A stretch of 64,000 bases of DNA from Bryobacteraceae bacterium (lineage in GTDB: Bacteria; Acidobacteriota; Terriglobia; Bryobacterales; Bryobacteraceae): assembly GCA_025056455.1 (NCBI GenBank), contig JANWVY010000001.1, positions 629,757-693,756 on the forward strand, read 5' to 3'. Under the pieces are notes generated by a model. It did no database searches. It was not told the DNA's origin and worked only from the letters and a program-made list of their open reading frames with translations. How positions within the stretch are numbered: position 1 is the stretch's first letter; the number at the start of each line of letters is the position of its first letter. Shown here one piece after another: positions 1 through 64,000 of the stretch. Made by a program: the position numbers and the translations under genes.

Positions 1-119
1 AGGATTGCCGCAGCTCGCCCTAGCAGCCCGTCATCCATGCGCGCTTGTTGAGCCGGAGCTTTCGGCAGTTGGCCAGAAGCGACAAGGGCAAGAGCAAAGA
101 GGTAGGCAAAGAGGTTCAT
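1..119 (-). CDS. secreted protein of unknown function (N-terminal part only)
   Basis: On the minus strand an ATG at 119 opens a frame that stays open to the window edge, giving 39 residues. They begin MNLFAYLFALALVASGQLPK, which looks like a signal peptide: a short hydrophobic core ending in small residues. The gene lies 63 bases downstream of the ABC ATPase gene and has the same direction, so it may be the last part of the adaptor-ATPase transcript. A MacB-type permease would be expected at this place, but permeases do not normally start with a cleavable signal like this one. An outer-membrane or periplasmic partner is equally possible. The fragment is too short to assign a family. Confidence 0.5.
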   Translation of the reverse strand, partial: MNLFAYLFALALVASGQLPKAPAQQARMDDGLLGRAAAI

Positions 120-182
120 CCCCGCTATTATGCCTGCGCGGGCTACCTTTCATCGGTCCGGCCTAACTTCCCTCTCGCTGTC

Positions 183-899
183 TCAGGCCGACTGAGCAGA
201 CCGGGCAGCTTCCACATTTTGCCCGACGATCCGGCCGTCAAACAGCTGGATCGAGCGTTCGGCATGCCGCGCGTAGCGCGGGTCGTGGGTGACCATGCAA
301 ATGGTTGAACCTTGACGGTGCAACTGGCTCAACAGCTCCATGACCGCCTCCCCGTTGGCCGAATCGAGATTGCCCGTGGGCTCATCGGCGAGAAGAATTG
401 CGGGATCTCCCGCCAGGGCGCGCGCCACAGCCACCCGCTGTTGCTGACCACCAGACAACTGCGAAGGATAATGCTTCAAGCGGTGCGACATTCCCACCCG
501 CTCTAATGCTTCCTGCACTCGCCTTTTCCGCTCCGCTGAACCCATGCCCCGGTAGCTCAGCGGCAGCTCCACATTCTCATACACGGTAAGGTCGCCAATC
601 AGGTTAAAGGCCTGGAAGATGAATCCGATCTCGCGGTTGCGAATCCGGGCCCGCTCGCTCAGTTTCAGCCGTTCAACCGCTTGTCCCTTTAAAAAATACT
701 GGCCAGAGGTAGGGCAATCCAGTAAGCCAAGAATCGCCAGCAAGGTCGACTTTCCGCAGCCCGACGGGCCATTGATAGCCACGTATTCCCCTTTCCGAAT
801 TTCGAGATCAATTCCCGATAAAGCGTGCGTTTCCACTTCATCGGTAAAAAATACCTTGCTGACTTGTCGCAGCTCAATCATGGTTTCCGCAGGATTCAT
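183..899 (-). CDS. ABC transporter ATP-binding protein, MacB/LolD type
   Basis: This is the 238-residue cytoplasmic ATPase of an ABC transporter, and the whole nucleotide-binding domain is present. Walker A is GPSGCGKST at residues 44-52, the Q-loop is FQ at 95-96, the signature LSGGQ is at 148-152, Walker B ILLADE is at 168-173, followed by PTGNLDS, and the switch histidine is in THD near 205. The [10 protein letters not shown] sequence and the short length match the MacB/LolD/FtsE group, which drives mechanotransmission or extrusion rather than import. The start at 899 is supported by GGGGAGGG a few bases upstream. An HlyD-type adaptor gene lies 105 bases upstream on the same strand, so the pair probably forms a MacAB-like efflux or export system. 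The permease is not in the window. Confidence 0.9.
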
Positions 900-1004
900 G
901 CGCCCTCCCCGTGCGACTTTCCCCGATTTTTCCCCCCAGGGGATGATCCAGTACGCTTCAAAAATTAATTCACCTGTAGGAATTCAACTAATATGGTGCG
1001 CTTT

Positions 1005-2258
1005 TTAGTTTAGCCGAATTCGATTGTGCGCGTCCCAGGCTGACATATCGGAGAGAATTACTTCGTCGCCTGGCTTTAAACCCTCAAGAACTTCAATGGT
1101 GTTGACAGAGGCACGGCCGAGTCTCACCTGTACGCGCACCGCTTCTTTAGCCCCAGGCTCAAGGCGGAATAAAGTCACCACGCTGTTTGGCTGCGCGAAC
1201 ACCGGGCGCCCGACGTAAAGAACATCTTTGAGCCGCTCGATTTCGATACTGCCATCGACCGTCAGGTCTGGACGGGCGCCATCGGGCAAGCTGCCCTCGA
1301 GCCGCACATCAACCGTCACCGTGCCGTTGACCACGGCCGGATCGATCCGCGAGACGCGTCCTTGCACGGTGCCATTTCGGGTGTCGATCAGAGCCAGCTG
1401 CCCGATTACGATGTCCTTGGCCTGCGTTTCCGCAATCTTGAGTTCCGCCTTAAGTCGCTGGGGTTGCGCCACCTTGGCTAGCACTGCGCCCGGCGTCACG
1501 CGCTGACCGGGCTGCCAGGAAAGCTCCTGCAACACCCCCTCGGCGCCCGCGCGAATTTTTAGCTGATCCACCTGCTCGCGCTTGAGTTGCAACTGCGCCC
1601 GCAGCTTTTCAATATGGACACGCTGCGAGGCCAGCTGGGCGGCGATCGACTCCTGGGCGATTTCCAAGCGCTTTTTTTCAATTTCAAGTCGTTTGGCCAG
1701 CTCTTCAGCCGTAGCTCGGGAAAGCTGTAAATTCAGTTCTGGTGTGAGGCCGTCCTTGGCAAGTTTTTCATCGCGTTCATATTTCAGTTTGGCTTGGGTG
1801 TATTCGCTCTCCAGCTGGGCGGCGCGCGCCTTCCGCTCGAGTTGTTCGCTTTCTAGCCTCACCTTCAGATCGATCAAGTTGGCCTCCGCCATCTTCACCT
1901 GCCATTCGAAATCGTTCATGGCGAGAGTCAGCTCGGGATTGCTCAGCTCCATCAGCACGGTGTTTTTCGTTACGGCGACGCCAGGCCGCAGGTACACCCT
2001 TTCCACCCTTCCCTCGTTCAGCGCTGGTATCCAAAGCACCTCTTCGGGAACCAGGCTTCCGAGGCCCCGGACAGCGCGCAACATCGCGCCTCGCTCCACC
2101 CTGCCGATCCAGACGCTCGATCGATCTACCGTTGGCGCGGCCGGCTTGAGACGGCTCAAAGACCACGTCACAAGAGGGAGAGCGGCGACGAAGAGCGTCA
2201 CAACTGCCGTACGTTTCAGGATTTTCATTCGTCGGGCGCCTTTTCGGGGGACATCCAT
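1005..2258 (-). CDS. HlyD/MacA-family periplasmic adaptor
   Basis: A 417-residue membrane-fusion protein. After a basic N-terminus there is a single hydrophobic segment (about residues 18-34), then a biotinyl-lipoyl-like half, a long charged coiled-coil hairpin rich in E, K, R and Q (about residues 125-240), the second lipoyl half (GVLQELSWQPGQRV) and beta-barrel domains. This is the normal order for MacA-like adaptors that link an inner-membrane pump to an outer-membrane channel. The ABC ATPase gene follows immediately, which favours an ABC-type rather than an RND partner. The start is uncertain: ATG at 2258, or a second ATG at 2228 giving MKILKRT, which places the basic stretch directly before the membrane segment. 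Neither has a clear ribosome binding site. Confidence 0.85.
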   Translation of the reverse strand: MDVPRKGARRMKILKRTAVVTLFVAALPLVTWSLSRLKPAAPTVDRSSVWIGRVERGAMLRAVRGLGSLVPEEVLWIPALNEGRVERVYLRPGVAVTKNTVLMELSNPELTLAMNDFEWQVKMAEANLIDLKVRLESEQLERKARAAQLESEYTQAKLKYERDEKLAKDGLTPELNLQLSRATAEELAKRLEIEKKRLEIAQESIAAQLASQRVHIEKLRAQLQLKREQVDQLKIRAGAEGVLQELSWQPGQRVTPGAVLAKVAQPQRLKAELKIAETQAKDIVIGQLALIDTRNGTVQGRVSRIDPAVVNGTVTVDVRLEGSLPDGARPDLTVDGSIEIERLKDVLYVGRPVFAQPNSVVTLFRLEPGAKEAVRVQVRLGRASVNTIEVLEGLKPGDEVILSDMSAWDAHNRIRLN

Positions 2259-2381
2259 GCCACTATTATGCTTCTTTCTCCGGTAAAACTTCGTTTTTTA
2301 TCTCTTTTTCCCCATTTCCCCGCTGTTCGCACTTGTTCGCCGCTTGTTCCGTTACGCCTTCCGGTTTCCTGCCGCCTGAGC

Positions 2382-3374
2382 CTATCCGGTCCATCCCGCC
2401 AGACGATATCCGTCAAAGACTAATCTCGTTGTTTTTAAATAATCCCGGCCACTCGTTTCAAATTCCGCGCCGCTTGCCAGACAATCGAGAAAATGTTTCA
2501 ACGTTTGATAAGCACTGTCGCCCCTGTAACCCGTTTGGGGGATGGCGTAGTGGTGCTCGAAAGCCGCGCCCTGAACGGGGCGCACGAAGATTCTTCCGTC
2601 TCCTTCTACGGACAGAGCGCCCGTCTCGCCGTCTATGCGCAGGTCGCCGGAAACCGGTCCCTCACGTTCAGGGGGCGACAAACGGTTGCCGTCCACCACG
2701 CCAACTAGCCCGCCTTCCCCTTCTAACAGCATCACCACGACATCTTCTGCCTGGATGGCCAGATTCACGCGCCGCAGCTGGCAAGCTGTGACCCGCAGAT
2801 CCCCCAACAAAAAGCGTGCCGTATCGAGGAAATGAATCATCGTTTCGATCAGCAATAGCTTGGGCATCGTAACGAAATACGGCTGGCGGATGTAGGGCTG
2901 CGGCCCGACGCCGTCCGCCACGCGGTGGCGAAAGAAAAAATGAAACGGCTTGCCGATGGCTCCGCGAGTGAGAAGCTGTTTCACCTGCCGGTACCAAGCC
3001 TGCCACCGCCAGTTCTCATTCACCATGAAACGGACGCGAGACTCGCAGTAGTTCACAATCTCTATCGCCTCTTCCCAGCTCGGGGCAATTGGTTTCTGGC
3101 AGAGGACAGCAATCCCCCGATCGGCTGCAGCCTTGGCGATTTCCCCATGCAAATCTGGGCGGGTGACAATATCCACGAAATCGGGCGTTTCCCTGTCCAA
3201 CATTTCCAAATAATTCTGGTAGACGCCGGCAATGCCATACTCCACTGCCCTGCGTTTGGCGGCGCGCTCGTCAATGTCGCATACCGCGGTAATCCTGGCG
3301 CGGTCCCGCAACCGGGCCCAAGCCTCCAGATGAATTCCCGAAAAATATCCACAACCTACCAACACACCTGTCAA
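2382..3374 (-). CDS. Gfo/Idh/MocA-family oxidoreductase
   Basis: An NAD(P)-dependent oxidoreductase of the Gfo/Idh/MocA family, which usually acts on sugars, inositols or related polyols. The N-terminal Rossmann fold begins VLVGCGYFSGIHLEAW, followed by AVCDIDERAAKRRAVEYG, the DIVTRPDLH strand and the CQKPIAPSWEEA stretch that carries the conserved EKP-like lysine, here QKP. The C-terminal substrate domain follows (MVNENWRWQ). I chose a TTG start at 3374 because AGGAG (complement of 3383-3387) lies 8 bases before it, and the product then starts right at the first beta strand; an upstream TTG at 3401 has no such site. The gene ends 123 bases before the adaptor gene and lies 36 bases after the beta-propeller gene. 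The substrate cannot be told from sequence. Confidence 0.85.
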   Translation of the reverse strand: MTGVLVGCGYFSGIHLEAWARLRDRARITAVCDIDERAAKRRAVEYGIAGVYQNYLEMLDRETPDFVDIVTRPDLHGEIAKAAADRGIAVLCQKPIAPSWEEAIEIVNYCESRVRFMVNENWRWQAWYRQVKQLLTRGAIGKPFHFFFRHRVADGVGPQPYIRQPYFVTMPKLLLIETMIHFLDTARFLLGDLRVTACQLRRVNLAIQAEDVVVMLLEGEGGLVGVVDGNRLSPPEREGPVSGDLRIDGETGALSVEGDGRIFVRPVQGAAFEHHYAIPQTGYRGDSAYQTLKHFLDCLASGAEFETSGRDYLKTTRLVFDGYRLAGWTG

Positions 3375-3382
3375 GAGGAGCT

Positions 3383-3387
3383 CTCCT
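3383..3387 (-). promoter_or_regulatory. ribosome binding site deciding a TTG start
   Basis: The complement reads AGGAG, a near-perfect Shine-Dalgarno core, 8 bases before the TTG at 3374. It selects that codon as the start of the Gfo/Idh/MocA gene over the earlier in-frame TTG at 3401, which lies upstream of the site. Confidence 0.55.
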
Positions 3388-3410
3388 AGAGATGGTTTCA
3401 AGAACAGCGC

Positions 3411-4595
3411 TTATTCGAGGCGATAACACGCCAGCGTATCTTCATTTCGGAGATACATACGTCCATGAGCATAAGCGGGATAAGCCCGTACCACTCCACC
3501 TAGCAAACTTTTTTTGGCCAGCATTTGGAACTCATCTGGGCTAGCCCTTGCCACAACCATCTCACCGTTTTCGAGCAGGACCAGGAGAAGATCACCGGCT
3601 AAGGCCACAGTGCCAGCTCCGAATCCGTTTCTGCTCCACCGCACTTTGCCCGTTCGGATTTCTACGCAGCGCAGCTGTTGACCTTCCTCTTGCCGACCAT
3701 GAAACCCATACAAAAACGTGCCCGAAACCACGGAGGTGGCGTAATGATTCGACAACGAGTCGTCGTTAGACCACAGTTTTCGGTAGCTCCCGTTTTTGAA
3801 TTCCAAAGCTACAGCCCCGGTTCCGTAGCTTGCCGAGAGAAACACAATATCACCGGTGACGACAGGACTGGCTGCATTCACCGAGGCCATGGATCGCGAC
3901 CGCCAGGGCATCTGGTGCCTCACCCTGCCGGAGTCCGGATCGAGATCCACAAATCCGGCACGGGTCAAGAAAAGAGCGCGCCGGAGTCCGCCAATCTGCG
4001 CCACGACAGGCGAAGAGTAACTGGCCTCGTCATCGGTTGCCGACCAAACAACCCTGCCTGTATTTTTGTCAAAGGCAACAATGCCAGCCTGCTTACCCCC
4101 GACATTGAGCAGCAGCAAATTCCCGGCGACGGCAGGTGATGAGGCAGCTCCAAAGAAGCCCTTGCGCACGCTGAATTTCTTCATCGTATCCTCGCTCCAG
4201 AGCTTTTTGCCATCGGCCAAACTCAAGGCATGCAACTGGCCTTCGGCTCCGTGCACATACACGCGGCCGCTGTCGATCAGCGGCGTTGCGCGCGGGCCCT
4301 CGTCAAAGCCGAAGTCATCACGATAGGCGGTTGGGTAAGAGTAAGTCCATACTGGAGCCCCGCTTGCGGCATCCCAAGCCTCGACCACTTCTTGCGAGCC
4401 GAGACGGTGAAATACGATCAATTTTCCCTGGGCCACCACTGGTGCGCTAAAGCCCGCACCCACTGGCTTTTTCCACAGCAGTGCACCCGGTGTTCGACCA
4501 GGTCCGCTGTAAACCAAATTGCGTCCTGCTCCTAGAAGTTGCGGCCAGTCCTGGCCGTTGGTGGGGAAGGCCGCAAGCAATACAATCACCAACAT
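3411..4595 (-). CDS. secreted PQQ-like beta-propeller protein
   Basis: A secreted protein of about 394 residues made of PQQ/WD-like blades. Recurring blade motifs include DAASGAPVWTYSYP, LADGKKLWSED, DKNTGRVVWSATDDE and IRTGKVRWSRNG, the typical PQQ repeat ending in a tryptophan. No dehydrogenase catalytic region or heme site is seen, so this is a non-enzymatic or binding propeller of the outer-membrane YfgL/BamB-like superfamily. The start at 4595 gives a short hydrophobic leader ending TNGQDW, where cleavage is likely. This start codon overlaps the start codon of the divergent DUF1080 gene (shared CATG at 4593-4596). A longer frame reaches upstream to 4769, so an earlier start cannot be excluded. 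It probably forms a transcript with the oxidoreductase downstream. Confidence 0.75.
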   Translation of the reverse strand: MLVIVLLAAFPTNGQDWPQLLGAGRNLVYSGPGRTPGALLWKKPVGAGFSAPVVAQGKLIVFHRLGSQEVVEAWDAASGAPVWTYSYPTAYRDDFGFDEGPRATPLIDSGRVYVHGAEGQLHALSLADGKKLWSEDTMKKFSVRKGFFGAASSPAVAGNLLLLNVGGKQAGIVAFDKNTGRVVWSATDDEASYSSPVVAQIGGLRRALFLTRAGFVDLDPDSGRVRHQMPWRSRSMASVNAASPVVTGDIVFLSASYGTGAVALEFKNGSYRKLWSNDDSLSNHYATSVVSGTFLYGFHGRQEEGQQLRCVEIRTGKVRWSRNGFGAGTVALAGDLLLVLLENGEMVVARASPDEFQMLAKKSLLGGVVRAYPAYAHGRMYLRNEDTLACYRLE

Positions 4596-5220
4596 GAGAA
4601 AGCTTGGTATCTGGTTGTTCTTGGTTTCGCCCTTAGCGCTCGAGGCAGAAAGCGGCTTCCGCCCGCTGTTCAATGGCAAGGATCTTAGCGAGTGGATCAT
4701 AGACACGCCAGGATTGTGGCGAGTACAAGATGGCGTCATCATTGGGACATCCCCTGGTCTGCCGTACAACGACTTCCTCCGGACAAAGAAAACCTATCGA
4801 AACTTCATCCTTCAGGTTAGCTTCCGCCTGACCGACCCGACGGGCCGGGCCAATTCCGGCATTCAATTTCGCAGCAAACCTGCGCCCGATTCGCACGAGG
4901 TGATTGGCTACCAGGCCGATATCGGCCAGCAGTATTGGGGTTGTTTGTATGATGAATCGCGTCGAAAACGGGTCCTTGCCCCTGCTTCGGCCGAGGCCCT
5001 GGCCACTGTCAATAAAACAGGCTGGAATCGGTACACCATCCGCGCGGAGGGCCGGCGCATTACCCTCGAACTGAATGGCGTTCAATCCGCCGAGTGGCTG
5101 GAAAACGAAGAGGTAGAGGACTCTGGCTTCATCGCCTTGCAGCTCCACTCTGGTCCCCCCTTCCAGGTGGAGTTCAAGGACTTGCGGATCCTAGAACTAG
5201 ACCGCTCCCAGGGGAGATAG
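4594..5220 (+). CDS. secreted DUF1080 (3-keto-disaccharide hydrolase) protein
   Basis: A 208-residue protein with a clear signal peptide (MRKLGIWLFLVSPLALEAES) and one DUF1080 jelly-roll domain covering the rest. Diagnostic pieces are FRPLFNGKDLSEW, WRVQDGVIIG, NFILQVSFRLT, ANSGIQFRS, the WNRYTIRAEGRRITLELNG segment and IALQLHSGPPFQVEFKDLRI at the end. Members of this family act on 3-keto-glycosides and disaccharides or bind carbohydrate in the periplasm. Residue identity alone does not say which applies here. The gene is divergent from the propeller gene with overlapping start codons, and the VWA gene follows 50 bases downstream. A longer frame from 4519 exists, but only the ATG at 4594 places the signal peptide at the terminus. 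Confidence 0.85.
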   Translation: MRKLGIWLFLVSPLALEAESGFRPLFNGKDLSEWIIDTPGLWRVQDGVIIGTSPGLPYNDFLRTKKTYRNFILQVSFRLTDPTGRANSGIQFRSKPAPDSHEVIGYQADIGQQYWGCLYDESRRKRVLAPASAEALATVNKTGWNRYTIRAEGRRITLELNGVQSAEWLENEEVEDSGFIALQLHSGPPFQVEFKDLRILELDRSQGR

Positions 5221-5270
5221 CAATCGTGGGAACTTCTCGCCTCCAAGCGGCGTACTTTAATTCAAAAAGC

Positions 5271-6194
5271 ATGCGTTCGCTTTGTTGTGTTTGGCTTGGT
5301 TGCGTCTGGGCCGTTTCGGCGCAAGAGGTGGTTTTCCGCTCCGAAGTAGCGTTAGTCCGTGTCGATGCGCAGGTGATTCACGGCGAGCGGGTCGTCACTG
5401 GTCTGACCAAAACCGACTTTGTCGTCTTGGACAACGACCAGCCACAACCCGTGCTCTATTTCAATGACGAAGCCGAACCGCTCGACCTGGTGCTGGTGCT
5501 TGACACAAGCGGCAGCATGCGAACCAGCATTCAGCAAGTGTCCAGCTCCGCTTCCCAGGCCCTGGCCCACCTGCGTTCAGGCGACCGGGTGGCAGTTACG
5601 AAATTCTCGCTTCGCGCCACCGAGGTGCTTTCTTTTACCGAAGATTTCAAGCGCGTTTCATCTGCCATTGAGGAGATTTGCCAGCGGCCGTTTCGCGGTG
5701 GCACCAATATCCACGGGGCGTTGAAACATGCAGCTAAGTTGTTGCAGGGCCAACCCCGGGGGCCGCGCCGCCGCGCTGTCCTGTTAATCAGCGATGGCCT
5801 TAGCGCCAAGTTTTCAAGCCAGCAATCGGTTCTCGAGGCTCTTTGGGAGGCTGACGCCGTCGTGCATGCGCTCCTCGTAAACGGACCCGGTAAAGGGATG
5901 CGTGTGCTCATGGGGGTCCTTTCTCCAGCTGCAGAACTCAACAAGGTCAATGTGCCCAAACTGGCCGATGCTACCGGAGGAGACGTCATGCGCGCGGAGC
6001 ATGCCGGCGATGGCTTTCGCGAAATGATGGAACGCATCCGGCGCCGCTACAGTCTCCATTACGCCCTGCCCGCAGCGGCGGCTCCCGGAGAACATACCGT
6101 CAAAGTTGAACTTACCGGCGAGGCGAAAGAGCGCTACAAAGGCGCTCGCATCAAAGCCCGCAAAGGGTACGTGCACAGACCATCCAAAAGCTAA
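5271..6194 (+). CDS. secreted VWA-domain protein, acidobacterial VWFA-related type
   Basis: A 307-residue exported protein. A signal peptide (MRSLCCVWLGCVWAVSAQ) is followed by a small beta domain (VVFRSEVALVRVDAQV) of the kind seen in acidobacterial VWFA-related proteins, then a von Willebrand factor A domain. The metal-ion-dependent adhesion site is intact: DTSGS, a threonine in GGTNIHGAL, and LISDG. Many paralogues with this layout occur in Solibacter-like genomes, where their role is unknown. They probably bind proteins or surfaces. The ATG at 5271 is preferred over a frame reaching back to 5094, because that frame overlaps the DUF1080 gene and would bury the signal peptide. It converges with the FGGY kinase gene, with only 33 bases between the stop codons. 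Confidence 0.85.
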   Translation: MRSLCCVWLGCVWAVSAQEVVFRSEVALVRVDAQVIHGERVVTGLTKTDFVVLDNDQPQPVLYFNDEAEPLDLVLVLDTSGSMRTSIQQVSSSASQALAHLRSGDRVAVTKFSLRATEVLSFTEDFKRVSSAIEEICQRPFRGGTNIHGALKHAAKLLQGQPRGPRRRAVLLISDGLSAKFSSQQSVLEALWEADAVVHALLVNGPGKGMRVLMGVLSPAAELNKVNVPKLADATGGDVMRAEHAGDGFREMMERIRRRYSLHYALPAAAAPGEHTVKVELTGEAKERYKGARIKARKGYVHRPSKS

Positions 6195-6227
6195 ATCCCG
6201 AGCTTCCTCACCTAAGAGGTCCTCGCT

Positions 6228-7553
6228 TTAACCCTCCTCTGCTGGGGCCAACATTTCGCGGGCGGCTTTTGTCGCCTCCTCGAGCGAGTCAAACTGCCCG
6301 CACGCCACTGCGCCTAGTAGCAGCAGTCCCATCATGCCGTCTTCCTCCGTGGGCGAGGTTCGCCACGGCAAGCCAAATTTCTGCACGATGATGTCGCGCA
6401 GCAGTGGCGATTTCTGTACCAGGCCCCCAGAAAACACCATGCGCGAGAAATGTTCCCGGTCCAACCAGCCGGCGGCTTGGTAATAGTTGCCAGCCATGGA
6501 CTCAAACGCAGCCCGGAAAAGATGGCCTACGGTCAGATTCGCCTCTGTCAGGCCCGTGAAGGCGCCGCGAGAACCGAGGGGCCCGGGAAAAAAGCAAAGG
6601 TTTGCTTGAAGGTCTGTCGCTCGAACCTGGGCCGCGCTTTCTAACGCATAGCGCCAGGGATCACGATCCGCACCCATCTCCGCCAGCAGGCCCAAGAGGC
6701 GGTCAAGCGAGCGACCGGCTGGCAGGTGCGTGATCGTACGCAAGAACCAACCATCAAAGTAGGGCCGGTTTTGGAAGCGCCCGGACAGCAAACCCGGCGC
6801 CAGACAGGCGACTTGCGATCCAGTCGAGACGTTAATTGAGAGTTCCCCCTCGGAAAGTAGCGCGCCGGCTAGGGAACACTGCTGGTCTCCAACCGCAGGA
6901 TACACGGGCACGCCACGCCACCAGCCCGCGGGCTTGCGCCAAGACCGGATTTCCGGCCAAGCCAGAGTCTCTAAGCCAAGCGCCGAAAGCGCTTCCTCAT
7001 GCCAGCGGAAGGAGCGCAAATCCAGCGCCCCGAGCGAGGCTGCATACGTCGGCTCTTCCACCGGCTTGGATTGACAAAGCTGGGAAACTACGTAGGCTCC
7101 AAGCGAGCAAACCGACGCGCCAGACAAACAGCCATTCCAGCGCAGAGAGGCCAGTGTGGCCAGCGCTACGCCGGGTCGCAATTCGTTGCCTAAGGCTTGC
7201 AGAACGTCTTCCCCGAGCCGCTCGCGAACGTGCACGACATCCGGCAGGGCGCGATGGTCAAGCCAAGAAATATAGTTGGAAACGGCCCTCGCCTCAGAAT
7301 CCAGACAAACGAATCCATGCATCTGGCCGGAAACCATGAGCGCTTGGATGGACGGCGCACCCGGCCCCAGAAGATCGAGCAAGGCGCGCACTCTTTCCAA
7401 AATGGCTGACACCTGAACTTCGCGATGGGAAGGTGGCAAATCGGGCTCAAAGTCAGGAAACGGTAGCCGGTGCGCCTCGACAATGCGAAATTGCTGCACG
7501 TCCAGCAGCGCGGCTTTTAGAAACGACGAACCAAGATCAAGACCAAGGATCAT
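6228..7553 (-). CDS. FGGY-family carbohydrate kinase
   Basis: A 441-residue cytoplasmic sugar kinase. The N-terminal FGGY domain opens with the phosphate-binding loop LGLDLGSSFLKAALLD and carries VSGQMHGFVCLD and ISWLDHRA. The C-terminal domain has YPAVGDQQCSLAGALLSEG, NVSTGSQVACLAPG and the adenine-side VFSGGLVQKSPLLRDIIVQKF. The SGQMHG motif resembles xylulokinases and sedoheptulokinases, but the substrate is not determined. It is the last gene of the long efflux operon. Only three bases separate it from the stop of the receiver-like gene, so translation is likely coupled. A sugar kinase is an odd passenger for an RND pump. Confidence 0.85.
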   Translation of the reverse strand: MILGLDLGSSFLKAALLDVQQFRIVEAHRLPFPDFEPDLPPSHREVQVSAILERVRALLDLLGPGAPSIQALMVSGQMHGFVCLDSEARAVSNYISWLDHRALPDVVHVRERLGEDVLQALGNELRPGVALATLASLRWNGCLSGASVCSLGAYVVSQLCQSKPVEEPTYAASLGALDLRSFRWHEEALSALGLETLAWPEIRSWRKPAGWWRGVPVYPAVGDQQCSLAGALLSEGELSINVSTGSQVACLAPGLLSGRFQNRPYFDGWFLRTITHLPAGRSLDRLLGLLAEMGADRDPWRYALESAAQVRATDLQANLCFFPGPLGSRGAFTGLTEANLTVGHLFRAAFESMAGNYYQAAGWLDREHFSRMVFSGGLVQKSPLLRDIIVQKFGLPWRTSPTEEDGMMGLLLLGAVACGQFDSLEEATKAAREMLAPAEEG

Positions 7554-7556
7554 CGC

Positions 7557-8066
7557 CTAGGGCTGGTTGTCGCTACGGGCCCGCTCAGCCTCTTCCAAAC
7601 AGCCGATCAACTTTCGCACTGTGAGCGGCCTTTCGAGCACGCGAAAATCCTTACCTTCGGATTCGCCCATCAATACCAGACTTGCCGCGAAGGCGCTCCC
7701 GCGGGCAACCTCCAAAAACCTTCTCCAGCGCACGTCGGCCAGTACGAGATCGAAAGCGCGGGACTCAAACAGGCGGATGGCGTGATCCTCGTCCAAAGCC
7801 AAGTGCGCCTCATGTCCCAGCCGTTCCAGTAGACGGCCAATCATCAACCGATGCACGGACTCCCCTTCTGCGACAAGCACGCGCCGGGGAGGAATGCCAG
7901 CTCCAAACAGTACCGACGCTAATTTCACAAGCTCGCGAGAAACAGAGTCCACTTGCATGACTTTTTTTACTGTAGCCTGGATTGGCCCAGCGACCAAGAA
8001 GCGCTGCCGGCTCATTTTCGAAATCGCAGGCTGATACCGGCGCTCAGAAGCCCGGACACGCGTCAT
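7557..8066 (-). CDS. degenerate response-regulator receiver protein
   Basis: A 169-residue stand-alone receiver-like domain. RRVLVAEGESVHRLMIGRLLERLG resembles the first strand and helix, with an acidic pair E..E where D/E-D is usual. FDLVLADVRW supplies a plausible phospho-acceptor aspartate. The later lysine-proline switch reads LERPLT, so the conserved lysine is missing. This points to a pseudo-receiver that cannot respond to phosphorylation normally. The ATG at 8066 forms a perfect ATGA overlap with the tolC-like stop, which favours this start even though the first 40 or so residues are not part of the domain; ATG at 7958 is the alternative. No output domain is present, and its role in this efflux operon is unknown. 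Confidence 0.6.
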   Translation of the reverse strand: MTRVRASERRYQPAISKMSRQRFLVAGPIQATVKKVMQVDSVSRELVKLASVLFGAGIPPRRVLVAEGESVHRLMIGRLLERLGHEAHLALDEDHAIRLFESRAFDLVLADVRWRRFLEVARGSAFAASLVLMGESEGKDFRVLERPLTVRKLIGCLEEAERARSDNQP

Positions 8067-9700
8067 TGCAGCCTGATTTGGTGGGTTTGCAAGGTCAAAC
8101 CAAGAGCGAAAGCAAGCCGGGCCACGCTCTTGTTGAATTCAAGCGTCGCTAGGACGACGCGCCGTCGCGAGTCGGCGAACTCATTCTGACGGGTCAAAAC
8201 AAAGAAATTGGTGGACTCGCCGGTTTGAAATAGCCGCACTTCGCTGTCGAGCTTTTCCTTGGCGGCTCGCGCACTAGCCTCGGCTGCGAGGATGCGCTGC
8301 TGCGAGGTTTCAACAGCTTGAAGCGCATTTCGGAGCTGCGCCTCAATGGCCTGCTCGGTCCGTTTTCGCTCCAGGTCGATGCGCCTTTCGGCCACTGCTG
8401 CCTGGGCTAGCGCCGACTCCGCAGCGCTATTGCGAAAGTTGAGGTCGAAACTAAGACCTGCCTGAACGGTTTGGAAGCGGCCGCTGAATAAATTCGCGAG
8501 CGATTGCCCGTAGCCCCCAACCAAGTCTGCGGGCACGCGCCCACCGAAATTGCCCCCCGCTAGCGGAGCTAGACCCGCCGACTTGCTGAGCTCGTTGAGA
8601 CGCTCCACCAAAAGCAAATTAAACGCGCTGAAGGGATTTTGGGTCGCTAGGGCCGTGCCGGCAAGACCCGAATTGGTGTAGTTCGCAGTCAGCTGTACGG
8701 CGGGTTTTCGTAGGTTCAGAGCCAAATCCCGCTGCGCGTCGTTCACCTGTTTGCGAACGGAGATGGCGCGGAGTTCCACACGGCGGGCCAGAGCCTGCGA
8801 AATGAGCGTACCTAGATCGGCCTTGGCCTCAGGCGGAAGCTCGGCTCGCGATGTGGTCGTCGGCACCAGCTCGTCCTTCCAAAGGCTTTCTTGCCGGCCC
8901 CCTGCAAGCAGGAGCTTCAAGTTATTTTCCGCGACATTGAGCTGCGTCAGGGCGGAGTAATAGCTATCTTTCCTGCGCTCGAGCTCTGCCTCGGCCGCTG
9001 CCAACTCCACCGGCGCGAGCGAGCCAGCTTCAATGAGCCTTCGCGTCCGCTCAAGTTGCTCACGACCGAGATTCACGCTTTCGGCGTACACCCCTAGATC
9101 CTCGCGTGCCGCCACTAGATCGTAGTACGCCTGCTCAACTCGCGCCACTACATCAATGACGCGCAATTCAAACTCAATGTCAGAAAGATCGGCTTGCTTC
9201 CGCCGCACTAAGAGCTCCGTGCGTTCGCGGTCCGTCTTGCGGTCACGCCATAAGGGTAAAGTGACGCCGAAAACAAGTCGCGGCGTAACGAAAGGATTCA
9301 AGGCCACAAACGGGTTGTTGGTCGATTGCCGCACGGCGTCAAAGTCGGCGTGAAAGGACATGGCCTGCCAGTTCAAGCGTTGCCGGTAGGAAAGTGTGGT
9401 GTTGAAAAAGTTCTCCACTAGCTTGCCGTCGGGGGCCGCCAGCACGTTCCCTGTCGGCGTATTTCGCTTTTCTGCCAGAGGCTGAAGACGCAGCAGGGGA
9501 TCCAAATAAGCTCGGGCGCCAAGAATCGCTCGGCGCGCAGTTTCCTGGTTGGTACGTTCGATCTCAATTTCCAAATTGTTCTGCAAGGCCTGCCGCACGG
9601 CGTCCTCAAGCGACAAGCGCGTTTGCGTTAGGCCAACGCCCACGCGAGGCGCCTGCGCCCACAAACACACGCTAAAAAGGGAGAAAACGATCGGTCGCAT
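8063..9700 (-). CDS. TolC-family outer-membrane efflux channel
   Basis: A 545-residue outer-membrane channel. A signal peptide (MRPIVFSLFSVCLWAQ) precedes two outer-membrane efflux protein repeats. Repeat one contains LSLEDAVRQALQNNLEIEIE and a long helix with YYDLVAAREDLGVYAESVNLGREQLE. Repeat two contains ISQALARRVELRAI and the matching helix pair AEASARAAKEKLDSEVRLFQTGESTNF. The duplicated helix-strand order and the length are typical of TolC/OprM. It would complete the tripartite pump with the RND permease and lipoprotein adaptor encoded just upstream; 25 bases separate it from the RND stop. The stop overlaps the start of the receiver-like gene by four bases (8063-8066). Confidence 0.9.
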   Translation of the reverse strand: MRPIVFSLFSVCLWAQAPRVGVGLTQTRLSLEDAVRQALQNNLEIEIERTNQETARRAILGARAYLDPLLRLQPLAEKRNTPTGNVLAAPDGKLVENFFNTTLSYRQRLNWQAMSFHADFDAVRQSTNNPFVALNPFVTPRLVFGVTLPLWRDRKTDRERTELLVRRKQADLSDIEFELRVIDVVARVEQAYYDLVAAREDLGVYAESVNLGREQLERTRRLIEAGSLAPVELAAAEAELERRKDSYYSALTQLNVAENNLKLLLAGGRQESLWKDELVPTTTSRAELPPEAKADLGTLISQALARRVELRAISVRKQVNDAQRDLALNLRKPAVQLTANYTNSGLAGTALATQNPFSAFNLLLVERLNELSKSAGLAPLAGGNFGGRVPADLVGGYGQSLANLFSGRFQTVQAGLSFDLNFRNSAAESALAQAAVAERRIDLERKRTEQAIEAQLRNALQAVETSQQRILAAEASARAAKEKLDSEVRLFQTGESTNFFVLTRQNEFADSRRRVVLATLEFNKSVARLAFALGLTLQTHQIRLQ

Positions 9701-9725
9701 GAATTTCTCTGTTACTTCAAGGACT

Positions 9726-12700
9726 TTAGGCCCCGGCCTCCGGCGTGGCGGCCGAACCGCGAAAGCGAAACAAGCCGCCGACCCAGCTCCAAACTCGGGA
9801 ATGCGCCAGGTCGTCGAAGATGGAATAGGCCACGGGCGTCACGAGCAAGGTGAGCAACAATGCCAGCGACTGCCCGCCAATGACCACAATCGCCACCGTT
9901 CGCCGGGTTCCAGACCCAGCACCCGTTCCCAAAGCAAGTGGAATCATGCCCGCAACCAAAGCAGCGGTGGTCATGAGAATGGGCCGTAACCGGTCCTCGC
10001 ATCCTTTCAGAATGGCTGGCAACCGCGCCATTCCCTGGGCGCGGAGCGACTTGATGTGGTCAATCTGAAGAATGGAGTTTTTCTTCACAATGCCAAACAA
10101 CACCAAAATGCCCACAGAACTGTAGATAATCGAGAAATTTTCCTTTGCCAGAAATAAAGACAGGATGGCGAAGGGCGCCGAGAGCGGAAGGCTCAGCAGA
10201 ATCGTCACTGGGTCGATGAAGCTCTCAAACTGCGACGCCAGAATCATATACATGAAAAGCAGAGAGAGCAGCAAAGCGATGGCGAAGTTTGCTGCAGCCC
10301 GGCCTAGCTCGCGGCTCCTTCCGACAAATCCTGTGCGGTATTCCGGCGGCATCTTCAATTCCGCCACCGTGGCGTTCAGCTCGGCGATGACGGCGCTTAA
10401 GGACTGCCCCGCAGCGATATTACCCGTGATCATAATTTGGCGCTGGCGGTTGTAGCGCTCAATTTGGGTGGGGCCTGTCGCCTCATAGAGCTTGGCCACG
10501 TTCGCAAGGGGGACATTGCCCAAGGTCGCCGAGGGCACATACAACCGTGCGAGTGCTTGCGGCGAATCCCGGAAGGGCTTGTCTACACGGAGCATCACGT
10601 CGTAGCGATCGTCGCCTTCCCGGTAGGTGGTCACCTGCTCATCGCCGCCCACCAGCGTGCGAAGCGCGGTAGCAATCGAGGCAACGCTCACATTGAGATC
10701 CGCGGCTTTTTCCCGGTTCACCGCGACCCGCAGCTCGGGCTTGCCGGCCTCATACGAAGATTCGAGGTCCACGACGCCGGGCAGAGCCGCTAGTCTCGCC
10801 TTGATCTGCGTCGCATACCGTTCGAGCTGTTGCAAGTCTGGACCCTGAAGAAAAAACATCAGCTCGCGGTCTGGCCCGCCGCTGATGACCGCTGGCGGCT
10901 GAACGCTAATCGTAAGATCTCGAAACTTCGCCAGTTTTTTTCGCGCTAACGCCATGAGCTCGCGCTGGGACTCTTTGCGCTGATCAGCCGGGATCAAAGA
11001 CACTAGCACCGATCCCCGGTCCACCTGTTTGCGAACATCGGCGCCAATTGTCGTGAACAGATCTTTCACATGGGGCAGAGTTCGAAGCTCCGCTTCTACC
11101 TGACGGAACACTTCATCCGTTCCCTGCAAAGAGGAGCCTGGAGGCGCCTTCACGGAGACTTCAAACTCGCTTTGATCATCCTGCGGCAAAAAATCTTTTC
11201 CAATCCGGGAAAACATGGGCCCGGTGGACAGACAGATCACTAGGGCCGCTACGACAATCACCCAGCGGTGGCGCATGGACCATCCCAACGTGCGCCGGTA
11301 GAAGGCCGCCATCATACGGAACAGCCAGGTGTCTTTAGTGGACTCAGTGGGGTTTTCGGGAAGTTTGAGAAAACGGGAGCACAGCATGGGGGTCATGGTA
11401 AAGCTGACCAGTAACGACACCATGATGGCGAAAGCCGCCGTATAGCCAAAGCTCGACATGAAGCGCCCCACGATACCGCCCATCAGCGCCACCGGCAGAA
11501 AGATAATCACCAAGCTTAAGGTGGTTGCCATCACCGCCAGCCCGATGTCGCGCGTACCTTCAATGGCCGCTTCAACCGGCGACATTCGCTTCTCTTCCAT
11601 GAAGCGGAAAATGTTTTCAAGCACGACGATAGCGTCATCAATCACAATGCCCACCATGAGCGTCAGGGCAAGCATCGTGATTTGATTGAGCGTGAAGCCC
11701 ATGGCGTACATGAGCGTGTAGGTGGCGATGATGGAAGTCGGAATGGCGATGGAAGCAATGAGCGTGGAACGCCAGCTCCGAATGAAAGCCAGCACAATCA
11801 GGCCCGCCAGAACCCCGCCCAGGATGAGGTGCTCTTGAACAGCCTTAAACGATTCCTCAATAAAGGTGGACTGATCGCGCGAGTAGCTGATGCGAACGTC
11901 TGGCGGAAGCGCCGTTTGCAGCTCGCTGATGCGTTGTTTGACGGCGCGAATGACTTCTAGTGTGTTGGTGCCCGCTTGTTTGCGTACTTCCAAGGCAACC
12001 GCCGCCTCACCGTTCAAACGGGCGAGCGATCGGGGCTCCTCATATCCATCCACAACCGTGGCGATATCGCTCAACCGCACGGGCTGTCCGCCGCGGTTGG
12101 CCACAATCATTCGTTCGAACTCTTGCGGGCGCTCAACGCGCCCCAGCGTGCGCAGCGACACTTCGCGCCGGCCTTGATCGATGGTGCCACCAGGAACCTC
12201 TACATTTTGGAGCTTGATTTGCTGGCTTACTTGGTCGATGTTCAGGTTGAAGCCGTAGAGCTTCTCGGGGTTGAGCACGATCTGAATCTGGCGCTGGCGG
12301 TCACCCACAAAACGCACCTGACCAACGCCCGAGATGGATTCGATGTTTTTCTTGATGCGGTCATCCACGAGCTTAGTAATCTCGCGCAGATCGCGCCGGG
12401 CGGAAACAACGATCGTAATCACGGGCGAGGCGTCGGTGGCCAGTTTTTCAATCACCGGCGGGTCAGCGTCGCGTGGCAGCTGACCCAACACGCGGTTGAC
12501 CTTATCGCGGATTTCCTGCGCTGCTTCTTCGGGATCCTTTTCTAAGGCAAACTGCACCGTCACAATGGAAACGCCTTCGGCAGAAATCGACCGCAAATCG
12601 TCGATGCCAGAAACGGTATTCACCGCCTCCTCAATTCGCTTGGTGACCTGCGATTCCACCTCTTCCGGCGCCGCCCCACGCAGCGTGGTTGTGATGTTCA

Positions 12701-12836
12701 CAATCGGAAACTCAACCTTCGGGAAAAGGTCCACTCCCAACTTGCGATAGGAATCCAGACCAATCACCACCAGAGCCAGTACGAGCATGGTGGCGAACAC
12801 AGGCCGGCGGACGCAGATTTGGGCCAGCTTTTGCAT
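9726..12836 (-). CDS. RND efflux permease (AcrB/HAE1 type)
   Basis: A 1036-residue inner-membrane proton-driven pump of the hydrophobe/amphiphile efflux family. It starts MQKLAQICVRRPVFATMLVL, with transmembrane helix 1, then the periplasmic porter domain (DPEEAAQEIRDKVNRVLGQLP) and helices 2-6, including LMVGIVIDDAIVVLENI with the paired aspartates of the proton relay. The second half repeats this, with FVGRSRELGRAAANFAIALL and LFGIVKKNSILQIDHI. Length and the two-fold repeat match AcrB/MdtB/MexB. It lies three bases after the adaptor gene and before tolC, so all three pump parts are co-transcribed. Regulation is probably by the TetR protein encoded first in the operon. Confidence 0.95.
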   Translation of the reverse strand: MQKLAQICVRRPVFATMLVLALVVIGLDSYRKLGVDLFPKVEFPIVNITTTLRGAAPEEVESQVTKRIEEAVNTVSGIDDLRSISAEGVSIVTVQFALEKDPEEAAQEIRDKVNRVLGQLPRDADPPVIEKLATDASPVITIVVSARRDLREITKLVDDRIKKNIESISGVGQVRFVGDRQRQIQIVLNPEKLYGFNLNIDQVSQQIKLQNVEVPGGTIDQGRREVSLRTLGRVERPQEFERMIVANRGGQPVRLSDIATVVDGYEEPRSLARLNGEAAVALEVRKQAGTNTLEVIRAVKQRISELQTALPPDVRISYSRDQSTFIEESFKAVQEHLILGGVLAGLIVLAFIRSWRSTLIASIAIPTSIIATYTLMYAMGFTLNQITMLALTLMVGIVIDDAIVVLENIFRFMEEKRMSPVEAAIEGTRDIGLAVMATTLSLVIIFLPVALMGGIVGRFMSSFGYTAAFAIMVSLLVSFTMTPMLCSRFLKLPENPTESTKDTWLFRMMAAFYRRTLGWSMRHRWVIVVAALVICLSTGPMFSRIGKDFLPQDDQSEFEVSVKAPPGSSLQGTDEVFRQVEAELRTLPHVKDLFTTIGADVRKQVDRGSVLVSLIPADQRKESQRELMALARKKLAKFRDLTISVQPPAVISGGPDRELMFFLQGPDLQQLERYATQIKARLAALPGVVDLESSYEAGKPELRVAVNREKAADLNVSVASIATALRTLVGGDEQVTTYREGDDRYDVMLRVDKPFRDSPQALARLYVPSATLGNVPLANVAKLYEATGPTQIERYNRQRQIMITGNIAAGQSLSAVIAELNATVAELKMPPEYRTGFVGRSRELGRAAANFAIALLLSLLFMYMILASQFESFIDPVTILLSLPLSAPFAILSLFLAKENFSIIYSSVGILVLFGIVKKNSILQIDHIKSLRAQGMARLPAILKGCEDRLRPILMTTAALVAGMIPLALGTGAGSGTRRTVAIVVIGGQSLALLLTLLVTPVAYSIFDDLAHSRVWSWVGGLFRFRGSAATPEAGA

Positions 12837-12839
12837 ACG

Positions 12840-14036
12840 TCAGCCCTTCATCCTTACCGCTTGCCCGTCAACAAGCGGGGCAAGATTTCCCACCACCACC
12901 GTCTCGCCCGGGCGAACCCGGTCAGCAGGAACCTCCACCCAGTCCTGCAGCACCATCCCCGGTGGCACCTGGCGCTCGACCAGTTTCCCCTCGCGAACCA
13001 AAAACACTTTCGTGAGCCCGGCCACCGTATAGACGGCGCTGCGCGGCACGACAACCACCTGCGCGTCCCGTTCAAGAATCAGACGAACTTGGACGAACAT
13101 TCCAGGCCGTAGCCGGGCATCCGTGTTTGCCAGCCGCGCCTCTGCCAGCAGCATGCGCGATTGTTCGTTGAGAGAGGGATTGAGTTCCGTCACAATCGCC
13201 GAAAAGACCGCATCTTTGACGGCGTCTGTTGTGAATTCCAACCGTGTTCCCACTTTTACAGCAGCCGCCGCCGATTCGGGCACCTCGAGGCGAAGACGCA
13301 TGGGATGTGTCTTCACGAGGGTAAACAGCGGCGTATTGTCCTTGATGAACTGGCCTGGGGCGACCTTGCGTTCGCTGATCGAGCCGTCTAGTGGCGAGCG
13401 TATCGTTGCGTCGCGAAGACGTTTTTCCGCCAAGCGCACTTCCGCCCGGATGGCCTCCACGTTCGCCCACAGGGTGCGCATTTCGTCGCGCGCTGCTTCC
13501 ACGGCGGCTTCGCGCGCACGATATGCTTTTTCAAGCTCATTGAAGCGGTCCTGAGAAATGTCCCCGCTGCTCACCAACTTCTTCGCGTTCTCGTATTTGA
13601 ATCGGATATCTTCGAGCTGGGCCAGCGCTTGCCGCATAGCCGGAGTCGACGTGGGAGCCTGATCGGCTTGCGAGGGATCGAGCCCTAGGCGGGCCAGCGC
13701 CTGAGCCAGGGCCGCCCGGGTCCGGTCCAGAGCAATTTGAAGCTCGGTTCGGTCCAATTCCACCAGCACATCGCCTTTGCGTACAAGCTGGCCAAAATCG
13801 GCCCGCACCGAAACCACGCGACCTGGCACCTCGGAAGAAACGGTCACCGTTTCGTCCGGATGCAGTGATCCAGTCACCAAAATCGTGCGGTCCACTCTGC
13901 GCACGTCAGCCCGCGCCACTTCCACAACCGGTAGCTCGGCCTCACTCCGCGAGGAGGCCTCCACCGCCGCCGGCCGTTTTGTTGATGTGCAGCCAGCAGT
14001 AAACAACAACACCAGAAACAACGCCAAATTCTTCAT
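12840..14036 (-). CDS. RND efflux periplasmic adaptor lipoprotein
   Basis: A 398-residue membrane-fusion protein with a lipoprotein signal: MKNLALFLVLLFTAGC, with the lipid-accepting cysteine at residue 16. The order is normal: beta-barrel and lipoyl half (ILVTGSLHPDETVTVSSEVPGRVVSV), a coiled-coil hairpin of about 110 residues, the second lipoyl half (DATIRSPLDGSISERKVAPGQFI), then barrel and membrane-proximal domains (NPSLNEQSRMLLAEARLAN). It bridges the RND permease and the TolC channel. The start overlaps the tetR stop by four bases (14033-14036), and the permease gene follows three bases after its stop. Gene order and coupling make this a standard AcrA/MexA-like unit. Confidence 0.93.
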   Translation of the reverse strand: MKNLALFLVLLFTAGCTSTKRPAAVEASSRSEAELPVVEVARADVRRVDRTILVTGSLHPDETVTVSSEVPGRVVSVRADFGQLVRKGDVLVELDRTELQIALDRTRAALAQALARLGLDPSQADQAPTSTPAMRQALAQLEDIRFKYENAKKLVSSGDISQDRFNELEKAYRAREAAVEAARDEMRTLWANVEAIRAEVRLAEKRLRDATIRSPLDGSISERKVAPGQFIKDNTPLFTLVKTHPMRLRLEVPESAAAAVKVGTRLEFTTDAVKDAVFSAIVTELNPSLNEQSRMLLAEARLANTDARLRPGMFVQVRLILERDAQVVVVPRSAVYTVAGLTKVFLVREGKLVERQVPPGMVLQDWVEVPADRVRPGETVVVGNLAPLVDGQAVRMKG

Positions 14037-14767
14037 GCCGGCTCCTCGGTCTTTCTGACCCCGTTGAGGAAGGTATCAACGATGAGGGCGATCGTCCGAT
14101 TTCGCGTTTCCTCATCGTCGCGATGCGAAAACACGGTGAGCGCCAAACCATAGTGCGCTACCGTCCCGCAAAACGACTTCGCTACAAGCATGGGATCTGC
14201 CTGGCGAAATCGCCCCTGCTGCATGCCGCGCTCGATAAAAGCGGCTAACGCGTGATGGAAGGGCAAAATGTGCCGCTCATAAAACAACTCTGATAGCTCG
14301 TGCCCCTCCAGTGCGCTGTAAAAAAGAATTCTCGGACGGCTCGGATCTTCCAAGTGCCACTTCAGAATCTCTGTCGCAAGCCGCAGAAAAAACGTCCGAT
14401 CGTCGCTAGTCTTAAACAGTCTCTCTAAGTCCTCCGGCAGTAGAATGCGGGAGCCCACAGACAGATGCTCGAGAATCGCAGAGTACAATTCCCGCTTGGT
14501 CTGGAAGTGCTGGTAGAGCACTGGCTCCGAAACTCCAAGAGCCGCCGCGAGCTGCCTCGTCGTCGTGCCCCGAAATCCGTTCTGAGCGAATAGCCGCACC
14601 GCTGCCTGAACAATGGCGGCCCGTCGCTGATCCGAGCTCATCCGCTGCCGGCCCGCAGGGCATGGGACCGAGGGCGCCGGTCCAGTTGCACCTGCCACCA
14701 GGTCCGCACCGGGCTCCCCAGCTTTCTGGGAAGACATACCGTCCGCAGGAGAAAATACTTCAGACAT
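14033..14767 (-). CDS. TetR/AcrR-family regulator of the efflux operon
   Basis: A 244-residue TetR-family regulator. The DNA-binding domain is at about residues 45-95: RRAAIVQAAVRLFAQNGF, then TTTRQLAAALGVSEPVLYQHF with the typical recognition helix, followed by KRELYSAILEHL. The rest is the variable ligand-binding helical domain. The first 40 residues are proline- and glycine-rich and not part of the fold, so the true start may be the ATG at 14737 or 14641. It is the first gene of the operon and overlaps the adaptor start. Palindromes lie only a few bases upstream of its start, which suggests that it represses its own transcript and the pump until a pump substrate binds. Confidence 0.88.
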   Translation of the reverse strand: MSEVFSPADGMSSQKAGEPGADLVAGATGPAPSVPCPAGRQRMSSDQRRAAIVQAAVRLFAQNGFRGTTTRQLAAALGVSEPVLYQHFQTKRELYSAILEHLSVGSRILLPEDLERLFKTSDDRTFFLRLATEILKWHLEDPSRPRILFYSALEGHELSELFYERHILPFHHALAAFIERGMQQGRFRQADPMLVAKSFCGTVAHYGLALTVFSHRDDEETRNRTIALIVDTFLNGVRKTEEPA

Positions 14768-14774
14768 ATGGGTT

Positions 14775-14790
14775 GTTAGTGAACACTAAC
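14775..14790. promoter_or_regulatory. probable TetR operator palindrome
   Basis: GTTAGTG-AA-CACTAAC is a perfect 7-base inverted repeat around a 2-base centre. It ends 8 bases upstream of the tetR ATG at 14767. Size and symmetry fit a TetR-family dimer site, and bound protein would block transcription or translation of the whole efflux operon. Assignment to this regulator is inferred from position. Confidence 0.65.
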
Positions 14791-14819
14791 CTAGCATTCG
14801 CTAAGTTAGCAGATGCTAG
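14791..14819. promoter_or_regulatory. second inverted-repeat cluster in the tetR upstream region
   Basis: CTAGCAT at 14791-14797 and ATGCTAG at 14813-14819 form a 7-base inverted repeat. Inside it, GCTAA-G-TTAGC (14800-14810) is a smaller palindrome that shares the TTAG half-site core with the adjacent operator. This could be a second regulator site or a dyad overlapping the promoter. The divergent M23 gene starts about 105 bases further on and may be affected too. Confidence 0.45.
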
Positions 14820-14923
14820 CTGTTCGTGCAAGGAGGTAAATTTTTTGATCCCCCACAAAGAGTCTCGGCCCAAGCCGTGCTCAAGTTCGAGCGGAGGGCC
14901 GCCGATTTGGTGATTTACCCTGC

Positions 14924-16546
14924 GTGTCAGCTGCTCCAAAACTTTGCAAATGCTTCCTTATCACTTTGATTTTTCAATCTTTTGTTTCATTGTTGCCGGC
15001 AGCAAAACTGTCCCAAATGACGCTCGGCAAGCTGGCGCACCCAAACAGCTGCGCGGTTTCCTCTCCTACAACTTCGTTTGACCAAGCCACGCCGCAGATT
15101 TTCCTAAAGTTCGTGCTCATGCAGGTTGCGGCCGGCGAGCCAGTCACCGTGGAATGGGTAGATCCCAAGGGAGAAGTGTTCTTGGCGGCGCCCTATGAAA
15201 ATCTCCCTGCTGCACCGTCCTTGTGTCTGATGAGCCAGCTTCCGGTAGCGGGCTTCCCCGCGGCCCAGCGGCCCGGCCTCTGGCAAGTGCGAATTCTCTC
15301 TCGAGGGAACCGTTTGGCGCAGCAGAGCTTTCAGATTGCCTCCACGGCAAGCAATACGCTTCGCATCAGCCGGATTTCGGCCCGTGAACGAGGCTCCCAA
15401 CAAACCGAACTCGTTCTAGAGGGCGAAGGATTTAACGCCGAATCCACGATTCATCTCGCGCAATACACGAACTCCGGTGGATGGCGCTACCTGGCCCATC
15501 TTTTCCCTCACACTTGGCAAGCCAACAGAATGGTGGTAACCGTAGGTTCCTTACGCCCGGCCGAATATGTCGTGTTTGTGCGGAATGGTCCGCACGCGCT
15601 GAGTGCTCCGGCGCGGTTCCTGGTCAGAACGCCAGGCGGCTACCGTTTGCCGTTCCCACCTTCCGAGCGGTGGGTGATTAGCCAGGGACCGTATGGCGCC
15701 TTTTCGCACTGGGGTCGAACGGTCCACGCCTACGATATCGCGCCTCGGAGCGGGGGCTGTGTCGTAGCCATGCGTGCTGGCACTGCCTACGCCTTTGACC
15801 TTGGTTTGGGACAGACTCCGCACCGCCGGATTTTCGGCAATTACATCACCATCGACCATGGAGACGGCGAGTTTAGCCATTATGCCCATCTCCGCGCAGG
15901 CTCCTTCCGGGTACGCACCGGAGAGTGGGTCGAACAGGGACAAGCGCTGGCTCTGGTTGGCAACAGCGGTTACTCCTTTGGAGCGCACGTCCATGTTCAG
16001 GTAACCCGCTCGTTTTCCATCTCCTCTCAAAGCGTGCCATTTGAATTCGAGGAACAGATGACTCAGCGCGCCTCGGGAAGCCCGCTCCTCTCCCAGAATG
16101 AATCACCCGACGGCGACTGTCAGGGGAAAAAAGGCCGGTCCCCCATCGTGTTATCCCTCGAGAAAAGCCGTCTGCCAGAGGCTACCCGGCCCGCCACTTG
16201 GTCAGGAGAGGTGGCAGTGACCTTCTGGTGGAGCGAGCTCACCACGGTTTCCCGGGGGACCAAATCACTGGTGGTCACTCTCCGCTGGGAGGACCCCGAT
16301 CAGGACTTCGATCTCCATGTCGTCAGTCCGCTCGGTCGCCATTACAGCGCCTACACCGATGGCACAGGTTACCGGCAAATTGCACAACAAAAATCGTTTG
16401 AGATCCCGAGCCCTGAACCTGGAACATGGCGAGTGTCGGTGCAAGGCGTCAAAGGCAAGGGCACAGCCATGCCCTTCTCTGTCTTTGTGTCACCCCCACC
16501 CCCTGCCGAGCGGCGGGCCGCGGGCGGTGCTCTCTCGAGGCCGTAG
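14924..16546 (+). CDS. secreted M23-type peptidase-fold protein with extra C-terminal domain
   Basis: A 540-residue exported protein starting at GTG 14924. After a hydrophobic leader (CFLITLIFQSFVSLLPAA) come about 220 residues of unassigned beta-rich sequence. The M23 (LytM/lysostaphin) peptidase domain is at about 245-375. The metal-site pieces are visible: HWGRTVHAYDIAP gives the H...D pair, HYAHLRAG follows, and AHVHVQV gives the H-x-H. This fold cuts peptidoglycan cross-bridges or, when inactive, activates amidases. A C-terminal region (about 440-535) with FDLHVVSPLGRHYSAYTDG resembles a pre-peptidase-type beta domain. The gene is divergent from tetR and shares its intergenic region. Confidence 0.75.
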   Translation: MSAAPKLCKCFLITLIFQSFVSLLPAAKLSQMTLGKLAHPNSCAVSSPTTSFDQATPQIFLKFVLMQVAAGEPVTVEWVDPKGEVFLAAPYENLPAAPSLCLMSQLPVAGFPAAQRPGLWQVRILSRGNRLAQQSFQIASTASNTLRISRISARERGSQQTELVLEGEGFNAESTIHLAQYTNSGGWRYLAHLFPHTWQANRMVVTVGSLRPAEYVVFVRNGPHALSAPARFLVRTPGGYRLPFPPSERWVISQGPYGAFSHWGRTVHAYDIAPRSGGCVVAMRAGTAYAFDLGLGQTPHRRIFGNYITIDHGDGEFSHYAHLRAGSFRVRTGEWVEQGQALALVGNSGYSFGAHVHVQVTRSFSISSQSVPFEFEEQMTQRASGSPLLSQNESPDGDCQGKKGRSPIVLSLEKSRLPEATRPATWSGEVAVTFWWSELTTVSRGTKSLVVTLRWEDPDQDFDLHVVSPLGRHYSAYTDGTGYRQIAQQKSFEIPSPEPGTWRVSVQGVKGKGTAMPFSVFVSPPPPAERRAAGGALSRP

Positions 16547-16585
16547 CGGAATTCGGAGAGCGGGCGCAGATGGCTCTCGTTCGTC

Positions 16586-16620
16586 CCTGCGGGCCGGGCT
16601 CAGCACCCAAAACCCGCAGG
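16586..16620. terminator. hairpin between convergent genes, possible terminator
   Basis: CCTGCGGG at 16586-16593 and CCCGCAGG at 16613-16620 form an 8-base perfect stem with a 19-base loop, in the 80-base gap between the converging M23 and EamA genes. There is no T-run on either side, so it is not a classical intrinsic terminator. Confidence 0.3.
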
Positions 16621-16626
16621 CGCGAC

Positions 16627-17529
16627 TCACTCCGACCGGGTCACAATCCACACGCCAGCCAGAACCAGCACGCCACCCACCAGCAGCGACGCCCGCAAAG
16701 GCTCCCCAAAAATCCAAGCGCTCAACGCCACGCCTGAGACGGGTACGAAAAACGCAAACATCGACAGCTTCGCCGCAGGGTGTTTTTTCAGCAGCTCGGC
16801 CCAGATGATGAAGCACAGGCCGGCAACGATGACTCCCTGGTAGCAGATGGCTGCCACCGCTTGCCAGCTCAGATGGCCATACACCGGGGGTTCGGAAACG
16901 AGAGCCACCAACAAAAATAGCGGGACGGACCAGGCCATCTGCCACACCACAGCGCGAGTCGGATCTACCGTTTGTACCAAGTGCCGGAGGTAAACTTGAC
17001 GAACTCCCAACAGAATGGCCGAACCCATCATCAGAATGTTTCCCAGCAAGGGCTTTGGGGCGAGTTTCGACGCCGACTGCCCCACCGCCAAAACTGCCAC
17101 GCCCAGGACCGCCAGCGCTAAACCCCGTAGGCGCCTGGCAGAGAGGCGTTCCTCCAAACTTGGCCCCTGCGCGCGTACCGCCATCACATGACCGGTCAAA
17201 TTCACGAACACGGGATAACTGTTCAAGATCACAACGCCATAGGCGGGCGAGGTCAGTTCGGAGGCCATGTTCAACAGCCCGATCTGCGCTGTAAAGAGAA
17301 GGCCGAGCCCGAACAGCGGCCCCCACTCCCCCGGCGCCGGAAAAATCGTGACACGGCGGCTGCGCGCCCAGCCCACCACAAAGACAACACCGAGCGCCAT
17401 GCGCCAAAACGCACTCCACAGAGGCGGCACACTGTCCACTCCGATGCGAATGGAAACCACATTGCCGCCCCACAGCACGGAAACAGCAACCGCTAGCAGG
17501 ACGCTAGAAAGACCAAGTGCTTGAGGCAA
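16627..17529 (-). CDS. EamA/DMT-superfamily transporter
   Basis: A 300-residue integral membrane protein with about ten hydrophobic helices in two EamA repeats. The first opens LLAVAVSVLWGGNVVSIRIGV and has FWRMALGVVFVVGWARS. The second covers LMMGSAILLGVRQVYLRHLV and continues to VGGVLVLAGVWIVTRSE at the C-terminus. This is the drug/metabolite transporter layout (RhaT/YdcZ/PecM-like). Substrates range from amino acids to sugars and cannot be inferred. The start is TTG at 17529; an in-frame stop two codons upstream rules out anything earlier. The gene is divergent from the next DUF1080 gene, with a 70-base spacer. Confidence 0.85.
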   Translation of the reverse strand: MPQALGLSSVLLAVAVSVLWGGNVVSIRIGVDSVPPLWSAFWRMALGVVFVVGWARSRRVTIFPAPGEWGPLFGLGLLFTAQIGLLNMASELTSPAYGVVILNSYPVFVNLTGHVMAVRAQGPSLEERLSARRLRGLALAVLGVAVLAVGQSASKLAPKPLLGNILMMGSAILLGVRQVYLRHLVQTVDPTRAVVWQMAWSVPLFLLVALVSEPPVYGHLSWQAVAAICYQGVIVAGLCFIIWAELLKKHPAAKLSMFAFFVPVSGVALSAWIFGEPLRASLLVGGVLVLAGVWIVTRSE

Positions 17530-17599
17530 ATCGCTACTTTAGCATTCGCCGCCCGCTACTTGAGCCGGATTCCTTGTCCGATTTGATACGCTAGCTGGC

Positions 17600-18421
17600 A
17601 TGCGTCGCAAATCTGGAGTTTTGCTCGTGACCGCGTTTTGCACCGCCGCCTTGCTAATCGCACAGTCCAGCAACAAGAAATACCGCACTTCGCCCACCGG
17701 ATATCGCGACACTCCCTTGCTCCCCGGACAAAAGTGGAAAGTGCACGACATTGACCGTCCCAAACCGCGCATCGTCACGCCCGGCGCCGGCCCCGGCATG
17801 CCACCTTCTGACGCCATTGTGCTGTTTGACGGCAAGGACCTTTCCCAATGGATGAACGAGAGAAAAGGCCAGCTCGTACCAGCCGCCTGGAAAGTCGAGA
17901 ACGGTTATATGGAAGTGGCCCCGGGCGCAGGCACCCTGGTCTCGAAGGAAAAATTCGGCGATGCGCAATTTCATCTCGAATGGGCCGCACCCGTGGAGCC
18001 CTCCGGCGATAGTCAGTGGCGCGCCAACAGCGGTGTTCTCCTCATGAAGCGCTACGAGATCCAGGTTCTCGATTGCTATAACAACCCCACCTACGCCGAC
18101 GGTCAGGCCGCCTCGATCTACGGCCAATGGCCCCCCTTGGTAAACGCCTGCCGTAAACCGGGCGAGTGGCAGAGCTACGACATCGTTTTCGAGGCCCCCA
18201 AGTTTGAAGGAGAGAAGCTGGTCAAGCCCGCCTACGTCACCGTATTCCACAACGGAGTTCTGGTCCATCATCACCAAGAGATTATCGGGCGCATGGCGCA
18301 CCGCGTCGTAGGCACCTACGCTCCCCATGCGCCGGAAGAACCGCTCGCTTTGCAAGACCACGACGTGCCGGTTCGCTACCGGAATATTTGGGTCCGCCGG
18401 CTCCGGGGCTACGACGAATAA
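17600..18421 (+). CDS. secreted DUF1080 protein, longer paralogue
   Basis: A 273-residue exported protein. A signal peptide (MRRKSGVLLVTAFCTAALLI) and a linker with KYRTSPTGYRDTPLLPGQKW precede the DUF1080 domain at about residue 70: IVLFDGKDLSQW, WKVENGYMEVAPG, the acidic strand DAQFHLEWAAP, ANSGVLLMKRYEIQVLD, PGEWQSYDIVFEAP and VRYRNIWVRRL at the end. The central EIQVLD and EWQSYDIVF pieces are well conserved in this family, also called 3-keto-disaccharide hydrolase. It differs from the copy at 4594 in having a longer N-terminal region. It converges with the thioesterase gene. Confidence 0.87.
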   Translation: MRRKSGVLLVTAFCTAALLIAQSSNKKYRTSPTGYRDTPLLPGQKWKVHDIDRPKPRIVTPGAGPGMPPSDAIVLFDGKDLSQWMNERKGQLVPAAWKVENGYMEVAPGAGTLVSKEKFGDAQFHLEWAAPVEPSGDSQWRANSGVLLMKRYEIQVLDCYNNPTYADGQAASIYGQWPPLVNACRKPGEWQSYDIVFEAPKFEGEKLVKPAYVTVFHNGVLVHHHQEIIGRMAHRVVGTYAPHAPEEPLALQDHDVPVRYRNIWVRRLRGYDE

Positions 18422-18497
18422 TGCTTGGCTCTCGCCCGGGCGCCAACCTCGAACCCAGCGCGCGACGTTGGCCGAATGCTCCGCTTGTCGTGATCCT

Positions 18498-18902
18498 TCA
18501 AACGGCGGCTGGCGCCGTCAGGGGGTTGTCTTGGCGGTTGTCGAGAAGCATGTAGGTAGCAATGCCAATGGCACAAAGCGCGCCACGCTCATCGCTCACT
18601 TCCACCGTGCCTGTACAGAGCGTGCGGCCAGTTTTCACCAATCTGGCTTTGGCCCGCGCTACCGTGGAATTCTTGAGCGGCCGGAGATAGTTCACCTTGA
18701 GCTCCACCGTGGTGGAACTGCGCGTAATCTTGGCGGAGCGCTCCATGGCGAACCAGACGCACTCATCCACCAGCGTGGCAATCAGCCCTCCATGCAAAGA
18801 CCCATCGGGGTTAAAGTAGAAATCCCGGGTGTCGATCTCAATGGCGACGCCCTCGCTTGACTCCTCCACAACGCGGATGCCTAGCCACTCGGTGAAGTTC
18901 AT
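18498..18902 (-). CDS. PaaI-type hotdog thioesterase
   Basis: A 134-residue single hotdog-fold domain of the PaaI/YdiI acyl-CoA thioesterase group. The diagnostic element is PDGSLHGGLIATLVDECVWFAM (residues about 32-53), the HGG-x(n)-D/E segment that holds the thioester. VELKVNYLRPLKNSTVARAKARLV forms the central strands. It would hydrolyse an acyl- or aryl-CoA in the cytoplasm. Its start overlaps the stop of the DUF1501 gene by four bases (18899-18902). Translational coupling to a secreted DUF1501 protein has no obvious metabolic logic. The substrate is not determined. Confidence 0.85.
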   Translation of the reverse strand: MNFTEWLGIRVVEESSEGVAIEIDTRDFYFNPDGSLHGGLIATLVDECVWFAMERSAKITRSSTTVELKVNYLRPLKNSTVARAKARLVKTGRTLCTGTVEVSDERGALCAIGIATYMLLDNRQDNPLTAPAAV

Positions 18903-20332
18903 GCAAACAGTTCCATCACCGGCTTGCCTTTGCCATCCTTGGTGACATAGAACGGCCGCTTTTCCACCTCGTAGGCGGTGTCGGGCGCAATGCCCATGGC
19001 GCGGTAAATGGTGGCATGCAGATCCTCGATGCGAATGGGCTTGTCAACCACCACGGTTGGCCTCTCGTCCGCCGTTTTCCCGTACAAGTAGCCGCGCTTG
19101 ATGCCGCCGCCGATCATTAAGACCGATCCAGCGGCAGTAAAGTGGCGGTGCATGCCATAGTGCTTCAACTCGTGGATCACATCCGGCTGTTGAGCCTGGT
19201 CTTTCACTTGCTTGTCAGGCTTGCCTTCCACCATCATGTCCCGGCCGAACTCACTCGCAAGCAAAATCAACGTACGGCTCAGCAAACCGCGCTCCTCAAG
19301 ATCGAGCACGAGCTGCGTGATCGGACGGTCGATTTGCCGCTTCATTTCCTTGGCCCGGAGATGGCCGTTCTCATGGGTGTCCCAGTGGCGGAAGGGAATG
19401 TACTCGGTGGTGACCTCGATGAACCGGGCGCCTGCCTCAGTCAGCCGCCGCGCGAGCAGACATCCCAGTCCAAAGCGCCCCGTATTGTACTTATCGTAGC
19501 TTTCTTTAGGCTCCAGCGAGAGATCAAAGGCTTTCGCTGCAGGTGAAGTCATCAAGCGGTAGGCGTTCTCTAGCGATCGCAACAGAGACTGCTGCTGATA
19601 ATCGCTCCCGTGGCGCAGCACCGGGTTGTGCTCAAGAAGCTTCCGGAATTGGTGCTGGCGGCGCTCAAACCGGGATCGAGAGATATGCGCGGGCGGGCGG
19701 ACAACGGCGGCGGCGTCCGCTGGGTCGGGAACGAAAAACGGACCAAACTCGGATCCTAAAAAACCAGCCGTATGGAAAGCTTTCAACGCGTCGCTTTCTG
19801 CTCCGATGTCCAGATTCTGCCCGATGTCAATAAACGCAGGAACATCCGGATGGCGCGGACCAAGAGTCCTCGCAATCACCGCCCCGATGTGAGGGGCGGC
19901 CACCGAGAGCGGCGGAACATAGCCCGTGTGCCAGTGATACTGATGCCTGGAATGGAGAATAAAGCCGAGGTCCGCCGCTTGATAAGTCCGGATCAGCGTG
20001 GCGCGGTCCATGATGGAAGCGATGCCTTCTAATCCCTGCGATAACTTGATGTGGTCCACCTTGGTGTCGATCGACGGAAACGTGCTCAAAACACGCTTAC
20101 TTTCGAGTCCCTTTTCAAACGGCGTATAGGTCTTAGGGTCAAAAGTCTCTGTTTGCGCCATTCCGCCTGCCATCCACAGCAGAATCAAGGTGTCAGCTGT
20201 CGCTTGAGGCGGCGCCGATGCCGAGGCGAGGGCCCGCGGCGCGCCCTGATTCAGAGCGGAAAGAAGAGCGGCCCCGCTCGCTCCCATGAAGCCACGCCGC
20301 GTCAGCTGCTGAAGAATCTCCTTTTCTTGCAT
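18899..20332 (-). CDS. DUF1501 secreted protein (Tat signal)
   Basis: A 477-residue protein of the DUF1501 family, related to the alkaline-phosphatase/sulfatase superfamily. A twin-arginine signal is visible in LTRRGFMGASGAALLSAL (residues 10-27), so it is likely exported folded. Body landmarks are ADTLILLWMAGGMAQTETFD, HSRHQYHWHTGY, RFIEVTTEYIPFRHWDTHENGH and LILLASEFGRDMMVEGKPDK, all of which recur in the family. DUF1501 genes usually sit next to a DUF1549/DUF1553 cytochrome-type gene, as here, with four bases between the two. Known pairs are abundant in Planctomycetes and Acidobacteria and are thought to help degrade polysaccharides. The biochemical role is unproven. Confidence 0.88.
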   Translation of the reverse strand: MQEKEILQQLTRRGFMGASGAALLSALNQGAPRALASASAPPQATADTLILLWMAGGMAQTETFDPKTYTPFEKGLESKRVLSTFPSIDTKVDHIKLSQGLEGIASIMDRATLIRTYQAADLGFILHSRHQYHWHTGYVPPLSVAAPHIGAVIARTLGPRHPDVPAFIDIGQNLDIGAESDALKAFHTAGFLGSEFGPFFVPDPADAAAVVRPPAHISRSRFERRQHQFRKLLEHNPVLRHGSDYQQQSLLRSLENAYRLMTSPAAKAFDLSLEPKESYDKYNTGRFGLGCLLARRLTEAGARFIEVTTEYIPFRHWDTHENGHLRAKEMKRQIDRPITQLVLDLEERGLLSRTLILLASEFGRDMMVEGKPDKQVKDQAQQPDVIHELKHYGMHRHFTAAGSVLMIGGGIKRGYLYGKTADERPTVVVDKPIRIEDLHATIYRAMGIAPDTAYEVEKRPFYVTKDGKGKPVMELFA

Positions 20333-20336
20333 GGCA

Positions 20337-22565
20337 TCACCAAATGTACTGAAATTCGGGCGACATCAAAACCGCCCACAAAAAATCTTCGGTTCCCTCC
20401 ACGGTGAGTTTTGGGCCCAGCATTTCGCGCCCTACATCGAGCTCAGGTTGCGTTGGTTCCCGCTGTAAAGCGTAGCGGTAGACATAGCGAATCAGGCGAT
20501 CCGGCGTGAAGCGCTGCCGCACCGGAGGCACGGGCCTTTCCTCCGCCAGCCGCACCAGGCGCTTCGGATCCGGTTCTTGATCAAAAATGAAGAAGCGAAC
20601 CGCAGGATTGACATCTGAGGCCTTGCTTGCGTCGGTGACATCCACCGTGGCGCGAAGACGCTCAAACTTCTTTCCGGCTAGATCCACCACGAGCCGCGAA
20701 GGCAGTGACAACTTTTCTGGATCAACCCCCGCCAGCAGTTCACTCAGCTTGGTCTGTTGTTTGCCGCGCAGCAAAACGGCATTCTTCCACATCGGGACGA
20801 CGCGCGCCGGATCGTAGGAATCGACGTCCTCCACCAACAGCCACAGTTTTTTCACATGGTTGATGGCAAGATCCACGGTCACTGGATTCCGGCGGATCAC
20901 TCCGCTGTCGAAGAGGTTCTGGGGGGGAGGTGAAGGTTGCTCCACTAATTGGCGTGCGCCTTCGCGCAGCCAGTCAGCAAGAAAGGAGCCATTGATCAGC
21001 TCTAAGCTTTGCAGCGTGGTGGGCGCCGTTTGACGCTCGGTGACTACTTGGTCACGGATCGGTCTGCCGAGGGCGCGGCTCAAGGGACTGCACTTCAGTT
21101 CCCAGTCGCGGACATAGCGAGCCGGTTCAGCTTTTGCGGGAACACGAAGACGCCAGGCGCCCGTGATCGAGGCAATGGCATCGGAAAACTGCTCGGCGCT
21201 GAGCCTTCGCCTCTGCGGCCCGCGAAACCGGCTTCTCACCCCTGGATCCCGAGTCGTTTCCTGGCTTTCTAGCTGGTAGGCACGCGAGGTCATAATCGTT
21301 CGCAACAGATGTTTCAGATCGTATCGATGGTCCGCAAAATCGCTCGCTAGCCAGTCGAGCAGGTCAGGATTCCAGGGTTCGGCTGAAAGGTCATCGACGG
21401 GCTCTACAATCGCCTCACCGAACAGTTGTTTCCAGTAGCGATTCACCAGCGTGCGCGCCAGACGGCCGTTCTCCGGCATGGTGAACAACCGAGCGGCCTC
21501 TTGACGGCGCTGTTCGAGAGTTCCCTCGGTACGCACAGGTCCTAATTCGGGGAAAAGAAACTTAGGCTTCGAAATTTCCCCGGTCGGAACATCGCAACGG
21601 ACCAGCTCCAACGGCTCTGCGGAAAAGAAGGCCGCCAAACCGTAGGCGTCCCGCAGCTTCCATGAACTAATAAAACTGTCGTGGCATGAATTGCACTTGA
21701 GATTGACGCCCAAAAACGTCTGAGCGCTGTTTTGCGCCGCCTGCAACGGAGGACGTTCCGAGGCGGGAACTTCCCCCCGCCAAGTCACACCGAGAATAAA
21801 ACCCTCCGGATCACCCTTCTTGGTGGGATTCAGTAGGGTGGCCACAAAGCGATCATAAGGCATGTTTTCTTCGAGCGCCGTTTGCAACCACCGGGTGATG
21901 GATTTACGCTCTCCGTGATAGATGACGCCTTCGTCATTGCGCAACAGATCGTTCCAGAAGCTGATCCAGTGTCCGGCATAGTTGACCTTGTGCGCCAGTA
22001 GCCGGTCAATTAATTTCGACCGTTTGTTGGGATCGCGGTCCGATTCGAAGTTAGTGAGTTCTTCGGGCGTTGGCAACAACCCCCACAAGTCCAGCCATAC
22101 CCGGCGGGCAAACACGGCATCCGTCACCACCTTGCCTTCGGTTTTTAAGAAGGCATCCACCGGGTGGTTAGCCCCTGGTGGCGGTACTGGCCGCCGCGGC
22201 CTTAACGGCGGCTGCCAGCGCGGAGCGACAGGCGTCTCTGGCCCTTGGGCCCCCTCCTCAATCCATCTTTTCAAGACATCGATTTCCGCGGCCGTCAAAG
22301 CGGGTCCCTGGAGAGGCATGCGCGGCGGCTTTTCACCCGTCACGCGCTGGATCAGCAAGCTCCGGGCAGGCTCGCCCGGGACGATCGCCGGGCCACTAAC
22401 ACCACCTCGCAACAACTCACTCCGGGTGTTCACGGCCAGGCCGCCCTGGCCCCGCTCCCCCGTATGACAGCCTCCACAGCGGGCTACGAGAACCGGATGC
22501 ACCTCTTTGGCGAAGTCTACAGCGGCCAAAACCGGCTGCGCCCAAACCAAAAACCAAAACCACAT
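20337..22565 (-). CDS. DUF1549/DUF1553 protein with N-terminal cytochrome c-like site
   Basis: A 742-residue exported protein. After a short hydrophobic leader (MWFWFLVWAQPVLA) there is a Planctomycete-type cytochrome domain with heme-binding CGGCH at residues 30-34 and a GXXPRMP methionine region (GEKPPRMPLQG). DUF1549 follows, with HPVDAFLKTEGK, a second CXXCH (CNSCH) and FISSWKLRDAYGLAAFF, then DUF1553 with NRYWKQLFGEAIVEP and LLDWLASDFADHRYDLKHLLRTIM. It belongs to a two-gene unit with the DUF1501 gene. The likely role is periplasmic redox chemistry or surface attachment linked to polymer breakdown. It is divergent from the sulfatase gene, with a 50-base gap. Confidence 0.88.
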   Translation of the reverse strand: MWFWFLVWAQPVLAAVDFAKEVHPVLVARCGGCHTGERGQGGLAVNTRSELLRGGVSGPAIVPGEPARSLLIQRVTGEKPPRMPLQGPALTAAEIDVLKRWIEEGAQGPETPVAPRWQPPLRPRRPVPPPGANHPVDAFLKTEGKVVTDAVFARRVWLDLWGLLPTPEELTNFESDRDPNKRSKLIDRLLAHKVNYAGHWISFWNDLLRNDEGVIYHGERKSITRWLQTALEENMPYDRFVATLLNPTKKGDPEGFILGVTWRGEVPASERPPLQAAQNSAQTFLGVNLKCNSCHDSFISSWKLRDAYGLAAFFSAEPLELVRCDVPTGEISKPKFLFPELGPVRTEGTLEQRRQEAARLFTMPENGRLARTLVNRYWKQLFGEAIVEPVDDLSAEPWNPDLLDWLASDFADHRYDLKHLLRTIMTSRAYQLESQETTRDPGVRSRFRGPQRRRLSAEQFSDAIASITGAWRLRVPAKAEPARYVRDWELKCSPLSRALGRPIRDQVVTERQTAPTTLQSLELINGSFLADWLREGARQLVEQPSPPPQNLFDSGVIRRNPVTVDLAINHVKKLWLLVEDVDSYDPARVVPMWKNAVLLRGKQQTKLSELLAGVDPEKLSLPSRLVVDLAGKKFERLRATVDVTDASKASDVNPAVRFFIFDQEPDPKRLVRLAEERPVPPVRQRFTPDRLIRYVYRYALQREPTQPELDVGREMLGPKLTVEGTEDFLWAVLMSPEFQYIW

Positions 22566-22615
22566 CGTTGTTACCCAAGATATCGCAAGCGTGGAAGCTG
22601 CTGTAAACTTGCACC

Positions 22616-24256
22616 ATGAATCATTCCCGGCGCAGCTTTCTTGGTGCGGTTTGCGGCGCGCCTGCCTATCTTCCCGCTCAAACCAGCCGCCCCAATGTTG
22701 TCATCTTGATCACCGACGATCAGGGCTGGGGCGATCTCTCGCTTCATGGAAATACAAACCTCGAGACTCCTCACCTGGATTCGATCGCCAGGGACGGCAT
22801 TCAATTCACGCAGTTTCACGTGAGCCCAGTTTGCTCGCCCACGCGCTCGAGTCTGATGACGGGCCGCTATTGCTATCGAACTGGTGTTGTCGACACTTAT
22901 CTCGGCCGCTCGCTCATGCATGCCGGTGAAGTCACTCTGGCCGAATGCCTAAAATCGGAGGGCTACCGCACGGCGCTGTTCGGCAAGTGGCACCTTGGCG
23001 ATAACTACCCGCTGCGGGCTATCGATCAAGGATTCGAGGAGTCGCTGAATTGTACGGGCGGCGGCTTGACGCAGCCCTCCGATCCGCCTGGCAACAGTTA
23101 CTTCGATCCGGTCCTGCGCCACAACGGCAAGTGGGAGAAACGGAAAGGATACTGCACCGATATCTTCATGGATGCGGCCCTGGAATGGATCGAAGCAAAC
23201 CGCCGCCAGCCCTTCTTTGCCTACATCGCCACCAACGCCCCCCACGATCCACTTCAGATTGACGATTCCTACGTGGCGCCTTTTCGCAAAAAAGGACTCG
23301 ATGAGGTGACCGCCAAAACCTACGGCATGGTGAAGAATGTGGATGACAACGCGGGCAGGCTACTGGCCAAACTGCGCGAGCTCGGTTTAGAACAAAACAC
23401 GATCGTGATGTTTTTGACTGACAACGGACCTCAGCGTGACCGTTTTAATGGTGGCATGCGCGGTCGCAAAGGTACGGTTTATGAAGGAGGCATCCGGGTA
23501 CCGTTATTCTTGAAATGGCCCGCTCGGATCCCACCCGGCCGCCGCAATGCCACGCTAACGGCGCACATTGACATCCTTCCCACGGTATTGGAAGCTTGCC
23601 GCGTCCGGTTGCCAGAAGGGGTCAAGATCGATGGCCGCAGCTTGTTGCCCCTGATCGCCGGCAAATCGTTTCCGCCCCGTACGCTTTTCTTCCAGTGGCA
23701 TCGAGGCGAGGTTCCCCAGCCCCATCGGAACGCGGCTGCCCACGACGGCCGCTTTAAGCTAGTTAACGGCGAAGAACTTTACGACCTGAAGTTGGACTTC
23801 GCGGAGTCCCGCAACATCGCCTCCGAACAGCCTGCTCTGGTTCGAAAATTGCGCGCAGCCTATGACCGGTGGTTTGCAGACGTCGCCTCGACCCGGAATT
23901 TTGTCCCTCCTCGAATTTTCCTCGGCACGGATCATGAGGATCCTGTCACGCTGACGCGACAGGACTGGCGAGGTCCAAAAGCGGGATGGGATGCGGCGTC
24001 CGTGGGCTACTGGGAGGTCGACGTGCAACGCGAAGGCCGGTATGACATCACGGTGCGGATGGCGGTCCTGCCAGCCGACGGCACAGCGCACTTCTCCCTG
24101 AACGGCGTGCGGCTTGAAAAACCACTGCCGGCTGGCGTGAGCGAAGTCAGTTGGAAGGGAATTGGCTTAAAGGCAGGCGCGGGCCGCCTAGAAACGCAGA
24201 TTCAAGTTGGCGAACGGACTTTCGGAGCGCACTATGTCGACGTCGCCCGCGCGTAA
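22616..24256 (+). CDS. type I sulfatase (arylsulfatase family)
   Basis: A 546-residue secreted sulfatase. The N-terminus MNHSRRSFLGAVCG resembles a twin-arginine signal. The catalytic signature CSPTRSSLMTGR is at residues 73-84, and Cys73 would be oxidised to formylglycine by an FGE-type or anaerobic maturase (C-x-P-x-R consensus met). Metal ligands are visible as the paired aspartates in ITDDQGWGD and in FLTDNGPQRD, and a further histidine is in GKWHLGD. The C-terminal part (from about residue 455) is an extra beta domain, perhaps carbohydrate-binding. It would remove sulfate esters from polysaccharides or glycans. It reads toward the apionate lactonase-like and GH5 genes. Confidence 0.9.
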   Translation: MNHSRRSFLGAVCGAPAYLPAQTSRPNVVILITDDQGWGDLSLHGNTNLETPHLDSIARDGIQFTQFHVSPVCSPTRSSLMTGRYCYRTGVVDTYLGRSLMHAGEVTLAECLKSEGYRTALFGKWHLGDNYPLRAIDQGFEESLNCTGGGLTQPSDPPGNSYFDPVLRHNGKWEKRKGYCTDIFMDAALEWIEANRRQPFFAYIATNAPHDPLQIDDSYVAPFRKKGLDEVTAKTYGMVKNVDDNAGRLLAKLRELGLEQNTIVMFLTDNGPQRDRFNGGMRGRKGTVYEGGIRVPLFLKWPARIPPGRRNATLTAHIDILPTVLEACRVRLPEGVKIDGRSLLPLIAGKSFPPRTLFFQWHRGEVPQPHRNAAAHDGRFKLVNGEELYDLKLDFAESRNIASEQPALVRKLRAAYDRWFADVASTRNFVPPRIFLGTDHEDPVTLTRQDWRGPKAGWDAASVGYWEVDVQREGRYDITVRMAVLPADGTAHFSLNGVRLEKPLPAGVSEVSWKGIGLKAGAGRLETQIQVGERTFGAHYVDVARA

Positions 24257-24364
24257 AGCAAAGTTCGACCGCAGTACTGTTGTCCATCTTCCCTGCTCTT
24301 GTTTCAAGCAAAGACAAACCCGTCAGACTCGGCGCCAACGGCGACCGTTTCCATCGAGGGCCAT

Positions 24365-26323
24365 ATGCTTACACGACGTTTCTTCATCCAGACGCTAGGA
24401 ACCGCCTGGCAGAGTTTTTACTGGGGTAAGGACGAACCGCTGCCTCGCCAGATCGAGCTTGCAGCAGGCCCTCTGCGGATGGTCTTCGAACCGGAACTCG
24501 CTTTCCTGCGCTATCTCTGCCTCGGCGAGATTGAAGTCCTTCGCGGCATTTACGCCGCCGTTCGTGACCGCAACTGGGGAACCGTCTCACCGCAGGTTCA
24601 CGATCTTCGCATCGAAACCCGGGACGGCTCCTTTTCTTTGAGTTTCCAAGTCCTCTGCAAACAGGAACCAATCGATTTTTTGTGGAAAGGCGAGATTACG
24701 GGTGAAGCGATAGGCCGCCTCCGTTACTCTTTCCGCGGGGTGGCGCGCTCGACATTTCTCCGCAACCGGATTGGATTTTGCGTGCTCCACCCGCTCAAAG
24801 AGTGCGCGGGTAAGCCTTGCTGGCTGCGTCACTCAGATGGAAGCCAGTCGCAGGGCGTTTTCCCGGAGCTCGTTTCACCCCACCAGCCCTTTCAGAACCT
24901 GCAAGCCATCAAGCACACCGTGCACAGCGGCTTGACGGCAGAAGTGCAATTCGAAGGCGACATCTTCGAAATGGAAGATCATCGCAACTGGACGGATGCG
25001 AATTATAAAACCTACTGCACGCCGCTTGAAAAACCATTCCCAGTCGAGGTCAAACAAGGCGAGCGAATCGAGCAAGCCGTTACGGTTCAGCTGGCAGGAA
25101 ATTTGGCCGCTCCTCGGGCCCGTTTCACTGTCCGCCGCCCGCGCATCCATCTCGCACCGAGTCAGGGAGCACGCGCTCTTCCTCGTATTGGGTGGGGCCT
25201 AGGATCAACGCCGGTCGAGGACCGGCATCACCAATTACTGGCGGCCATCAAGCCAGCTCATGTTCGCATCGATCTGAAATTTTCCGGGCCGGGCGTCTTA
25301 GCCGAGTGGGAGCGAGCCCGGAGAGAGGCCGCCCGCCTTCAGACGTCTCTTGAAGTCGCGCTTCATCTCACCGACCAGGCAGAAGAGCACTTGCGCACCT
25401 TCAGCCACCAACTCTCAGGCGCGCGCGTGGCTCGCTTCCTCATCTTCCATGAGCAAGAAAAATCGACTTCAGCCCGGTGGGTGGAGCTGGCCCGCAAGTT
25501 TTTGAGACAGGCGCCCGTGGGAGCAGGCACGAACGCCTATTTCGCCGAGCTCAACCGTGCCCCGCCCAACAGCCAGACCCTCGACTTTCTGACCTTTTCC
25601 ATCAACCCGCAAGTGCATGCCTTCGACAATTCCAGCTTGATTGAAAACCTCGCTGCGCAGGCCGATGTCATCCACACGGCGCGCTCCTTTGCTGCAGGTA
25701 AGCCCATTGTGGTGAGCCCGGTCACGCTGAAGCCAAGATTTAATCCGAACGCGACTGCTGCTGAGGCGCGTCTTCCCGAGCCCGGGATGCCGCCTGAGGT
25801 GGATCCCCGGCAGTGTTCGCTATTTGGCGCTGTCTGGACGTTGGGAAGCATCAAGTACCTGGCTGAGGCCGGCGCTCAAAGCATCACCTACTATGAAGCT
25901 GTAGGCCCACTGGGCTTGCTCGAGACGGCGGCCGGCTCTCCCTGGCCGAAACAATTTCCCTCTGCGCCTGGCATGACGTTTCCCCTGTATCATGTCTTCG
26001 CCGATGTGCTCGAAATGCAAGGTGCGGAGGTGCTGCGATCGCAATCCAGTCATCCGCTTCTGGCCGAGAGCTTGTATCTCCGCAAAGGGAACCGCTGGCG
26101 TGTCCTCATCGCCAATCTCAGCCCAGAGCCGCAAGCGCTCCGCTTGGCCTGGCCCGGCGGACCGCTACAGATCCGGAGCCTCGATGCTGAGAGCTTCCCT
26201 CCAGCGACCCAATCTGCCGCTGCGTGGCGGCTGCAAGCAGGCGACCGGCTCCACCCCTCGGGCGCCAGCGTGGATCTCTCGATCAGCCCCTACGCAGTCT
26301 TGCGCCTTGATTCGATCGCCTAG
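24365..26323 (+). CDS. D-apionate lactonase-like protein (ApnL family)
   Basis: A 652-residue protein. From memory of the family it strongly resembles D-apionate lactonases (ApnL): an N-terminal beta domain with AGPLRMVFEPELAFLRYLCL and IYAAVRDRNWGTV, the conserved RNRIGFCVLHPLKECAG, PHQPFQNL and FEMEDHRNWTDANYKTYCTPL block, then a TIM-barrel-like middle and a C-terminal beta domain. ApnL hydrolyses D-apionolactone in apiose catabolism, a sugar of rhamnogalacturonan II and apiin. The ATG at 24365 gives MLTRRFFIQTLG, a Tat-like leader, which is unusual because the pathway is normally cytoplasmic. A longer frame from 24299 overruns the intergenic region. The usual partners apnA and apnB were not seen here. 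Confidence 0.65.
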   Translation: MLTRRFFIQTLGTAWQSFYWGKDEPLPRQIELAAGPLRMVFEPELAFLRYLCLGEIEVLRGIYAAVRDRNWGTVSPQVHDLRIETRDGSFSLSFQVLCKQEPIDFLWKGEITGEAIGRLRYSFRGVARSTFLRNRIGFCVLHPLKECAGKPCWLRHSDGSQSQGVFPELVSPHQPFQNLQAIKHTVHSGLTAEVQFEGDIFEMEDHRNWTDANYKTYCTPLEKPFPVEVKQGERIEQAVTVQLAGNLAAPRARFTVRRPRIHLAPSQGARALPRIGWGLGSTPVEDRHHQLLAAIKPAHVRIDLKFSGPGVLAEWERARREAARLQTSLEVALHLTDQAEEHLRTFSHQLSGARVARFLIFHEQEKSTSARWVELARKFLRQAPVGAGTNAYFAELNRAPPNSQTLDFLTFSINPQVHAFDNSSLIENLAAQADVIHTARSFAAGKPIVVSPVTLKPRFNPNATAAEARLPEPGMPPEVDPRQCSLFGAVWTLGSIKYLAEAGAQSITYYEAVGPLGLLETAAGSPWPKQFPSAPGMTFPLYHVFADVLEMQGAEVLRSQSSHPLLAESLYLRKGNRWRVLIANLSPEPQALRLAWPGGPLQIRSLDAESFPPATQSAAAWRLQAGDRLHPSGASVDLSISPYAVLRLDSIA

Positions 26324-26359
26324 AAAACGGGCCCGGTTGAAACGTAGCGATGCAGTTCA

Positions 26360-27361
26360 ATGTACGCCGGGTGCCGACAGTTCGACGCTTCCCTCGGAAT
26401 GAGCTCCTTGGCGTTCAATTATCCTGGTAACAGCGCACCTGTCTTGAATCCAGTTGCCAAGCTTTCGGCCCATCTGCCCCCTCTCTGTGTCCAGGGCAAT
26501 CACCTTTGCGCTGGCCAACAGCCGGTTTTGCTGCGAGGCGTTAACCGCTCCGGCCTCGAATACGCAGAGCCTGGCGAAGTGGGATTTCTCGCTTCTGCGG
26601 GCCTTACGGAACACGAAATGGAAACCATCTGCCGCCACTGGGGAGCCTCCATCGTACGCCTGCCGCTCAATCAGGATTGGGCGCTTCAGGGACGGGGCGC
26701 CTTCTCTGACGAAGACTATTTGAGCGCCGTCGATCAAGTCATCGCTTGGGCCGCATCCTTCGGCGCGTATACGCTTCTCGATCTCCAATGGCTTAGCAAA
26801 GAGCAGGAGTTTGGAAAGTTGGCCGACGGCTCGCCGAATCGGATCGCGCCTCTTCCGGATGAAAACTCGCCTCGCTTTTGGCGCAAACTTGCGCTGCGCT
26901 ACCGGGATGAGCCCGGCGTGCTGTTTGATCTCTACAACGAGCCCCATGATTGCTCCCGGGAGGACTGGCGCCAATGGGCCAAGCTTCTGCTACATACGAT
27001 TCGAGAAGTGCATCCGCAGGCGCTTTGCTTTGTCAGTGGAGTCGACTGGGGATATGATTTGCGGGGCGTTTTTCTCGACGAGCCCAACGTGGTGTACTCC
27101 ACCCATGTTTATCCGGACAAAGTGCTGCCCTGGTCGCGCGCCTTTGGCTGTTTCGCAAGCGAGGCGCCGCTGTTTGCGGGCGAATGGGGAGGAACCTCCG
27201 AACATGTGGAATGGGGCCGGCGCTTAGCCGCGTTCTTCCGCCAGCTCCGCATGGGGTGGACGGCCTGGAGCTGGTCCGACTATCCGTACCTCATGCGCCA
27301 CGGGCAACCCACGGAATTCGGCGCCTTGGTGCAACAGGAATTGCGGCGCACAGCCACCTAG
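26360..27361 (+). CDS. glycoside hydrolase family 5-type protein
   Basis: A protein of 333 residues with a GH5 (cellulase) TIM barrel. The entry motif LLRGVNRSGLEY (about 57-69), the beta-4 acid/base in DLYNEPH (Glu194) and the beta-7 nucleophile in FAGEWGG (Glu275) are all in place, with THVYPDK and MGWTAWSWSDYP as further family landmarks. Members hydrolyse beta-glucans, mannans and related chains. The subfamily cannot be told. No signal peptide is obvious, and the first 40 residues are unlikely to be part of the fold; an ATG at 26399 is an alternative start. It lies 36 bases after the apionate lactonase-like gene, so the two may act on one plant cell-wall polymer. Confidence 0.85.
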   Translation: MYAGCRQFDASLGMSSLAFNYPGNSAPVLNPVAKLSAHLPPLCVQGNHLCAGQQPVLLRGVNRSGLEYAEPGEVGFLASAGLTEHEMETICRHWGASIVRLPLNQDWALQGRGAFSDEDYLSAVDQVIAWAASFGAYTLLDLQWLSKEQEFGKLADGSPNRIAPLPDENSPRFWRKLALRYRDEPGVLFDLYNEPHDCSREDWRQWAKLLLHTIREVHPQALCFVSGVDWGYDLRGVFLDEPNVVYSTHVYPDKVLPWSRAFGCFASEAPLFAGEWGGTSEHVEWGRRLAAFFRQLRMGWTAWSWSDYPYLMRHGQPTEFGALVQQELRRTAT

Positions 27362-27373
27362 GAAAGGTGAAGG

Positions 27374-28558
27374 CTAGGCGTTCAAAAACCGTTTCACGTT
27401 GCGCATGGCTTGCCGTGTGCGGTGGCTGTTCTCAATCAGTGCAAACCGGACGTAGCCCTCGCCCAACGGACCAAAGCCAATGCCCGGCGCCACGGCCGTC
27501 AGCGCCTTCTCAAGAAGCAGCTTTGAAAATTCAAGCGAGCCGAGATTCTTGAACCGTTCTGGGATTGGCGCCCACACAAACATCGACCCTTTGGGCCGTT
27601 CCACGTGCCAGCCAGCCCGATGCAGTCCCTCAATGAGAACATCACGCCGTTTCTGATAGACCGCGCAGATCTTTTTGGTCTCTTCTTCGCAATCTCGCAA
27701 AGCGATGATGGCCGCGATCTGAAGCGGTTGAAAGATGCCGTAATCAAGATAGCTTTTAATTCTTGCAAGCGCCCGGATCATCTTCGCGTTGCCCAAGCAA
27801 AAGCCGACCCGCCAACCCGCCATGTTATAGCTCTTCGACATCGAAAAGATCTCAACGGCGTATTCTTTCGCTCCTTCGACTTGTAGAATGCTAGGCGCCT
27901 TATAGCCATCAAAGCAAATATCGGCGTAGGCAAAGTCATGAACCACCATCGTGCCGTGCTTGGCCGCTAGAGCGAGAATCGCCTTGTGGAAATCCAAGTC
28001 CACACACTGCGTCGTGGGATTGTGAGGGAAGGAAATCAGGATCATTTTTGGCGTCCGGCTCGAGGTTCGGTAAAGGTCTTCTAGCCGGTTTAAGAACTCC
28101 GCTGGCGTCGGCATCGGTAACAGGCAGGCGTGGCCCTCGGCCATGATCACGCCGTATTGATGAATGGGATAGGCAGGATTGGGGGAAACGACCGCATCTC
28201 CGGGTCCGATGACAGCAAACAGCAAGTGCGCGAGAGCATCCTTGGCGCCGATGGTCGAAATTGCTTCGGTTTCAGGATCTAGCTTGACGCCGTAGTTGCG
28301 CTCATAGCGCCGGCAGATTTCGAGCCGCAAGTTTGGTAATCCGCGCGACATCGAGTAGCGGTGGTTTTTGGGATTCCGCGCTGCTTCCGCCATCTTGGAC
28401 ACAATGACGCGCGGCGTCGCGCCATCCGGGTTGCCCATGCCAAAGTCGACGACATCGAGCTGTGCAGCACGCATCCTCGCCTTCATTTCGTTGGTCACAG
28501 CGAAAACGTAGGGCGGAAGCTTTTGAATACGATAGAACTCTTCGGAATCTAAAGGCAT
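27374..28558 (-). CDS. alaC: AlaC-type class I aminotransferase
   Basis: A 394-residue PLP enzyme. Similarity to E. coli AlaC (glutamate-pyruvate aminotransferase) is strong along the whole length: RIQKLPPYVFAVTNEMKARMR, FGMGNPDGATP, YSMSRGLPNLR, SFPHNPTTQCVDL, HDFAYADICFDGYKAPSI and the PLP lysine Lys242 in SMSKSYNMAGWRVGF, then ARIKSYLDYGIFQPLQ and GIGFGPLGEGYVRFALIEN. Its role would be alanine synthesis, or a close relative such as a LL-diaminopimelate or branched-chain aminotransferase. It is divergent from the FAD oxidoreductase gene, with only 14 bases between the start codons, so both must have promoters inside each other's coding region or be weakly transcribed. It converges with the GH5 gene at 27361. 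Confidence 0.9.
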   Translation of the reverse strand: MPLDSEEFYRIQKLPPYVFAVTNEMKARMRAAQLDVVDFGMGNPDGATPRVIVSKMAEAARNPKNHRYSMSRGLPNLRLEICRRYERNYGVKLDPETEAISTIGAKDALAHLLFAVIGPGDAVVSPNPAYPIHQYGVIMAEGHACLLPMPTPAEFLNRLEDLYRTSSRTPKMILISFPHNPTTQCVDLDFHKAILALAAKHGTMVVHDFAYADICFDGYKAPSILQVEGAKEYAVEIFSMSKSYNMAGWRVGFCLGNAKMIRALARIKSYLDYGIFQPLQIAAIIALRDCEEETKKICAVYQKRRDVLIEGLHRAGWHVERPKGSMFVWAPIPERFKNLGSLEFSKLLLEKALTAVAPGIGFGPLGEGYVRFALIENSHRTRQAMRNVKRFLNA

Positions 28559-28572
28559 AAACTCTCTATTTT

Positions 28573-29547
28573 ATGGTGCGAGTGCAAGTCCTTGGGGCTG
28601 GGCCGGCAGGGGGCGCTGCGGCGCTTACGGCTTTGCAGGAAGGCGCAGCGGTCGATTTGTTTGAAAAAAGCCCGTTCCCTCGCCAGAAAGTGTGCGGCGA
28701 GTTTCTCTCCCCGGAAACGATAGAGATTCTCGATGGCTTCGGTTTGGCCAGCCTCTTCCTTTCGCAGGCGGCCCGTATGCCGAGAGTGCAGCTCTATTTT
28801 GGCGAGAAGGAGAAGCGCGGCATATTGGCCGAGCCTGCCTATGGTTTGAGCCGGTCGGCGCTCGATTCGCTGTTGCTCGAAACGGCGGTCAGCCGGGGCG
28901 CCCGGCTTCACCGACAGCGGGCGGCTCCCTCCCCGGGCGCGGTGGTCGCCACAGGTCGGCTCGCAGCCACACGCAAGGGCAAGCGCTTGTTTGGCTTTAA
29001 GGCCCACTTCTGCGGGCCACAAAATGACGCGGTCGAGTTGTTCTTCTTGGATGGCCGCTCCTATGTTGGCGTCAGCCCAGTTGAGAAGGGATTCACCAAC
29101 GTCTGCGGTCTGGCCCCCGAAGAGGCGCTGCAAGAGTGCAAGTTTGAAATCGATGAGTATTTGGCGCGACAGCGAATCCTGCGTCAGCGGCTGGAGCCTT
29201 TAGCGCGCCAGGGCGATTGGCTCACCTCGGGGCCGCTTGTTTTTGAGCACCGCTTCGAGTCACCCGAGCTCAACGAGGTCTATTGCGCGGGCGACGCGCT
29301 GTCGTTTGTCGACCCCTTTACGGGCTCTGGCATTCTCTCCGCCCTGCTCACCGGCCGAGAGGCGGGACGCGCTGCGGCGCAAGGGCTCCCCTGCTCCGAG
29401 TATCGTTTGCGTTGCCGTCAACGGATCTTGCCACCCTTCCGTGCAGCCACGTTTTTTCGGAAAGCGCTTTCCGAGGGCTGGGGCTGGTGGCTTGCGCCCT
29501 GGGCGCCGCTTTCCGTGCTCTTCTCCCTCACGCGCCCAAAAATTTAG
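28573..29547 (+). CDS. FAD-dependent oxidoreductase (geranylgeranyl reductase/halogenase-like)
   Basis: A 324-residue flavoprotein. The N-terminal Rossmann motif VLGAGPAGGAAALTALQEG is followed by a QKVCGEFLSPETIEIL stretch, the pattern seen in geranylgeranyl reductase-like and FAD-dependent halogenase/hydroxylase proteins. The second FAD motif YCAGDALSFVDPFTGSGI is near residue 237. It is shorter than most family members (about 380-450 residues). The substrate is unknown; candidates are a polyprenyl chain or an aromatic compound. The 3' end overlaps the fahA stop by three bases (convergent). Nothing links it specifically to the aromatic pathway except position. Confidence 0.75.
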   Translation: MVRVQVLGAGPAGGAAALTALQEGAAVDLFEKSPFPRQKVCGEFLSPETIEILDGFGLASLFLSQAARMPRVQLYFGEKEKRGILAEPAYGLSRSALDSLLLETAVSRGARLHRQRAAPSPGAVVATGRLAATRKGKRLFGFKAHFCGPQNDAVELFFLDGRSYVGVSPVEKGFTNVCGLAPEEALQECKFEIDEYLARQRILRQRLEPLARQGDWLTSGPLVFEHRFESPELNEVYCAGDALSFVDPFTGSGILSALLTGREAGRAAAQGLPCSEYRLRCRQRILPPFRAATFFRKALSEGWGWWLAPWAPLSVLFSLTRPKI

Positions 29548-30755
29548 GCCTGAGAGTTTTCTTCTAAAGCAGCGAGAATGACTCCCCGGCATTCGCCCAG
29601 CCCGATTCGGACAAAGCCAGGGCGTTCGGCCCATCCCCGGAGAATCACTTCATCGCCATCTTCCAAATAACCCCGTTCTTCACCACTCGCCAGGCGTAAA
29701 GGCTGCGTGCCGCGCCAGGTCCTTTCAAGCAAACACGCCTGCGATTCTGGATCTGGGCCGCTCACCGTTCCGGTGCCAATGAGATCACCCGGACGAATCG
29801 GGCAGCCGTTTGAAGTGTGATGTGCAATCATCTGCGCTAGCGTCCAGTGCAGATAGCGAAGGTTTGTACGGCAGATCAGCTCCGGCGTGGAGCAAGTTGG
29901 CGTCCGGATCCAAGCCTCGAGCGTCAGATCGAACGCCCCGTCCGAGCGCTGCTTCAAATAAGGCAGAGGTTGCGGCGCATCGTAGGAGACACGAAAAGGT
30001 TCCAGAGCCTCCCGCGTAATGACCCAGGGCGAGATCGAGGTCGCGAAGTTTTTCGACAGAAAGGGCCCAAGCGGCTGGTATTCCCAGCGTTGGATATCGC
30101 GCGCCGACCAATCATTGAGCAGGCAGATCCCTGCCCAGTGATCTTCCGCTTGGTCAATGCTCACTGGCCGACCCATCATGCTTCCGGGCCCAAGCCAGGC
30201 ACCAAGTTCCAATTCGTAGTCAAGTTCCGCGGTAGGACCAAAGCGGTTTTCCCCAAGCTGGCCACAAGGTCGCCTGACGGGCGTCGGGCTGACCACAATT
30301 GAAGAACTACGGCCATGATAAGCAAGCGGCATCCAGCTGTAGTTCGGGCTGAGCGGTTGGTTAGGTCGGAACATTTTCCCGACATTGCTGGCATGGTGCA
30401 GCGAGCAATAAAAATCGGTGTAATCACCAACCGGCGCGGGCAGATGCAAGATAGCGTCGCGCAGCGGGATCAAGGGCCGCGTTGGCGCACCTTGGCGCAG
30501 AGCCCGGGACAAAGTGAGGCGGAACAGGCGCCGGTCCGAAGCGGACAGCGAAAAATAATCCGCTAGATGGGGCCCCGAGAGCCAGGGGCGGAGATCCAAA
30601 ATCGCGTCTCCAATCGCCACCCCCGGCCGCGGATTGGGATCCACAGCCGTCGAGTAAACGCCAAGAGGCAGGTTTTGAATGGGGAAGTCGCAGCCAGGCA
30701 CATTCGCTAGCTCAACCCAGCTGCGCAGCGCTGGATCGTGGGTCTCGTCGATCAT
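29544..30755 (-). CDS. fahA: fumarylacetoacetase
   Basis: A 403-residue cytoplasmic hydrolase that splits fumarylacetoacetate into fumarate and acetoacetate, the last step of homogentisate (tyrosine/phenylalanine) breakdown. The N-terminal domain starts SWVELANVPGCDFPIQNLPLG. The catalytic C-terminal fold has SLHHASNVGKMFRPNQPL, DYELELGAWLG, LLNDWSARDIQRWEYQPLGPFL and GDLIGTGTVSGPDPESQ, all family hallmarks including the metal ligands. The start at 30755 gives a perfect ATGA overlap with the hmgA stop; an upstream TTG at 30767 is less likely. Neighbouring genes supply the preceding pathway steps, but no maleylacetoacetate isomerase gene lies in the cluster. Confidence 0.95.
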   Translation of the reverse strand: MIDETHDPALRSWVELANVPGCDFPIQNLPLGVYSTAVDPNPRPGVAIGDAILDLRPWLSGPHLADYFSLSASDRRLFRLTLSRALRQGAPTRPLIPLRDAILHLPAPVGDYTDFYCSLHHASNVGKMFRPNQPLSPNYSWMPLAYHGRSSSIVVSPTPVRRPCGQLGENRFGPTAELDYELELGAWLGPGSMMGRPVSIDQAEDHWAGICLLNDWSARDIQRWEYQPLGPFLSKNFATSISPWVITREALEPFRVSYDAPQPLPYLKQRSDGAFDLTLEAWIRTPTCSTPELICRTNLRYLHWTLAQMIAHHTSNGCPIRPGDLIGTGTVSGPDPESQACLLERTWRGTQPLRLASGEERGYLEDGDEVILRGWAERPGFVRIGLGECRGVILAALEENSQA

Positions 30756-31909
30756 TCCGAACGCCAAGAGAGATAGTAGTTGACGTCCTCGGCTGGCAGC
30801 GCAGCGGCAGCCACATGCAAAGGATGAAACGTGTCGATCATCACAGCAAGTTCTTGCGTCTCTTTTTTGCCGATCGATTGCTCGGTACGGCCGGGCTGCG
30901 GTCCGTGCGCCAGGCCATCGGGATGCAAGGTGATGGATCCGTATTCAATTCCACTGCGGCTCATAAACTCGGCGTTGGCGTAGTAAAGCACCTCGTCCGA
31001 CATCACATTGGAGTGATTGTAGGGCGCCGGTACAGCCTGAGGGTCAAAATCATAAGGACGCGGACAGAAGCTGCATACAACAAAGCCATCCCCTTCAAAC
31101 ATCTGGTGCACGGGTGGGGGCAGATGGAAGCGGCCCACGCGAGGCTCAAAGGCATGAATCGAAATGGCCCATGGGTAGTAGTAGCCATCCCAGCCCACAA
31201 CGTCGAAGGGATGGTGGGACAAGGTGAGTTCGGTGAGCTGGTTGTTTTTCTTCACCCACACGGGAAACTCCCCTTTTTCATCGTGAGTTTCGAGATCTAC
31301 AGGCCGGCGGATGTCCCGCTCGCAGTAGGGCGCAATTTCCAGAAGCTGTCCAAACTCATTACGGTAGCGCTTGGGCGTTCGAACATAGCCGCCGCTTTCG
31401 ATGATCAGGAGCTTGCGCGGCTGGTCGGCGAAACGGTAGGTATGCAGGACTCCGCGGGGAATCACCAAATAATCACCTGAGCGGAACGGAATCTTGCCGA
31501 AGGCCGACTCCAGCACACCCTCTCCTTCGCTCACGTAAACAATCTCGTCGCCTTGAGAATTGCGATAAAACACCGTGAGATCTTCGCCCGGGCACACCAA
31601 AGAGATGGTGACCTGGTGATTAAACAAAACCGGGATGCGGTCCATGATGGCCGAGCCTGGCCGGTCCAACAGCCGGGTCCGAAAATGGCGGTGGCGCAGA
31701 GGCTGTTCGGGAGCTTTCTGCCAGTGCAAGTCCGCCACGTGCCGGACGGCCCGCACTGCTGTTGGCGCATGGAGATGATAGAGCAAAGAAGACGGGCCAT
31801 GGAAGCCCAGATTTCCCATCAGCTCCTCGACATAAAGCGCACCCGAAGGTTGACGGAACACTTGGTGCCGCTTGGGAGGGATCTGACCGAGTTGGTGATA
31901 GATGGGCAT
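30752..31909 (-). CDS. hmgA: homogentisate 1,2-dioxygenase
   Basis: A 385-residue non-heme iron dioxygenase that opens the aromatic ring of homogentisate to maleylacetoacetate. Recognisable parts are YVEELMGNLGFHGPSSLLYHL, FYRNSQGDEIVYVSEGEGVL, GDYLVIPRGVLHTYRF, VVGWDGYYYPWAISIHAFEPR, HQMFEGDGFVVCSF and the iron-site HPDGLAHGPQPG near the end. Length is somewhat below the eukaryotic enzyme (about 430-445) but normal for bacterial forms. The ligase stop abuts its start directly (TGAATG at the junction) and its own stop overlaps fahA, so four genes are probably translated from one message. Confidence 0.95.
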   Translation of the reverse strand: MPIYHQLGQIPPKRHQVFRQPSGALYVEELMGNLGFHGPSSLLYHLHAPTAVRAVRHVADLHWQKAPEQPLRHRHFRTRLLDRPGSAIMDRIPVLFNHQVTISLVCPGEDLTVFYRNSQGDEIVYVSEGEGVLESAFGKIPFRSGDYLVIPRGVLHTYRFADQPRKLLIIESGGYVRTPKRYRNEFGQLLEIAPYCERDIRRPVDLETHDEKGEFPVWVKKNNQLTELTLSHHPFDVVGWDGYYYPWAISIHAFEPRVGRFHLPPPVHQMFEGDGFVVCSFCPRPYDFDPQAVPAPYNHSNVMSDEVLYYANAEFMSRSGIEYGSITLHPDGLAHGPQPGRTEQSIGKKETQELAVMIDTFHPLHVAAAALPAEDVNYYLSWRSE

Positions 31910-33814
31910 TCACAACTCCTTGTTCACTGCAGCTGCGGCGGCCTGCTGGATTTGCTCAACCGCTTGTGGGTTTTCAAGCGCCATCAGGTCGCCAGGATCT
32001 TCACCTAAGTAAGCGGCGCGCACGACGCGGCGCATAATCTTTCCGTTCCGAGTTTTTGGCAAAGCGGAGACAAAATGAATCCGGTCCGGCCGAAGTGGCT
32101 TTCCCATCGCTTGGGCCACCCGGTCGCAAAGTCGCGCTGCCAGCGCTTCTCCTGGCTGCAAGGCCACGCAAAAGCCCACCATCGCCGATCCTTTGCGCGC
32201 ATCCGGAACGCCAATCACGGCCGCCTCCACAACCTGGGGATCCGCCACCAAGATCGACTCGACTTCCGCCGGTCCAACCCGTTTGCCAGCGATCTTCAAC
32301 GTATCGTCGCTGCGGCCATGAATGAACCAGTGGCCATCGGCGTCGATCTCGGCCCAATCGCCATGAATCCACATTCCGGGAATGCGCGACCAGTAAGTTT
32401 GCAGATAACGCTCTGGATCGCGCCAAAAGCCGCGTGCTTGCCCAATCCACGGCCCGCGGATTGCGAGTTCTCCCACTGCTTGGCGCACCGGCCGTCCCTG
32501 ATCATCGACGGTGTCTGCCGCCATGCCAGGACACGGGGCGGCAAAACCACACGGCTTGATCGGCGCCAGCGGATGATTGGCGAGAATTCCGCCCGAGCAC
32601 TCTGTGCCACCAGAGTAGTTCATGATGGGAATGCGCCGTTGGCCGACCTCAGCAAATAACCACCACCAAGGATCGGGATTCCAGGGCTCACCAGTCGAGC
32701 CAAAAAGCTTTAAGGCGCTCAGATCCTGGCCTCGGGCAAAGGAGGCGCCATGCCCGGCAAGAGTCCGAATCAAAGTCGGCGAAACGCCCAGCGTGTTCAC
32801 CTGATGACGCGCGGCGAAGGACCACAAACGGCCGGGATCAGGAAAATCAGGAGCACCATCCAACAGGACAATTGTGCCCCCCAAAATCAGAGCGCCATAG
32901 ATGAGCCACGGCCCCATCATCCAGCCCAAATCCGTAATCCAAGAAATCCGGCTGGCCGGACCCGTGTCCATGTGAAAGGCCATATCCTGCGCCGCTTTCA
33001 CTGGGAATCCGCAATGGGTGTGGAGAATCCCCTTAGGCTTTCCGGTTGTGCCGGAGGTGTAGATGATAATCAAAGGGTCTTCGGCGGCAGTGAGTTCCAA
33101 GCTGCTATCACCTTCAGGCCAGTTGAGAAGTTGGTCACGCCGGATCACAAGGTGATGCCGAAGGCTCGGGCACCGGGAGATTGCTTCGCTCACGCTTCGT
33201 TGCGTCTCCACCCACTTGCTGCGCCGAAAGAAGCCCTCGCAACTAATGAGCGCCTTGGCTTCGACGTCGTGAAGGCGGGTTTCGATCGCAGAAGACCCAT
33301 AACCCGAAAACAAGGGGGTGGCGATGGCCCCAATCCTCGCAAGCGCCAGAAGCGCGATGACAGCCTCCAGGGTCATGGGGAGGCAAACCCCGACGGCGTC
33401 ACCTTTGCCGAGCCCGAGGCCGCGAAGTCCAGCCGACCAGCGCAACGTTTCCGCGCGCAATTGTCCGTAACTGAGCCTGCGGATGGAGCCATCCTCGGCT
33501 TCTTCCACCACCGCCAGCCAGTCGTCCGGCCAGCGGAGGCAAGATTCCGCAATGTTCAACCGCGCGCCAACGCACCATTCCGGCCATTCCAATCCGCGGT
33601 CCAGGCGCAGAACCTCGCGATAAGGGGCTTGGAAACGGATGTCGAGAAAGCGAAGCACTTCGGCCGTAAACCAGGCCGGATCCCCCACCGAGCGGCGATG
33701 CAGTTGTTCGAAACTGGCCTCTCCGCTCTGACGCAGAAAGCGTCCCAGTTGGGACTCTTCGAGAAATCTCGTGGTGGGCGTCCAAGCAAACTGGCTCATC
33801 GGCTCTTCACCCAT
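31910..33814 (-). CDS. AMP-dependent acyl-CoA ligase (acetyl/acetoacetyl-CoA synthetase-like)
   Basis: A 634-residue adenylate-forming ligase. The phosphate loop [11 protein letters not shown] is at residues 252-262. The adenine and ribose regions read [31 protein letters not shown] and the catalytic lysine RNGKIMRR close to the end. Overall it looks like acetyl-CoA synthetases (AMP-forming) and acetoacetyl-CoA synthetases, with a long N-terminal region preceding the fold. In this operon, with hmgA and fahA giving acetoacetate, activation of acetoacetate to its CoA ester is a sensible role, though acetate or an aromatic acid is possible. The ATG at 33814 or a second one at 33799 may start it. 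It lies 42 bases after the RidA/CnbZ-like gene. Confidence 0.82.
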
Positions 33815-33856
33815 TACGTTCCAACAGTTGGCAACACGGCCATCTTCATAGACCCA

Positions 33857-34609
33857 CTACGACAACATAAGATCCCGCAACGTGCCGCGAACATCCATTT
33901 CGTACTCGATCGTTTCGATGGGAGGCCGGGCGTAATACCAGTGGACGCCATGCCCGGAAGCTTTACCCATCGGCCGCAAGATGTCATCGCGCAAAAATCC
34001 GCCAATGTCATGCACCGTGTAGATTGCTGTCATTGTGGCGTCGGCCCAGCTGAGCCCAAGCCCTTGGAGCCTTCCCTGCATGAGCTTCATCACAAACCGC
34101 GCTTTCTCGCGAATGGCCTCTGGCGAGGTTTCGCCCCGGCGCACAACTTCGTGCGGGTCGAGTGAACCTTCCGGCAACTCCCCAGCGCCTGCCAGAACGA
34201 ACGTGCGCCGTTTGCTTTCGCTCGGCACGGTGTAGCTGAAACCGTAGAGGCAAGGCTGCGCGGGGGGCGAGATTTCTGGGGCAACATTCGTCCGCGCCAC
34301 GGGATTCACCTCTCCCGCTAACAAAATATCCCAGGCCCTGAGTACGGCTACGTAGCCTTTGTTAAACTCCTCGAAACCGGAAAAGCTAAATGGCCTTGGA
34401 GAACGCAACTCAATGCCACAGAGCGCTTGCTTCGGACGGTTCATGCGACGCAGGTGAGCCTCTACGGCCTCAAAGCCCGTTTTGAGATCCAGGGGCTCGA
34501 GGAAACGTGCATGCTCGATTTCATATCCGTTTTGCGCGACGGCGCCGGCTGAGTACGGGCGAATGCCGCTTAAAAAATCATAGCCCCCACGCGGATTCGA
34601 CAGGCGCAT
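33857..34609 (-). CDS. RidA-like protein, CnbZ (2-aminomuconate deaminase)-like
   Basis: A 250-residue protein. The C-terminal half is built like a RidA/YjgF domain: FVLAGAGELPEG, IREKARFVMKLMQGRLQGLGLSWADATM and AIYTVHDIGG. The N-terminal part has a conserved-looking ALCGIELRSPRPFSFSGFEEFN and NPVARTNVAPEISPPAQP. I recall this combination from the family annotated as 2-amino-5-chloromuconate deaminase (CnbZ), but I cannot verify it. If correct, it would remove an amino group from an aminomuconate-like intermediate of aromatic catabolism. It is the first gene of the hmgA-fahA operon. Whether it acts in homogentisate degradation or in a parallel 2-aminophenol-type route is unknown. Confidence 0.5.
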   Translation of the reverse strand: MRLSNPRGGYDFLSGIRPYSAGAVAQNGYEIEHARFLEPLDLKTGFEAVEAHLRRMNRPKQALCGIELRSPRPFSFSGFEEFNKGYVAVLRAWDILLAGEVNPVARTNVAPEISPPAQPCLYGFSYTVPSESKRRTFVLAGAGELPEGSLDPHEVVRRGETSPEAIREKARFVMKLMQGRLQGLGLSWADATMTAIYTVHDIGGFLRDDILRPMGKASGHGVHWYYARPPIETIEYEMDVRGTLRDLMLS

Positions 34610-34651
34610 GGGGCTTATCGTAGCAATGGCAAAGGGCCGACGGGGACGGCG

Positions 34652-36787
34652 TCACCGGCCCGCCGGTGGGACGGCCTGCAACAGAAAGCCTTGCGCGGCC
34701 CCTCCAGGAGCTATCTTAAAGGTGCCGTCGGTGACAGGCAGATCGCGGGAGGTGGCGCCGCCGGTCACATACAGATTGCCGAGCGCGTCGGCCGCCACGT
34801 CGGAAGCCCAGTCTGAGAGCGTGCCCCCAAAAACTTGTGAGAAGGTCAAAGAAGCCGCCCCTCGCACATTCGGGTCCAGGACCGCCACAAAAGCGTCCGA
34901 GGTGCCAGGGCGTAACCGAGCCGCCGGTGCGCTGTCCACAATTGGGAAATCCGGAGAGAAGGTATAACCCGCCAACGCCAGGCGTCCCCCAGCAAGCAAC
35001 TGCAAGGCGTAGATCACGTCAGCGGCCCGTCCTCCGAGCAACGTCGCATACTCAATGGGATTAGCGACATTGTCCAAATCCACGCGCAGAATGACTGCAT
35101 CGGCGTCGCCAGCTCGCTGGGTGCGGTAAGAGCCCGGAGTCAAGGGCAAATCATTCGAGAACGTGTAGCCCGCAAGCCACACCTTACCCTCCGGCGTCAC
35201 CGCCATGCTGTTGGCCACATCCACGCCGTCGCCCCCCAAATAGATCGCTCGTAGAAGCCCGTCTAATCCCGGCCGCCGCATATCAATCTTCACCAGGAAG
35301 ATGTCGATCGCCTGCGGGGGCCGGTCGCGCAAGGGCGCCTCAGTTACCGGAAAGTCTGACGATGCGGTGTAACCCGTGAAATAGACATTGCCGCTGGGAT
35401 CCAGTGCAAGATCCGTCAGGATCTCGGTGCGGTCTCCTCCGAAATAAGTCGAATAGGCCAGAGGGGAGCTTGATCCTGGTACGGCCTTTACCACAAAAGC
35501 ATCGAAGCCCCCGCGGCCGCAGCACTGCACGTTCGCATCCGTTCCGGGTAAGGAGGGCGATCGCGTACTGCCTCCAAAATAGATGGCTCCCGCTTCGTCA
35601 ATGGTGACAGCATAGCCTTCATCGCGGCCCGAGCCGCCAAAGTACGAGCCGTACCAAACATAGATGCCATCCGGATCTTCCGGACGCAGGACCGCAACAA
35701 AGGCGTCGGTCTCACCGCCGAGGCCGTTTTGGAGCGGAGGACCCGCCACAGGAAAGTTGATGGATTGCGTGGACCCAGTCAAGTAAACGAAGCCGCGATC
35801 GTCGACCGTTAGGTCATAAGCCGTATCATCGGCCCCCCCGCCAAACAGCGTCCAGTAACGGAGCACCAAGGTTCCGGACGCCGTGCGCTCAAACTTGGCT
35901 AAGAAGGCGTCGCGGCCACCTCCTGGTTCCGCTTGTAAGGGCTGTGGGGTTGACCCGAGCGGTACGATATTCCCGCTATAGCCCGCCACCCAGACGCCTC
36001 CCCGGGAATCGACGGCAACCGCGTTTCCCACACCGTCAGTGTCGCTGCCAAAGTAACCCGCACTCACGATCGGGTCGATGACGAGTTGCTGGGACCGGTC
36101 GTAGGCGCCAATCGAAAAACGGACCAAGCCATCTTTCTCGACGAGAAATTCCGCCGGAACCAACGTCTTTTCGCCGTTGCGGTATTGATACGCCATCGGC
36201 GCCTGAAGCTTCAGTTCACCCACTGGACCGAAAATGCGGAGATCTTGCCCGGCCTTCGTCAGACGCAACGCTCCCCCCAGCCGGAACCGGATCTGGTCGG
36301 GATTGGCGTACGGAGCCAGAATCAAGTCAAATTCGGGCTTTGCGTCTTGAAAATAGTAAACAACGTCGATACCTGGATAAAGCCCCTTCCCGTGTACGGA
36401 GGCGAACTGTGGGACCGAGGGAATCCATTTGCTCCGGTCGCTGCCCAGAAAATACTGGCTTCTGGATGGCAACTGCGGTCCTGGCTTTAGCTCCGCCTCC
36501 AAGGCGTTCATCCATTCGAAGGTCACGCCTTGCTGGCCCGCCGCTAGTGTTGCGCGTTTGGCCTCGACTAGCCATGCGCCCTGGCCGCCACGCGAGAAAT
36601 AGCGCACAGACTGACGGTACTGCCCCAGGTTCGGTTCAAACCAAGTGGGTAAGTAACGGAGGGCACCCGCCGTCATTTGGACGCCCGCGTTCAGTCCGAG
36701 TGGGCACAAGAAGAAAAGAAAAACGGTCCACGTTCTCACGGTTTTTCGTCCGGAAGCTCGGAATGCTGGAACGATGCTACCTCTCAT
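34652..36787 (-). CDS. secreted SBBP-repeat beta-propeller protein
   Basis: A 711-residue exported protein typical of Acidobacteria. The ATG at 36787 places a basic leader and a hydrophobic core (VRTWTVFLFFLCPLGLNA) at the start; an earlier TTG at 36829 is less likely. The first about 220 residues (FEPNLGQYRQSVRYFSRG ... YPGIDVVYYF ... VIDPIVSAGYFG) form the domain that precedes SBBP repeats. Then SBBP repeats recur: VGNAVAVDSRGGVWVAGY, AYDLTVDDRGFVYLTGST, GYAVTIDEAGAIYFGGST, LTDLALDPSGNVYFTGYT, ANSMAVTPEGKVWLAGYT and others, at roughly 60-residue spacing. The protein ends right after the last repeat with no sorting domain. Function is unknown, probably an extracellular scaffold. Confidence 0.82.
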   Translation of the reverse strand: MRGSIVPAFRASGRKTVRTWTVFLFFLCPLGLNAGVQMTAGALRYLPTWFEPNLGQYRQSVRYFSRGGQGAWLVEAKRATLAAGQQGVTFEWMNALEAELKPGPQLPSRSQYFLGSDRSKWIPSVPQFASVHGKGLYPGIDVVYYFQDAKPEFDLILAPYANPDQIRFRLGGALRLTKAGQDLRIFGPVGELKLQAPMAYQYRNGEKTLVPAEFLVEKDGLVRFSIGAYDRSQQLVIDPIVSAGYFGSDTDGVGNAVAVDSRGGVWVAGYSGNIVPLGSTPQPLQAEPGGGRDAFLAKFERTASGTLVLRYWTLFGGGADDTAYDLTVDDRGFVYLTGSTQSINFPVAGPPLQNGLGGETDAFVAVLRPEDPDGIYVWYGSYFGGSGRDEGYAVTIDEAGAIYFGGSTRSPSLPGTDANVQCCGRGGFDAFVVKAVPGSSSPLAYSTYFGGDRTEILTDLALDPSGNVYFTGYTASSDFPVTEAPLRDRPPQAIDIFLVKIDMRRPGLDGLLRAIYLGGDGVDVANSMAVTPEGKVWLAGYTFSNDLPLTPGSYRTQRAGDADAVILRVDLDNVANPIEYATLLGGRAADVIYALQLLAGGRLALAGYTFSPDFPIVDSAPAARLRPGTSDAFVAVLDPNVRGAASLTFSQVFGGTLSDWASDVAADALGNLYVTGGATSRDLPVTDGTFKIAPGGAAQGFLLQAVPPAGR

Positions 36788-36906
36788 GTGAAACGGATGA
36801 ACACCGCCGGCAGTTTCCCTGTCCCCCAAAGCAAAGGTCTAGCGAGCGAACGAGCCGAGGAAAGCCGCTCGCAGAAGCCGTGCGCCCTCGGCGGCAAAAA
36901 CCCTGT

Positions 36907-37353
36907 TTACTGTTTCTTTCTCTGGCTATCTTTGGGACTGGACTGGCCACCTTTCTTTTCTGCCTCTTGCTTGGGATAGAGCAGGGGATAATTCTTCTCT
37001 CTCCATTCCTGCAAGCCACAAGAGCCAAGGACCTTGTAGCCCGCTTTGGTCAAGATCTCCGCGGCACGCGCGGCTCTCGAGCCGCGGTTTCAAGCCGTGA
37101 TAATCACTTTGTTTTTCGGAATCTCCGACAGCCGGCTCTCAATCTGGCTTAACGGGATATTGACATAGCCTTGGATCGATCCTAACATCTCGATCTCTTT
37201 GGGCTCGCGGACATCAAGAAAGAACAAATTTTTCTCGTTTTGAAGAAGATCTTTGAGTTCGTCAGCGCTGTATTGCTTGATCTTGGTTTCTTGAGCGCGG
37301 CCCAGGCTCGCCACCCAGCCCAAAAGCCACTGTTTACGCGTTAGTTTAAACAT
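36907..37353 (-). CDS. candidate selenocysteine rhodanese (UGA at the catalytic position), exported
   Basis: If the TGA at 37090-37092 is read through, the frame from 37353 to 36907 gives 148 residues of an ordinary single rhodanese domain. Before it: ETKIKQYSADELKDLL, LFFLDVREPKEIEMLGSIQGYVNIPLSQIESRL and NKVIITA. After it: NRGSRAARAAEILTKAGYK, then GLQEW, the usual rhodanese ending. The TGA (residue 88) occupies exactly the place of the catalytic cysteine in C-x(2)-G-x-R-S/A loops, so selenocysteine is the natural reading. The N-terminus (MFKLTRKQWLLGWVASLGRAQ) looks like a signal peptide, so the product may be periplasmic. The tail is rich in lysine, glutamine and serine. The alternative is a nonsense mutation or sequencing error in a Cys codon. 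No selA, selB, selC or selD is in the window. Confidence 0.6.
37059..37073 (-). promoter_or_regulatory. candidate bacterial SECIS hairpin after the rhodanese UGA
   Basis: On the coding strand, nucleotides 17-21 after the TGA (CCGCG) pair with 27-31 (CGCGG), leaving a 5-base loop CGUGC whose second base is G. A 4-7 bp stem, a G in the first two loop bases and a loop starting about 16-37 bases after the UGA are the published bacterial SECIS rules as I recall them; here the loop starts 22 bases after it. A competing perfect stem, CGCGGCTC with GAGCCGCG (37086-37079 with 37076-37069), also exists. Confidence 0.45.
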
Positions 37354-37415
37354 ATTTGTGCACGACCCCTCGGCTTTTCGGGATTACCCTCCTATCATAG
37401 CAAGGCGCATCAGAT

Positions 37416-38582
37416 TCACCGGGCCGGAGAGCGTGCTTTGCTTCGCGAGAGGTTTTCAAAAAGAAAGAGCCCGCTTTTTCCCGCCACCGCGAAATCCAGG
37501 TCGCCATCGCCATCCAGGTCGGCGACCGGAATCTGCATGCCGCCCCCGGTGCGGCTTGAGTAATCCACGACATGACGAACCCACTGAACACCCTTGCCGT
37601 CGGCGCTGGGAAGTGCTTCATACCAGTAGACGCCAAGCGGCTCCCTCTCCCCCGGATCGCGACCGTTGTGGGCCATAAAGCGCTTTCCGGTAACCAGGTC
37701 AAGCCTTCCGTCACCATTGAGATCGACAAGCGCCGAGGCGTGAGCTTGAGACCACGAGTCATCGATCACGCGCTTTTGAAACTTGCCATCCGCCATTCTC
37801 TCGAACCAGAAAACGCCGTAGTCATGGGCCATGGTGGAGATGATGTCGGTGCGCTGATCGCCGTTTACGTCGTGAACATAGATGCGGCCCAGATGCCCGG
37901 GAGATTCCCAGTCGGCATGGAGCGTCCAGTTTTGCTGGTAAGGATCCGGGGGCGCTTCCAGCCACCCCTTCGGCGTAAGAATATCGGTGCGGCCATCGCC
38001 ATTCACGTCGCCCGCTCCAATCCCGTGTCCGTAGCTTACCGGACTCGCAATGTGTTTCCGCCAAGCGCCCCCTCTCAACTCGTACCAACTAAGGGGAACC
38101 TTGGGTGACCCGAACTGTGGCAACAGCTCACGAGCCTTTCCATCGTTGTTTAAATCCACCATCCAGCAGAATTCGACGTTGCCGGCGTTATCAATTTCGT
38201 GCTCCTTCCAAAGCCCCTGGCCACGCCCGGGGTTCTCCCACCAGGCAATTCGCCGGCTAAACCAGGAACAAGTCACAATGTCAGGGCGACCGTCGCCATT
38301 GACGTCCACTGCATGGTCGCTGAATGCGTCGATGTAGTTGTTGACAAAGTACAAGTCGCGGAAGCGGTGCTTGAGCCAGCGCGGCGCCTCAAACCAGTTT
38401 TCCCCCGAAACGATGTCTAAACGGCCATCGCCGTTGATGTCCGCAAAGGTGCAGGTTTCGTTTGCGCCCAGGTCAATTTCGTGCTTTTTAAATGGAATGT
38501 CAGCAGGTCGCGCCCAGTGGAAGGCGAACGCAGCAAGACTAAGAACGCTCGCTGGCAATAACGCCGATTTCACGGGCTTCAT
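37416..38582 (-). CDS. secreted FG-GAP/VCBS-repeat protein
   Basis: A 388-residue exported propeller. The ATG at 38582 gives a leader (MKPVKSALLPASVLSLAAFAFH); a frame reaching 38828 would run over the divergent amidohydrolase promoter region and is rejected. Calcium-binding FG-GAP/VCBS motifs recur: DINGDGRLDIVSG, DVNGDGRPDIVTC, DLNNDGKARELL, DVNGDGRTDILTP, DVNGDQRTDIIST, DLNGDGRLDLVTG and DLDGDGDLDFAVAG, giving seven blades. The protein probably forms a seven-bladed beta-propeller outside the cell. It ends 62 bases before the rhodanese start on the same strand, so they may share a transcript. No catalytic residues are evident. Confidence 0.85.
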   Translation of the reverse strand: MKPVKSALLPASVLSLAAFAFHWARPADIPFKKHEIDLGANETCTFADINGDGRLDIVSGENWFEAPRWLKHRFRDLYFVNNYIDAFSDHAVDVNGDGRPDIVTCSWFSRRIAWWENPGRGQGLWKEHEIDNAGNVEFCWMVDLNNDGKARELLPQFGSPKVPLSWYELRGGAWRKHIASPVSYGHGIGAGDVNGDGRTDILTPKGWLEAPPDPYQQNWTLHADWESPGHLGRIYVHDVNGDQRTDIISTMAHDYGVFWFERMADGKFQKRVIDDSWSQAHASALVDLNGDGRLDLVTGKRFMAHNGRDPGEREPLGVYWYEALPSADGKGVQWVRHVVDYSSRTGGGMQIPVADLDGDGDLDFAVAGKSGLFLFENLSRSKARSPAR

Positions 38583-38742
38583 TGTATCGAACCTTGACGC
38601 GCTTTGATCTACCGGGCCGCAAGAGTTGGCCTGTACCGTGGTATTCGCTCTCGTCTCCACACGGCAAGCCCTGGGGTCAGAATGAGGGCTTGCAGTTTCC
38701 CGAGCCACTCTTGAGGATGCAGCGATACAATGTGGGTCAACG

Positions 38743-39636
38743 ATGAATTGGAACCGGAGAGATTTTCTATTCGCAGGCGCCGGAATACTGGGAGCGCAGC
38801 CGCAACAGGAAATCCCAATCATTGACATTCATCAACACACCAACTACAGCCGCCGCCCGGATGAGGCCCTGGTTGCACACCAGCGCAAAATGGGCGTATC
38901 CAAGACGATTCTCCTGCCGGCGGGTCGAAAATATGGGTTAGCCGCGCAAGCTGGCGGCAATGATTCGGTGGTGGCGCTTGCTCGTCAGTATCCCAAGGAA
39001 TTCTACTTTTTCGCCAACGAGCTGCCCGATATCCCTGAAACGCGCGAAACGATCGAAAAATACCTAAAAATGGGCGCCATTGGCATCGGCGAACAAAAGT
39101 TCCCCGTCGATTGCGACTCAAAGCCCATGCAACTGATCGCCGAAATTGCCCGAGATTACAAAGTTCCCGTCCTTCTTCACTTCCAGCACGAAGCCTATAA
39201 CTATGGCATCGAGCGCTTTCACAAAATGCTCGAAAAGTATCCCACGGTCAACTTCATCGGGCACGCACAAACCTTCTGGTCCAACATTCACAAGGGGGAT
39301 GAGCAAGTGGTGCTGTATCCGATCGGCAAGGTGACGCCTGGGGGCATCACCGACCGCTTGCTGGCCGACTATCCCAACATGTTTGGTGACCTTTCGGCAG
39401 GCTCTGGGTTGAACGCGCTGCGCCGTGATCCCGATCACGCGCGGGAGTTTCTCAAAAGGCATCAAGACAAGCTCTTATACGGCAGCGATTGCAACGACTC
39501 CGTGGGAGCTGGGCCCAAATGCAGCGGATCGCTTCAACTGGCTCAGTTGCGCGAGCTGTGCCCAGACCGGGCTGCACTGAGAAAAATTCTCTCTGGAAAC
39601 GCCGAGCGCCTCTTTCCGGCCTTAAGATCTCGCTAA
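38743..39636 (+). CDS. amidohydrolase-family protein with Tat signal
   Basis: A 297-residue metal-dependent hydrolase of the amidohydrolase-2 TIM-barrel type. The N-terminus MNWNRRDFLFAGAGILGAQP carries a twin-arginine motif (RRDFL). The first metal ligands are H30-x-H32 in IDIHQHTN. VLLHFQHEAYNYGIERF and NFIGHAQTFW give the later histidines, and LYGSDCND supplies the catalytic aspartate. It starts in the 160-base divergent region next to the FG-GAP gene. Its 3' end overlaps the aroDE stop region by 15 bases (convergent). Substrates of this family include cyclic amides and decarboxylated acids; none can be assigned. Confidence 0.85.
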   Translation: MNWNRRDFLFAGAGILGAQPQQEIPIIDIHQHTNYSRRPDEALVAHQRKMGVSKTILLPAGRKYGLAAQAGGNDSVVALARQYPKEFYFFANELPDIPETRETIEKYLKMGAIGIGEQKFPVDCDSKPMQLIAEIARDYKVPVLLHFQHEAYNYGIERFHKMLEKYPTVNFIGHAQTFWSNIHKGDEQVVLYPIGKVTPGGITDRLLADYPNMFGDLSAGSGLNALRRDPDHAREFLKRHQDKLLYGSDCNDSVGAGPKCSGSLQLAQLRELCPDRAALRKILSGNAERLFPALRSR

Positions 39637-41160
39637 CTCGCGCTCCGGCGCCACGCGCATCGAGTTCAACATCTCGATGGCGGCTTTTTCCATCGCCGGT
39701 CGCGGCGCCGATTCTCCTGTCCAGATTTCAAATTGCAAGGCCGCTTGCTCAAGAAACATCTGAAGACCATCAATAAGGACCTTGCGTTGTTCCGCCGCGC
39801 GCTTGAGCAAGAGCGTCTCCAGCGGATTGTAGACCATATCAAAGACGATCTCGGCGGGAATTCGATCAGGGAAGAAACATTCATTCACGTGAGGGTGCAT
39901 CCCGAGAGGAGTCGCATGAATGAGAGCGTCAAAGTAACGGGAGGACAGCTCATCACGTAGGAGGGGCTCAGCGTTGCACACCTTGGCTAGAGCCCGGACG
40001 CGATCCGGATTCCGCCCCACGATGGAAACCTTCGCCCCCGCATCAACTAGCGCGAAGGCTGCGCTACGAGCGGCCCCGCCGTTTCCTACCACAAGCACGC
40101 TGGCCTTCGACAGCCGGATCTTTTTGGCTAACGGCGCCACGACTCCCTGTACATCGGTGTTCGTTCCCCGCCACTTACCAGCCTTGCGCCAAACCGTGTT
40201 GACCGCTCCAATTCTCCTTGCCATGGGATCAACCTGGTCAAGGTAGCGAAGCACTTTCTGTTTATGAGGAATGGTGACACTAAACCCAGCAATCGGCAGC
40301 TTATTGGCGAAAAGGAAGAAATCTTTCAGCTGCGGCGGATGTACCAGAAACGGCAGATACACCGAATCGATTCGCCGCGTCTGGAAAGCCCGGTTGTGAA
40401 CTGCTGGCGAAATCGAATGGCGCACTGGATCCGCAATCACACCGTAAATTTTGGCCGCCTTAGAGAATTTCTCGACGCGGTAGAGGTTGCGGAGAAGTTT
40501 GGAAGAGACCTGTCCTGCCGCTGTTCCCTCGGCGCTCAACGGAGCCGCATAGGTGTAGGCTCCGCCAAATGCTGTGGACAGCACGCGCGTAGGAAAGCCA
40601 ATCTCACCCATCGCAAGCAAGATCAGCGGAACGCGTGGATTCGCTTTGGCGAGCGAAAGAACGCGGAGATTGTCGCTGGGCTTGCGCGCGGTACTCACGA
40701 TTTTATACGCATCAGCGGGAATTTTCGCCATCCGGCGCATCACCGCATCGAGGGAAGGAGTGCCGCCGAAGTTGTGGTAGGAGATGATGAGCCAAGCCCG
40801 CCCGCGCAAAGTCTCCAGCTTTTGCACCGCATTCTCCGCGCTTTCGACTTCGATGTCCACGGCACGCGCCCCAGCCTGGATGGCTTGATCGAGGATGCGA
40901 ATTTGTTCTTCAATGCTGCCGTTAAAGCGACCGTGATTTTGGTGACGGCGACACGTCGCCAGGATCGTACACTGCGGGTAGCGCTCCAAGAACTGGCGGA
41001 TCGCCTCCACGCCTTGTTCAGGCTTGGGAAGGTAATCCAAGCGAAACTCTAAGAAGGTTTCGCCAGCCTCGGCCTCTTGTCTGGCATGAGCCAGGAGTTG
41101 ATCGACGGAGGGGAAACCGAGCGCAATGCAGATTTTCGGCAGGGCGGTGCGGTGCGGCAT
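39622..41160 (-). CDS. aroDE: bifunctional 3-dehydroquinate dehydratase / shikimate dehydrogenase
   Basis: A 512-residue fusion of two consecutive steps of the shikimate pathway. Residues 1-220 are a type I dehydroquinate dehydratase: EFRLDYLP, the catalytic histidine in SYHNFGGT (His129) and the Schiff-base lysine in DAYKIVSTA (Lys153). Residues 235-505 are AroE: YGVIADPVRHSISPAVHNRAF, the catalytic lysine in VTIPHK (Lys300), DTDV-like NTDVQGV, the NADP loop VVGNGGAARSAAF and ATPLGMHPHVN. A fused AroD-AroE is the normal form in plants and occurs in some bacteria, Acidobacteria and Chlamydiae among them. Both active sites look complete, so the product should turn dehydroquinate into shikimate. 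Confidence 0.95.
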   Translation of the reverse strand: MPHRTALPKICIALGFPSVDQLLAHARQEAEAGETFLEFRLDYLPKPEQGVEAIRQFLERYPQCTILATCRRHQNHGRFNGSIEEQIRILDQAIQAGARAVDIEVESAENAVQKLETLRGRAWLIISYHNFGGTPSLDAVMRRMAKIPADAYKIVSTARKPSDNLRVLSLAKANPRVPLILLAMGEIGFPTRVLSTAFGGAYTYAAPLSAEGTAAGQVSSKLLRNLYRVEKFSKAAKIYGVIADPVRHSISPAVHNRAFQTRRIDSVYLPFLVHPPQLKDFFLFANKLPIAGFSVTIPHKQKVLRYLDQVDPMARRIGAVNTVWRKAGKWRGTNTDVQGVVAPLAKKIRLSKASVLVVGNGGAARSAAFALVDAGAKVSIVGRNPDRVRALAKVCNAEPLLRDELSSRYFDALIHATPLGMHPHVNECFFPDRIPAEIVFDMVYNPLETLLLKRAAEQRKVLIDGLQMFLEQAALQFEIWTGESAPRPAMEKAAIEMLNSMRVAPERELARS

Positions 41161-41222
41161 GATACGGCTTGTGTCGAATCAGCATAACACGGCCGTCCAA
41201 GTGCCGGTTTCCGCCCAAGGCC

Positions 41223-42122
41223 TCAATTTCGCAAGTGCTCCAAAAGTAAACGCGCGAGTTCGGAGATAAAAAGAAGCCCTTCATTATCAGGCGAGTAATC
41301 GACTTTTTTGAGACCGTCCACGGTGATGGCCATGGCTACCCGGCCCCCAGGCCCGTAGACAATACCCACATCCGAGCGGAGTGCGTCCAAGGCGCCGGAT
41401 TTGCTAGCCACTGGTACGTCGCCTAATTTTCGCGCGATGCCATCTTGGTATTGCTGGCGCTTTAAGATGGCGATCATTTCCTTGCTCGCTGCCGGGCTGA
41501 TGAGTTGACCTTTTTCGAGCTTCTCAAGTAGGGTGACCATCTCCCAGGCTGTCGACGAGCCAATGCCGAAGCGTTCGTTCTCTTTGAGCTTACCGGCCTG
41601 GCTGTGACCGCTGGGGACCGGCTTGAGCTGGTTGCGGTCGCCCAGAATTTTGCGCATGGAGCGGGTTTGGGGAAAACCGTAACGGTCCATGTAGTCATTC
41701 ACCGTCTGCGCAGAGATGCGATCTAGTAAGAGGTTGGTCGCGGTATTGTCGCTGACGACAATCATCAAATGCACGAGGTCTCGCAGCGGAATCTCCACCC
41801 CGTGAGAGAATTCTTTGAGTACGCCCGAGCCTGAAACTTTTTCGCTCTCCCGCAGCACCAACCGTTCGTCCCACCGTGCGCGGCCCGCCTCCACTTCCCC
41901 GAAGACGGCCACCATAATCGGCAATTTAATGGTGCTCGCCGTACGAACGCGCTCATGTTCGCGAAAGCCGAAAGTTTTACCCGTGTCGAGGTTTTTGGCG
42001 TAAACCCAGACCGAGCCGGGCGCCTTTTGAAGTAGGGCGCGAATGCGCTGCTCCGCAGGGGAGGCTGCCGCTTCAGCGCCATCCGCAAAGACGAGTAGAA
42101 CAAACGCTCGAAGAAGCATCAT
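41223..42122 (-). CDS. class A beta-lactamase-like serine hydrolase
   Basis: A 299-residue exported protein. The ATG at 42122 overlaps the upstream phosphoesterase stop by four bases and gives a signal peptide (MMLLRAFVLLVFADGAEAA). The penicillin-recognising triad is present: STIK at 63-66, SDN at 124-126 and KSG at 241-243. The omega-loop ExxLN glutamate needed for deacylation in true class A enzymes is not seen where expected (about residue 160), so hydrolysis of beta-lactams may be weak or absent. It may instead be a penicillin-binding or carboxypeptidase-like protein of the beta-lactamase2 family. Secretion to the periplasm is expected. Confidence 0.75.
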   Translation of the reverse strand: MMLLRAFVLLVFADGAEAAASPAEQRIRALLQKAPGSVWVYAKNLDTGKTFGFREHERVRTASTIKLPIMVAVFGEVEAGRARWDERLVLRESEKVSGSGVLKEFSHGVEIPLRDLVHLMIVVSDNTATNLLLDRISAQTVNDYMDRYGFPQTRSMRKILGDRNQLKPVPSGHSQAGKLKENERFGIGSSTAWEMVTLLEKLEKGQLISPAASKEMIAILKRQQYQDGIARKLGDVPVASKSGALDALRSDVGIVYGPGGRVAMAITVDGLKKVDYSPDNEGLLFISELARLLLEHLRN

Positions 42123-42916
42123 GGGACCCAAAACATCCTTTGAATTTTCGGCAGGCCCACGTCCACGCCTCCGGTCCACACGTGCACGTTGGGCAGGATT
42201 TGAGCATAACCGGGGCTGTGAGTGTGCCCGCATAACACCGTGAGTTGTTTTCGCGGATACATCGACATGAGATCTTGAATCACCGTACCAACCGAGCCGC
42301 AGGCAAAGCGAGGCAAATGCCGTTCGTCAGCCCATGCGCCTTCAAACCAGCAGGCTTCCTTGAAGGGGGGAACGTGAGTCAGCAGGCAGACGTTGTCGTA
42401 GTACTGAAGGGCGTAAGAAAGAACGCGGTGGATGTGTTCGGCGGCTTCCCGCCCCAAGCGCCGGAGCAAGTCTGCCAGGCTGTTGCGGTCACAAGCGGCG
42501 AGCTCCTCAATCAGGCGTTCGTCTCTCATTTTGATCGCGTCTTCGAAATCGCCTAGCGTGGCATCCCCCCAGCCGTCATGTCCCACCAGCGCGGTGCCTG
42601 GCGACAGCTCGACGCCCTCGATCACACTCAAATAGGTCAGGTTCGGCAAGCGGCTACACAGCTGGGTCACTTGCGCACGCACGCCGGCAATCGAGCTTCG
42701 GTAGTAATCCTGATTGCCCAGGACAAAGTAAACCGGCTTGCGCACCCGAGCGGCCAGATCCGACAGGTCCAGAATGAGGCGGGGCGCCTCGCTGATGTCG
42801 CCGCCAATCAAAATGAGATCGGCTTGGCTTTGGTTGAGCTGGTCAAAGTAGGCCGAGGCTTTCTCGGGGGGCAAAAAGTTCAGGTGTAGATCGGTCATCC
42901 AGGCGACACGACGCAT
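42119..42916 (-). CDS. calcineurin-like metallophosphoesterase
   Basis: A 265-residue cytoplasmic phosphoesterase. The motifs in order are MTDLHLNF (metal-binding Asp and His), GGDISE, GNQDYY, LTHVPPF and CGHTHSPG. The third motif is normally GNHD/E; here histidine is replaced by glutamine (GNQD), which removes the histidine that normally assists catalysis. The GDxH and GHxH ligands remain. It is co-transcribed and translationally coupled with the serine hydrolase gene downstream. The substrate is not determined; family members act on phosphodiesters, nucleotides or proteins. An alternative is that the glutamine marks a specialised subfamily. Confidence 0.8.
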   Translation of the reverse strand: MRRVAWMTDLHLNFLPPEKASAYFDQLNQSQADLILIGGDISEAPRLILDLSDLAARVRKPVYFVLGNQDYYRSSIAGVRAQVTQLCSRLPNLTYLSVIEGVELSPGTALVGHDGWGDATLGDFEDAIKMRDERLIEELAACDRNSLADLLRRLGREAAEHIHRVLSYALQYYDNVCLLTHVPPFKEACWFEGAWADERHLPRFACGSVGTVIQDLMSMYPRKQLTVLCGHTHSPGYAQILPNVHVWTGGVDVGLPKIQRMFWVP

Positions 42917-42943
42917 GACGACCTCACCTCAACAATTCAAGCT

Positions 42944-42972
42944 GGCAGCCGCCGCTAAGCTCTGCGGCTGCC
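42944..42972. other. hairpin in a divergent spacer
   Basis: GGCAGCCGC (42944-42952) and GCGGCTGCC (42964-42972) form a 9-base perfect stem with an 11-base loop. It lies 27 bases upstream of the phosphoesterase start, in the 215-base gap before the DUF3108 gene. It could be a leader structure or chance; no regulatory gene points to it. Confidence 0.35.
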
Positions 42973-43131
42973 CAGTTCCTTGGAAAACGCAGGCGCCTTC
43001 GCATTTTCGTACATTCCTCCTTCCAACGAAGAAAACCCGCCGGGCTATTCAGGATCAAACCCAGCTACCCACCCTCCAGCAACCTCACGGCTTGCACCCA
43101 TACGCGCTACTTTGCCACACTCAAAAAGGTC

Positions 43132-43932
43132 ATGGTGCGAATCGGGCGGTCCGGGCCTGGGTTGGCGGCGATCCTGGCGGCTGTGGTGGCCTTGTTCCCC
43201 TCGCGGGGACAATCGCCGGCTCCCGCCGCGGCGTCAACTGGCGGCGCTGGCAGAGCCGTGGCAGAAAAACCCATCGAATCGCTCCAATACTCCGTCGAAT
43301 GGAGGCTAATTCGCGCAGGTACCGCCATTCTCACGCGCACACCCAAACCGGATGCGGGCTGGCAGGCCGACCTGCATTTAGAATCCGCGGGCTTGGTCAA
43401 CAAGCTGTACAGAGTGAATGACAACTATCAGTCGCGTTTTGATTCTGGTTATTGCGCCAGTAACGTGACCATGCAAGCTCAAGAAGGCAGCCGCAGGCGC
43501 GATACTCAGGTACGGTTTGACCGGGAAAAGGGCAAATCACATTACCTGGAGCGCGATTTAGTGAAGAATAGCGTGGTGCTCGAAAAGGAGCTCGACATTC
43601 CGCCCTGCGTTCATGACGTGCTTGCGGCTCTCGCTCATCTCCGCGGAGCGCGCTTGAAACCTGGCCAGTCCACCCAGCTTCCCATCACCGATGGCAAGCG
43701 GATGGTCATGGCCAAGGTTGAGGCGCAAGAAAAGGAGCGGGTCAAGACCAGCGCAGGCACCTTTGACGCAGTGCGCTATGAAGCATTCCTCTTCAATGAT
43801 GTTCTCTACACGCGCAAGGGGCGCTTGTTTGTGTGGCTCACTGACGATGAAAAGTCGCTTCCGGTGCAGATCCGCGTAAGGCTGAGTTTCCCCACGGGCA
43901 CCATTTCATTCCAATTAGAGAAAGCGAGCTAG
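43132..43932 (+). CDS. exported DUF3108 protein
   Basis: A 266-residue exported protein starting ATG 43132. The leader is basic then hydrophobic (GPGLAAILAAVVALFPS). The mature part matches the DUF3108 layout: QYSVEWRLIRAGTAIL, ADLHLESAGLVNKLYRVNDNYQSRFD, PPCVHDVLAALAHLRG, RVKTSAGTFDAVRYEAFLF and VWLTDDEKSLPVQIRVRLSF, the normal ending. DUF3108 proteins are predicted outer-membrane or periplasmic lipoprotein-like beta folds of unknown role. The gene stands alone in the plus direction and converges with the alpha/beta hydrolase gene. Its function is not determined. Confidence 0.8.
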   Translation: MVRIGRSGPGLAAILAAVVALFPSRGQSPAPAAASTGGAGRAVAEKPIESLQYSVEWRLIRAGTAILTRTPKPDAGWQADLHLESAGLVNKLYRVNDNYQSRFDSGYCASNVTMQAQEGSRRRDTQVRFDREKGKSHYLERDLVKNSVVLEKELDIPPCVHDVLAALAHLRGARLKPGQSTQLPITDGKRMVMAKVEAQEKERVKTSAGTFDAVRYEAFLFNDVLYTRKGRLFVWLTDDEKSLPVQIRVRLSFPTGTISFQLEKAS

Positions 43933-44011
43933 GCGGCCCGCTGCTGCTTTCTGCTCTGTTGCTTGATGGCAGGGCCATCGAGCGGGCTTTGAGGCCGGCG
44001 CTTGTCAACGT

Positions 44012-45031
44012 TCAGTCCGGAAACAGCACGCCGAGCGCTGCCTCCGCCGTGAACATACACCGGGCATTGTGTCCGCACAAAGCGACCGGTTTCACTTGGT
44101 GTTTGGCCTGGATCTTTTCCTGCAGATAGTGAAAATAAATGAGGCCGCGGTCCCACCGGGTTGGTCCTTGCGCCATCGCAGGGCAAGAACCATCAAAGCC
44201 AGCCAGCGGTAGGTTGTCCAGTTCGCCGAGAAGATAAGTGACGGGCCGCGCCGCTAGTTGTTGCTTCAGCAACTCGGGGGTCATCGAAGCGGTGTAGCCT
44301 TCACGGGCCTCCAGCCCGTAGGGCCAGCGATTATAGGTCGTGCAATTGCGCCCCTCGGCATACTCCACAAATTTCCCGGTGCAGCCCTTAACGCTACAGC
44401 TAGCGCTTGGCGCAAGTCGCGTTGAATCGAGGTAAGGATAGCTGGAGGGATTCGACACAACGTAGCGGATGTCGAGTCCCAGCTGGTCATGAACGCGGTT
44501 GGCCATGGCGTAGCGGGCGACGTACTGGCCTCCGGCCGAATGCCCAGCCACAACCACGGTGCTTAAGTTCGGGAACACGTCCTTCCGGGCAAGCTGGCGC
44601 AGGATCTCATCGACTAGGTCGAAGGAGTTCACCGTGGACGGATCGCGCGCCGTGGCCCCGGAGCGCCAGCTATTCCCACTGCAGGAATAAGAGATTTCTC
44701 CTTCGTCTAACTTGTCCTGGCAAGACCGGTCGCGCGAGGCAAACCGCGGCGCGATGATCATCGAATCCTCGAGCCGACCGGCGAGAAATCCAGCGGCCAC
44801 GGCGGTTCGAAAGTAAATATTTGCGTCGCGCCCCTGTCCGTGAATCATGATCAAAGCTCGCCCGATTTGCGGGTTCCGCTGAGTGAGAGGATAGCTGCGG
44901 TAGACGAGCGACCAGCGGCCAGAGTCGCCCAAAAAGACTTTCTCTGTACAATTTGCCGTACTCGTAACGCAAGGCCCGGCCTGTAGAACCAATCCCGCCC
45001 AGGGCCCGAAGAACAGGGCCAAAAACTTCAT
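44012..45031 (-). CDS. secreted alpha/beta hydrolase
   Basis: A 339-residue secreted hydrolase. After a leader (MKFLALFFGPWAGLVLQAGP) the alpha/beta fold shows an oxyanion element HGQG (64-67), the nucleophile elbow GHSAGG with Ser165, and a C-terminal ALCGHNARCMF that may hold the catalytic histidine. An aspartate in the LLGELDNLPL region is a possible third residue. Many cysteines (CVTSTANC, DRSCQDK, SYSCSGN, CSVKGC) suggest disulfides in an exported enzyme. It is most likely an esterase or peptidase-like hydrolase; the substrate is not known. It converges with the DUF3108 gene. The neighbouring metallophosphoesterase follows the same direction but has its own spacer. Confidence 0.75.
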   Translation of the reverse strand: MKFLALFFGPWAGLVLQAGPCVTSTANCTEKVFLGDSGRWSLVYRSYPLTQRNPQIGRALIMIHGQGRDANIYFRTAVAAGFLAGRLEDSMIIAPRFASRDRSCQDKLDEGEISYSCSGNSWRSGATARDPSTVNSFDLVDEILRQLARKDVFPNLSTVVVAGHSAGGQYVARYAMANRVHDQLGLDIRYVVSNPSSYPYLDSTRLAPSASCSVKGCTGKFVEYAEGRNCTTYNRWPYGLEAREGYTASMTPELLKQQLAARPVTYLLGELDNLPLAGFDGSCPAMAQGPTRWDRGLIYFHYLQEKIQAKHQVKPVALCGHNARCMFTAEAALGVLFPD

Positions 45032-45120
45032 CCGCCTAGTATAGCGACTCGCCCGCGGGTGGTGACTTGCGGGGTGAGCAGGCCGACGCCGTGGCCGCTC
45101 GCCGTGCTGGAGCTAGCCGC

Positions 45121-46005
45121 CTAGGCCGCCGAAGCCTGGAAGCCGTAGGTTCGGTACGACCACTCGGCCCGATCTCCCTGGACTTGAATGAGACCAAATC
45201 CTTCCGGAAATCCAAGACGCGGCCCCCGCCACCAGTTCCCGCTCACCGCCCCGGTCGTAATAAACTGGCAGCCTTTATATTCCACCTTCTCACAAATGTG
45301 GGTGTGACCCTGGAGCACCATTTTCAGGTTGCCTTTCATCAGAATTTCGATCACTTCCACGGCGTTGGCTACGAGGATTGAGTCAGTGTTTGCAGGCGCC
45401 GCGCGAAGAATCTTCGGCGCTGCACTCAACAGGGGGATATGGGTGAGAGCGACAGTTGGTTTCGAGCCAGCCTGAGCAATGTCCTGCTTGAGCCATTCCA
45501 TCTGCTCGGCGTCGATCAAGCCCCGGTAACCACCAGCCGGGGTGATGTCTACAGAGTCCAGGATAATGAAGTGCCAGCCTTTATGATCAAACGATTTGTA
45601 GCGGGGGCCAATTTGGTCTTCGAACATTTTTTTGCCCCAGCCCGGCGTTGCTTTCGAGACGCCCGCCTTGGGGCTAATGCCAAACACATCGTGGTTGCCG
45701 AGAGAGGTATGCACAGGGAGGTCGAGGTATTTTACCGTCTCGCCATACAGCGCAAAAAGTTTCTTCGCCCGGTCGAGGTTCTGCTCGAAGACGTCGAAAA
45801 CCATATCGCCCCCCGCCAAGGCGAAATCTGCCTTCAGCTTGGAAGCGGCTTGAAAACACATCCGGCACCCCTCGCTGGCGCGCAGTTCGGGCTGAATGTG
45901 CGTGTCGGTAAGGTGCAAAAACTTGAACTTCGCTCTCGCCGCCTCGGCGGAAACCGCGCTTGCAGCGCCTGCGGCCATCACGCCAAGAAACTCTCTTCTC
46001 TGCAT
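45121..46005 (-). CDS. secreted metallophosphoesterase (Tat signal)
   Basis: A 294-residue calcineurin-like phosphoesterase. The ATG at 46005 gives MQRREFLGVMAAGAASAVS, a twin-arginine signal, so export of the folded metalloenzyme is likely; a longer frame to 46083 is rejected for that reason. All five motifs are present: LTDTHIQ, GGDMVFD, GNHDVFG, LTHIPLL and QGHTHICE. The histidine of GNHD is intact here, unlike in the cytoplasmic paralogue at 42119. It probably hydrolyses phosphate esters outside the cytoplasm. It is divergent from argS, with a 173-base spacer. Confidence 0.85.
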   Translation of the reverse strand: MQRREFLGVMAAGAASAVSAEAARAKFKFLHLTDTHIQPELRASEGCRMCFQAASKLKADFALAGGDMVFDVFEQNLDRAKKLFALYGETVKYLDLPVHTSLGNHDVFGISPKAGVSKATPGWGKKMFEDQIGPRYKSFDHKGWHFIILDSVDITPAGGYRGLIDAEQMEWLKQDIAQAGSKPTVALTHIPLLSAAPKILRAAPANTDSILVANAVEVIEILMKGNLKMVLQGHTHICEKVEYKGCQFITTGAVSGNWWRGPRLGFPEGFGLIQVQGDRAEWSYRTYGFQASAA

Positions 46006-46178
46006 AAGCTGAATGTAGCAGCTCAGTGTGACAACCGGATGGCAACCAGCAAGGAGCTCGAATGGATCCGCCACGGGCTGCAACCGCTAGTCTGGAAAGG
46101 TTTTCTTGAGCGGGAGTGGAGCGTAGCGGGGGCAGATCCAACTCGGCGAGCCTCGCCATTCGCCTGTTACCATGAAGT

Positions 46179-48137
46179 GTGTTTCATCTGTTCGAACGGC
46201 GAATCCAAAGCGCCTTTCAAGAATTCCTCAAACATCAATATGACATCGAGCTGCCCGTGGCCATGGAGCAGCCCAAGCAGGCAAGCTTTGGCGAACTTGC
46301 CACGCCGGTTGCATTTCAGCTTGCACGGCAGTGGAAGAGGGCGCCGCAGCAAATCGCCCAGGAAATCGTTCAACGGCTAGGCCCGGTGGAAGGCGTAGCG
46401 GCGCTCGAAGTCGCAGGCAACGGCTACATCAACATCCGTTTGGATCGCGGCGTGTACGGTCGCGCCCTGCTCGAGGGCCAATCTGCTCCTCCAGCCCCTA
46501 AACCCGGCAAAATCATCGTCGAGCACACCAACATCAATCCCAACAAAGCGGCGCACATTGGCCATCTGCGCAATGCCGTGCTCGGCGATACGTTTGTCCG
46601 CCTGCTGCGAGAAACCGGCTGCCAGGTGGAGGTACAAAACTACATCGACAATACGGGCGTGCAAGTCGCCGACGTGGTGGCCGGCTTTTATTTCCTCGAA
46701 AAAAAGACACCGGCAGAAGTCGAACAGCTTACCCGCACCACGCGCTTTGACTATCTTTGTTGGGACTTGTATGCGCGCATCTCACAGCACTTCCGGGAGC
46801 ATCCGGAAAGCCTCGAATGGCGCAAGACCACGCTGCACGCCATTGAAGAGGGACACGGCGAGCTGGCGCAGATTGGCCATCTCGTGGCCGACGCCATCGT
46901 GAATTGTCACCTCAACACGATGGGCCGGATTGGCATCCGCTATGATCTTCTCCCGCGGGAAAGCGAAATCTTGCAGCTAAAATTCTGGGCCCAAGCCTTC
47001 GAGTTGCTCAAGCAGCGGCAGGCTATTTATCTCGAAACGGAAGGCAAAAACAAAGGTTGCTGGGTCATGCCGAGCGCCGCCTTCCAGCAAGAGGCCGAGG
47101 AAGAGGATGGCAAGGTCATCGTCCGTTCCAATGGCACGGTGACGTACGTGGGAAAAGACATCGCCTATCAGCTGTGGAAGTTTGGCTTGCTGGGCAAAGA
47201 TTTTTATTACCGCGTGTGGAAGACCTACGAAGATGGCCACCGGGTGTGGGTTTCGACGGCGTCTGCGGCCGAAAACGTGAGCGAAGACCAGCGGCCGAGT
47301 TTTGGCCGCGCCTGGCAGGTCTACAATGTGATTGATTCTCGCCAGTCCTATTTGCAGGATGTTGTGGTGGCCGGGCTCCGGCAACTCGGCTACGCAGAAC
47401 AAGCCGAGCGCTCAATTCACTTCAGCTATGAAATGGTTGCGTTAAGTCCGCGCACCTTGGCCGAACTCGGCGTCGAGCTCTCCGAAGAAGATCGCCGCCG
47501 TCCCTATGTCGAGGTGTCTGGCCGCAAGGGCCTCGGAGTGAAAGCCGACGATCTGATCGACAAGCTCGTAGAGACCGCCCAGCAGGAAGTGGATTCCCGT
47601 CATCCCAGCGAGCCGGCCGAGCAACGCCGCCACATCGCCGAACAAATCGCTGTCGGAGCGCTACGCTACTTCCTCCTCAAATTCACACGCAATACGGTCA
47701 TCGCCTTTGACTTTCAGGAGGCCTTGAGCTTTGAAGGCGACACGGGTCCCTATGTGCAGTATGCCGCGGTACGTGCCCGTAAGATTTTGGAAAAGCTCCA
47801 AGAGCGTGGCGAACCCATGCCGGATTTTGAGAAGCTTCTGAGCCGGGAAGCTCTTGCCCGGCAGCTCGCTCGAGAAGACTTCTGGCAACTCCTGCTAGCG
47901 GCATCCAAAGCAGGACTGGCTGTTGAACGCAGCGTGGCCACTGGAGAACCGGCCCACGTGGCCCGCTACGCCTTCACCTTGGCCCAGGCCTTTAACAGCT
48001 TCTACCACGACTATCCGGTCCTCACCGAGCAAGATCCGGAAAAACGCACACTGCTGTTGTGGGCCACTCAGTATTTCCACCGACAGCTGGAATGGACGCT
48101 GTCGGTCTTGGGAATCGCAACTCCCCCCTACATGTAG
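46179..48137 (+). CDS. argS: arginyl-tRNA synthetase
   Basis: A 652-residue class I aminoacyl-tRNA synthetase that charges tRNA-Arg. The start codon is GTG at 46179, since an in-frame stop lies just upstream. The N-terminal additional domain (about 1-105) leads into the catalytic core: VEHTNINPNKAAHIGHLRN carries HIGH at 126-129, then YIDNTGVQVADVV, and SGRKGLGVKADDLIDK stands in for the KMSKS loop. The DALR-type anticodon-binding domain is at the end (FNSFYHDYPVLTEQ ... RQLEWTLSVLGI). It is monocistronic, and a long gene-free stretch follows. Confidence 0.97.
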   Translation: MFHLFERRIQSAFQEFLKHQYDIELPVAMEQPKQASFGELATPVAFQLARQWKRAPQQIAQEIVQRLGPVEGVAALEVAGNGYINIRLDRGVYGRALLEGQSAPPAPKPGKIIVEHTNINPNKAAHIGHLRNAVLGDTFVRLLRETGCQVEVQNYIDNTGVQVADVVAGFYFLEKKTPAEVEQLTRTTRFDYLCWDLYARISQHFREHPESLEWRKTTLHAIEEGHGELAQIGHLVADAIVNCHLNTMGRIGIRYDLLPRESEILQLKFWAQAFELLKQRQAIYLETEGKNKGCWVMPSAAFQQEAEEEDGKVIVRSNGTVTYVGKDIAYQLWKFGLLGKDFYYRVWKTYEDGHRVWVSTASAAENVSEDQRPSFGRAWQVYNVIDSRQSYLQDVVVAGLRQLGYAEQAERSIHFSYEMVALSPRTLAELGVELSEEDRRRPYVEVSGRKGLGVKADDLIDKLVETAQQEVDSRHPSEPAEQRRHIAEQIAVGALRYFLLKFTRNTVIAFDFQEALSFEGDTGPYVQYAAVRARKILEKLQERGEPMPDFEKLLSREALARQLAREDFWQLLLAASKAGLAVERSVATGEPAHVARYAFTLAQAFNSFYHDYPVLTEQDPEKRTLLLWATQYFHRQLEWTLSVLGIATPPYM

Positions 48138-48892
48138 CCGCCAAAGAAATTTTTAACTCGAGGGCTTCTCCCGCCGGCCAGGGCGGCAGTCGTTTCTTCT
48201 GAGAACCTAGGAGCCCCTCTCGGAGATCCTCAAACCGTACATAACTGGCGGGGGCGGAGGTCGCTGCGGAGACCGGCCGACGGGCCGTAAGCGGCCGGAT
48301 GAACAAGATATGCCCCAAAAGTTAGTCCTCACAAGCTCTGGTGCAGCGTTGGGTGAGCCAACTTCCGCGACTGGGGCAAATGCCATCGCCGTTCCCCCAC
48401 GCCCGAAAGGAAGAAACTCTCCTCGCTGCAAGGCTTTCGGGGCTCGCTCGCTGTGGCACTTCAGATGCAGGATTGTAGGGCAAACGAAGTTGTCATCGAC
48501 TTCCTAGCATCCTCGTTGGCGAGGCCCAGCTCGCCGTAACTTGATAGCCCCTCTACCGAAGCCCCGGACCCCAAGATCCGGGGCTTCCCCTCCTAAGGGA
48601 CCGGCGTTCCCGGCCGCGCGCGGTGTTCCAGCTGGGCTTTCGAGCACACCACCAATCAGGTTCAGAACCAGCCAACAAGCCGAGAAAGTCCGAAGTTCAC
48701 GGCGGGAGGCACGGCTTGCTAAGGGACATCTCCACATGGCATCACCTGGGGCCAAGCTGCTGCCGGTGCAGATATGATTGTTCGCGCACTCGAAGCGGCC
48801 CAGCCTTCAAAGCTGCAGCTGCGGTCGAGACGCCCCGCGTTTTTCCCCGCCGTGCTAGACTGAGGGGCGGCGCTTAAAAAATTCCAAACCAG
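48138..48892. other. gene-free stretch between argS and coaE
   Basis: About 755 bases with no convincing open reading frame on either strand: no codon bias, no recognisable family, only short arginine/proline-rich frames. The strongest structure is the hairpin at 48558-48587. GC content and composition look like the rest of the window. Possibilities are an unrecognised structured RNA, a decayed mobile element of the IS200/IS605 sort (whose ends often carry similar hairpins), or a long untranslated region. No tRNA, RNase P, tmRNA or 6S signature could be made out with confidence. Confidence 0.5.
48558..48587. repeat. strong inverted repeat (11-base stem)
   Basis: GAAGCCCCGGA at 48558-48568 and TCCGGGGCTTC at 48577-48587 are perfectly complementary around an 8-base loop, one of the most stable short hairpins in the window. 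No T-run follows on either strand, so it is not a standard intrinsic terminator. Similar GAAGCCCC...GGGGCTTC hairpins are known at the ends of IS605-type elements; that link is inference only. Confidence 0.6.
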
Positions 48893-49498
48893 ATGCTACG
48901 AGTCGCCCTGACCGGCGGACTGGCCTCCGGAAAAAGCTTCGTCGGCCGCATCCTGGCCGAGCAAGGCTGTCGGGTCATCCAGGCCGATGCGCTCGGACAT
49001 CAAGTCCTAGCTCCTCGCGGCGAGGCCTACGCCGAGGTTGTGCATCGTTTTGGCAGCGGTATTCTAAACGAAGAAGGACAAATCGACCGTCGCAAACTGG
49101 CAGAGATCGTCTTCGGAAACCCAGAAAAGCTGGCGTTATTGAATAGCCTCGTGCATCCGCCAGTCCGAAAGCGGATCGCCGCAGCGCTAAACGAATTTGA
49201 GCTGGAACAACCGAACGGTATTTCTGTGGTGGAGGCAGCCATTCACGTAGAAACGGGTAGCTATCAGGATTACGATCGCTTGATTGTGGCCTACTGTTCC
49301 CCTGAGCTCCAAATTCAACGCGCCATGCACCGCGACAATCTCTCACGAGCGGAAGTCGAGGCGCGCCTCAGCCAGCAGATGCCGCTGGCGATGAAACGAA
49401 AATACGCGCACTTCGTCATTGATACGTCGGCGACGAAAGAGGAAACCGCGCACATGACCAAACGAGTTTTCTGTCAACTCCGGAGCATACGGCAATGA
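48893..49498 (+). CDS. coaE: dephospho-CoA kinase
   Basis: A 201-residue kinase for the last step of coenzyme A synthesis. The P-loop GGLASGKS (8-15) is followed by ADALGHQVL, the RFGSGILNEEGQIDRRKLAEIVF block, HPPVRKRI and VVEAAIHVETG with the CoA-site residues. RDNLSRAEVEARLSQQMPLAMK near the end is the normal C-terminal signature. Length is standard. Its stop overlaps the HtrA start by four bases (49495-49498), so the two are co-translated. It is the first gene after the long spacer, so its promoter probably lies in that stretch. Confidence 0.95.
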   Translation: MLRVALTGGLASGKSFVGRILAEQGCRVIQADALGHQVLAPRGEAYAEVVHRFGSGILNEEGQIDRRKLAEIVFGNPEKLALLNSLVHPPVRKRIAAALNEFELEQPNGISVVEAAIHVETGSYQDYDRLIVAYCSPELQIQRAMHRDNLSRAEVEARLSQQMPLAMKRKYAHFVIDTSATKEETAHMTKRVFCQLRSIRQ

Positions 49499-50640
49499 AA
49501 CTTCGAACCTTGTTGATCGGCGCCCTCTTGGCGGGCGCTTTTGTCTGGGTGACAACCACGCGAAAATGGGATCCTCCCGCCATCTTCCGGCAGAACACGC
49601 CCAAAAGCCCAATTTACTCTGAGCCTGTCACGGTCTCTGCCAAGGATGGTTTAAGCGCCGATGAGCAAAACAACATCAACATTTACAAGATGGCGCATCA
49701 GGCCACGGTCAACATCTCCAGCACGGTTTACCGGCGCGGCTGGTTTGGCCAAATTGTGCCCGATGCCGGCACCGGCTCTGGCTTCTTGCTCGATGCCGAT
49801 GGCAGGATCATGACCAACAACCATGTTGTGTCAGGCCGCGCGCCCGAAATCTATGTGACGCTCGCCGACAAAAGCCGCCACAAGGCAACCCTTCTCGCCC
49901 GTGATCCGGCCAACGACCTGGCCTTGATCAAAATCACGCCGAAACGCAAGCTCCCCTTCCTTCGCCTCGGCGACTCGGACACTCTCCAGGTCGGTCAAAA
50001 GGTGCTCGCGATCGGCAATCCCTTTGGTTTGGATGGCACGCTCACCACGGGTGTCATCAGCTCACTCGGCCGGAGCTTGCGCGATGAAAGCGGCCGGGAG
50101 CTCGAGGGCATGATTCAAACCGACGCAGCGATTAATCCCGGTAATAGCGGTGGCCCGCTGCTGGATTCTCAGGGCAACGTCATCGGCATTAACACCGCGA
50201 TTTACGGGCCTGGCGGCAACATCGGAATCGGCTTTGCCATGCCGGTCAACCGCGCCAAAACCATGTTGGAAGACTTCCAAGCCGGCAAACGCTTCGGTCG
50301 CCCGTGGCTAGGGGTCACGGTTGTGCCGGTCTATGGCGATCTGGCCGAACTCTTGGAGCTGCCCGCCGAAGGCGGACTGCTTATTCAAGACGTGGGTCCA
50401 GGAACCCCGGCCGATGGAGCTGGGCTGAGAGGAGCACGGCGTTACGTCATCGTGGGCAACACCGAAGTCGGGATTGGCGGCGACCTCATTATGGCCATCG
50501 ACGGCATGAAGGCCGACCGCGCTGATTCACTCACGCGCGCTCTCTCGCGGAAGCGTCCTGGCGACGTTGTCGAATTGACACTGTTCCGCGCCGGACGCCA
50601 AATCAAAGTAAGAGTGACCTTAGGCGAGCGTCCCGAGTGA
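49495..50640 (+). CDS. HtrA/DegP-type trypsin-like serine protease with PDZ domain
   Basis: A 381-residue periplasmic protease with an N-terminal hydrophobic anchor (LLIGALLAGAFVWV). The catalytic triad is visible: His110 in MTNNHVVSG, Asp141 in PANDLALIKI and Ser218 in NPGNSGGPLL. GNPFGLDGTLTTGVISS is the usual activation loop. A single PDZ domain (about 275-375: GRPWLGVTV ... DLIMAIDGMKADRADSL ... KRPGDVVELTLFRAG) follows. It degrades or refolds damaged envelope proteins. It is coupled to coaE and converges with the next gene, with GAGGCGCC/GGCGCCTC (50639-50646 and 50690-50697) flanking the gap. Confidence 0.93.
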   Translation: MKLRTLLIGALLAGAFVWVTTTRKWDPPAIFRQNTPKSPIYSEPVTVSAKDGLSADEQNNINIYKMAHQATVNISSTVYRRGWFGQIVPDAGTGSGFLLDADGRIMTNNHVVSGRAPEIYVTLADKSRHKATLLARDPANDLALIKITPKRKLPFLRLGDSDTLQVGQKVLAIGNPFGLDGTLTTGVISSLGRSLRDESGRELEGMIQTDAAINPGNSGGPLLDSQGNVIGINTAIYGPGGNIGIGFAMPVNRAKTMLEDFQAGKRFGRPWLGVTVVPVYGDLAELLELPAEGGLLIQDVGPGTPADGAGLRGARRYVIVGNTEVGIGGDLIMAIDGMKADRADSLTRALSRKRPGDVVELTLFRAGRQIKVRVTLGERPE

Positions 50641-50713
50641 GGCGCCCTCGCCCCTTAACGGCCATTCTTCACCGGGTCCAGCGGCCACCGGCGCCTCCAC
50701 TCAAACCCGCACG

Positions 50714-51775
50714 TTACAGCTGCTCGAGTATCACAAAATCGCCCGGGTTCCAGGCTTGGGCAATAATATAGAGCTTGTTGTTGATCTCGCGCAAAACAGC
50801 GTTGTGAATATGCTGGAAGTTGGCCAGCCCCAAGTCTTCTTTTGGCATGATCGTGGACACGAGCTGGTCGTTCTCGAGCAAATAAATCGGCGCCCCTTTA
50901 CTCCGGTCCGGCCCGTGCAGAGAGCCAACAACCGCATACTTGCCGTGATAATAGATGTCGCAGGGAAATGAGCCAAGCGGCATGCGCAACGTCGATAGAT
51001 ATTGGCCGTAGCGGGTGAAGCGGTCAATTTCTGAGTTCGGGCGATCCGCCACGTCAATCCGCTTGATCGACGGCGGAACCGTGATGCCGTGTCCGGTGCC
51101 AAATTGTCCGGGCCCAGATCCCCGGCCTCCGAAGGCCAGATCGTTCCACTCCACTCTCAGAGGTTTCCAACTTTTCACGCGCGCGGTTAGAACAAAGTCC
51201 AGGTTGGAATAGCCCGTCGTGACGTAGATCATTCCATCCAGATGTTCCGTGTCCGTGGGAATGAAATTGCCGCGGCCCGCAAAATAGTCAGTGGCAGTCG
51301 GATGGCCCAGATCCTGAGAACCATCGGGAGGCATTAATACGGATTCGAGCTTTCCGTTGAGATCTGTAATGAAGACCCGGTTTGCCGCGTTGCCCGGGAA
51401 CATCAGATAGGGAGTGCCGTCCGGGCCCTCAAAAAGGGTTGTATTGTGCATGTTCGAATCGCGGATCTCCGGCGGGGTAGGCAGCATCCGCGTGGATTTG
51501 AGATCAGCGCTAATTTGCACGATTCCCGCGCCCGGCAACGCGAAATAGGTTTCACCGCGCCCTGGACGGCGGTCAACAGCAAAGCCGCCATGCGCCGCCT
51601 TGAGCACTTTCTGGGCCTCGGCCGGCAAATGGGACGCCGTGTACAGCACGCGAAACTTGAATTTTCCCGCGCCCGAAGTGGCGTTCGATTGACCGAGCGC
51701 CGCAGTTTGCGTAGTTTCAAACCAACTCAGCCCCACTAGGCCAAAAAAGATACTGCTCCAAACGAATCGCTTCAT
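50714..51775 (-). CDS. secreted beta-propeller-like protein of unknown function
   Basis: A 353-residue exported protein. The ATG at 51775 gives a leader (MKRFVWSSIFFGLVGLSWFETTQ); a longer frame to 51883 is rejected. The mature part has repeated strand patterns, such as GIVQISADLKSTRMLP, RVFITDLNGKLESVLMP, DGMIYVTTGYSNLDF, GHGITVPPSIKRIDVADR and RFTRYGQYLSTLRMP, consistent with a six-bladed NHL/SMP-like propeller. No catalytic or metal site can be named. I do not recognise the exact family. It faces the SpoIIE gene across a 223-base divergent spacer and converges with htrA. Confidence 0.65.
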   Translation of the reverse strand: MKRFVWSSIFFGLVGLSWFETTQTAALGQSNATSGAGKFKFRVLYTASHLPAEAQKVLKAAHGGFAVDRRPGRGETYFALPGAGIVQISADLKSTRMLPTPPEIRDSNMHNTTLFEGPDGTPYLMFPGNAANRVFITDLNGKLESVLMPPDGSQDLGHPTATDYFAGRGNFIPTDTEHLDGMIYVTTGYSNLDFVLTARVKSWKPLRVEWNDLAFGGRGSGPGQFGTGHGITVPPSIKRIDVADRPNSEIDRFTRYGQYLSTLRMPLGSFPCDIYYHGKYAVVGSLHGPDRSKGAPIYLLENDQLVSTIMPKEDLGLANFQHIHNAVLREINNKLYIIAQAWNPGDFVILEQL

Positions 51776-51998
51776 TGTAGAGGCACCTAGCGACCTATTA
51801 GACCATAGGGGATCAGGAGCTGGGGCCAAAACCTTCCTGATTTCCCGGCGAAACGGCGCAAAGCAGTAGTGCCAAACGTTCAACCTGGGGAAACCAGGGC
51901 CAAGGCCCTCTGCAGCGTTAAGAAACGTAAGATTCCCGCAGACTGACGTATCTTTTCTGGCAGACGGGCGTCTGTTCCACTGGAGCGGATTTCCTCCT

Positions 51999-53399
51999 AT
52001 GGCGATGCTTCAGACAACGAAACTCCCCAGCGAACGCTGGATGCAACTGGGTACAGGCTTGGGGCTCTTGCTCGGCTTGCTGCTGTTGGGCAACACGATT
52101 TGGAGTTACTCTGCTGTGACGCGCCGGGTGGCGGCGGACCGCGTTCGCCGCGAGGCAGGAGAACAGGTTTCTACGCTCGAGCGCGCCCTCCAATCCGCGA
52201 CCAGTGCTTCCGCCGAACTGGCGCGGGCCATCGAGCAATCCCAAGGATCCATTTTGTGGCTGCGCATCCGCGACCTCAACGGGACGACCCTGGCTGAAGC
52301 CGGTACAAAACCATTTGAACCGGCAACGTCTGATCAGCTCCGGGCGCGACTGCGCAATCGTCAGCCAAGTTTCGAGGTTCGTGCCACGGCATGGGGCGAT
52401 GTGTTGATGGAGACCATGCCGCTCCGCTGGCACCGGCCTAGTACACAAGCTGCCACGGTGCGCCCTTTCCTGGTGATGGATGCAGCTTTTCGGGTCAAAC
52501 CCGAGGCGCGCGACGCCTTGCCCTTCCGGCGCAGCCTCATCATTAATTCCTCAGCCGCCCTGGCCTTGTTGATCGCCCTGAGTCTCGTTGGTTTGAAGAT
52601 GCGTGCCTATTTCCGCGGGCAGCAGCTTGAGCGCGAAGCGCAAATCGCGGGCGAGGTTCAGAAGGACTTGCTGGCCGGCTTCAGCCCGCTTCCAAACTCC
52701 GTCGAAGTCGCCGCGCATTGGCGGCCCGCCTCTCAGGTGGGCGGCGATTTCTATGACGTCTTCCCCATGGCGGATGGCCGGATCGGCTTCGCGCTGGGCG
52801 ACGTGTCTGGAAAGGGACTGCCAGCCGCGCTTTTGATGGGCGTGCTGCACGGCGCCATCCGGACCAGCTGCTGGACCAATTCCACCCACTCTCACGAGGA
52901 AGCAACGGAAAAGTTGAACCGCCTGCTTTGCGAAAACGCCGCCCGGCATCGATTTGCAAGTCTCTTTTGGGGCTGTCTCGATCCTCGAACAGGCCGGCTA
53001 GATTACGTTAACGCGGGCCATCTTCCCCCGCTGCTGGTTCGCCCTGGCCGCCAAGTCAAGGAGCGCCTGACCACGGGAGGTCCTGTTCTTGGTCTACTCC
53101 CGCAGGCCCGATACCGGCATGGCTCCGTATGGCTTGAGCCTAGCGACATCCTGGTGCTTTACTCCGACGGCATTGTCGAGGCGACCGATGGCCGGGAGAA
53201 TCCCTTTGAGGAACACCGTTTGATTTCTGCGGTGGACTCGGGCGCGCAAGATTCGGCGCAAGCGATTTGTGACCGTGTGTTGCAAGCGGTGCGCGACTTT
53301 CATCACGGTCCAGATCTCGAGGACGATCAAACGTTGCTTGTTCTCCGCTTCGTCGGGTCGAAAGAGACAGTGGATGAGCTGCAACCCGTGGCCGCTTAA
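51999..53399 (+). CDS. membrane-bound SpoIIE-type protein phosphatase
   Basis: A 466-residue PP2C/SpoIIE (RsbU-like) serine phosphatase. Two membrane helices (about 17-36 and 182-200) enclose a periplasmic sensor region of about 145 residues. The catalytic domain (about 215-455) has AGEVQKDLLAGFSPLPN, ASQVGGDFYDVFPM, GDVSGKGLPAALLMG, NAGHLPPLLV, LVLYSDGIVEATDGRENPFEE and DDQTLLVLRF, all with the metal-binding aspartates. Such enzymes dephosphorylate anti-sigma-factor antagonists in partner-switching systems. No partner (RsbW or RsbV type) gene is in the window. It stands 119 bases before ispH and is probably separate from that operon. Confidence 0.9.
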   Translation: MAMLQTTKLPSERWMQLGTGLGLLLGLLLLGNTIWSYSAVTRRVAADRVRREAGEQVSTLERALQSATSASAELARAIEQSQGSILWLRIRDLNGTTLAEAGTKPFEPATSDQLRARLRNRQPSFEVRATAWGDVLMETMPLRWHRPSTQAATVRPFLVMDAAFRVKPEARDALPFRRSLIINSSAALALLIALSLVGLKMRAYFRGQQLEREAQIAGEVQKDLLAGFSPLPNSVEVAAHWRPASQVGGDFYDVFPMADGRIGFALGDVSGKGLPAALLMGVLHGAIRTSCWTNSTHSHEEATEKLNRLLCENAARHRFASLFWGCLDPRTGRLDYVNAGHLPPLLVRPGRQVKERLTTGGPVLGLLPQARYRHGSVWLEPSDILVLYSDGIVEATDGRENPFEEHRLISAVDSGAQDSAQAICDRVLQAVRDFHHGPDLEDDQTLLVLRFVGSKETVDELQPVAA

Positions 53400-53501
53400 C
53401 GCAGGAATCGGGTTTTGGTTTTGAGTGAGGTCTCGAGCGAAATCGAGCGGACGCAACCTACACCAAGCCGGCTGCGCAGCCTGTTCTGCACTTGAAACCG
53501 C

Positions 53502-53507
53502 TATAAT
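53502..53507 (+). promoter_or_regulatory. possible -10 element of the hopanoid operon
   Basis: TATAAT at 53502-53507 is a consensus -10 box, followed by a GGG. A matching -35 is not clear. The start codon of ispH is only 12 bases downstream and there is no Shine-Dalgarno sequence, so the message could be leaderless. Confidence 0.45.
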
Positions 53508-53518
53508 GGGCTTAGTCT

Positions 53519-54529
53519 ATGCAAACTCTCCAAGGGGCGGGTGCGGGTCTTTTACAGGAAGAAACGGCGCAGAAAAAAATCCTTCTCATCACTCCTCGGG
53601 GATTCTGCGCTGGCGTCGTGCGCGCGATCGACGTGGTGAAGATCGCGCTTGATCTGTACGGCCCGCCGATTTATGTGCGCAAAGAGATCGTGCACAACAA
53701 ACACGTTGTGGACGAACTTCGTCGCAGCGGCGCGGTGTTCGTTGAAGAACTTTCTGAGGTGCCGGAAGGCAGCCGCGTGATTTTCAGCGCGCACGGAGTC
53801 TCGCCCGCGGTCCGGACAGAAGCCCAGAAACGGAACTTAAGAGTCATTGACGCTACCTGCCCGCTGGTGACGAAAGTACATTTGGAGGCCGTCCGTTTTG
53901 CCAAAAACGGCTTCACGATCATCCTCATTGGGCACAAGGACCACGATGAGGTCGTCGGAACGTTGGGCGAAGCACCCGAGCAAACGATCCTTGTTGAGAC
54001 TGAGGCCGATGTCGATCGCCTCGAGGTGGGCAATCCGGAGAAGATCTGCTATCTCACCCAGACCACGCTGAGCCTGGACGAGACCAAAGGCATTATTGCC
54101 CGTCTCAAAGAGCGCTTCCCGCATATTCAAGGCCCACCAGCGCAAGACATCTGTTACGCCACCGAAAATCGCCAGCAAGCCGTCAAGGCGATTGTTCCCG
54201 AGTGCGATCTCCTCCTTGTAGTGGGTTCGCAAAACAGCTCCAACTCGCGGCGCTTAGTGGAGGTTTGCGAAAAAGCGGGAGTGCCCGCCTATTTGGTGGA
54301 TGACGCCCGCCAGGTGAAACCGGAGTGGATGGAGGGGGTCACGACGGTGGCCGTCACGGCCGGGGCCTCCGCCCCAGAGAATCTTGTTCAGGAATTAGTG
54401 CTGAGCTTGCAGTCACAACACGGTTTCCCTGTGGTGAAGGAAGTCGCCGTCAAAGAGGAAAATGTGAGGTTTTCCCTTCCGCCGGAACTTGGCGCGCAGT
54501 CTTCCCGTCTAACAACTATCACGATATGA
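53519..54529 (+). CDS. ispH: 4-hydroxy-3-methylbut-2-enyl diphosphate reductase
   Basis: A 336-residue iron-sulfur enzyme that makes IPP and DMAPP in the last step of the MEP pathway. The three cluster cysteines are visible: Cys30 in [20 protein letters not shown] and the later [11 protein letters not shown]. Landmarks [29 protein letters not shown] and [16 protein letters not shown] match IspH closely. It heads the hopanoid operon; its stop overlaps the shc start by four bases (54526-54529), supplying isoprenoid precursors next to their consumer. The first 18 residues are not conserved, but there is no other in-frame ATG. Confidence 0.96.
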
Positions 54530-56439
54530 TGCCTAGCCTTCAAGTCGCAGATGAGCTCCTTGCACAGTCAACCCAGGCGGCCCGCAAAGCAGTGGATGCA
54601 CTCTTGCGCATGCGCCGGCCTGAAGGCTACTGGTGGGCAGATCTCACTGCGGATACAACCTTAGAATCCGACTTCATCATGCTTCAACTCTGGCTCTACC
54701 CGCCAGAGGGCAAAGAGTGGAATCCGCCAACCCGGGATCTTGTGGATAAAGCGGTGGCCTCGATTCTGGCGCGACAGCTTCCCGATGGCGGCTTCAACAT
54801 CTACGCCAAGGGTCCTTCTGAGATCAGTGCGAGCGTTAAGGCTTACTTCGCTCTGAAAGTCGCCGGCGTTCCCGCCGACAGTCCGCGAATGGTGCAACTC
54901 CGAGAACGCATTCTCGCTCTGGGCGGGCTGCAGCGGGTCAATAGCTACGTCAAGATCAATCTCAGCCTCTTCGGACTTTACCCGCGCGAGTACGTACCTT
55001 CCATCCCGCCGGAATTCATGTTGCTCGGCAAGATCATCTACGAGATGTCTTCCTGGACGCGGGCCATCGTGATTCCTCTTTCCGTGGTCCAAGCACACAA
55101 TCCCATGCGGCCGGTTCCGGAGGGCTTTACGCTCGATGAAATTCATGCCCCGGGAGTCAGCTTCGCCTTCCAGTGGGAAACAAACCCATTCACCTGGAAA
55201 AATTTCTTTCTTGCCGTTGACCGAGCGCTGAAGATTTGGGAGAAATACGGCTCGAAAAGCATCCGCCAGAGAGCCATTAAAAAGGCCATGGAATGGGCCT
55301 TAGAACGAACCAAGGACTCCGATGGTCTAGCCGCCATCTACCCGCCCATGCAGTATCTCATCATGGCGCTCGACGTGACGGGTGTGCCACGCAATCATCC
55401 GGACCATCTCGAGGCCACAAGGCAGTTTGAAAACCTCATGGTGAACGACGGAGAGCGTTTTTTCTTCCAGCCCTGTTTCTCTCCGGTTTGGGATACTGCC
55501 ATTGCGGCTTTCGCCGTTGGAGAATCCGGACTGGCGCCCCCCGACGCCTTGAACAACACGGCCGAGTGGTTGCTCAGCAAGGAGGTTCGTAAAAAGGGAG
55601 ACTGGTCCGTCAAACGGCCCAACGTGGAGCCTTCGGGTTGGTACTTCGAGTTTGCCAACGAATTTTACCCCGACATTGACGACACAGGAATGGTGCTGCT
55701 GGCTTTTAAACACGCGCGCGCCCGCGACGCTCGACGCCAGCAAGCATCTATCCAACGCGCTGTGAACTGGCTGCTCGCCATGCAATCGAAAGACGGCGGA
55801 TGGGCAGCCTTTGACGTGGATAACAATTGGAAACCCTTGGCGGAGGTGCCGTTCGCCGATCACAACGCAATGCTCGACCCGACCTGTCCGGATATCACGG
55901 GTCGCGTAATGGAAGGTCTCTTGGCGCAAGGTGTACCTCGCCACCATCCGGCGATCCGGCGCGCGGTGGCCTACCTGCGGCGCACCCAAGAAGCAGACGG
56001 AAGTTGGTATGGACGTTGGGGCGTCGATTACATCTACGGCACATTCCTCGCCTTGCGAGGTTTGCGCGCAGCGGGCGAAGATCTCAGAGAAGCTTATATA
56101 CTCCGCGCGGCAGAGTGGCTCAGATCCATTCAGAATGCCGATGGGGGTTGGGGCGAAAGCTGCGAAAGCTACGATGCCAACACTTACGTGGGCGCTCCCA
56201 GCACCCCTTCCCAAACTGCTTGGGCAGTCATGGGATTAATCGCTAGCGGCGATTTGCAAAGCGAAAGCGTCCGGCGTGGCGTCGAATATTTGATTGAAAC
56301 CCAGCGGTCGGATGGAACATGGGATGAGGATCTTTCCACAGGCACCGGTTTTCCCCGGGTGTTTTATCTGATGTACCACCTGTATCGCAATTCCTTCCCG
56401 ACCATGGCGCTGGCGGCTTTCCTGAACGCGAAACCATGA
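54526..56439 (+). CDS. shc: squalene-hopene cyclase
   Basis: A 637-residue cyclase that folds squalene into hopene, the core of hopanoids. The ATG at 54526 overlaps ispH by four bases; an earlier frame from 54325 lies inside ispH and is rejected. QW repeats are frequent: [81 protein letters not shown] and [13 protein letters not shown]. The protonating acid motif is DIDDTG at 383-388 (consensus DXDDTA, here with Gly after Thr). SHC attaches to the inner membrane face. It is the central gene of the ispH-shc-hpnA-hpnG operon. Confidence 0.96.
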
Positions 56440-56498
56440 ATTCGCGTTTGGGCGAGCCGCGGTGAGGCGGAAAATCAGAGGCGGGACTTTAGAAGACC

Positions 56499-57479
56499 GT
56501 GAAACCGGTTTTTGTAACGGGGGCAACTGGTTTTCTCGGCTGGCATGTAGCGAAGTTGCTCGTCGAAAGCGGCGAGCGGGTGCGCGCACTCGTCAGGCCC
56601 GGAAAAACGGTTCGTGAACTGGACGTCGAGCTCGCGACAGGAGACCTGCGAGACCCGGATAGTGTTCGCCGTGCCGTGCAGGGCTGCTCCGTTGTCTACC
56701 ATGTCGCCGCTGACTACCGGTTGTGGTCGCGGCACCCCCAAGAATTATACCGGTCGAACGTGGATGGCACCCGCAATCTTCTCGAAGCAGCCCGCCAGGC
56801 GCGTGTCGATCGCTTGGTCTACACCAGTACAGTGGGTTGCATTGGGATCCCGGAATCAGGCATTGGAGATGAATCCACGCCCGTCAGCCTGGCCGAGATG
56901 ACGGGCGCTTACAAGCGGTCGAAATACCTCGCAGAACAAATCGCTCTCAGTTTCGCCCAGCAAGGATTCCCAGTCGTGATCGTCAACCCCACGGCGCCAA
57001 TCGGCGACCACGACGTCAAGCCGACGCCAACGGGGAAGATCATTCTCGATTTTCTCAACGGGCGCCTTCCAGCGTATGTCGAAACTGGACTGAATCTCGT
57101 TGACGCCGCCGATATCGCCCGAGGCCATTTGCTGGCCTGCCAGCGGGGCCGTACGGGAGAACGCTACATTCTCGGCTGCCAGAACCTTACTCTTCGGCAA
57201 ATCTTTGAAAAGCTCGCCGCTTTCAGCGGCAAACCAGCCCCATCAACGCAAATCCCTTTCTCCTTGGCCTACGCTGCCGGACTGGTGAGTACGGCCTGGG
57301 CTTTTGTGTCTGGGAAGGAGCCGCGAGCGCCGCTGGATGGCGTAAGGATGGCGCGCAAGAAAATGTTTGTGTCCCACCAAAAGGCGGCACGCGAGCTCGG
57401 CTATGATCCGGGGCCGGTAGACCAAGCTCTGCTGCGGGCCATCCGGTGGTTTCAAGACAACGGGTATTGTCAGGGATGA
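56499..57479 (+). CDS. hpnA: hopanoid-associated sugar epimerase
   Basis: A 326-residue extended short-chain dehydrogenase. It starts at GTG 56499 with the NAD loop TGATGFLGW (7-15). SRHPQELYRSNVDGTRNLLEAA and the active-site Y138-x-x-x-K142 (GAYKRSKYLAEQ) follow. NPTAPIGDHDVKPTPTGKIILDFLNGRLPAYV is the HpnA-type signature region. It belongs to the HpnA family, found in hopanoid clusters and thought to modify the head-group sugar. It lies 60 bases after shc, and its stop overlaps the hpnG start by four bases. Other epimerases share the fold, but context decides. Confidence 0.9.
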   Translation: MKPVFVTGATGFLGWHVAKLLVESGERVRALVRPGKTVRELDVELATGDLRDPDSVRRAVQGCSVVYHVAADYRLWSRHPQELYRSNVDGTRNLLEAARQARVDRLVYTSTVGCIGIPESGIGDESTPVSLAEMTGAYKRSKYLAEQIALSFAQQGFPVVIVNPTAPIGDHDVKPTPTGKIILDFLNGRLPAYVETGLNLVDAADIARGHLLACQRGRTGERYILGCQNLTLRQIFEKLAAFSGKPAPSTQIPFSLAYAAGLVSTAWAFVSGKEPRAPLDGVRMARKKMFVSHQKAARELGYDPGPVDQALLRAIRWFQDNGYCQG

Positions 57480-58171
57480 CTCCATTGAGCATCATCGCTG
57501 CGGAAGCGGAGGAGCTGGCCGGCCTGCTTGACCATCTCCATCAGGTCCGCCCGCTCGCCTGGCCCTTGCGTTACGCCATCCGCGCCCAACTTGGAGAACT
57601 TCCCGTCATCTTGGCGGCTAACGGGCCTGGCCCTGAACTCGCTTGCCAGGCTGCGAGGACAGTGGCGGAACATTTTCCCTCCAGTTTGTTTTTGAGCACA
57701 GGTTTCTGCGGTGGCCTTCAACCTGACCTGCAGGTCGGCGAGATTGTCGCGGCATCCGAAATTCGCGGCGAAGATGGACAACACTACAGGGCGCGGTTGC
57801 CCCAAACCCCTTTGCGCTCCGGTCTCATCTACAGCAGCAGCCGAGTAGCCTGCACCCATGAAGAAAAGGATGCCTTGCGACAGACCGGGGCGCTGGCTGT
57901 GGAAATGGAAGCGGCTTCCATCGCAAAGGTGGCCCAGCAAGCCGGACAACCTTTTTGTTGCATCCGCGTGGTCAGCGACGCCTGGAACGAGGACCTGCCA
58001 CTGGATTTCAACTGCTATCGCGATGCCAAAGGCCGGTTCGACCGGAAGCGGATTGCGATGGCAGCAGCGATGCAGCCGTTTCACCTCCTGCGCCCGCTGT
58101 TGCGTTTTCGAAATAACTGCCGACGAGCCGCCGAAAAGTTAGGAGACTTCCTTGCCAGCTGCCGGTTCTAG
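57476..58171 (+). CDS. hpnG: hopanoid-associated phosphorylase (HpnG-like)
   Basis: A 231-residue protein of the nucleoside phosphorylase fold. It shows VILAANGPGPELACQAARTV, STGFCGGLQPDLQVGEIVAAS, LAVEMEAASIAKVAQQAG and CIRVVSDAWNEDLPLDFN, the last two being typical phosphorylase substrate sites. In hopanoid clusters the HpnG enzyme removes adenine from adenosylhopane to give ribosylhopane, the precursor of bacteriohopanetetrol. The ATG at 57476 overlaps the hpnA stop by four bases. The next gene begins 19 bases after its stop. HpnH, which makes adenosylhopane, is not in the window. Confidence 0.88.
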   Translation: MTPLSIIAAEAEELAGLLDHLHQVRPLAWPLRYAIRAQLGELPVILAANGPGPELACQAARTVAEHFPSSLFLSTGFCGGLQPDLQVGEIVAASEIRGEDGQHYRARLPQTPLRSGLIYSSSRVACTHEEKDALRQTGALAVEMEAASIAKVAQQAGQPFCCIRVVSDAWNEDLPLDFNCYRDAKGRFDRKRIAMAAAMQPFHLLRPLLRFRNNCRRAAEKLGDFLASCRF

Positions 58172-58190
58172 TTTTCGTGTCCCCAGCCAC

Positions 58191-59249
58191 ATGCAGGCCG
58201 CCGTGTACCAGGGCAACGGCAAGATCGTCGTAGACAGGATTCCCACGCCGGTTATCGGACCGGGCGAGTTATTAATCCGCGTGGAAAGCTGTGGAATTTG
58301 TCACACCGACCTCAAAAAGGTTCAATATGACCTTTTACCCGCACCGCGAGTTTACGGCCATGAAACTGCCGGGCAGGTGGTAGCGATCGGTGAGGGAGTG
58401 ACCCAGTTTCAGCCAGGCGACCGGGTTATCGCCTTTCATCACATTCCGTGTAAGGCTTGTTTTTATTGCCAGCGGCGTCTCTACGCCCAATGTCCCGTGT
58501 ACAAAAAGGTGGGCATTACGGCTGGCTACGAACCGGCAGGCGGCGGCTTCGCTCAATATGTCCGCGTCATGGATTGGATCGTGGAACGCGGTGTGGAAAA
58601 AATACCAGACGGCGTTTCCTATGATCAGGCCTGTTTCGTTGAACCAGTAAATACTTGCCTTAAAGCCGTCGAAATGGCCCAAATTCAAAGTGGCGAGCTG
58701 GTGGCTGTGCTGGGCCAAGGGCCCATTGGCCTCATTTTCACGATGCTCCTCCGGCGCAAAGGCGCCACTGTGCTCACCACGGATACCATCGCCGCAAGGC
58801 GCGAGTTGTCTCAACGCTTGGGAGCCTTAGAATCCTATGACCCGCGCGAGGTGGAGCTATCGCAGCAAACCAAGGCGCTCACTGCGGGACGCGGCGCAGA
58901 TGCCGTTTTCATCGCCGTCTCCGCCCCAGGCATTGTCGAACAAGCCATCCAGGCCAGCCGGCCCGGAAGCCGGATCTTGCTGTTTGCTCAAACCTCACCG
59001 AAGGAAAGGATCGAACTTGCGGGCGCCGACATCTGTATGGGAGAACGCCTGCTGTTCGGCGCCTACAGTGCGGACATCGATCTCCAGGCCGAGTCGGCGA
59101 GGCTTGTCTTTGGCGGCGAACTGCCCCTCGAGCGGCTGGTCTCGCACCGTGTCGCGCTGGACGAAATTAGTCGGGGCTTTGACCTGGCTTTGCATCCAGA
59201 CGCCAAATCGTTGAAAATTATAGTTCACCCTCAGAGGACCACAACGTGA
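58191..59249 (+). CDS. zinc-dependent alcohol dehydrogenase, hopanoid operon, first copy
   Basis: A 352-residue medium-chain dehydrogenase. The ATG at 58191 gives MQAAVYQGNG. Catalytic zinc ligands are Cys34 or Cys37 in VESCGICHTD and His57-Glu58 in YGHETAG. The structural zinc cysteines are in PCKACFYCQRRLYAQC. The NAD loop is VLGQGPIGLIF and the fold ends normally. Family relatives include threonine, sorbitol and galactitol phosphate dehydrogenases. It follows hpnG by 19 bases and overlaps the next dehydrogenase by four bases (GTGA at 59246-59249). Its place in the hopanoid operon suggests a role on the hopanoid side chain; this is inference. Confidence 0.85.
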   Translation: MQAAVYQGNGKIVVDRIPTPVIGPGELLIRVESCGICHTDLKKVQYDLLPAPRVYGHETAGQVVAIGEGVTQFQPGDRVIAFHHIPCKACFYCQRRLYAQCPVYKKVGITAGYEPAGGGFAQYVRVMDWIVERGVEKIPDGVSYDQACFVEPVNTCLKAVEMAQIQSGELVAVLGQGPIGLIFTMLLRRKGATVLTTDTIAARRELSQRLGALESYDPREVELSQQTKALTAGRGADAVFIAVSAPGIVEQAIQASRPGSRILLFAQTSPKERIELAGADICMGERLLFGAYSADIDLQAESARLVFGGELPLERLVSHRVALDEISRGFDLALHPDAKSLKIIVHPQRTTT

Positions 59250-60286
59250 AAGAGCAGATGATGGCGGCCGTTCTGTACGGCAAAGAAAGCATGCAGATCG
59301 AGCCGGTAGCCGTTCCCCAAATCGGACCGAACGATGTGCTGGTTCGTGTTCGCGCCGCCCTGACTTGCGGCACGGATGTGAAGGTGTTCCGCCGTGGTTA
59401 CCACGCCCGGATGATCGTGCCGCCCGCCCTCTTCGGACATGAGCTCGCTGGCGATATTGTCGCGGTTGGAGAAAACGTCAAACACTTCCACCGCGGCCAG
59501 CGTGTCGTGGCCGCCAACTCCGCCCCTTGTGGCCAATGCTACTACTGCCACCGCGGCAAGGAAAATCTCTGCGAAGATCTCATGTTTAACAACGGCGCCT
59601 ATGCGGAATACATTCGCATCCCCGGGCGCATTGTAGAAAAGAACCTCTATCTAATCCCGGAGCACATCTCCTATCAGGACGCTGCCTTGATTGAGCCACT
59701 CGCCTGCGTCTTGCGCGGACTCGACGAGTGCGATCTGCGAGGCGTGGAAACTGTCGCCGTCATTGGTCTTGGCCCGATTGGTCTCATGTTCGTCCGCCTA
59801 GCCAAAGTCTTTGGCGCTCGGGTGATCGCCCTCGGCAGACGGCAATCGCAGCTTTTGCGGGCCGAACGGATGGGGGCCAGCGAACTGCTGTCCACGTCCG
59901 AGCCCTTCGATCACGCCCAGCGCGTGCGCGAGCTCACTGGTGGCCGCGGCGTGGATGTGGCAATCGAGGCAGTGGGAACCCCAGAAACCTGGCAGCTGGC
60001 CACGCGCCTGGTGCGACGCGGGGGGACCGTGAACTTCTTCGGCGGCTGTCCCAACGATAGCTCTGTGTCTCTCGACACGAACTTGTTGCATTACTCCGAA
60101 ATCACCTGCAAGGCGAGTTTCCATCATACCCCCGCCTTCATCCGCAAGGCGCTCGAAACGGTTAGCCGCGGCGACATCACAGCGGCCGATTTCGTCAACC
60201 GCGTTGAACCTTTGTCTAATTTACGCGAAGTCTTGCGTCACCTCATGAGTCACAACGGCCATCTGAAAACGGCGATCATCCCCTAG
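59246..60286 (+). CDS. zinc-dependent alcohol dehydrogenase, hopanoid operon, second copy
   Basis: A 346-residue second medium-chain zinc dehydrogenase, distinct in sequence from its neighbour. It starts at GTG 59246. Zinc ligands: CGTD in AALTCGTDVKVF, GHELAG, and the structural set PCGQCYYCHRGKENLC. NAD loop: VIGLGPIGLMF. ALIEPLACVLRGLDECDL and VVFFGGCP-like NFFGGCPNDSS match the L-threonine/sorbitol dehydrogenase group. It lies between the first dehydrogenase and hpnC with 3 bases to the latter, so both are firmly part of the operon. Two such genes side by side may carry out two oxidation/reduction steps or form a heteromer. No substrate is known. Confidence 0.85.
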   Translation: MKEQMMAAVLYGKESMQIEPVAVPQIGPNDVLVRVRAALTCGTDVKVFRRGYHARMIVPPALFGHELAGDIVAVGENVKHFHRGQRVVAANSAPCGQCYYCHRGKENLCEDLMFNNGAYAEYIRIPGRIVEKNLYLIPEHISYQDAALIEPLACVLRGLDECDLRGVETVAVIGLGPIGLMFVRLAKVFGARVIALGRRQSQLLRAERMGASELLSTSEPFDHAQRVRELTGGRGVDVAIEAVGTPETWQLATRLVRRGGTVNFFGGCPNDSSVSLDTNLLHYSEITCKASFHHTPAFIRKALETVSRGDITAADFVNRVEPLSNLREVLRHLMSHNGHLKTAIIP

Positions 60287-60289
60287 CTT

Positions 60290-61222
60290 ATGTGCGCTTG
60301 GAGGCCCGTTTTCCTCTATCCGCGCGACTTTCTCCAGAGCGCCGGCGCGCAACAGCATACCTGGAATTCCAGCGAATCTGAGCAATATACGCGATGGCTG
60401 GCCACTAACCACTACGAAAACTTTCCCGTGGTCAGCATTCTTTTGCCCAAGCGCCTGCATCAGGACTTTTTTAATGTCTATGCTTTCTGTCGCTGGGCGG
60501 ACGACCTGGGAGACGAAATTGGTGATCCGAAAGAAAGCCTGAGGTTGCTTGCCTGGTGGCGAGAAGAACTCGATCGCATGTATTCGGGCCAAGCGGCCCA
60601 CCCGGTGTTTATCGCCTTGCAAAACACCGTGCGAAGGCATGATCTACCCCAGGAGCCCTTTGCAGACCTCATCGATGCCTTTGTTCAGGACCAGCAAGTG
60701 CGGCGGTACCCAGATTGGACATCGCTCTTAGATTACTGTAAGCGCTCGGCGAATCCAGTCGGCCGCCTGGTGCTTGCACTCTGTGGTTATCGCGACGCCG
60801 AACGCCAGCGACTGGCTGACGCGACTTGCACCGCTCTTCAACTCGCCAACTTCTGGCAGGATGTGACCGTGGATTTGTTGAAAGACCGCGTTTATATCCC
60901 GCTCGAAGTCATGGCCAAGCACGGCTACTCGGTGGAACAGCTTTTCGCCAGAAGCTTTACTCCTGCCTTTCGCAGCGTAATGGTGGAAGTCGTGGCCAAA
61001 GCTCACGAGTTCTTTGAAGTGGGGCTTCAGCTACCGCCACTCATCGACCGGCGCCTGGCCATCGACATCGAGCTGTTCAGTCGCGGCGGATTGAAGATTC
61101 TCGACAAGATCGCCGCTCAAGACTACAACGTGCTGGCGGCCCGGCCAGTGCTTAGCAAACTAGAGAGGATTGGCCTGCTGTTTCAGGCCCTCTGGCGCGT
61201 AAGTTTCGCGCAAGCGGCATGA
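60290..61222 (+). CDS. hpnC: squalene synthase HpnC (hydroxysqualene synthase)
   Basis: A 310-residue trans-isoprenyl diphosphate synthase-type protein. The first aspartate-rich motif is CRWADDLGDE (68-76), and the second is NFWQDVTVDLLKDRVYIP (near residue 190). In the HpnC-HpnD-HpnE route, HpnC converts presqualene diphosphate to hydroxysqualene. Length and motifs match HpnC. Its stop overlaps the hpnD start by four bases. It lies at the 3' end of the hopanoid operon. Confidence 0.92.
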   Translation: MCAWRPVFLYPRDFLQSAGAQQHTWNSSESEQYTRWLATNHYENFPVVSILLPKRLHQDFFNVYAFCRWADDLGDEIGDPKESLRLLAWWREELDRMYSGQAAHPVFIALQNTVRRHDLPQEPFADLIDAFVQDQQVRRYPDWTSLLDYCKRSANPVGRLVLALCGYRDAERQRLADATCTALQLANFWQDVTVDLLKDRVYIPLEVMAKHGYSVEQLFARSFTPAFRSVMVEVVAKAHEFFEVGLQLPPLIDRRLAIDIELFSRGGLKILDKIAAQDYNVLAARPVLSKLERIGLLFQALWRVSFAQAA

Positions 61223-62070
61223 CGAGTCTTGAGGCCTCCTACGCGTGGTGTCGCCAGATAGCCCGCAACCGCGCCAAAAATTTTTATTACTCTTTTTTGT
61301 TGCTCGACAAGCCTCGCCGCGATGCCCTATGCGCCATTTACGCCTTCATGCGCTTATGCGATGATCTCAGCGACGAACCTGGAGAGCGCAGCGATGCCGT
61401 TTTTGACCACTGGCGGAGCGAAATGCAAGAAGCGCTCGGGGGGAAATTCTCAACGCACCAGCTCTGGCCGGCATTCGCGGATACGGTCCACCGATATCGC
61501 ATCCCGGAACGGTATTTCCACGACATGATCGATGGAGTTCACAGCGATCTTCACTTTCAACCCATCGAAACCTTCGACCAACTCTATCAGTACTGCTACC
61601 GGGTGGCCAGCGTAGTTGGTCTTACCATCATCCACATTCTTGGCTTCCAGTCCCCGCAGGCCTTACCCCTCGCGGAGAAATGTGGCGTGGCCTTCCAGCT
61701 CACTAACGTCATTCGGGACGTTCGTGAGGACTACGAGCGAGGCCGGATTTATCTCCCTCTTGAAGACAGGCGGCGATATTCGGTGGAGGAGGCTATGATT
61801 GCCGCCGCAGAAACACCGCCCGCCTTGCGCAACTTGCTCGCTTTTGAAGCAGCGAGGGCGCGCGCCCTCTATCGGGAGTCACGTCCTTTGTTGCACTTGG
61901 TCGATCCTCCAGGACGGCCCATGCTGGGGGCCTTGATGGAAACTTACTCCTCGTTGTTGGACCGGATTGAGGCCTGCAACTATGAAGTGCTGCGCCAGCG
62001 AATTGAGCTCTCGCGGGCAAGAAAACTGCTGATCCTAGCGAAACATGCAGCTAGCAAGTGGATCGAATAG
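61219..62070 (+). CDS. hpnD: presqualene diphosphate synthase HpnD
   Basis: A 283-residue phytoene/squalene-synthase-type enzyme that joins two farnesyl diphosphates to presqualene diphosphate. Motif one is FMRLCDDLSDE, motif two LTNVIRDVREDYERGRIYLP. NRAKNFYYSFLLLDKPRRDALCAIYAF is the typical start. It is the last gene of the operon. The usual third partner, the FAD-dependent HpnE that reduces hydroxysqualene to squalene, does not follow; the next gene is a convergent exchanger. HpnE must be elsewhere or replaced. Confidence 0.92.
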   Translation: MTSLEASYAWCRQIARNRAKNFYYSFLLLDKPRRDALCAIYAFMRLCDDLSDEPGERSDAVFDHWRSEMQEALGGKFSTHQLWPAFADTVHRYRIPERYFHDMIDGVHSDLHFQPIETFDQLYQYCYRVASVVGLTIIHILGFQSPQALPLAEKCGVAFQLTNVIRDVREDYERGRIYLPLEDRRRYSVEEAMIAAAETPPALRNLLAFEAARARALYRESRPLLHLVDPPGRPMLGALMETYSSLLDRIEACNYEVLRQRIELSRARKLLILAKHAASKWIE

Positions 62071-62141
62071 CCTCTTGCCAGCAAAGGGGCTCCCACCTAA
62101 GCCTAAGCCAGGAGTCGCCGGAGTCTGCTGAAACCAAGTTC

Positions 62142-63161
62142 TCAAACCGAGCTGACCCGCCAGACCAGAAAAAGCAAATAAGTAGCGAGCAGAAACGCAC
62201 CTTCGCCGCGCGTTACTGTCTGCCCGCTGCGGATCGCCACAGGGAGTAAAACCACCGACATCGCGGCCAAAAATAGGAGATCAGCATGGCCTCCGGGCGG
62301 CAAAGCCACAGGCCGGATGGAAGAGACGATGCCCCCAATCGCGAGGATGTTAAACAGATTCGAGCCCACCACGTTGCCTAAGGCGATATCCGCGTTCCCC
62401 CGGCGCGCCGCCATCACGCAAGTGGCGAGTTCGGGCAACGTCGTTCCGAGAGAAACCAGCGTGAGCCCAATGATGTTCTCGCCCAGTCCAAGCAGGCGGG
62501 CGAGACGGACGGCTCCCTCGACAGTCCAGTCGGCGCCCAGCGAAACACCGACCAAACCCAGCAGGACCTTGATCAAATAGCGAGGGATTGAGCGCGAGGG
62601 AGGAACACGGTGCTGGCTTTCGACTTGCTCCATGAACCCCGCCTCCGCACGGCCTGTTAACGCCCGCTTGGCGACGGAGTATATGGCTGTGTAGTAGAGA
62701 AAGATAGCGAATAACAGCAAAAGGATGAGCCCGTCGCCCCGGCTAAACACGTCTTGGGAAGCGGCGGCCAGGCGGCGATCATTGCCGAGAATTAAGAACG
62801 CACACACGGCCACCCAAACCATGGGAATTTCGCGCGTGATGAGCGAGGGTTCGACTTTTAAAGGCTGGATCATGGCCGTGAGCGCAAGCACCAGCCCTAG
62901 GTTCACCGTAGACGCCCCCACAATGTTGCCAAAGGCCAATCCCGTTTCCCCGCGATAGGCCGACAAAGCATTGATGATGAGTTCGGGTGCGGAGGTACCG
63001 AATGCTACGACGGTCATGCCCACAATCAGCGGAGACACGCCAAGGGCCTGGGCCAGCGCGGCGATGGCGTCGACGAAAAGCTTCGCTCCGGTCAGCAACA
63101 ACACCAGCCCGACTAGGAAAAGGCCGGCTGCAAGCACCGGGGTCTGTAAAATCACGTCCAT
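62142..63161 (-). CDS. Na+/Ca2+ exchanger of the CaCA family
   Basis: A 339-residue integral membrane protein with about ten helices in two inverted repeats. Repeat one has VVAFGTSAPELIINALSAYRGE and repeat two LVSLGTTLPELATCVMAARRGNADIALGNVVGSNLFNILAIGG, both containing the acidic ion-binding GTSxPE/GTTLPE signatures. LALTAMIQPLKVEPSLI and a hydrophilic loop of about 30 residues in the middle complete the YrbG-type layout. It exchanges calcium for sodium or protons across the inner membrane. It converges with the hopanoid operon and sits 21 bases after the response-regulator gene on the same strand. Confidence 0.92.
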   Translation of the reverse strand: MDVILQTPVLAAGLFLVGLVLLLTGAKLFVDAIAALAQALGVSPLIVGMTVVAFGTSAPELIINALSAYRGETGLAFGNIVGASTVNLGLVLALTAMIQPLKVEPSLITREIPMVWVAVCAFLILGNDRRLAAASQDVFSRGDGLILLLLFAIFLYYTAIYSVAKRALTGRAEAGFMEQVESQHRVPPSRSIPRYLIKVLLGLVGVSLGADWTVEGAVRLARLLGLGENIIGLTLVSLGTTLPELATCVMAARRGNADIALGNVVGSNLFNILAIGGIVSSIRPVALPPGGHADLLFLAAMSVVLLPVAIRSGQTVTRGEGAFLLATYLLFLVWRVSSV

Positions 63162-63182
63162 CTTTTCAGACCAGGAAATGTG

Positions 63183-63830
63183 TTAGGAGATGATTTTTTT
63201 TCGAACCGCGTAAAGTACAATTTCCGCCGCGCTGTGCAGGTCGAGCTTCTGCATCAAATGCATGCGGTGAGTGGCCACGGTATTCACGCTACAGTCCAGC
63301 ATGACCGCCACTTCTTTGTTGGATTTGCCTTCGGCCAGCAGTTGGAGAACTTGCTTTTCGCGCTCGGTTAACAGCTCATAGGAGTCTTGAAGTCCTTTTT
63401 GCCGCAACTGGCGCACATAATCCTCCATCAGAGTGGCTTGAATGGCGGGGCTGAAGTACGACTTGCCCTGCGCGACGGCGCGCACGGCGCGGTCGAGATC
63501 CGCTTCGGCGCTTTCTTTCAGCAGGTAGCCCCTAGCCCCTGCGCTAAGCGCACGCAACAGATACTCTTCATCAGAATACATGCTTAGAATAATGACGGCC
63601 GCTGCGGACTGCGCTTTTACAATTTGCGCTGTCGCCTCGATGCCATTCAAATTCGGCATGGCGATGTCCATGATGACCACATCCGGCCGCTGCTGGGCGG
63701 CCAGCTGGACGGCGGCGAATCCGTCTGCGGCTTCCCCCACAACTTGAAAATCCGGAAACTGCTCGAGCTGAAGCCGGAGTCCCCGGCGCATCACACCATG
63801 GTCATCCGCAATCAGAATTCGCAAGCTCAT
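63183..63830 (-). CDS. NarL/LuxR-type response regulator
   Basis: A 215-residue response regulator. The receiver domain (1-120) has the acidic pair DD at 9-10, phospho-acceptor Asp55 in VVIMDIAMPN and a lysine in GYLLKESAEADL. The output is a LuxR/NarL helix-turn-helix: LLTEREKQVLQLLAEGKSNKEVAVMLDCSVNTVATHRMHLMQKL (about 150-195). The start overlaps the histidine-kinase stop by four bases (63827-63830), so kinase and regulator are one unit. Targets are unknown. Confidence 0.93.
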   Translation of the reverse strand: MSLRILIADDHGVMRRGLRLQLEQFPDFQVVGEAADGFAAVQLAAQQRPDVVIMDIAMPNLNGIEATAQIVKAQSAAAVIILSMYSDEEYLLRALSAGARGYLLKESAEADLDRAVRAVAQGKSYFSPAIQATLMEDYVRQLRQKGLQDSYELLTEREKQVLQLLAEGKSNKEVAVMLDCSVNTVATHRMHLMQKLDLHSAAEIVLYAVRKKIIS

Positions 63831-64000
63831 GAATGGGCCATCTCCCGGATCGGCAGCTCGAGCTCCAACAAAGTTCCGGCCCCCGGCCGTGATGTGATCT
63901 TCACCACGCCACCAAGGTCCCGCACGCGCTCCTGAATTCCAATTAAGCCGAGGCCAGACTTCGAAAGTTGTGCGGGATTAAATCCCACGCCGTCGTCCTG
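63827..64000 (-). CDS. sensor histidine kinase, C-terminal end only
   Basis: The last 57 residues of a histidine kinase ATPase domain, cut by the window edge. DDGVGFNPAQL gives the G1 box, SGLGLIGIQERVRDLGG the G2 box, and SRPGAGTLLELELPI the end of the domain. The GLGL.GI.ERV pattern is that of NarX/DesK-type kinases (HisKA_3), matching the NarL-type partner whose start it overlaps. Sensor and dimerisation parts lie outside the window. Confidence 0.88.
   Translation of the reverse strand, partial: QDDGVGFNPAQLSKSGLGLIGIQERVRDLGGVVKITSRPGAGTLLELELPIREMAHS

Follow-up and report, generated by a model that had tools for sequence, protein, structure and literature searches.

A predicted exported rhodanese selenoprotein of a Bryobacteraceae bacterium, with UGA at the catalytic position and a covarying hairpin downstream

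The stretch of DNA analysed here (the window; 64,000 nucleotides of a Bryobacteraceae bacterium, contig JANWVY010000001.1, positions 629,757 to 693,756) carries a rhodanese gene in which a single in-frame TGA occupies the codon of the catalytic residue, and comparative sequence evidence indicates that this UGA very probably encodes selenocysteine (Sec), so that the gene is that of a selenoprotein. The position of the UGA, its conservation, the presence of the Sec machinery and a covarying hairpin downstream are established by sequence comparison. The best explanation of the whole, to which we give a probability of about 0.9, is an exported Sec rhodanese with hairpin-directed decoding of the UGA. 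A preliminary description, made from the letters of the window, had already read the gene as a selenoprotein. That reading is borne out by the Sec machinery of the genome, by the retention of TGA in 56 of 84 distinct homologues, and by the SECIS-like hairpin with its covariation; a conserved cysteine, Cys112, was absent from that description and suggests a Sec-Cys pair.

The interrupted frame and its homologues

The frame opens with ATG at 37353 of the reverse strand, meets its only TGA (37092-37090) directly after NKVIITA, and continues through 60 sense codons to TAA at 36909-36907, exactly where the preliminary description had placed a frame 37353-36907 broken at 37090-37092 (Table 1). The read-through protein of 148 residues consists of a hydrophobic leader, one rhodanese domain and a charged tail. 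It has a single match to PF00581 (53.7 bits against a cut-off of 22.2; residues 29-119, profile positions 1-101 of 102), and thus the rhodanese domain spans the TGA. The active-site loop of rhodaneses comprises six residues with the nucleophile first, C/U-x-x-G-x-R; the TGA is the first residue of the loop UNRGSR, which in the form U-x-x-G-x-R is a full rhodanese loop, and Cys is aligned to it in 22 homologues. The assignment of the TGA to the nucleophile position is therefore upheld both by these relatives and by the domain match. TGA also serves as an ordinary stop in this genome, as in the ORF 37416-38828 just upstream, and if a gene caller took TGA 37090-37092 for one, the predicted ORF would have 87 residues and lack the catalytic centre.

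Table 1. Features of the rhodanese gene in the window (window coordinates)
Feature	Position	Strand	Description and basis
Predicted exported rhodanese selenoprotein CDS	36907..37353	(-)	148 residues, Sec88, stop TAA; reading frame, Pfam domain, homologues
N-terminal hydrophobic leader MFKLTRKQWLLGWVASLGRAQ, predicted export signal	37291..37353	(-)	sequence, hydropathy
Rhodanese domain, residues 29-119	36997..37269	(-)	PF00581; predicted structure resembles solved structures with this domain, such as 3gk5 and 3icr
Codon 88, UGA, predicted to encode selenocysteine at the catalytic site (UNRGSR)	37090..37092	(-)	frame, homologue alignment
Predicted bacterial SECIS hairpin	37059..37073	(-)	stem CCGCG (37073-37069) with CGCGG (37063-37059), loop CGUGC (37068-37064), 21 nt after UGA
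Cys112 codon (GSCGLQEW), the only Cys of the protein	37018..37020	(-)	replaces the first Gly of rhodanese GGxxxW; alignment, homologues

The proposal of an N-terminal leader agrees with the homologues: as judged by hydropathy, an N-terminal hydrophobic 12-mer with a mean Kyte-Doolittle value above 1.6 is present in 54 of the 56 TGA genes, which is consistent with export, and the hydropathy of the leader indicates that the protein is probably exported or secreted. About 40 bases before the ATG lies a TATGAT box (37394-37399), a possible promoter; in loci L032, L044 and L054 the gene is preceded by the same box with similar surroundings (CTATGATGGGA).

A search of 200 genomes of the family gave at least one match with an E-value of 0.001 or lower in 198 of them; the stronger ones, to a limit of E 8.9e-15, were fetched together with two public loci. 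Three listed matches were left out, namely G197:C110 (at a contig edge), G039:C781 (59 residues) and G146:C121 (no stop); there is a TGA inside both of the first two. The 91 raw hits less 7 duplicates gave 84 distinct genes, the public locus L061 being a copy of L033, and the public L062 representing its copy L087 (from G039). The catalytic codon is TGA in 56 of these genes, Cys in 22 and Ser in 6, with no other residue at the site; since the homologues were chosen by likeness to a TGA-bearing query, 56 of 84 is no population frequency. The relatives keep the frame beyond this codon whether it is TGA, Cys or, in one clade, Ser, so that no decay of the frame was found, and the earlier argument against a chance nonsense mutation gains force from the 56 genes with TGA at the same codon and the 28 others with Cys or Ser. 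Beyond the family, in a phylum sample of 297 genomes, seven other than the source genome itself reach E 1e-18; they belong to three other families, and all seven of these distant homologues have an in-frame TGA followed by a Cys at +24. When plasmids were searched for annotated relatives, none of the 346 records obtained reached 60% identity (the best 8 of 346 listed).

Before and after the TGA the codon pattern is similar. The mean differences from 14 relatives at codon positions 1, 2 and 3 are 20.6, 8.1 and 35.6 over the 60 codons before it, and 10.4, 7.0 and 20.6 over the 37 codons after it. With the site masked in the tree calculation, 13 changes of the TGA label are required, 4 of them forced by well-supported branches; Sec was therefore swapped with Cys or Ser, in one direction or the other, more than once. 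The Ser homologues (L110, L111, L112, L113, L115 and L117) form one clade beside TGA members, and all are without the +24 Cys; to judge from these sequences, the rhodanese of this clade seems to have lost both redox centres. Tandem copies were observed in two genomes: in G103 (L041/L063) the first copy has Cys and the second TGA, and in G164 (L044/L070) both have TGA.

Clustering of neighbouring ORFs, with flanks of about 1.5 kb or less, revealed no conserved operon partner across the family, and no constant neighbour that would point to the substrate; several large clusters, being antisense or overlapping frames, were ignored. An FG-GAP-like repeat gene lies upstream in 8 loci, a Gfo/Idh-like gene upstream in 6 of 7 clustered loci, and an aminotransferase-like gene is divergent in 16 loci, all three names being our presumption from the look of the sequences.

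The SECIS-like hairpin and the selenocysteine machinery

When the sequence after the site was scanned for every possible 5-bp stem closing a loop of 3-9 nt, one stem stood out, that of the hairpin of Table 1, which is the best of the many scanned; it pairs columns 20-24 with 30-34 around a loop that is CGUGC in most genes. The full 5-bp stem is present in 47 of the 56 TGA genes as against 1 of the 28 Cys/Ser genes; some of the 9 TGA genes without it have, by eye, a different inverted repeat at the same place. Over the 53 distinct rows 91.3% of the stem cells pair. The column pair 24-30 is G-C in 26 of these rows and C-G in 19, and the pair 21-33 appears as C-G, U-G, U-A or G-C. The covariation score, counted on the same sequences as those used to pick the hairpin, is 0.333 versus 0.137 for shuffles and was reached by none of 500, the best slid version scoring 0.067. 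Two of the five measures in this test were not clearly above the shuffles: 394 of the 500 shuffles had at least the observed 2 pairs with both partners changed, and 89 had at least the observed 6 further pair types. In addition, of the 55 Arg codons that underlie the loop 48 are CGT, versus 29 of 286 Arg codons elsewhere in the examined stretch of the same genes, a bias that points to constraint at the RNA level.

With its flanking bases the hairpin has a folding energy of -7.8 kcal/mol (-6.5 for the bare 15-mer). As set out in the excerpted text of PMC13188914, the bSECIS model has a loop of 3-9 nt, a stem of 4-16 bp, a G in the first two loop positions, a distance of 16-37 nt from the UGA and an energy of -7.5 kcal/mol or lower; a loop of 5 nt with G second and U third, a 5-bp stem, a distance of 21 nt and -7.8 kcal/mol place the hairpin within the model as excerpted. 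For the 48-nt stretch of the window itself it is not the fold of lowest energy, an alternative being more stable. When some 8 nt behind the UGA are excluded from folding, the hairpin takes the place of this alternative, and a ribosome covering those nucleotides would favour the hairpin. RNAalifold applied to the 56 TGA sequences did not choose the hairpin and gave no useful consensus, and the scores of single-sequence folding were mostly unremarkable. Corrected for descent, the associations of Cys, hairpin and selA with TGA come down to only 4 independent tree contrasts, too few for significance.

A search of the source genome (4.98 Mb in 29 contigs, 98.94% complete) for the Sec machinery, which the preliminary description had named as a check, found all of its parts: selA (501.5 bits), selB (373.1 bits), selD (373.1 bits) and a tRNA-Sec (79.3 bits) with the anticodon TCA according to ARAGORN. 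Three other rhodaneses found in this genome have Cys and no inner stop. The selD gene (L027:1531, C11), too, contains an in-frame TGA, which lies early in its reading frame (VKAAGUASK) and is followed shortly downstream by the hairpin GUCCAAA-GGU-UUUGGAC; by its sequence, SelD is probably itself a selenoprotein. An in-frame TGA is likewise found in SRLUHGPTVASL of a formate-dehydrogenase-alpha-like gene (L126, C11:752407-753675, reverse strand), a place that we take to be the usual Sec position of formate-dehydrogenase-type enzymes. These two genes point to at least two further probable selenoproteins in the cell.

Across the family, 53 of the 55 genomes that carry a TGA gene have selA, versus 17 of the 26 with only Cys/Ser genes (Fisher p 4e-4); G113, which has selA, was left out here, its gene duplicating that of G197, and G039 was counted through L087. 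The two TGA-gene genomes in which no selA match was found are G125 (94% complete) and G165 (88% complete). As selA is common anyway (166 of the 200 family genomes, and 96 of the 119 without a fetched homologue) and the independent tree contrasts are too few, we use this association as supporting evidence only.

Cys112, the chemistry of the enzyme and the rival explanations

Cys112 lies 24 residues after Sec88, where the alignment to 3gk5 has the first Gly of GGxxxW. A Cys at +24 is present in 49 of the 56 TGA genes versus 12 of the 28 Cys/Ser genes (Fisher p 4e-5, kinship ignored), and in 47 of the 56 it is the only Cys of the examined stretch. The 7 TGA genes without it have Met (4), Gly (2) or Val (1), the Val member (L073) having a Cys one residue earlier; thus a Sec-Cys pair would not be obligatory. 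In a predicted structure of moderate quality (pLDDT 65, pTM 0.52), whose best Foldseek matches are rhodanese-domain proteins such as 3icr and 3gk5, Sec88 comes directly after strand 83-87 and Cys112 soon after strand 107-109, two strands that are presumably neighbours in the rhodanese sheet.

We propose that the cell's own SelB/tRNA-Sec system would decode UGA 37090-37092 as selenocysteine, its insertion being directed by the hairpin 21 nt downstream. After export the selenol of Sec88 would be the nucleophile, taking up sulfane sulfur or being oxidised; Cys112 could then resolve the Sec88 intermediate as an Se-S bond, which a periplasmic reductase would reopen. The resulting enzyme would be a Sec-Cys enzyme of the sulfur-relay type, handling persulfides or acting in thiol redox. 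For the pairing of Sec88 with Cys112, which is suggested by the alignments, we claim a chance somewhat short of even. More speculative still is its extension to a whole exported rhodanese branch over several Acidobacteriota families, which the comparison of homologues tentatively suggests to be a two-centre redox enzyme, with Sec88, a Cys replacing the first Gly of GGxxxW and an internal selenenylsulfide. Its role, outside the cytoplasm, would be that of a thiol peroxidase or persulfide reductase, and its history would include repeated Sec/Cys switches and one branch (Ser, no Cys) that lost both centres.

The main alternative for the chemistry is one-centre sulfur transfer by Sec, in which the enzyme would be a classical sulfurtransferase, Sec88 alone carrying the persulfide (Se-S-) to an acceptor and Cys112 being structural or incidental. 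We regard this as a serious candidate that falls a little below an even chance. It accords with the complete U-x-x-G-x-R loop, with the 7 of 56 TGA genes that do without a Cys at +24, and with the 12 of 28 Cys/Ser genes that have one. However, it leaves unaccounted for the replacement by Cys112 of a glycine that the three Cys paralogues of the source genome and 3gk5 keep, and the distribution of the +24 Cys, which is kept in 49 of 56 TGA genes and in 7 of 7 distant ones and is absent from all six Ser genes. The sulfurtransferase activity named in the preliminary description is best called putative.

Two further explanations would deny the insertion of Sec. UGA is a leaky stop in many bacteria and the first 87 residues form a complete ORF, so one could suppose near-cognate suppression, or that the 87-residue product is the real one and the rest has decayed. 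Both suppositions are highly improbable: the short product would stop ahead of the catalytic loop and lack the domain's second half, whereas the part beyond the TGA shows sequence conservation and contains the +24 Cys, and the SECIS-like hairpin and the full Sec machinery also speak against them. Least credible is that a Cys codon was changed by a sequencing error or a nonsense mutation or that the gene is a pseudogene, which together with a decayed frame we reject: a single base change would suffice to turn TGC into TGA, but a sequencing error is unlikely given that 55 other distinct genes share this TGA, which also recurs in 7 of 7 distant homologues; the codon pattern beyond it is like that before, and the hairpin is tied to it.

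Relation to known rhodaneses and selenoproteins

The predicted selenoprotein shares fold and loop with single-domain Cys rhodaneses (3gk5, and PspE 2jtq) and with the rhodanese domains of CoA-disulfide or persulfide reductases (3icr, 3ntd). In contrast, the aligned 3gk5 has a Cys nucleophile, and Gly in place of Cys112; the nucleophile is, we assume, also Cys in the other single-domain and reductase rhodaneses (2jtq, 3icr, 3ntd). Among selenoprotein families the protein matches the profile NF041203, rhodanese_LYCAU (rhodanese-related (seleno)protein form 3, CxU), at E 7.6e-11. Membership in that family was rejected, as the score is 41.8 bits against a cut-off of 115 and the C-x-U motif is missing, the residue two positions before Sec being Thr86 and not Cys.

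Rhodanese selenoproteins have been reported from the Sargasso Sea (PMC1088965), in the GOS survey (PMC2398784) and in two reviews (PMC9312934, PMC13188914), as far as the excerpts of these papers extend. The excerpted part of PMC13188914 lists five forms of rhodanese-like selenoprotein, two of them with UxxG. These two, forms 2 and 4, are described as rhodanese-related sulfurtransferases with PF00581 and UxxG (examples MBM9537886.1 and MCY3690685.1), and the present protein resembles them in PF00581, in the predicted Sec and in UNRG at the site, a likeness that refers to the excerpted motif description only. Form 1 (WP_010941598.1), compared by motif description in the same excerpt, is also a rhodanese with a predicted Sec but has UxxS instead of UxxG. 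The main text of PMC13188914 contains none of the words Acidobacteri, Bryobacter and Solibacter.

For the Acidobacteria, an excerpted count gives 4 selenoproteins of 3 families (PMC1794560), and an excerpt of a later paper gives 3 selenoprotein genes in one acidobacterium (PMC12013277), in whose main text the words rhodanese and sulfurtransferase do not occur. Among the matches listed from the open-licence literature, as excerpted, neither an acidobacterial rhodanese selenoprotein nor a Sec-Cys rhodanese mechanism is described, and the excerpts on rhodanese selenoproteins make no mention of the +24 Cys. Since rhodanese selenoproteins of the UxxG type already appear in the excerpted list of PMC13188914, the rhodanese kind is known and the present gene is a further example of it. 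According to the excerpted text of a 2022 review (PMC9312934), the class of predicted selenoproteins is mostly of unclear function; to this class our analysis contributes a well-supported member that has tens of homologues, a SECIS with covariation and several Sec/Cys/Ser switches, and in which the conserved Cys112 makes the chemistry of a Sec rhodanese testable.
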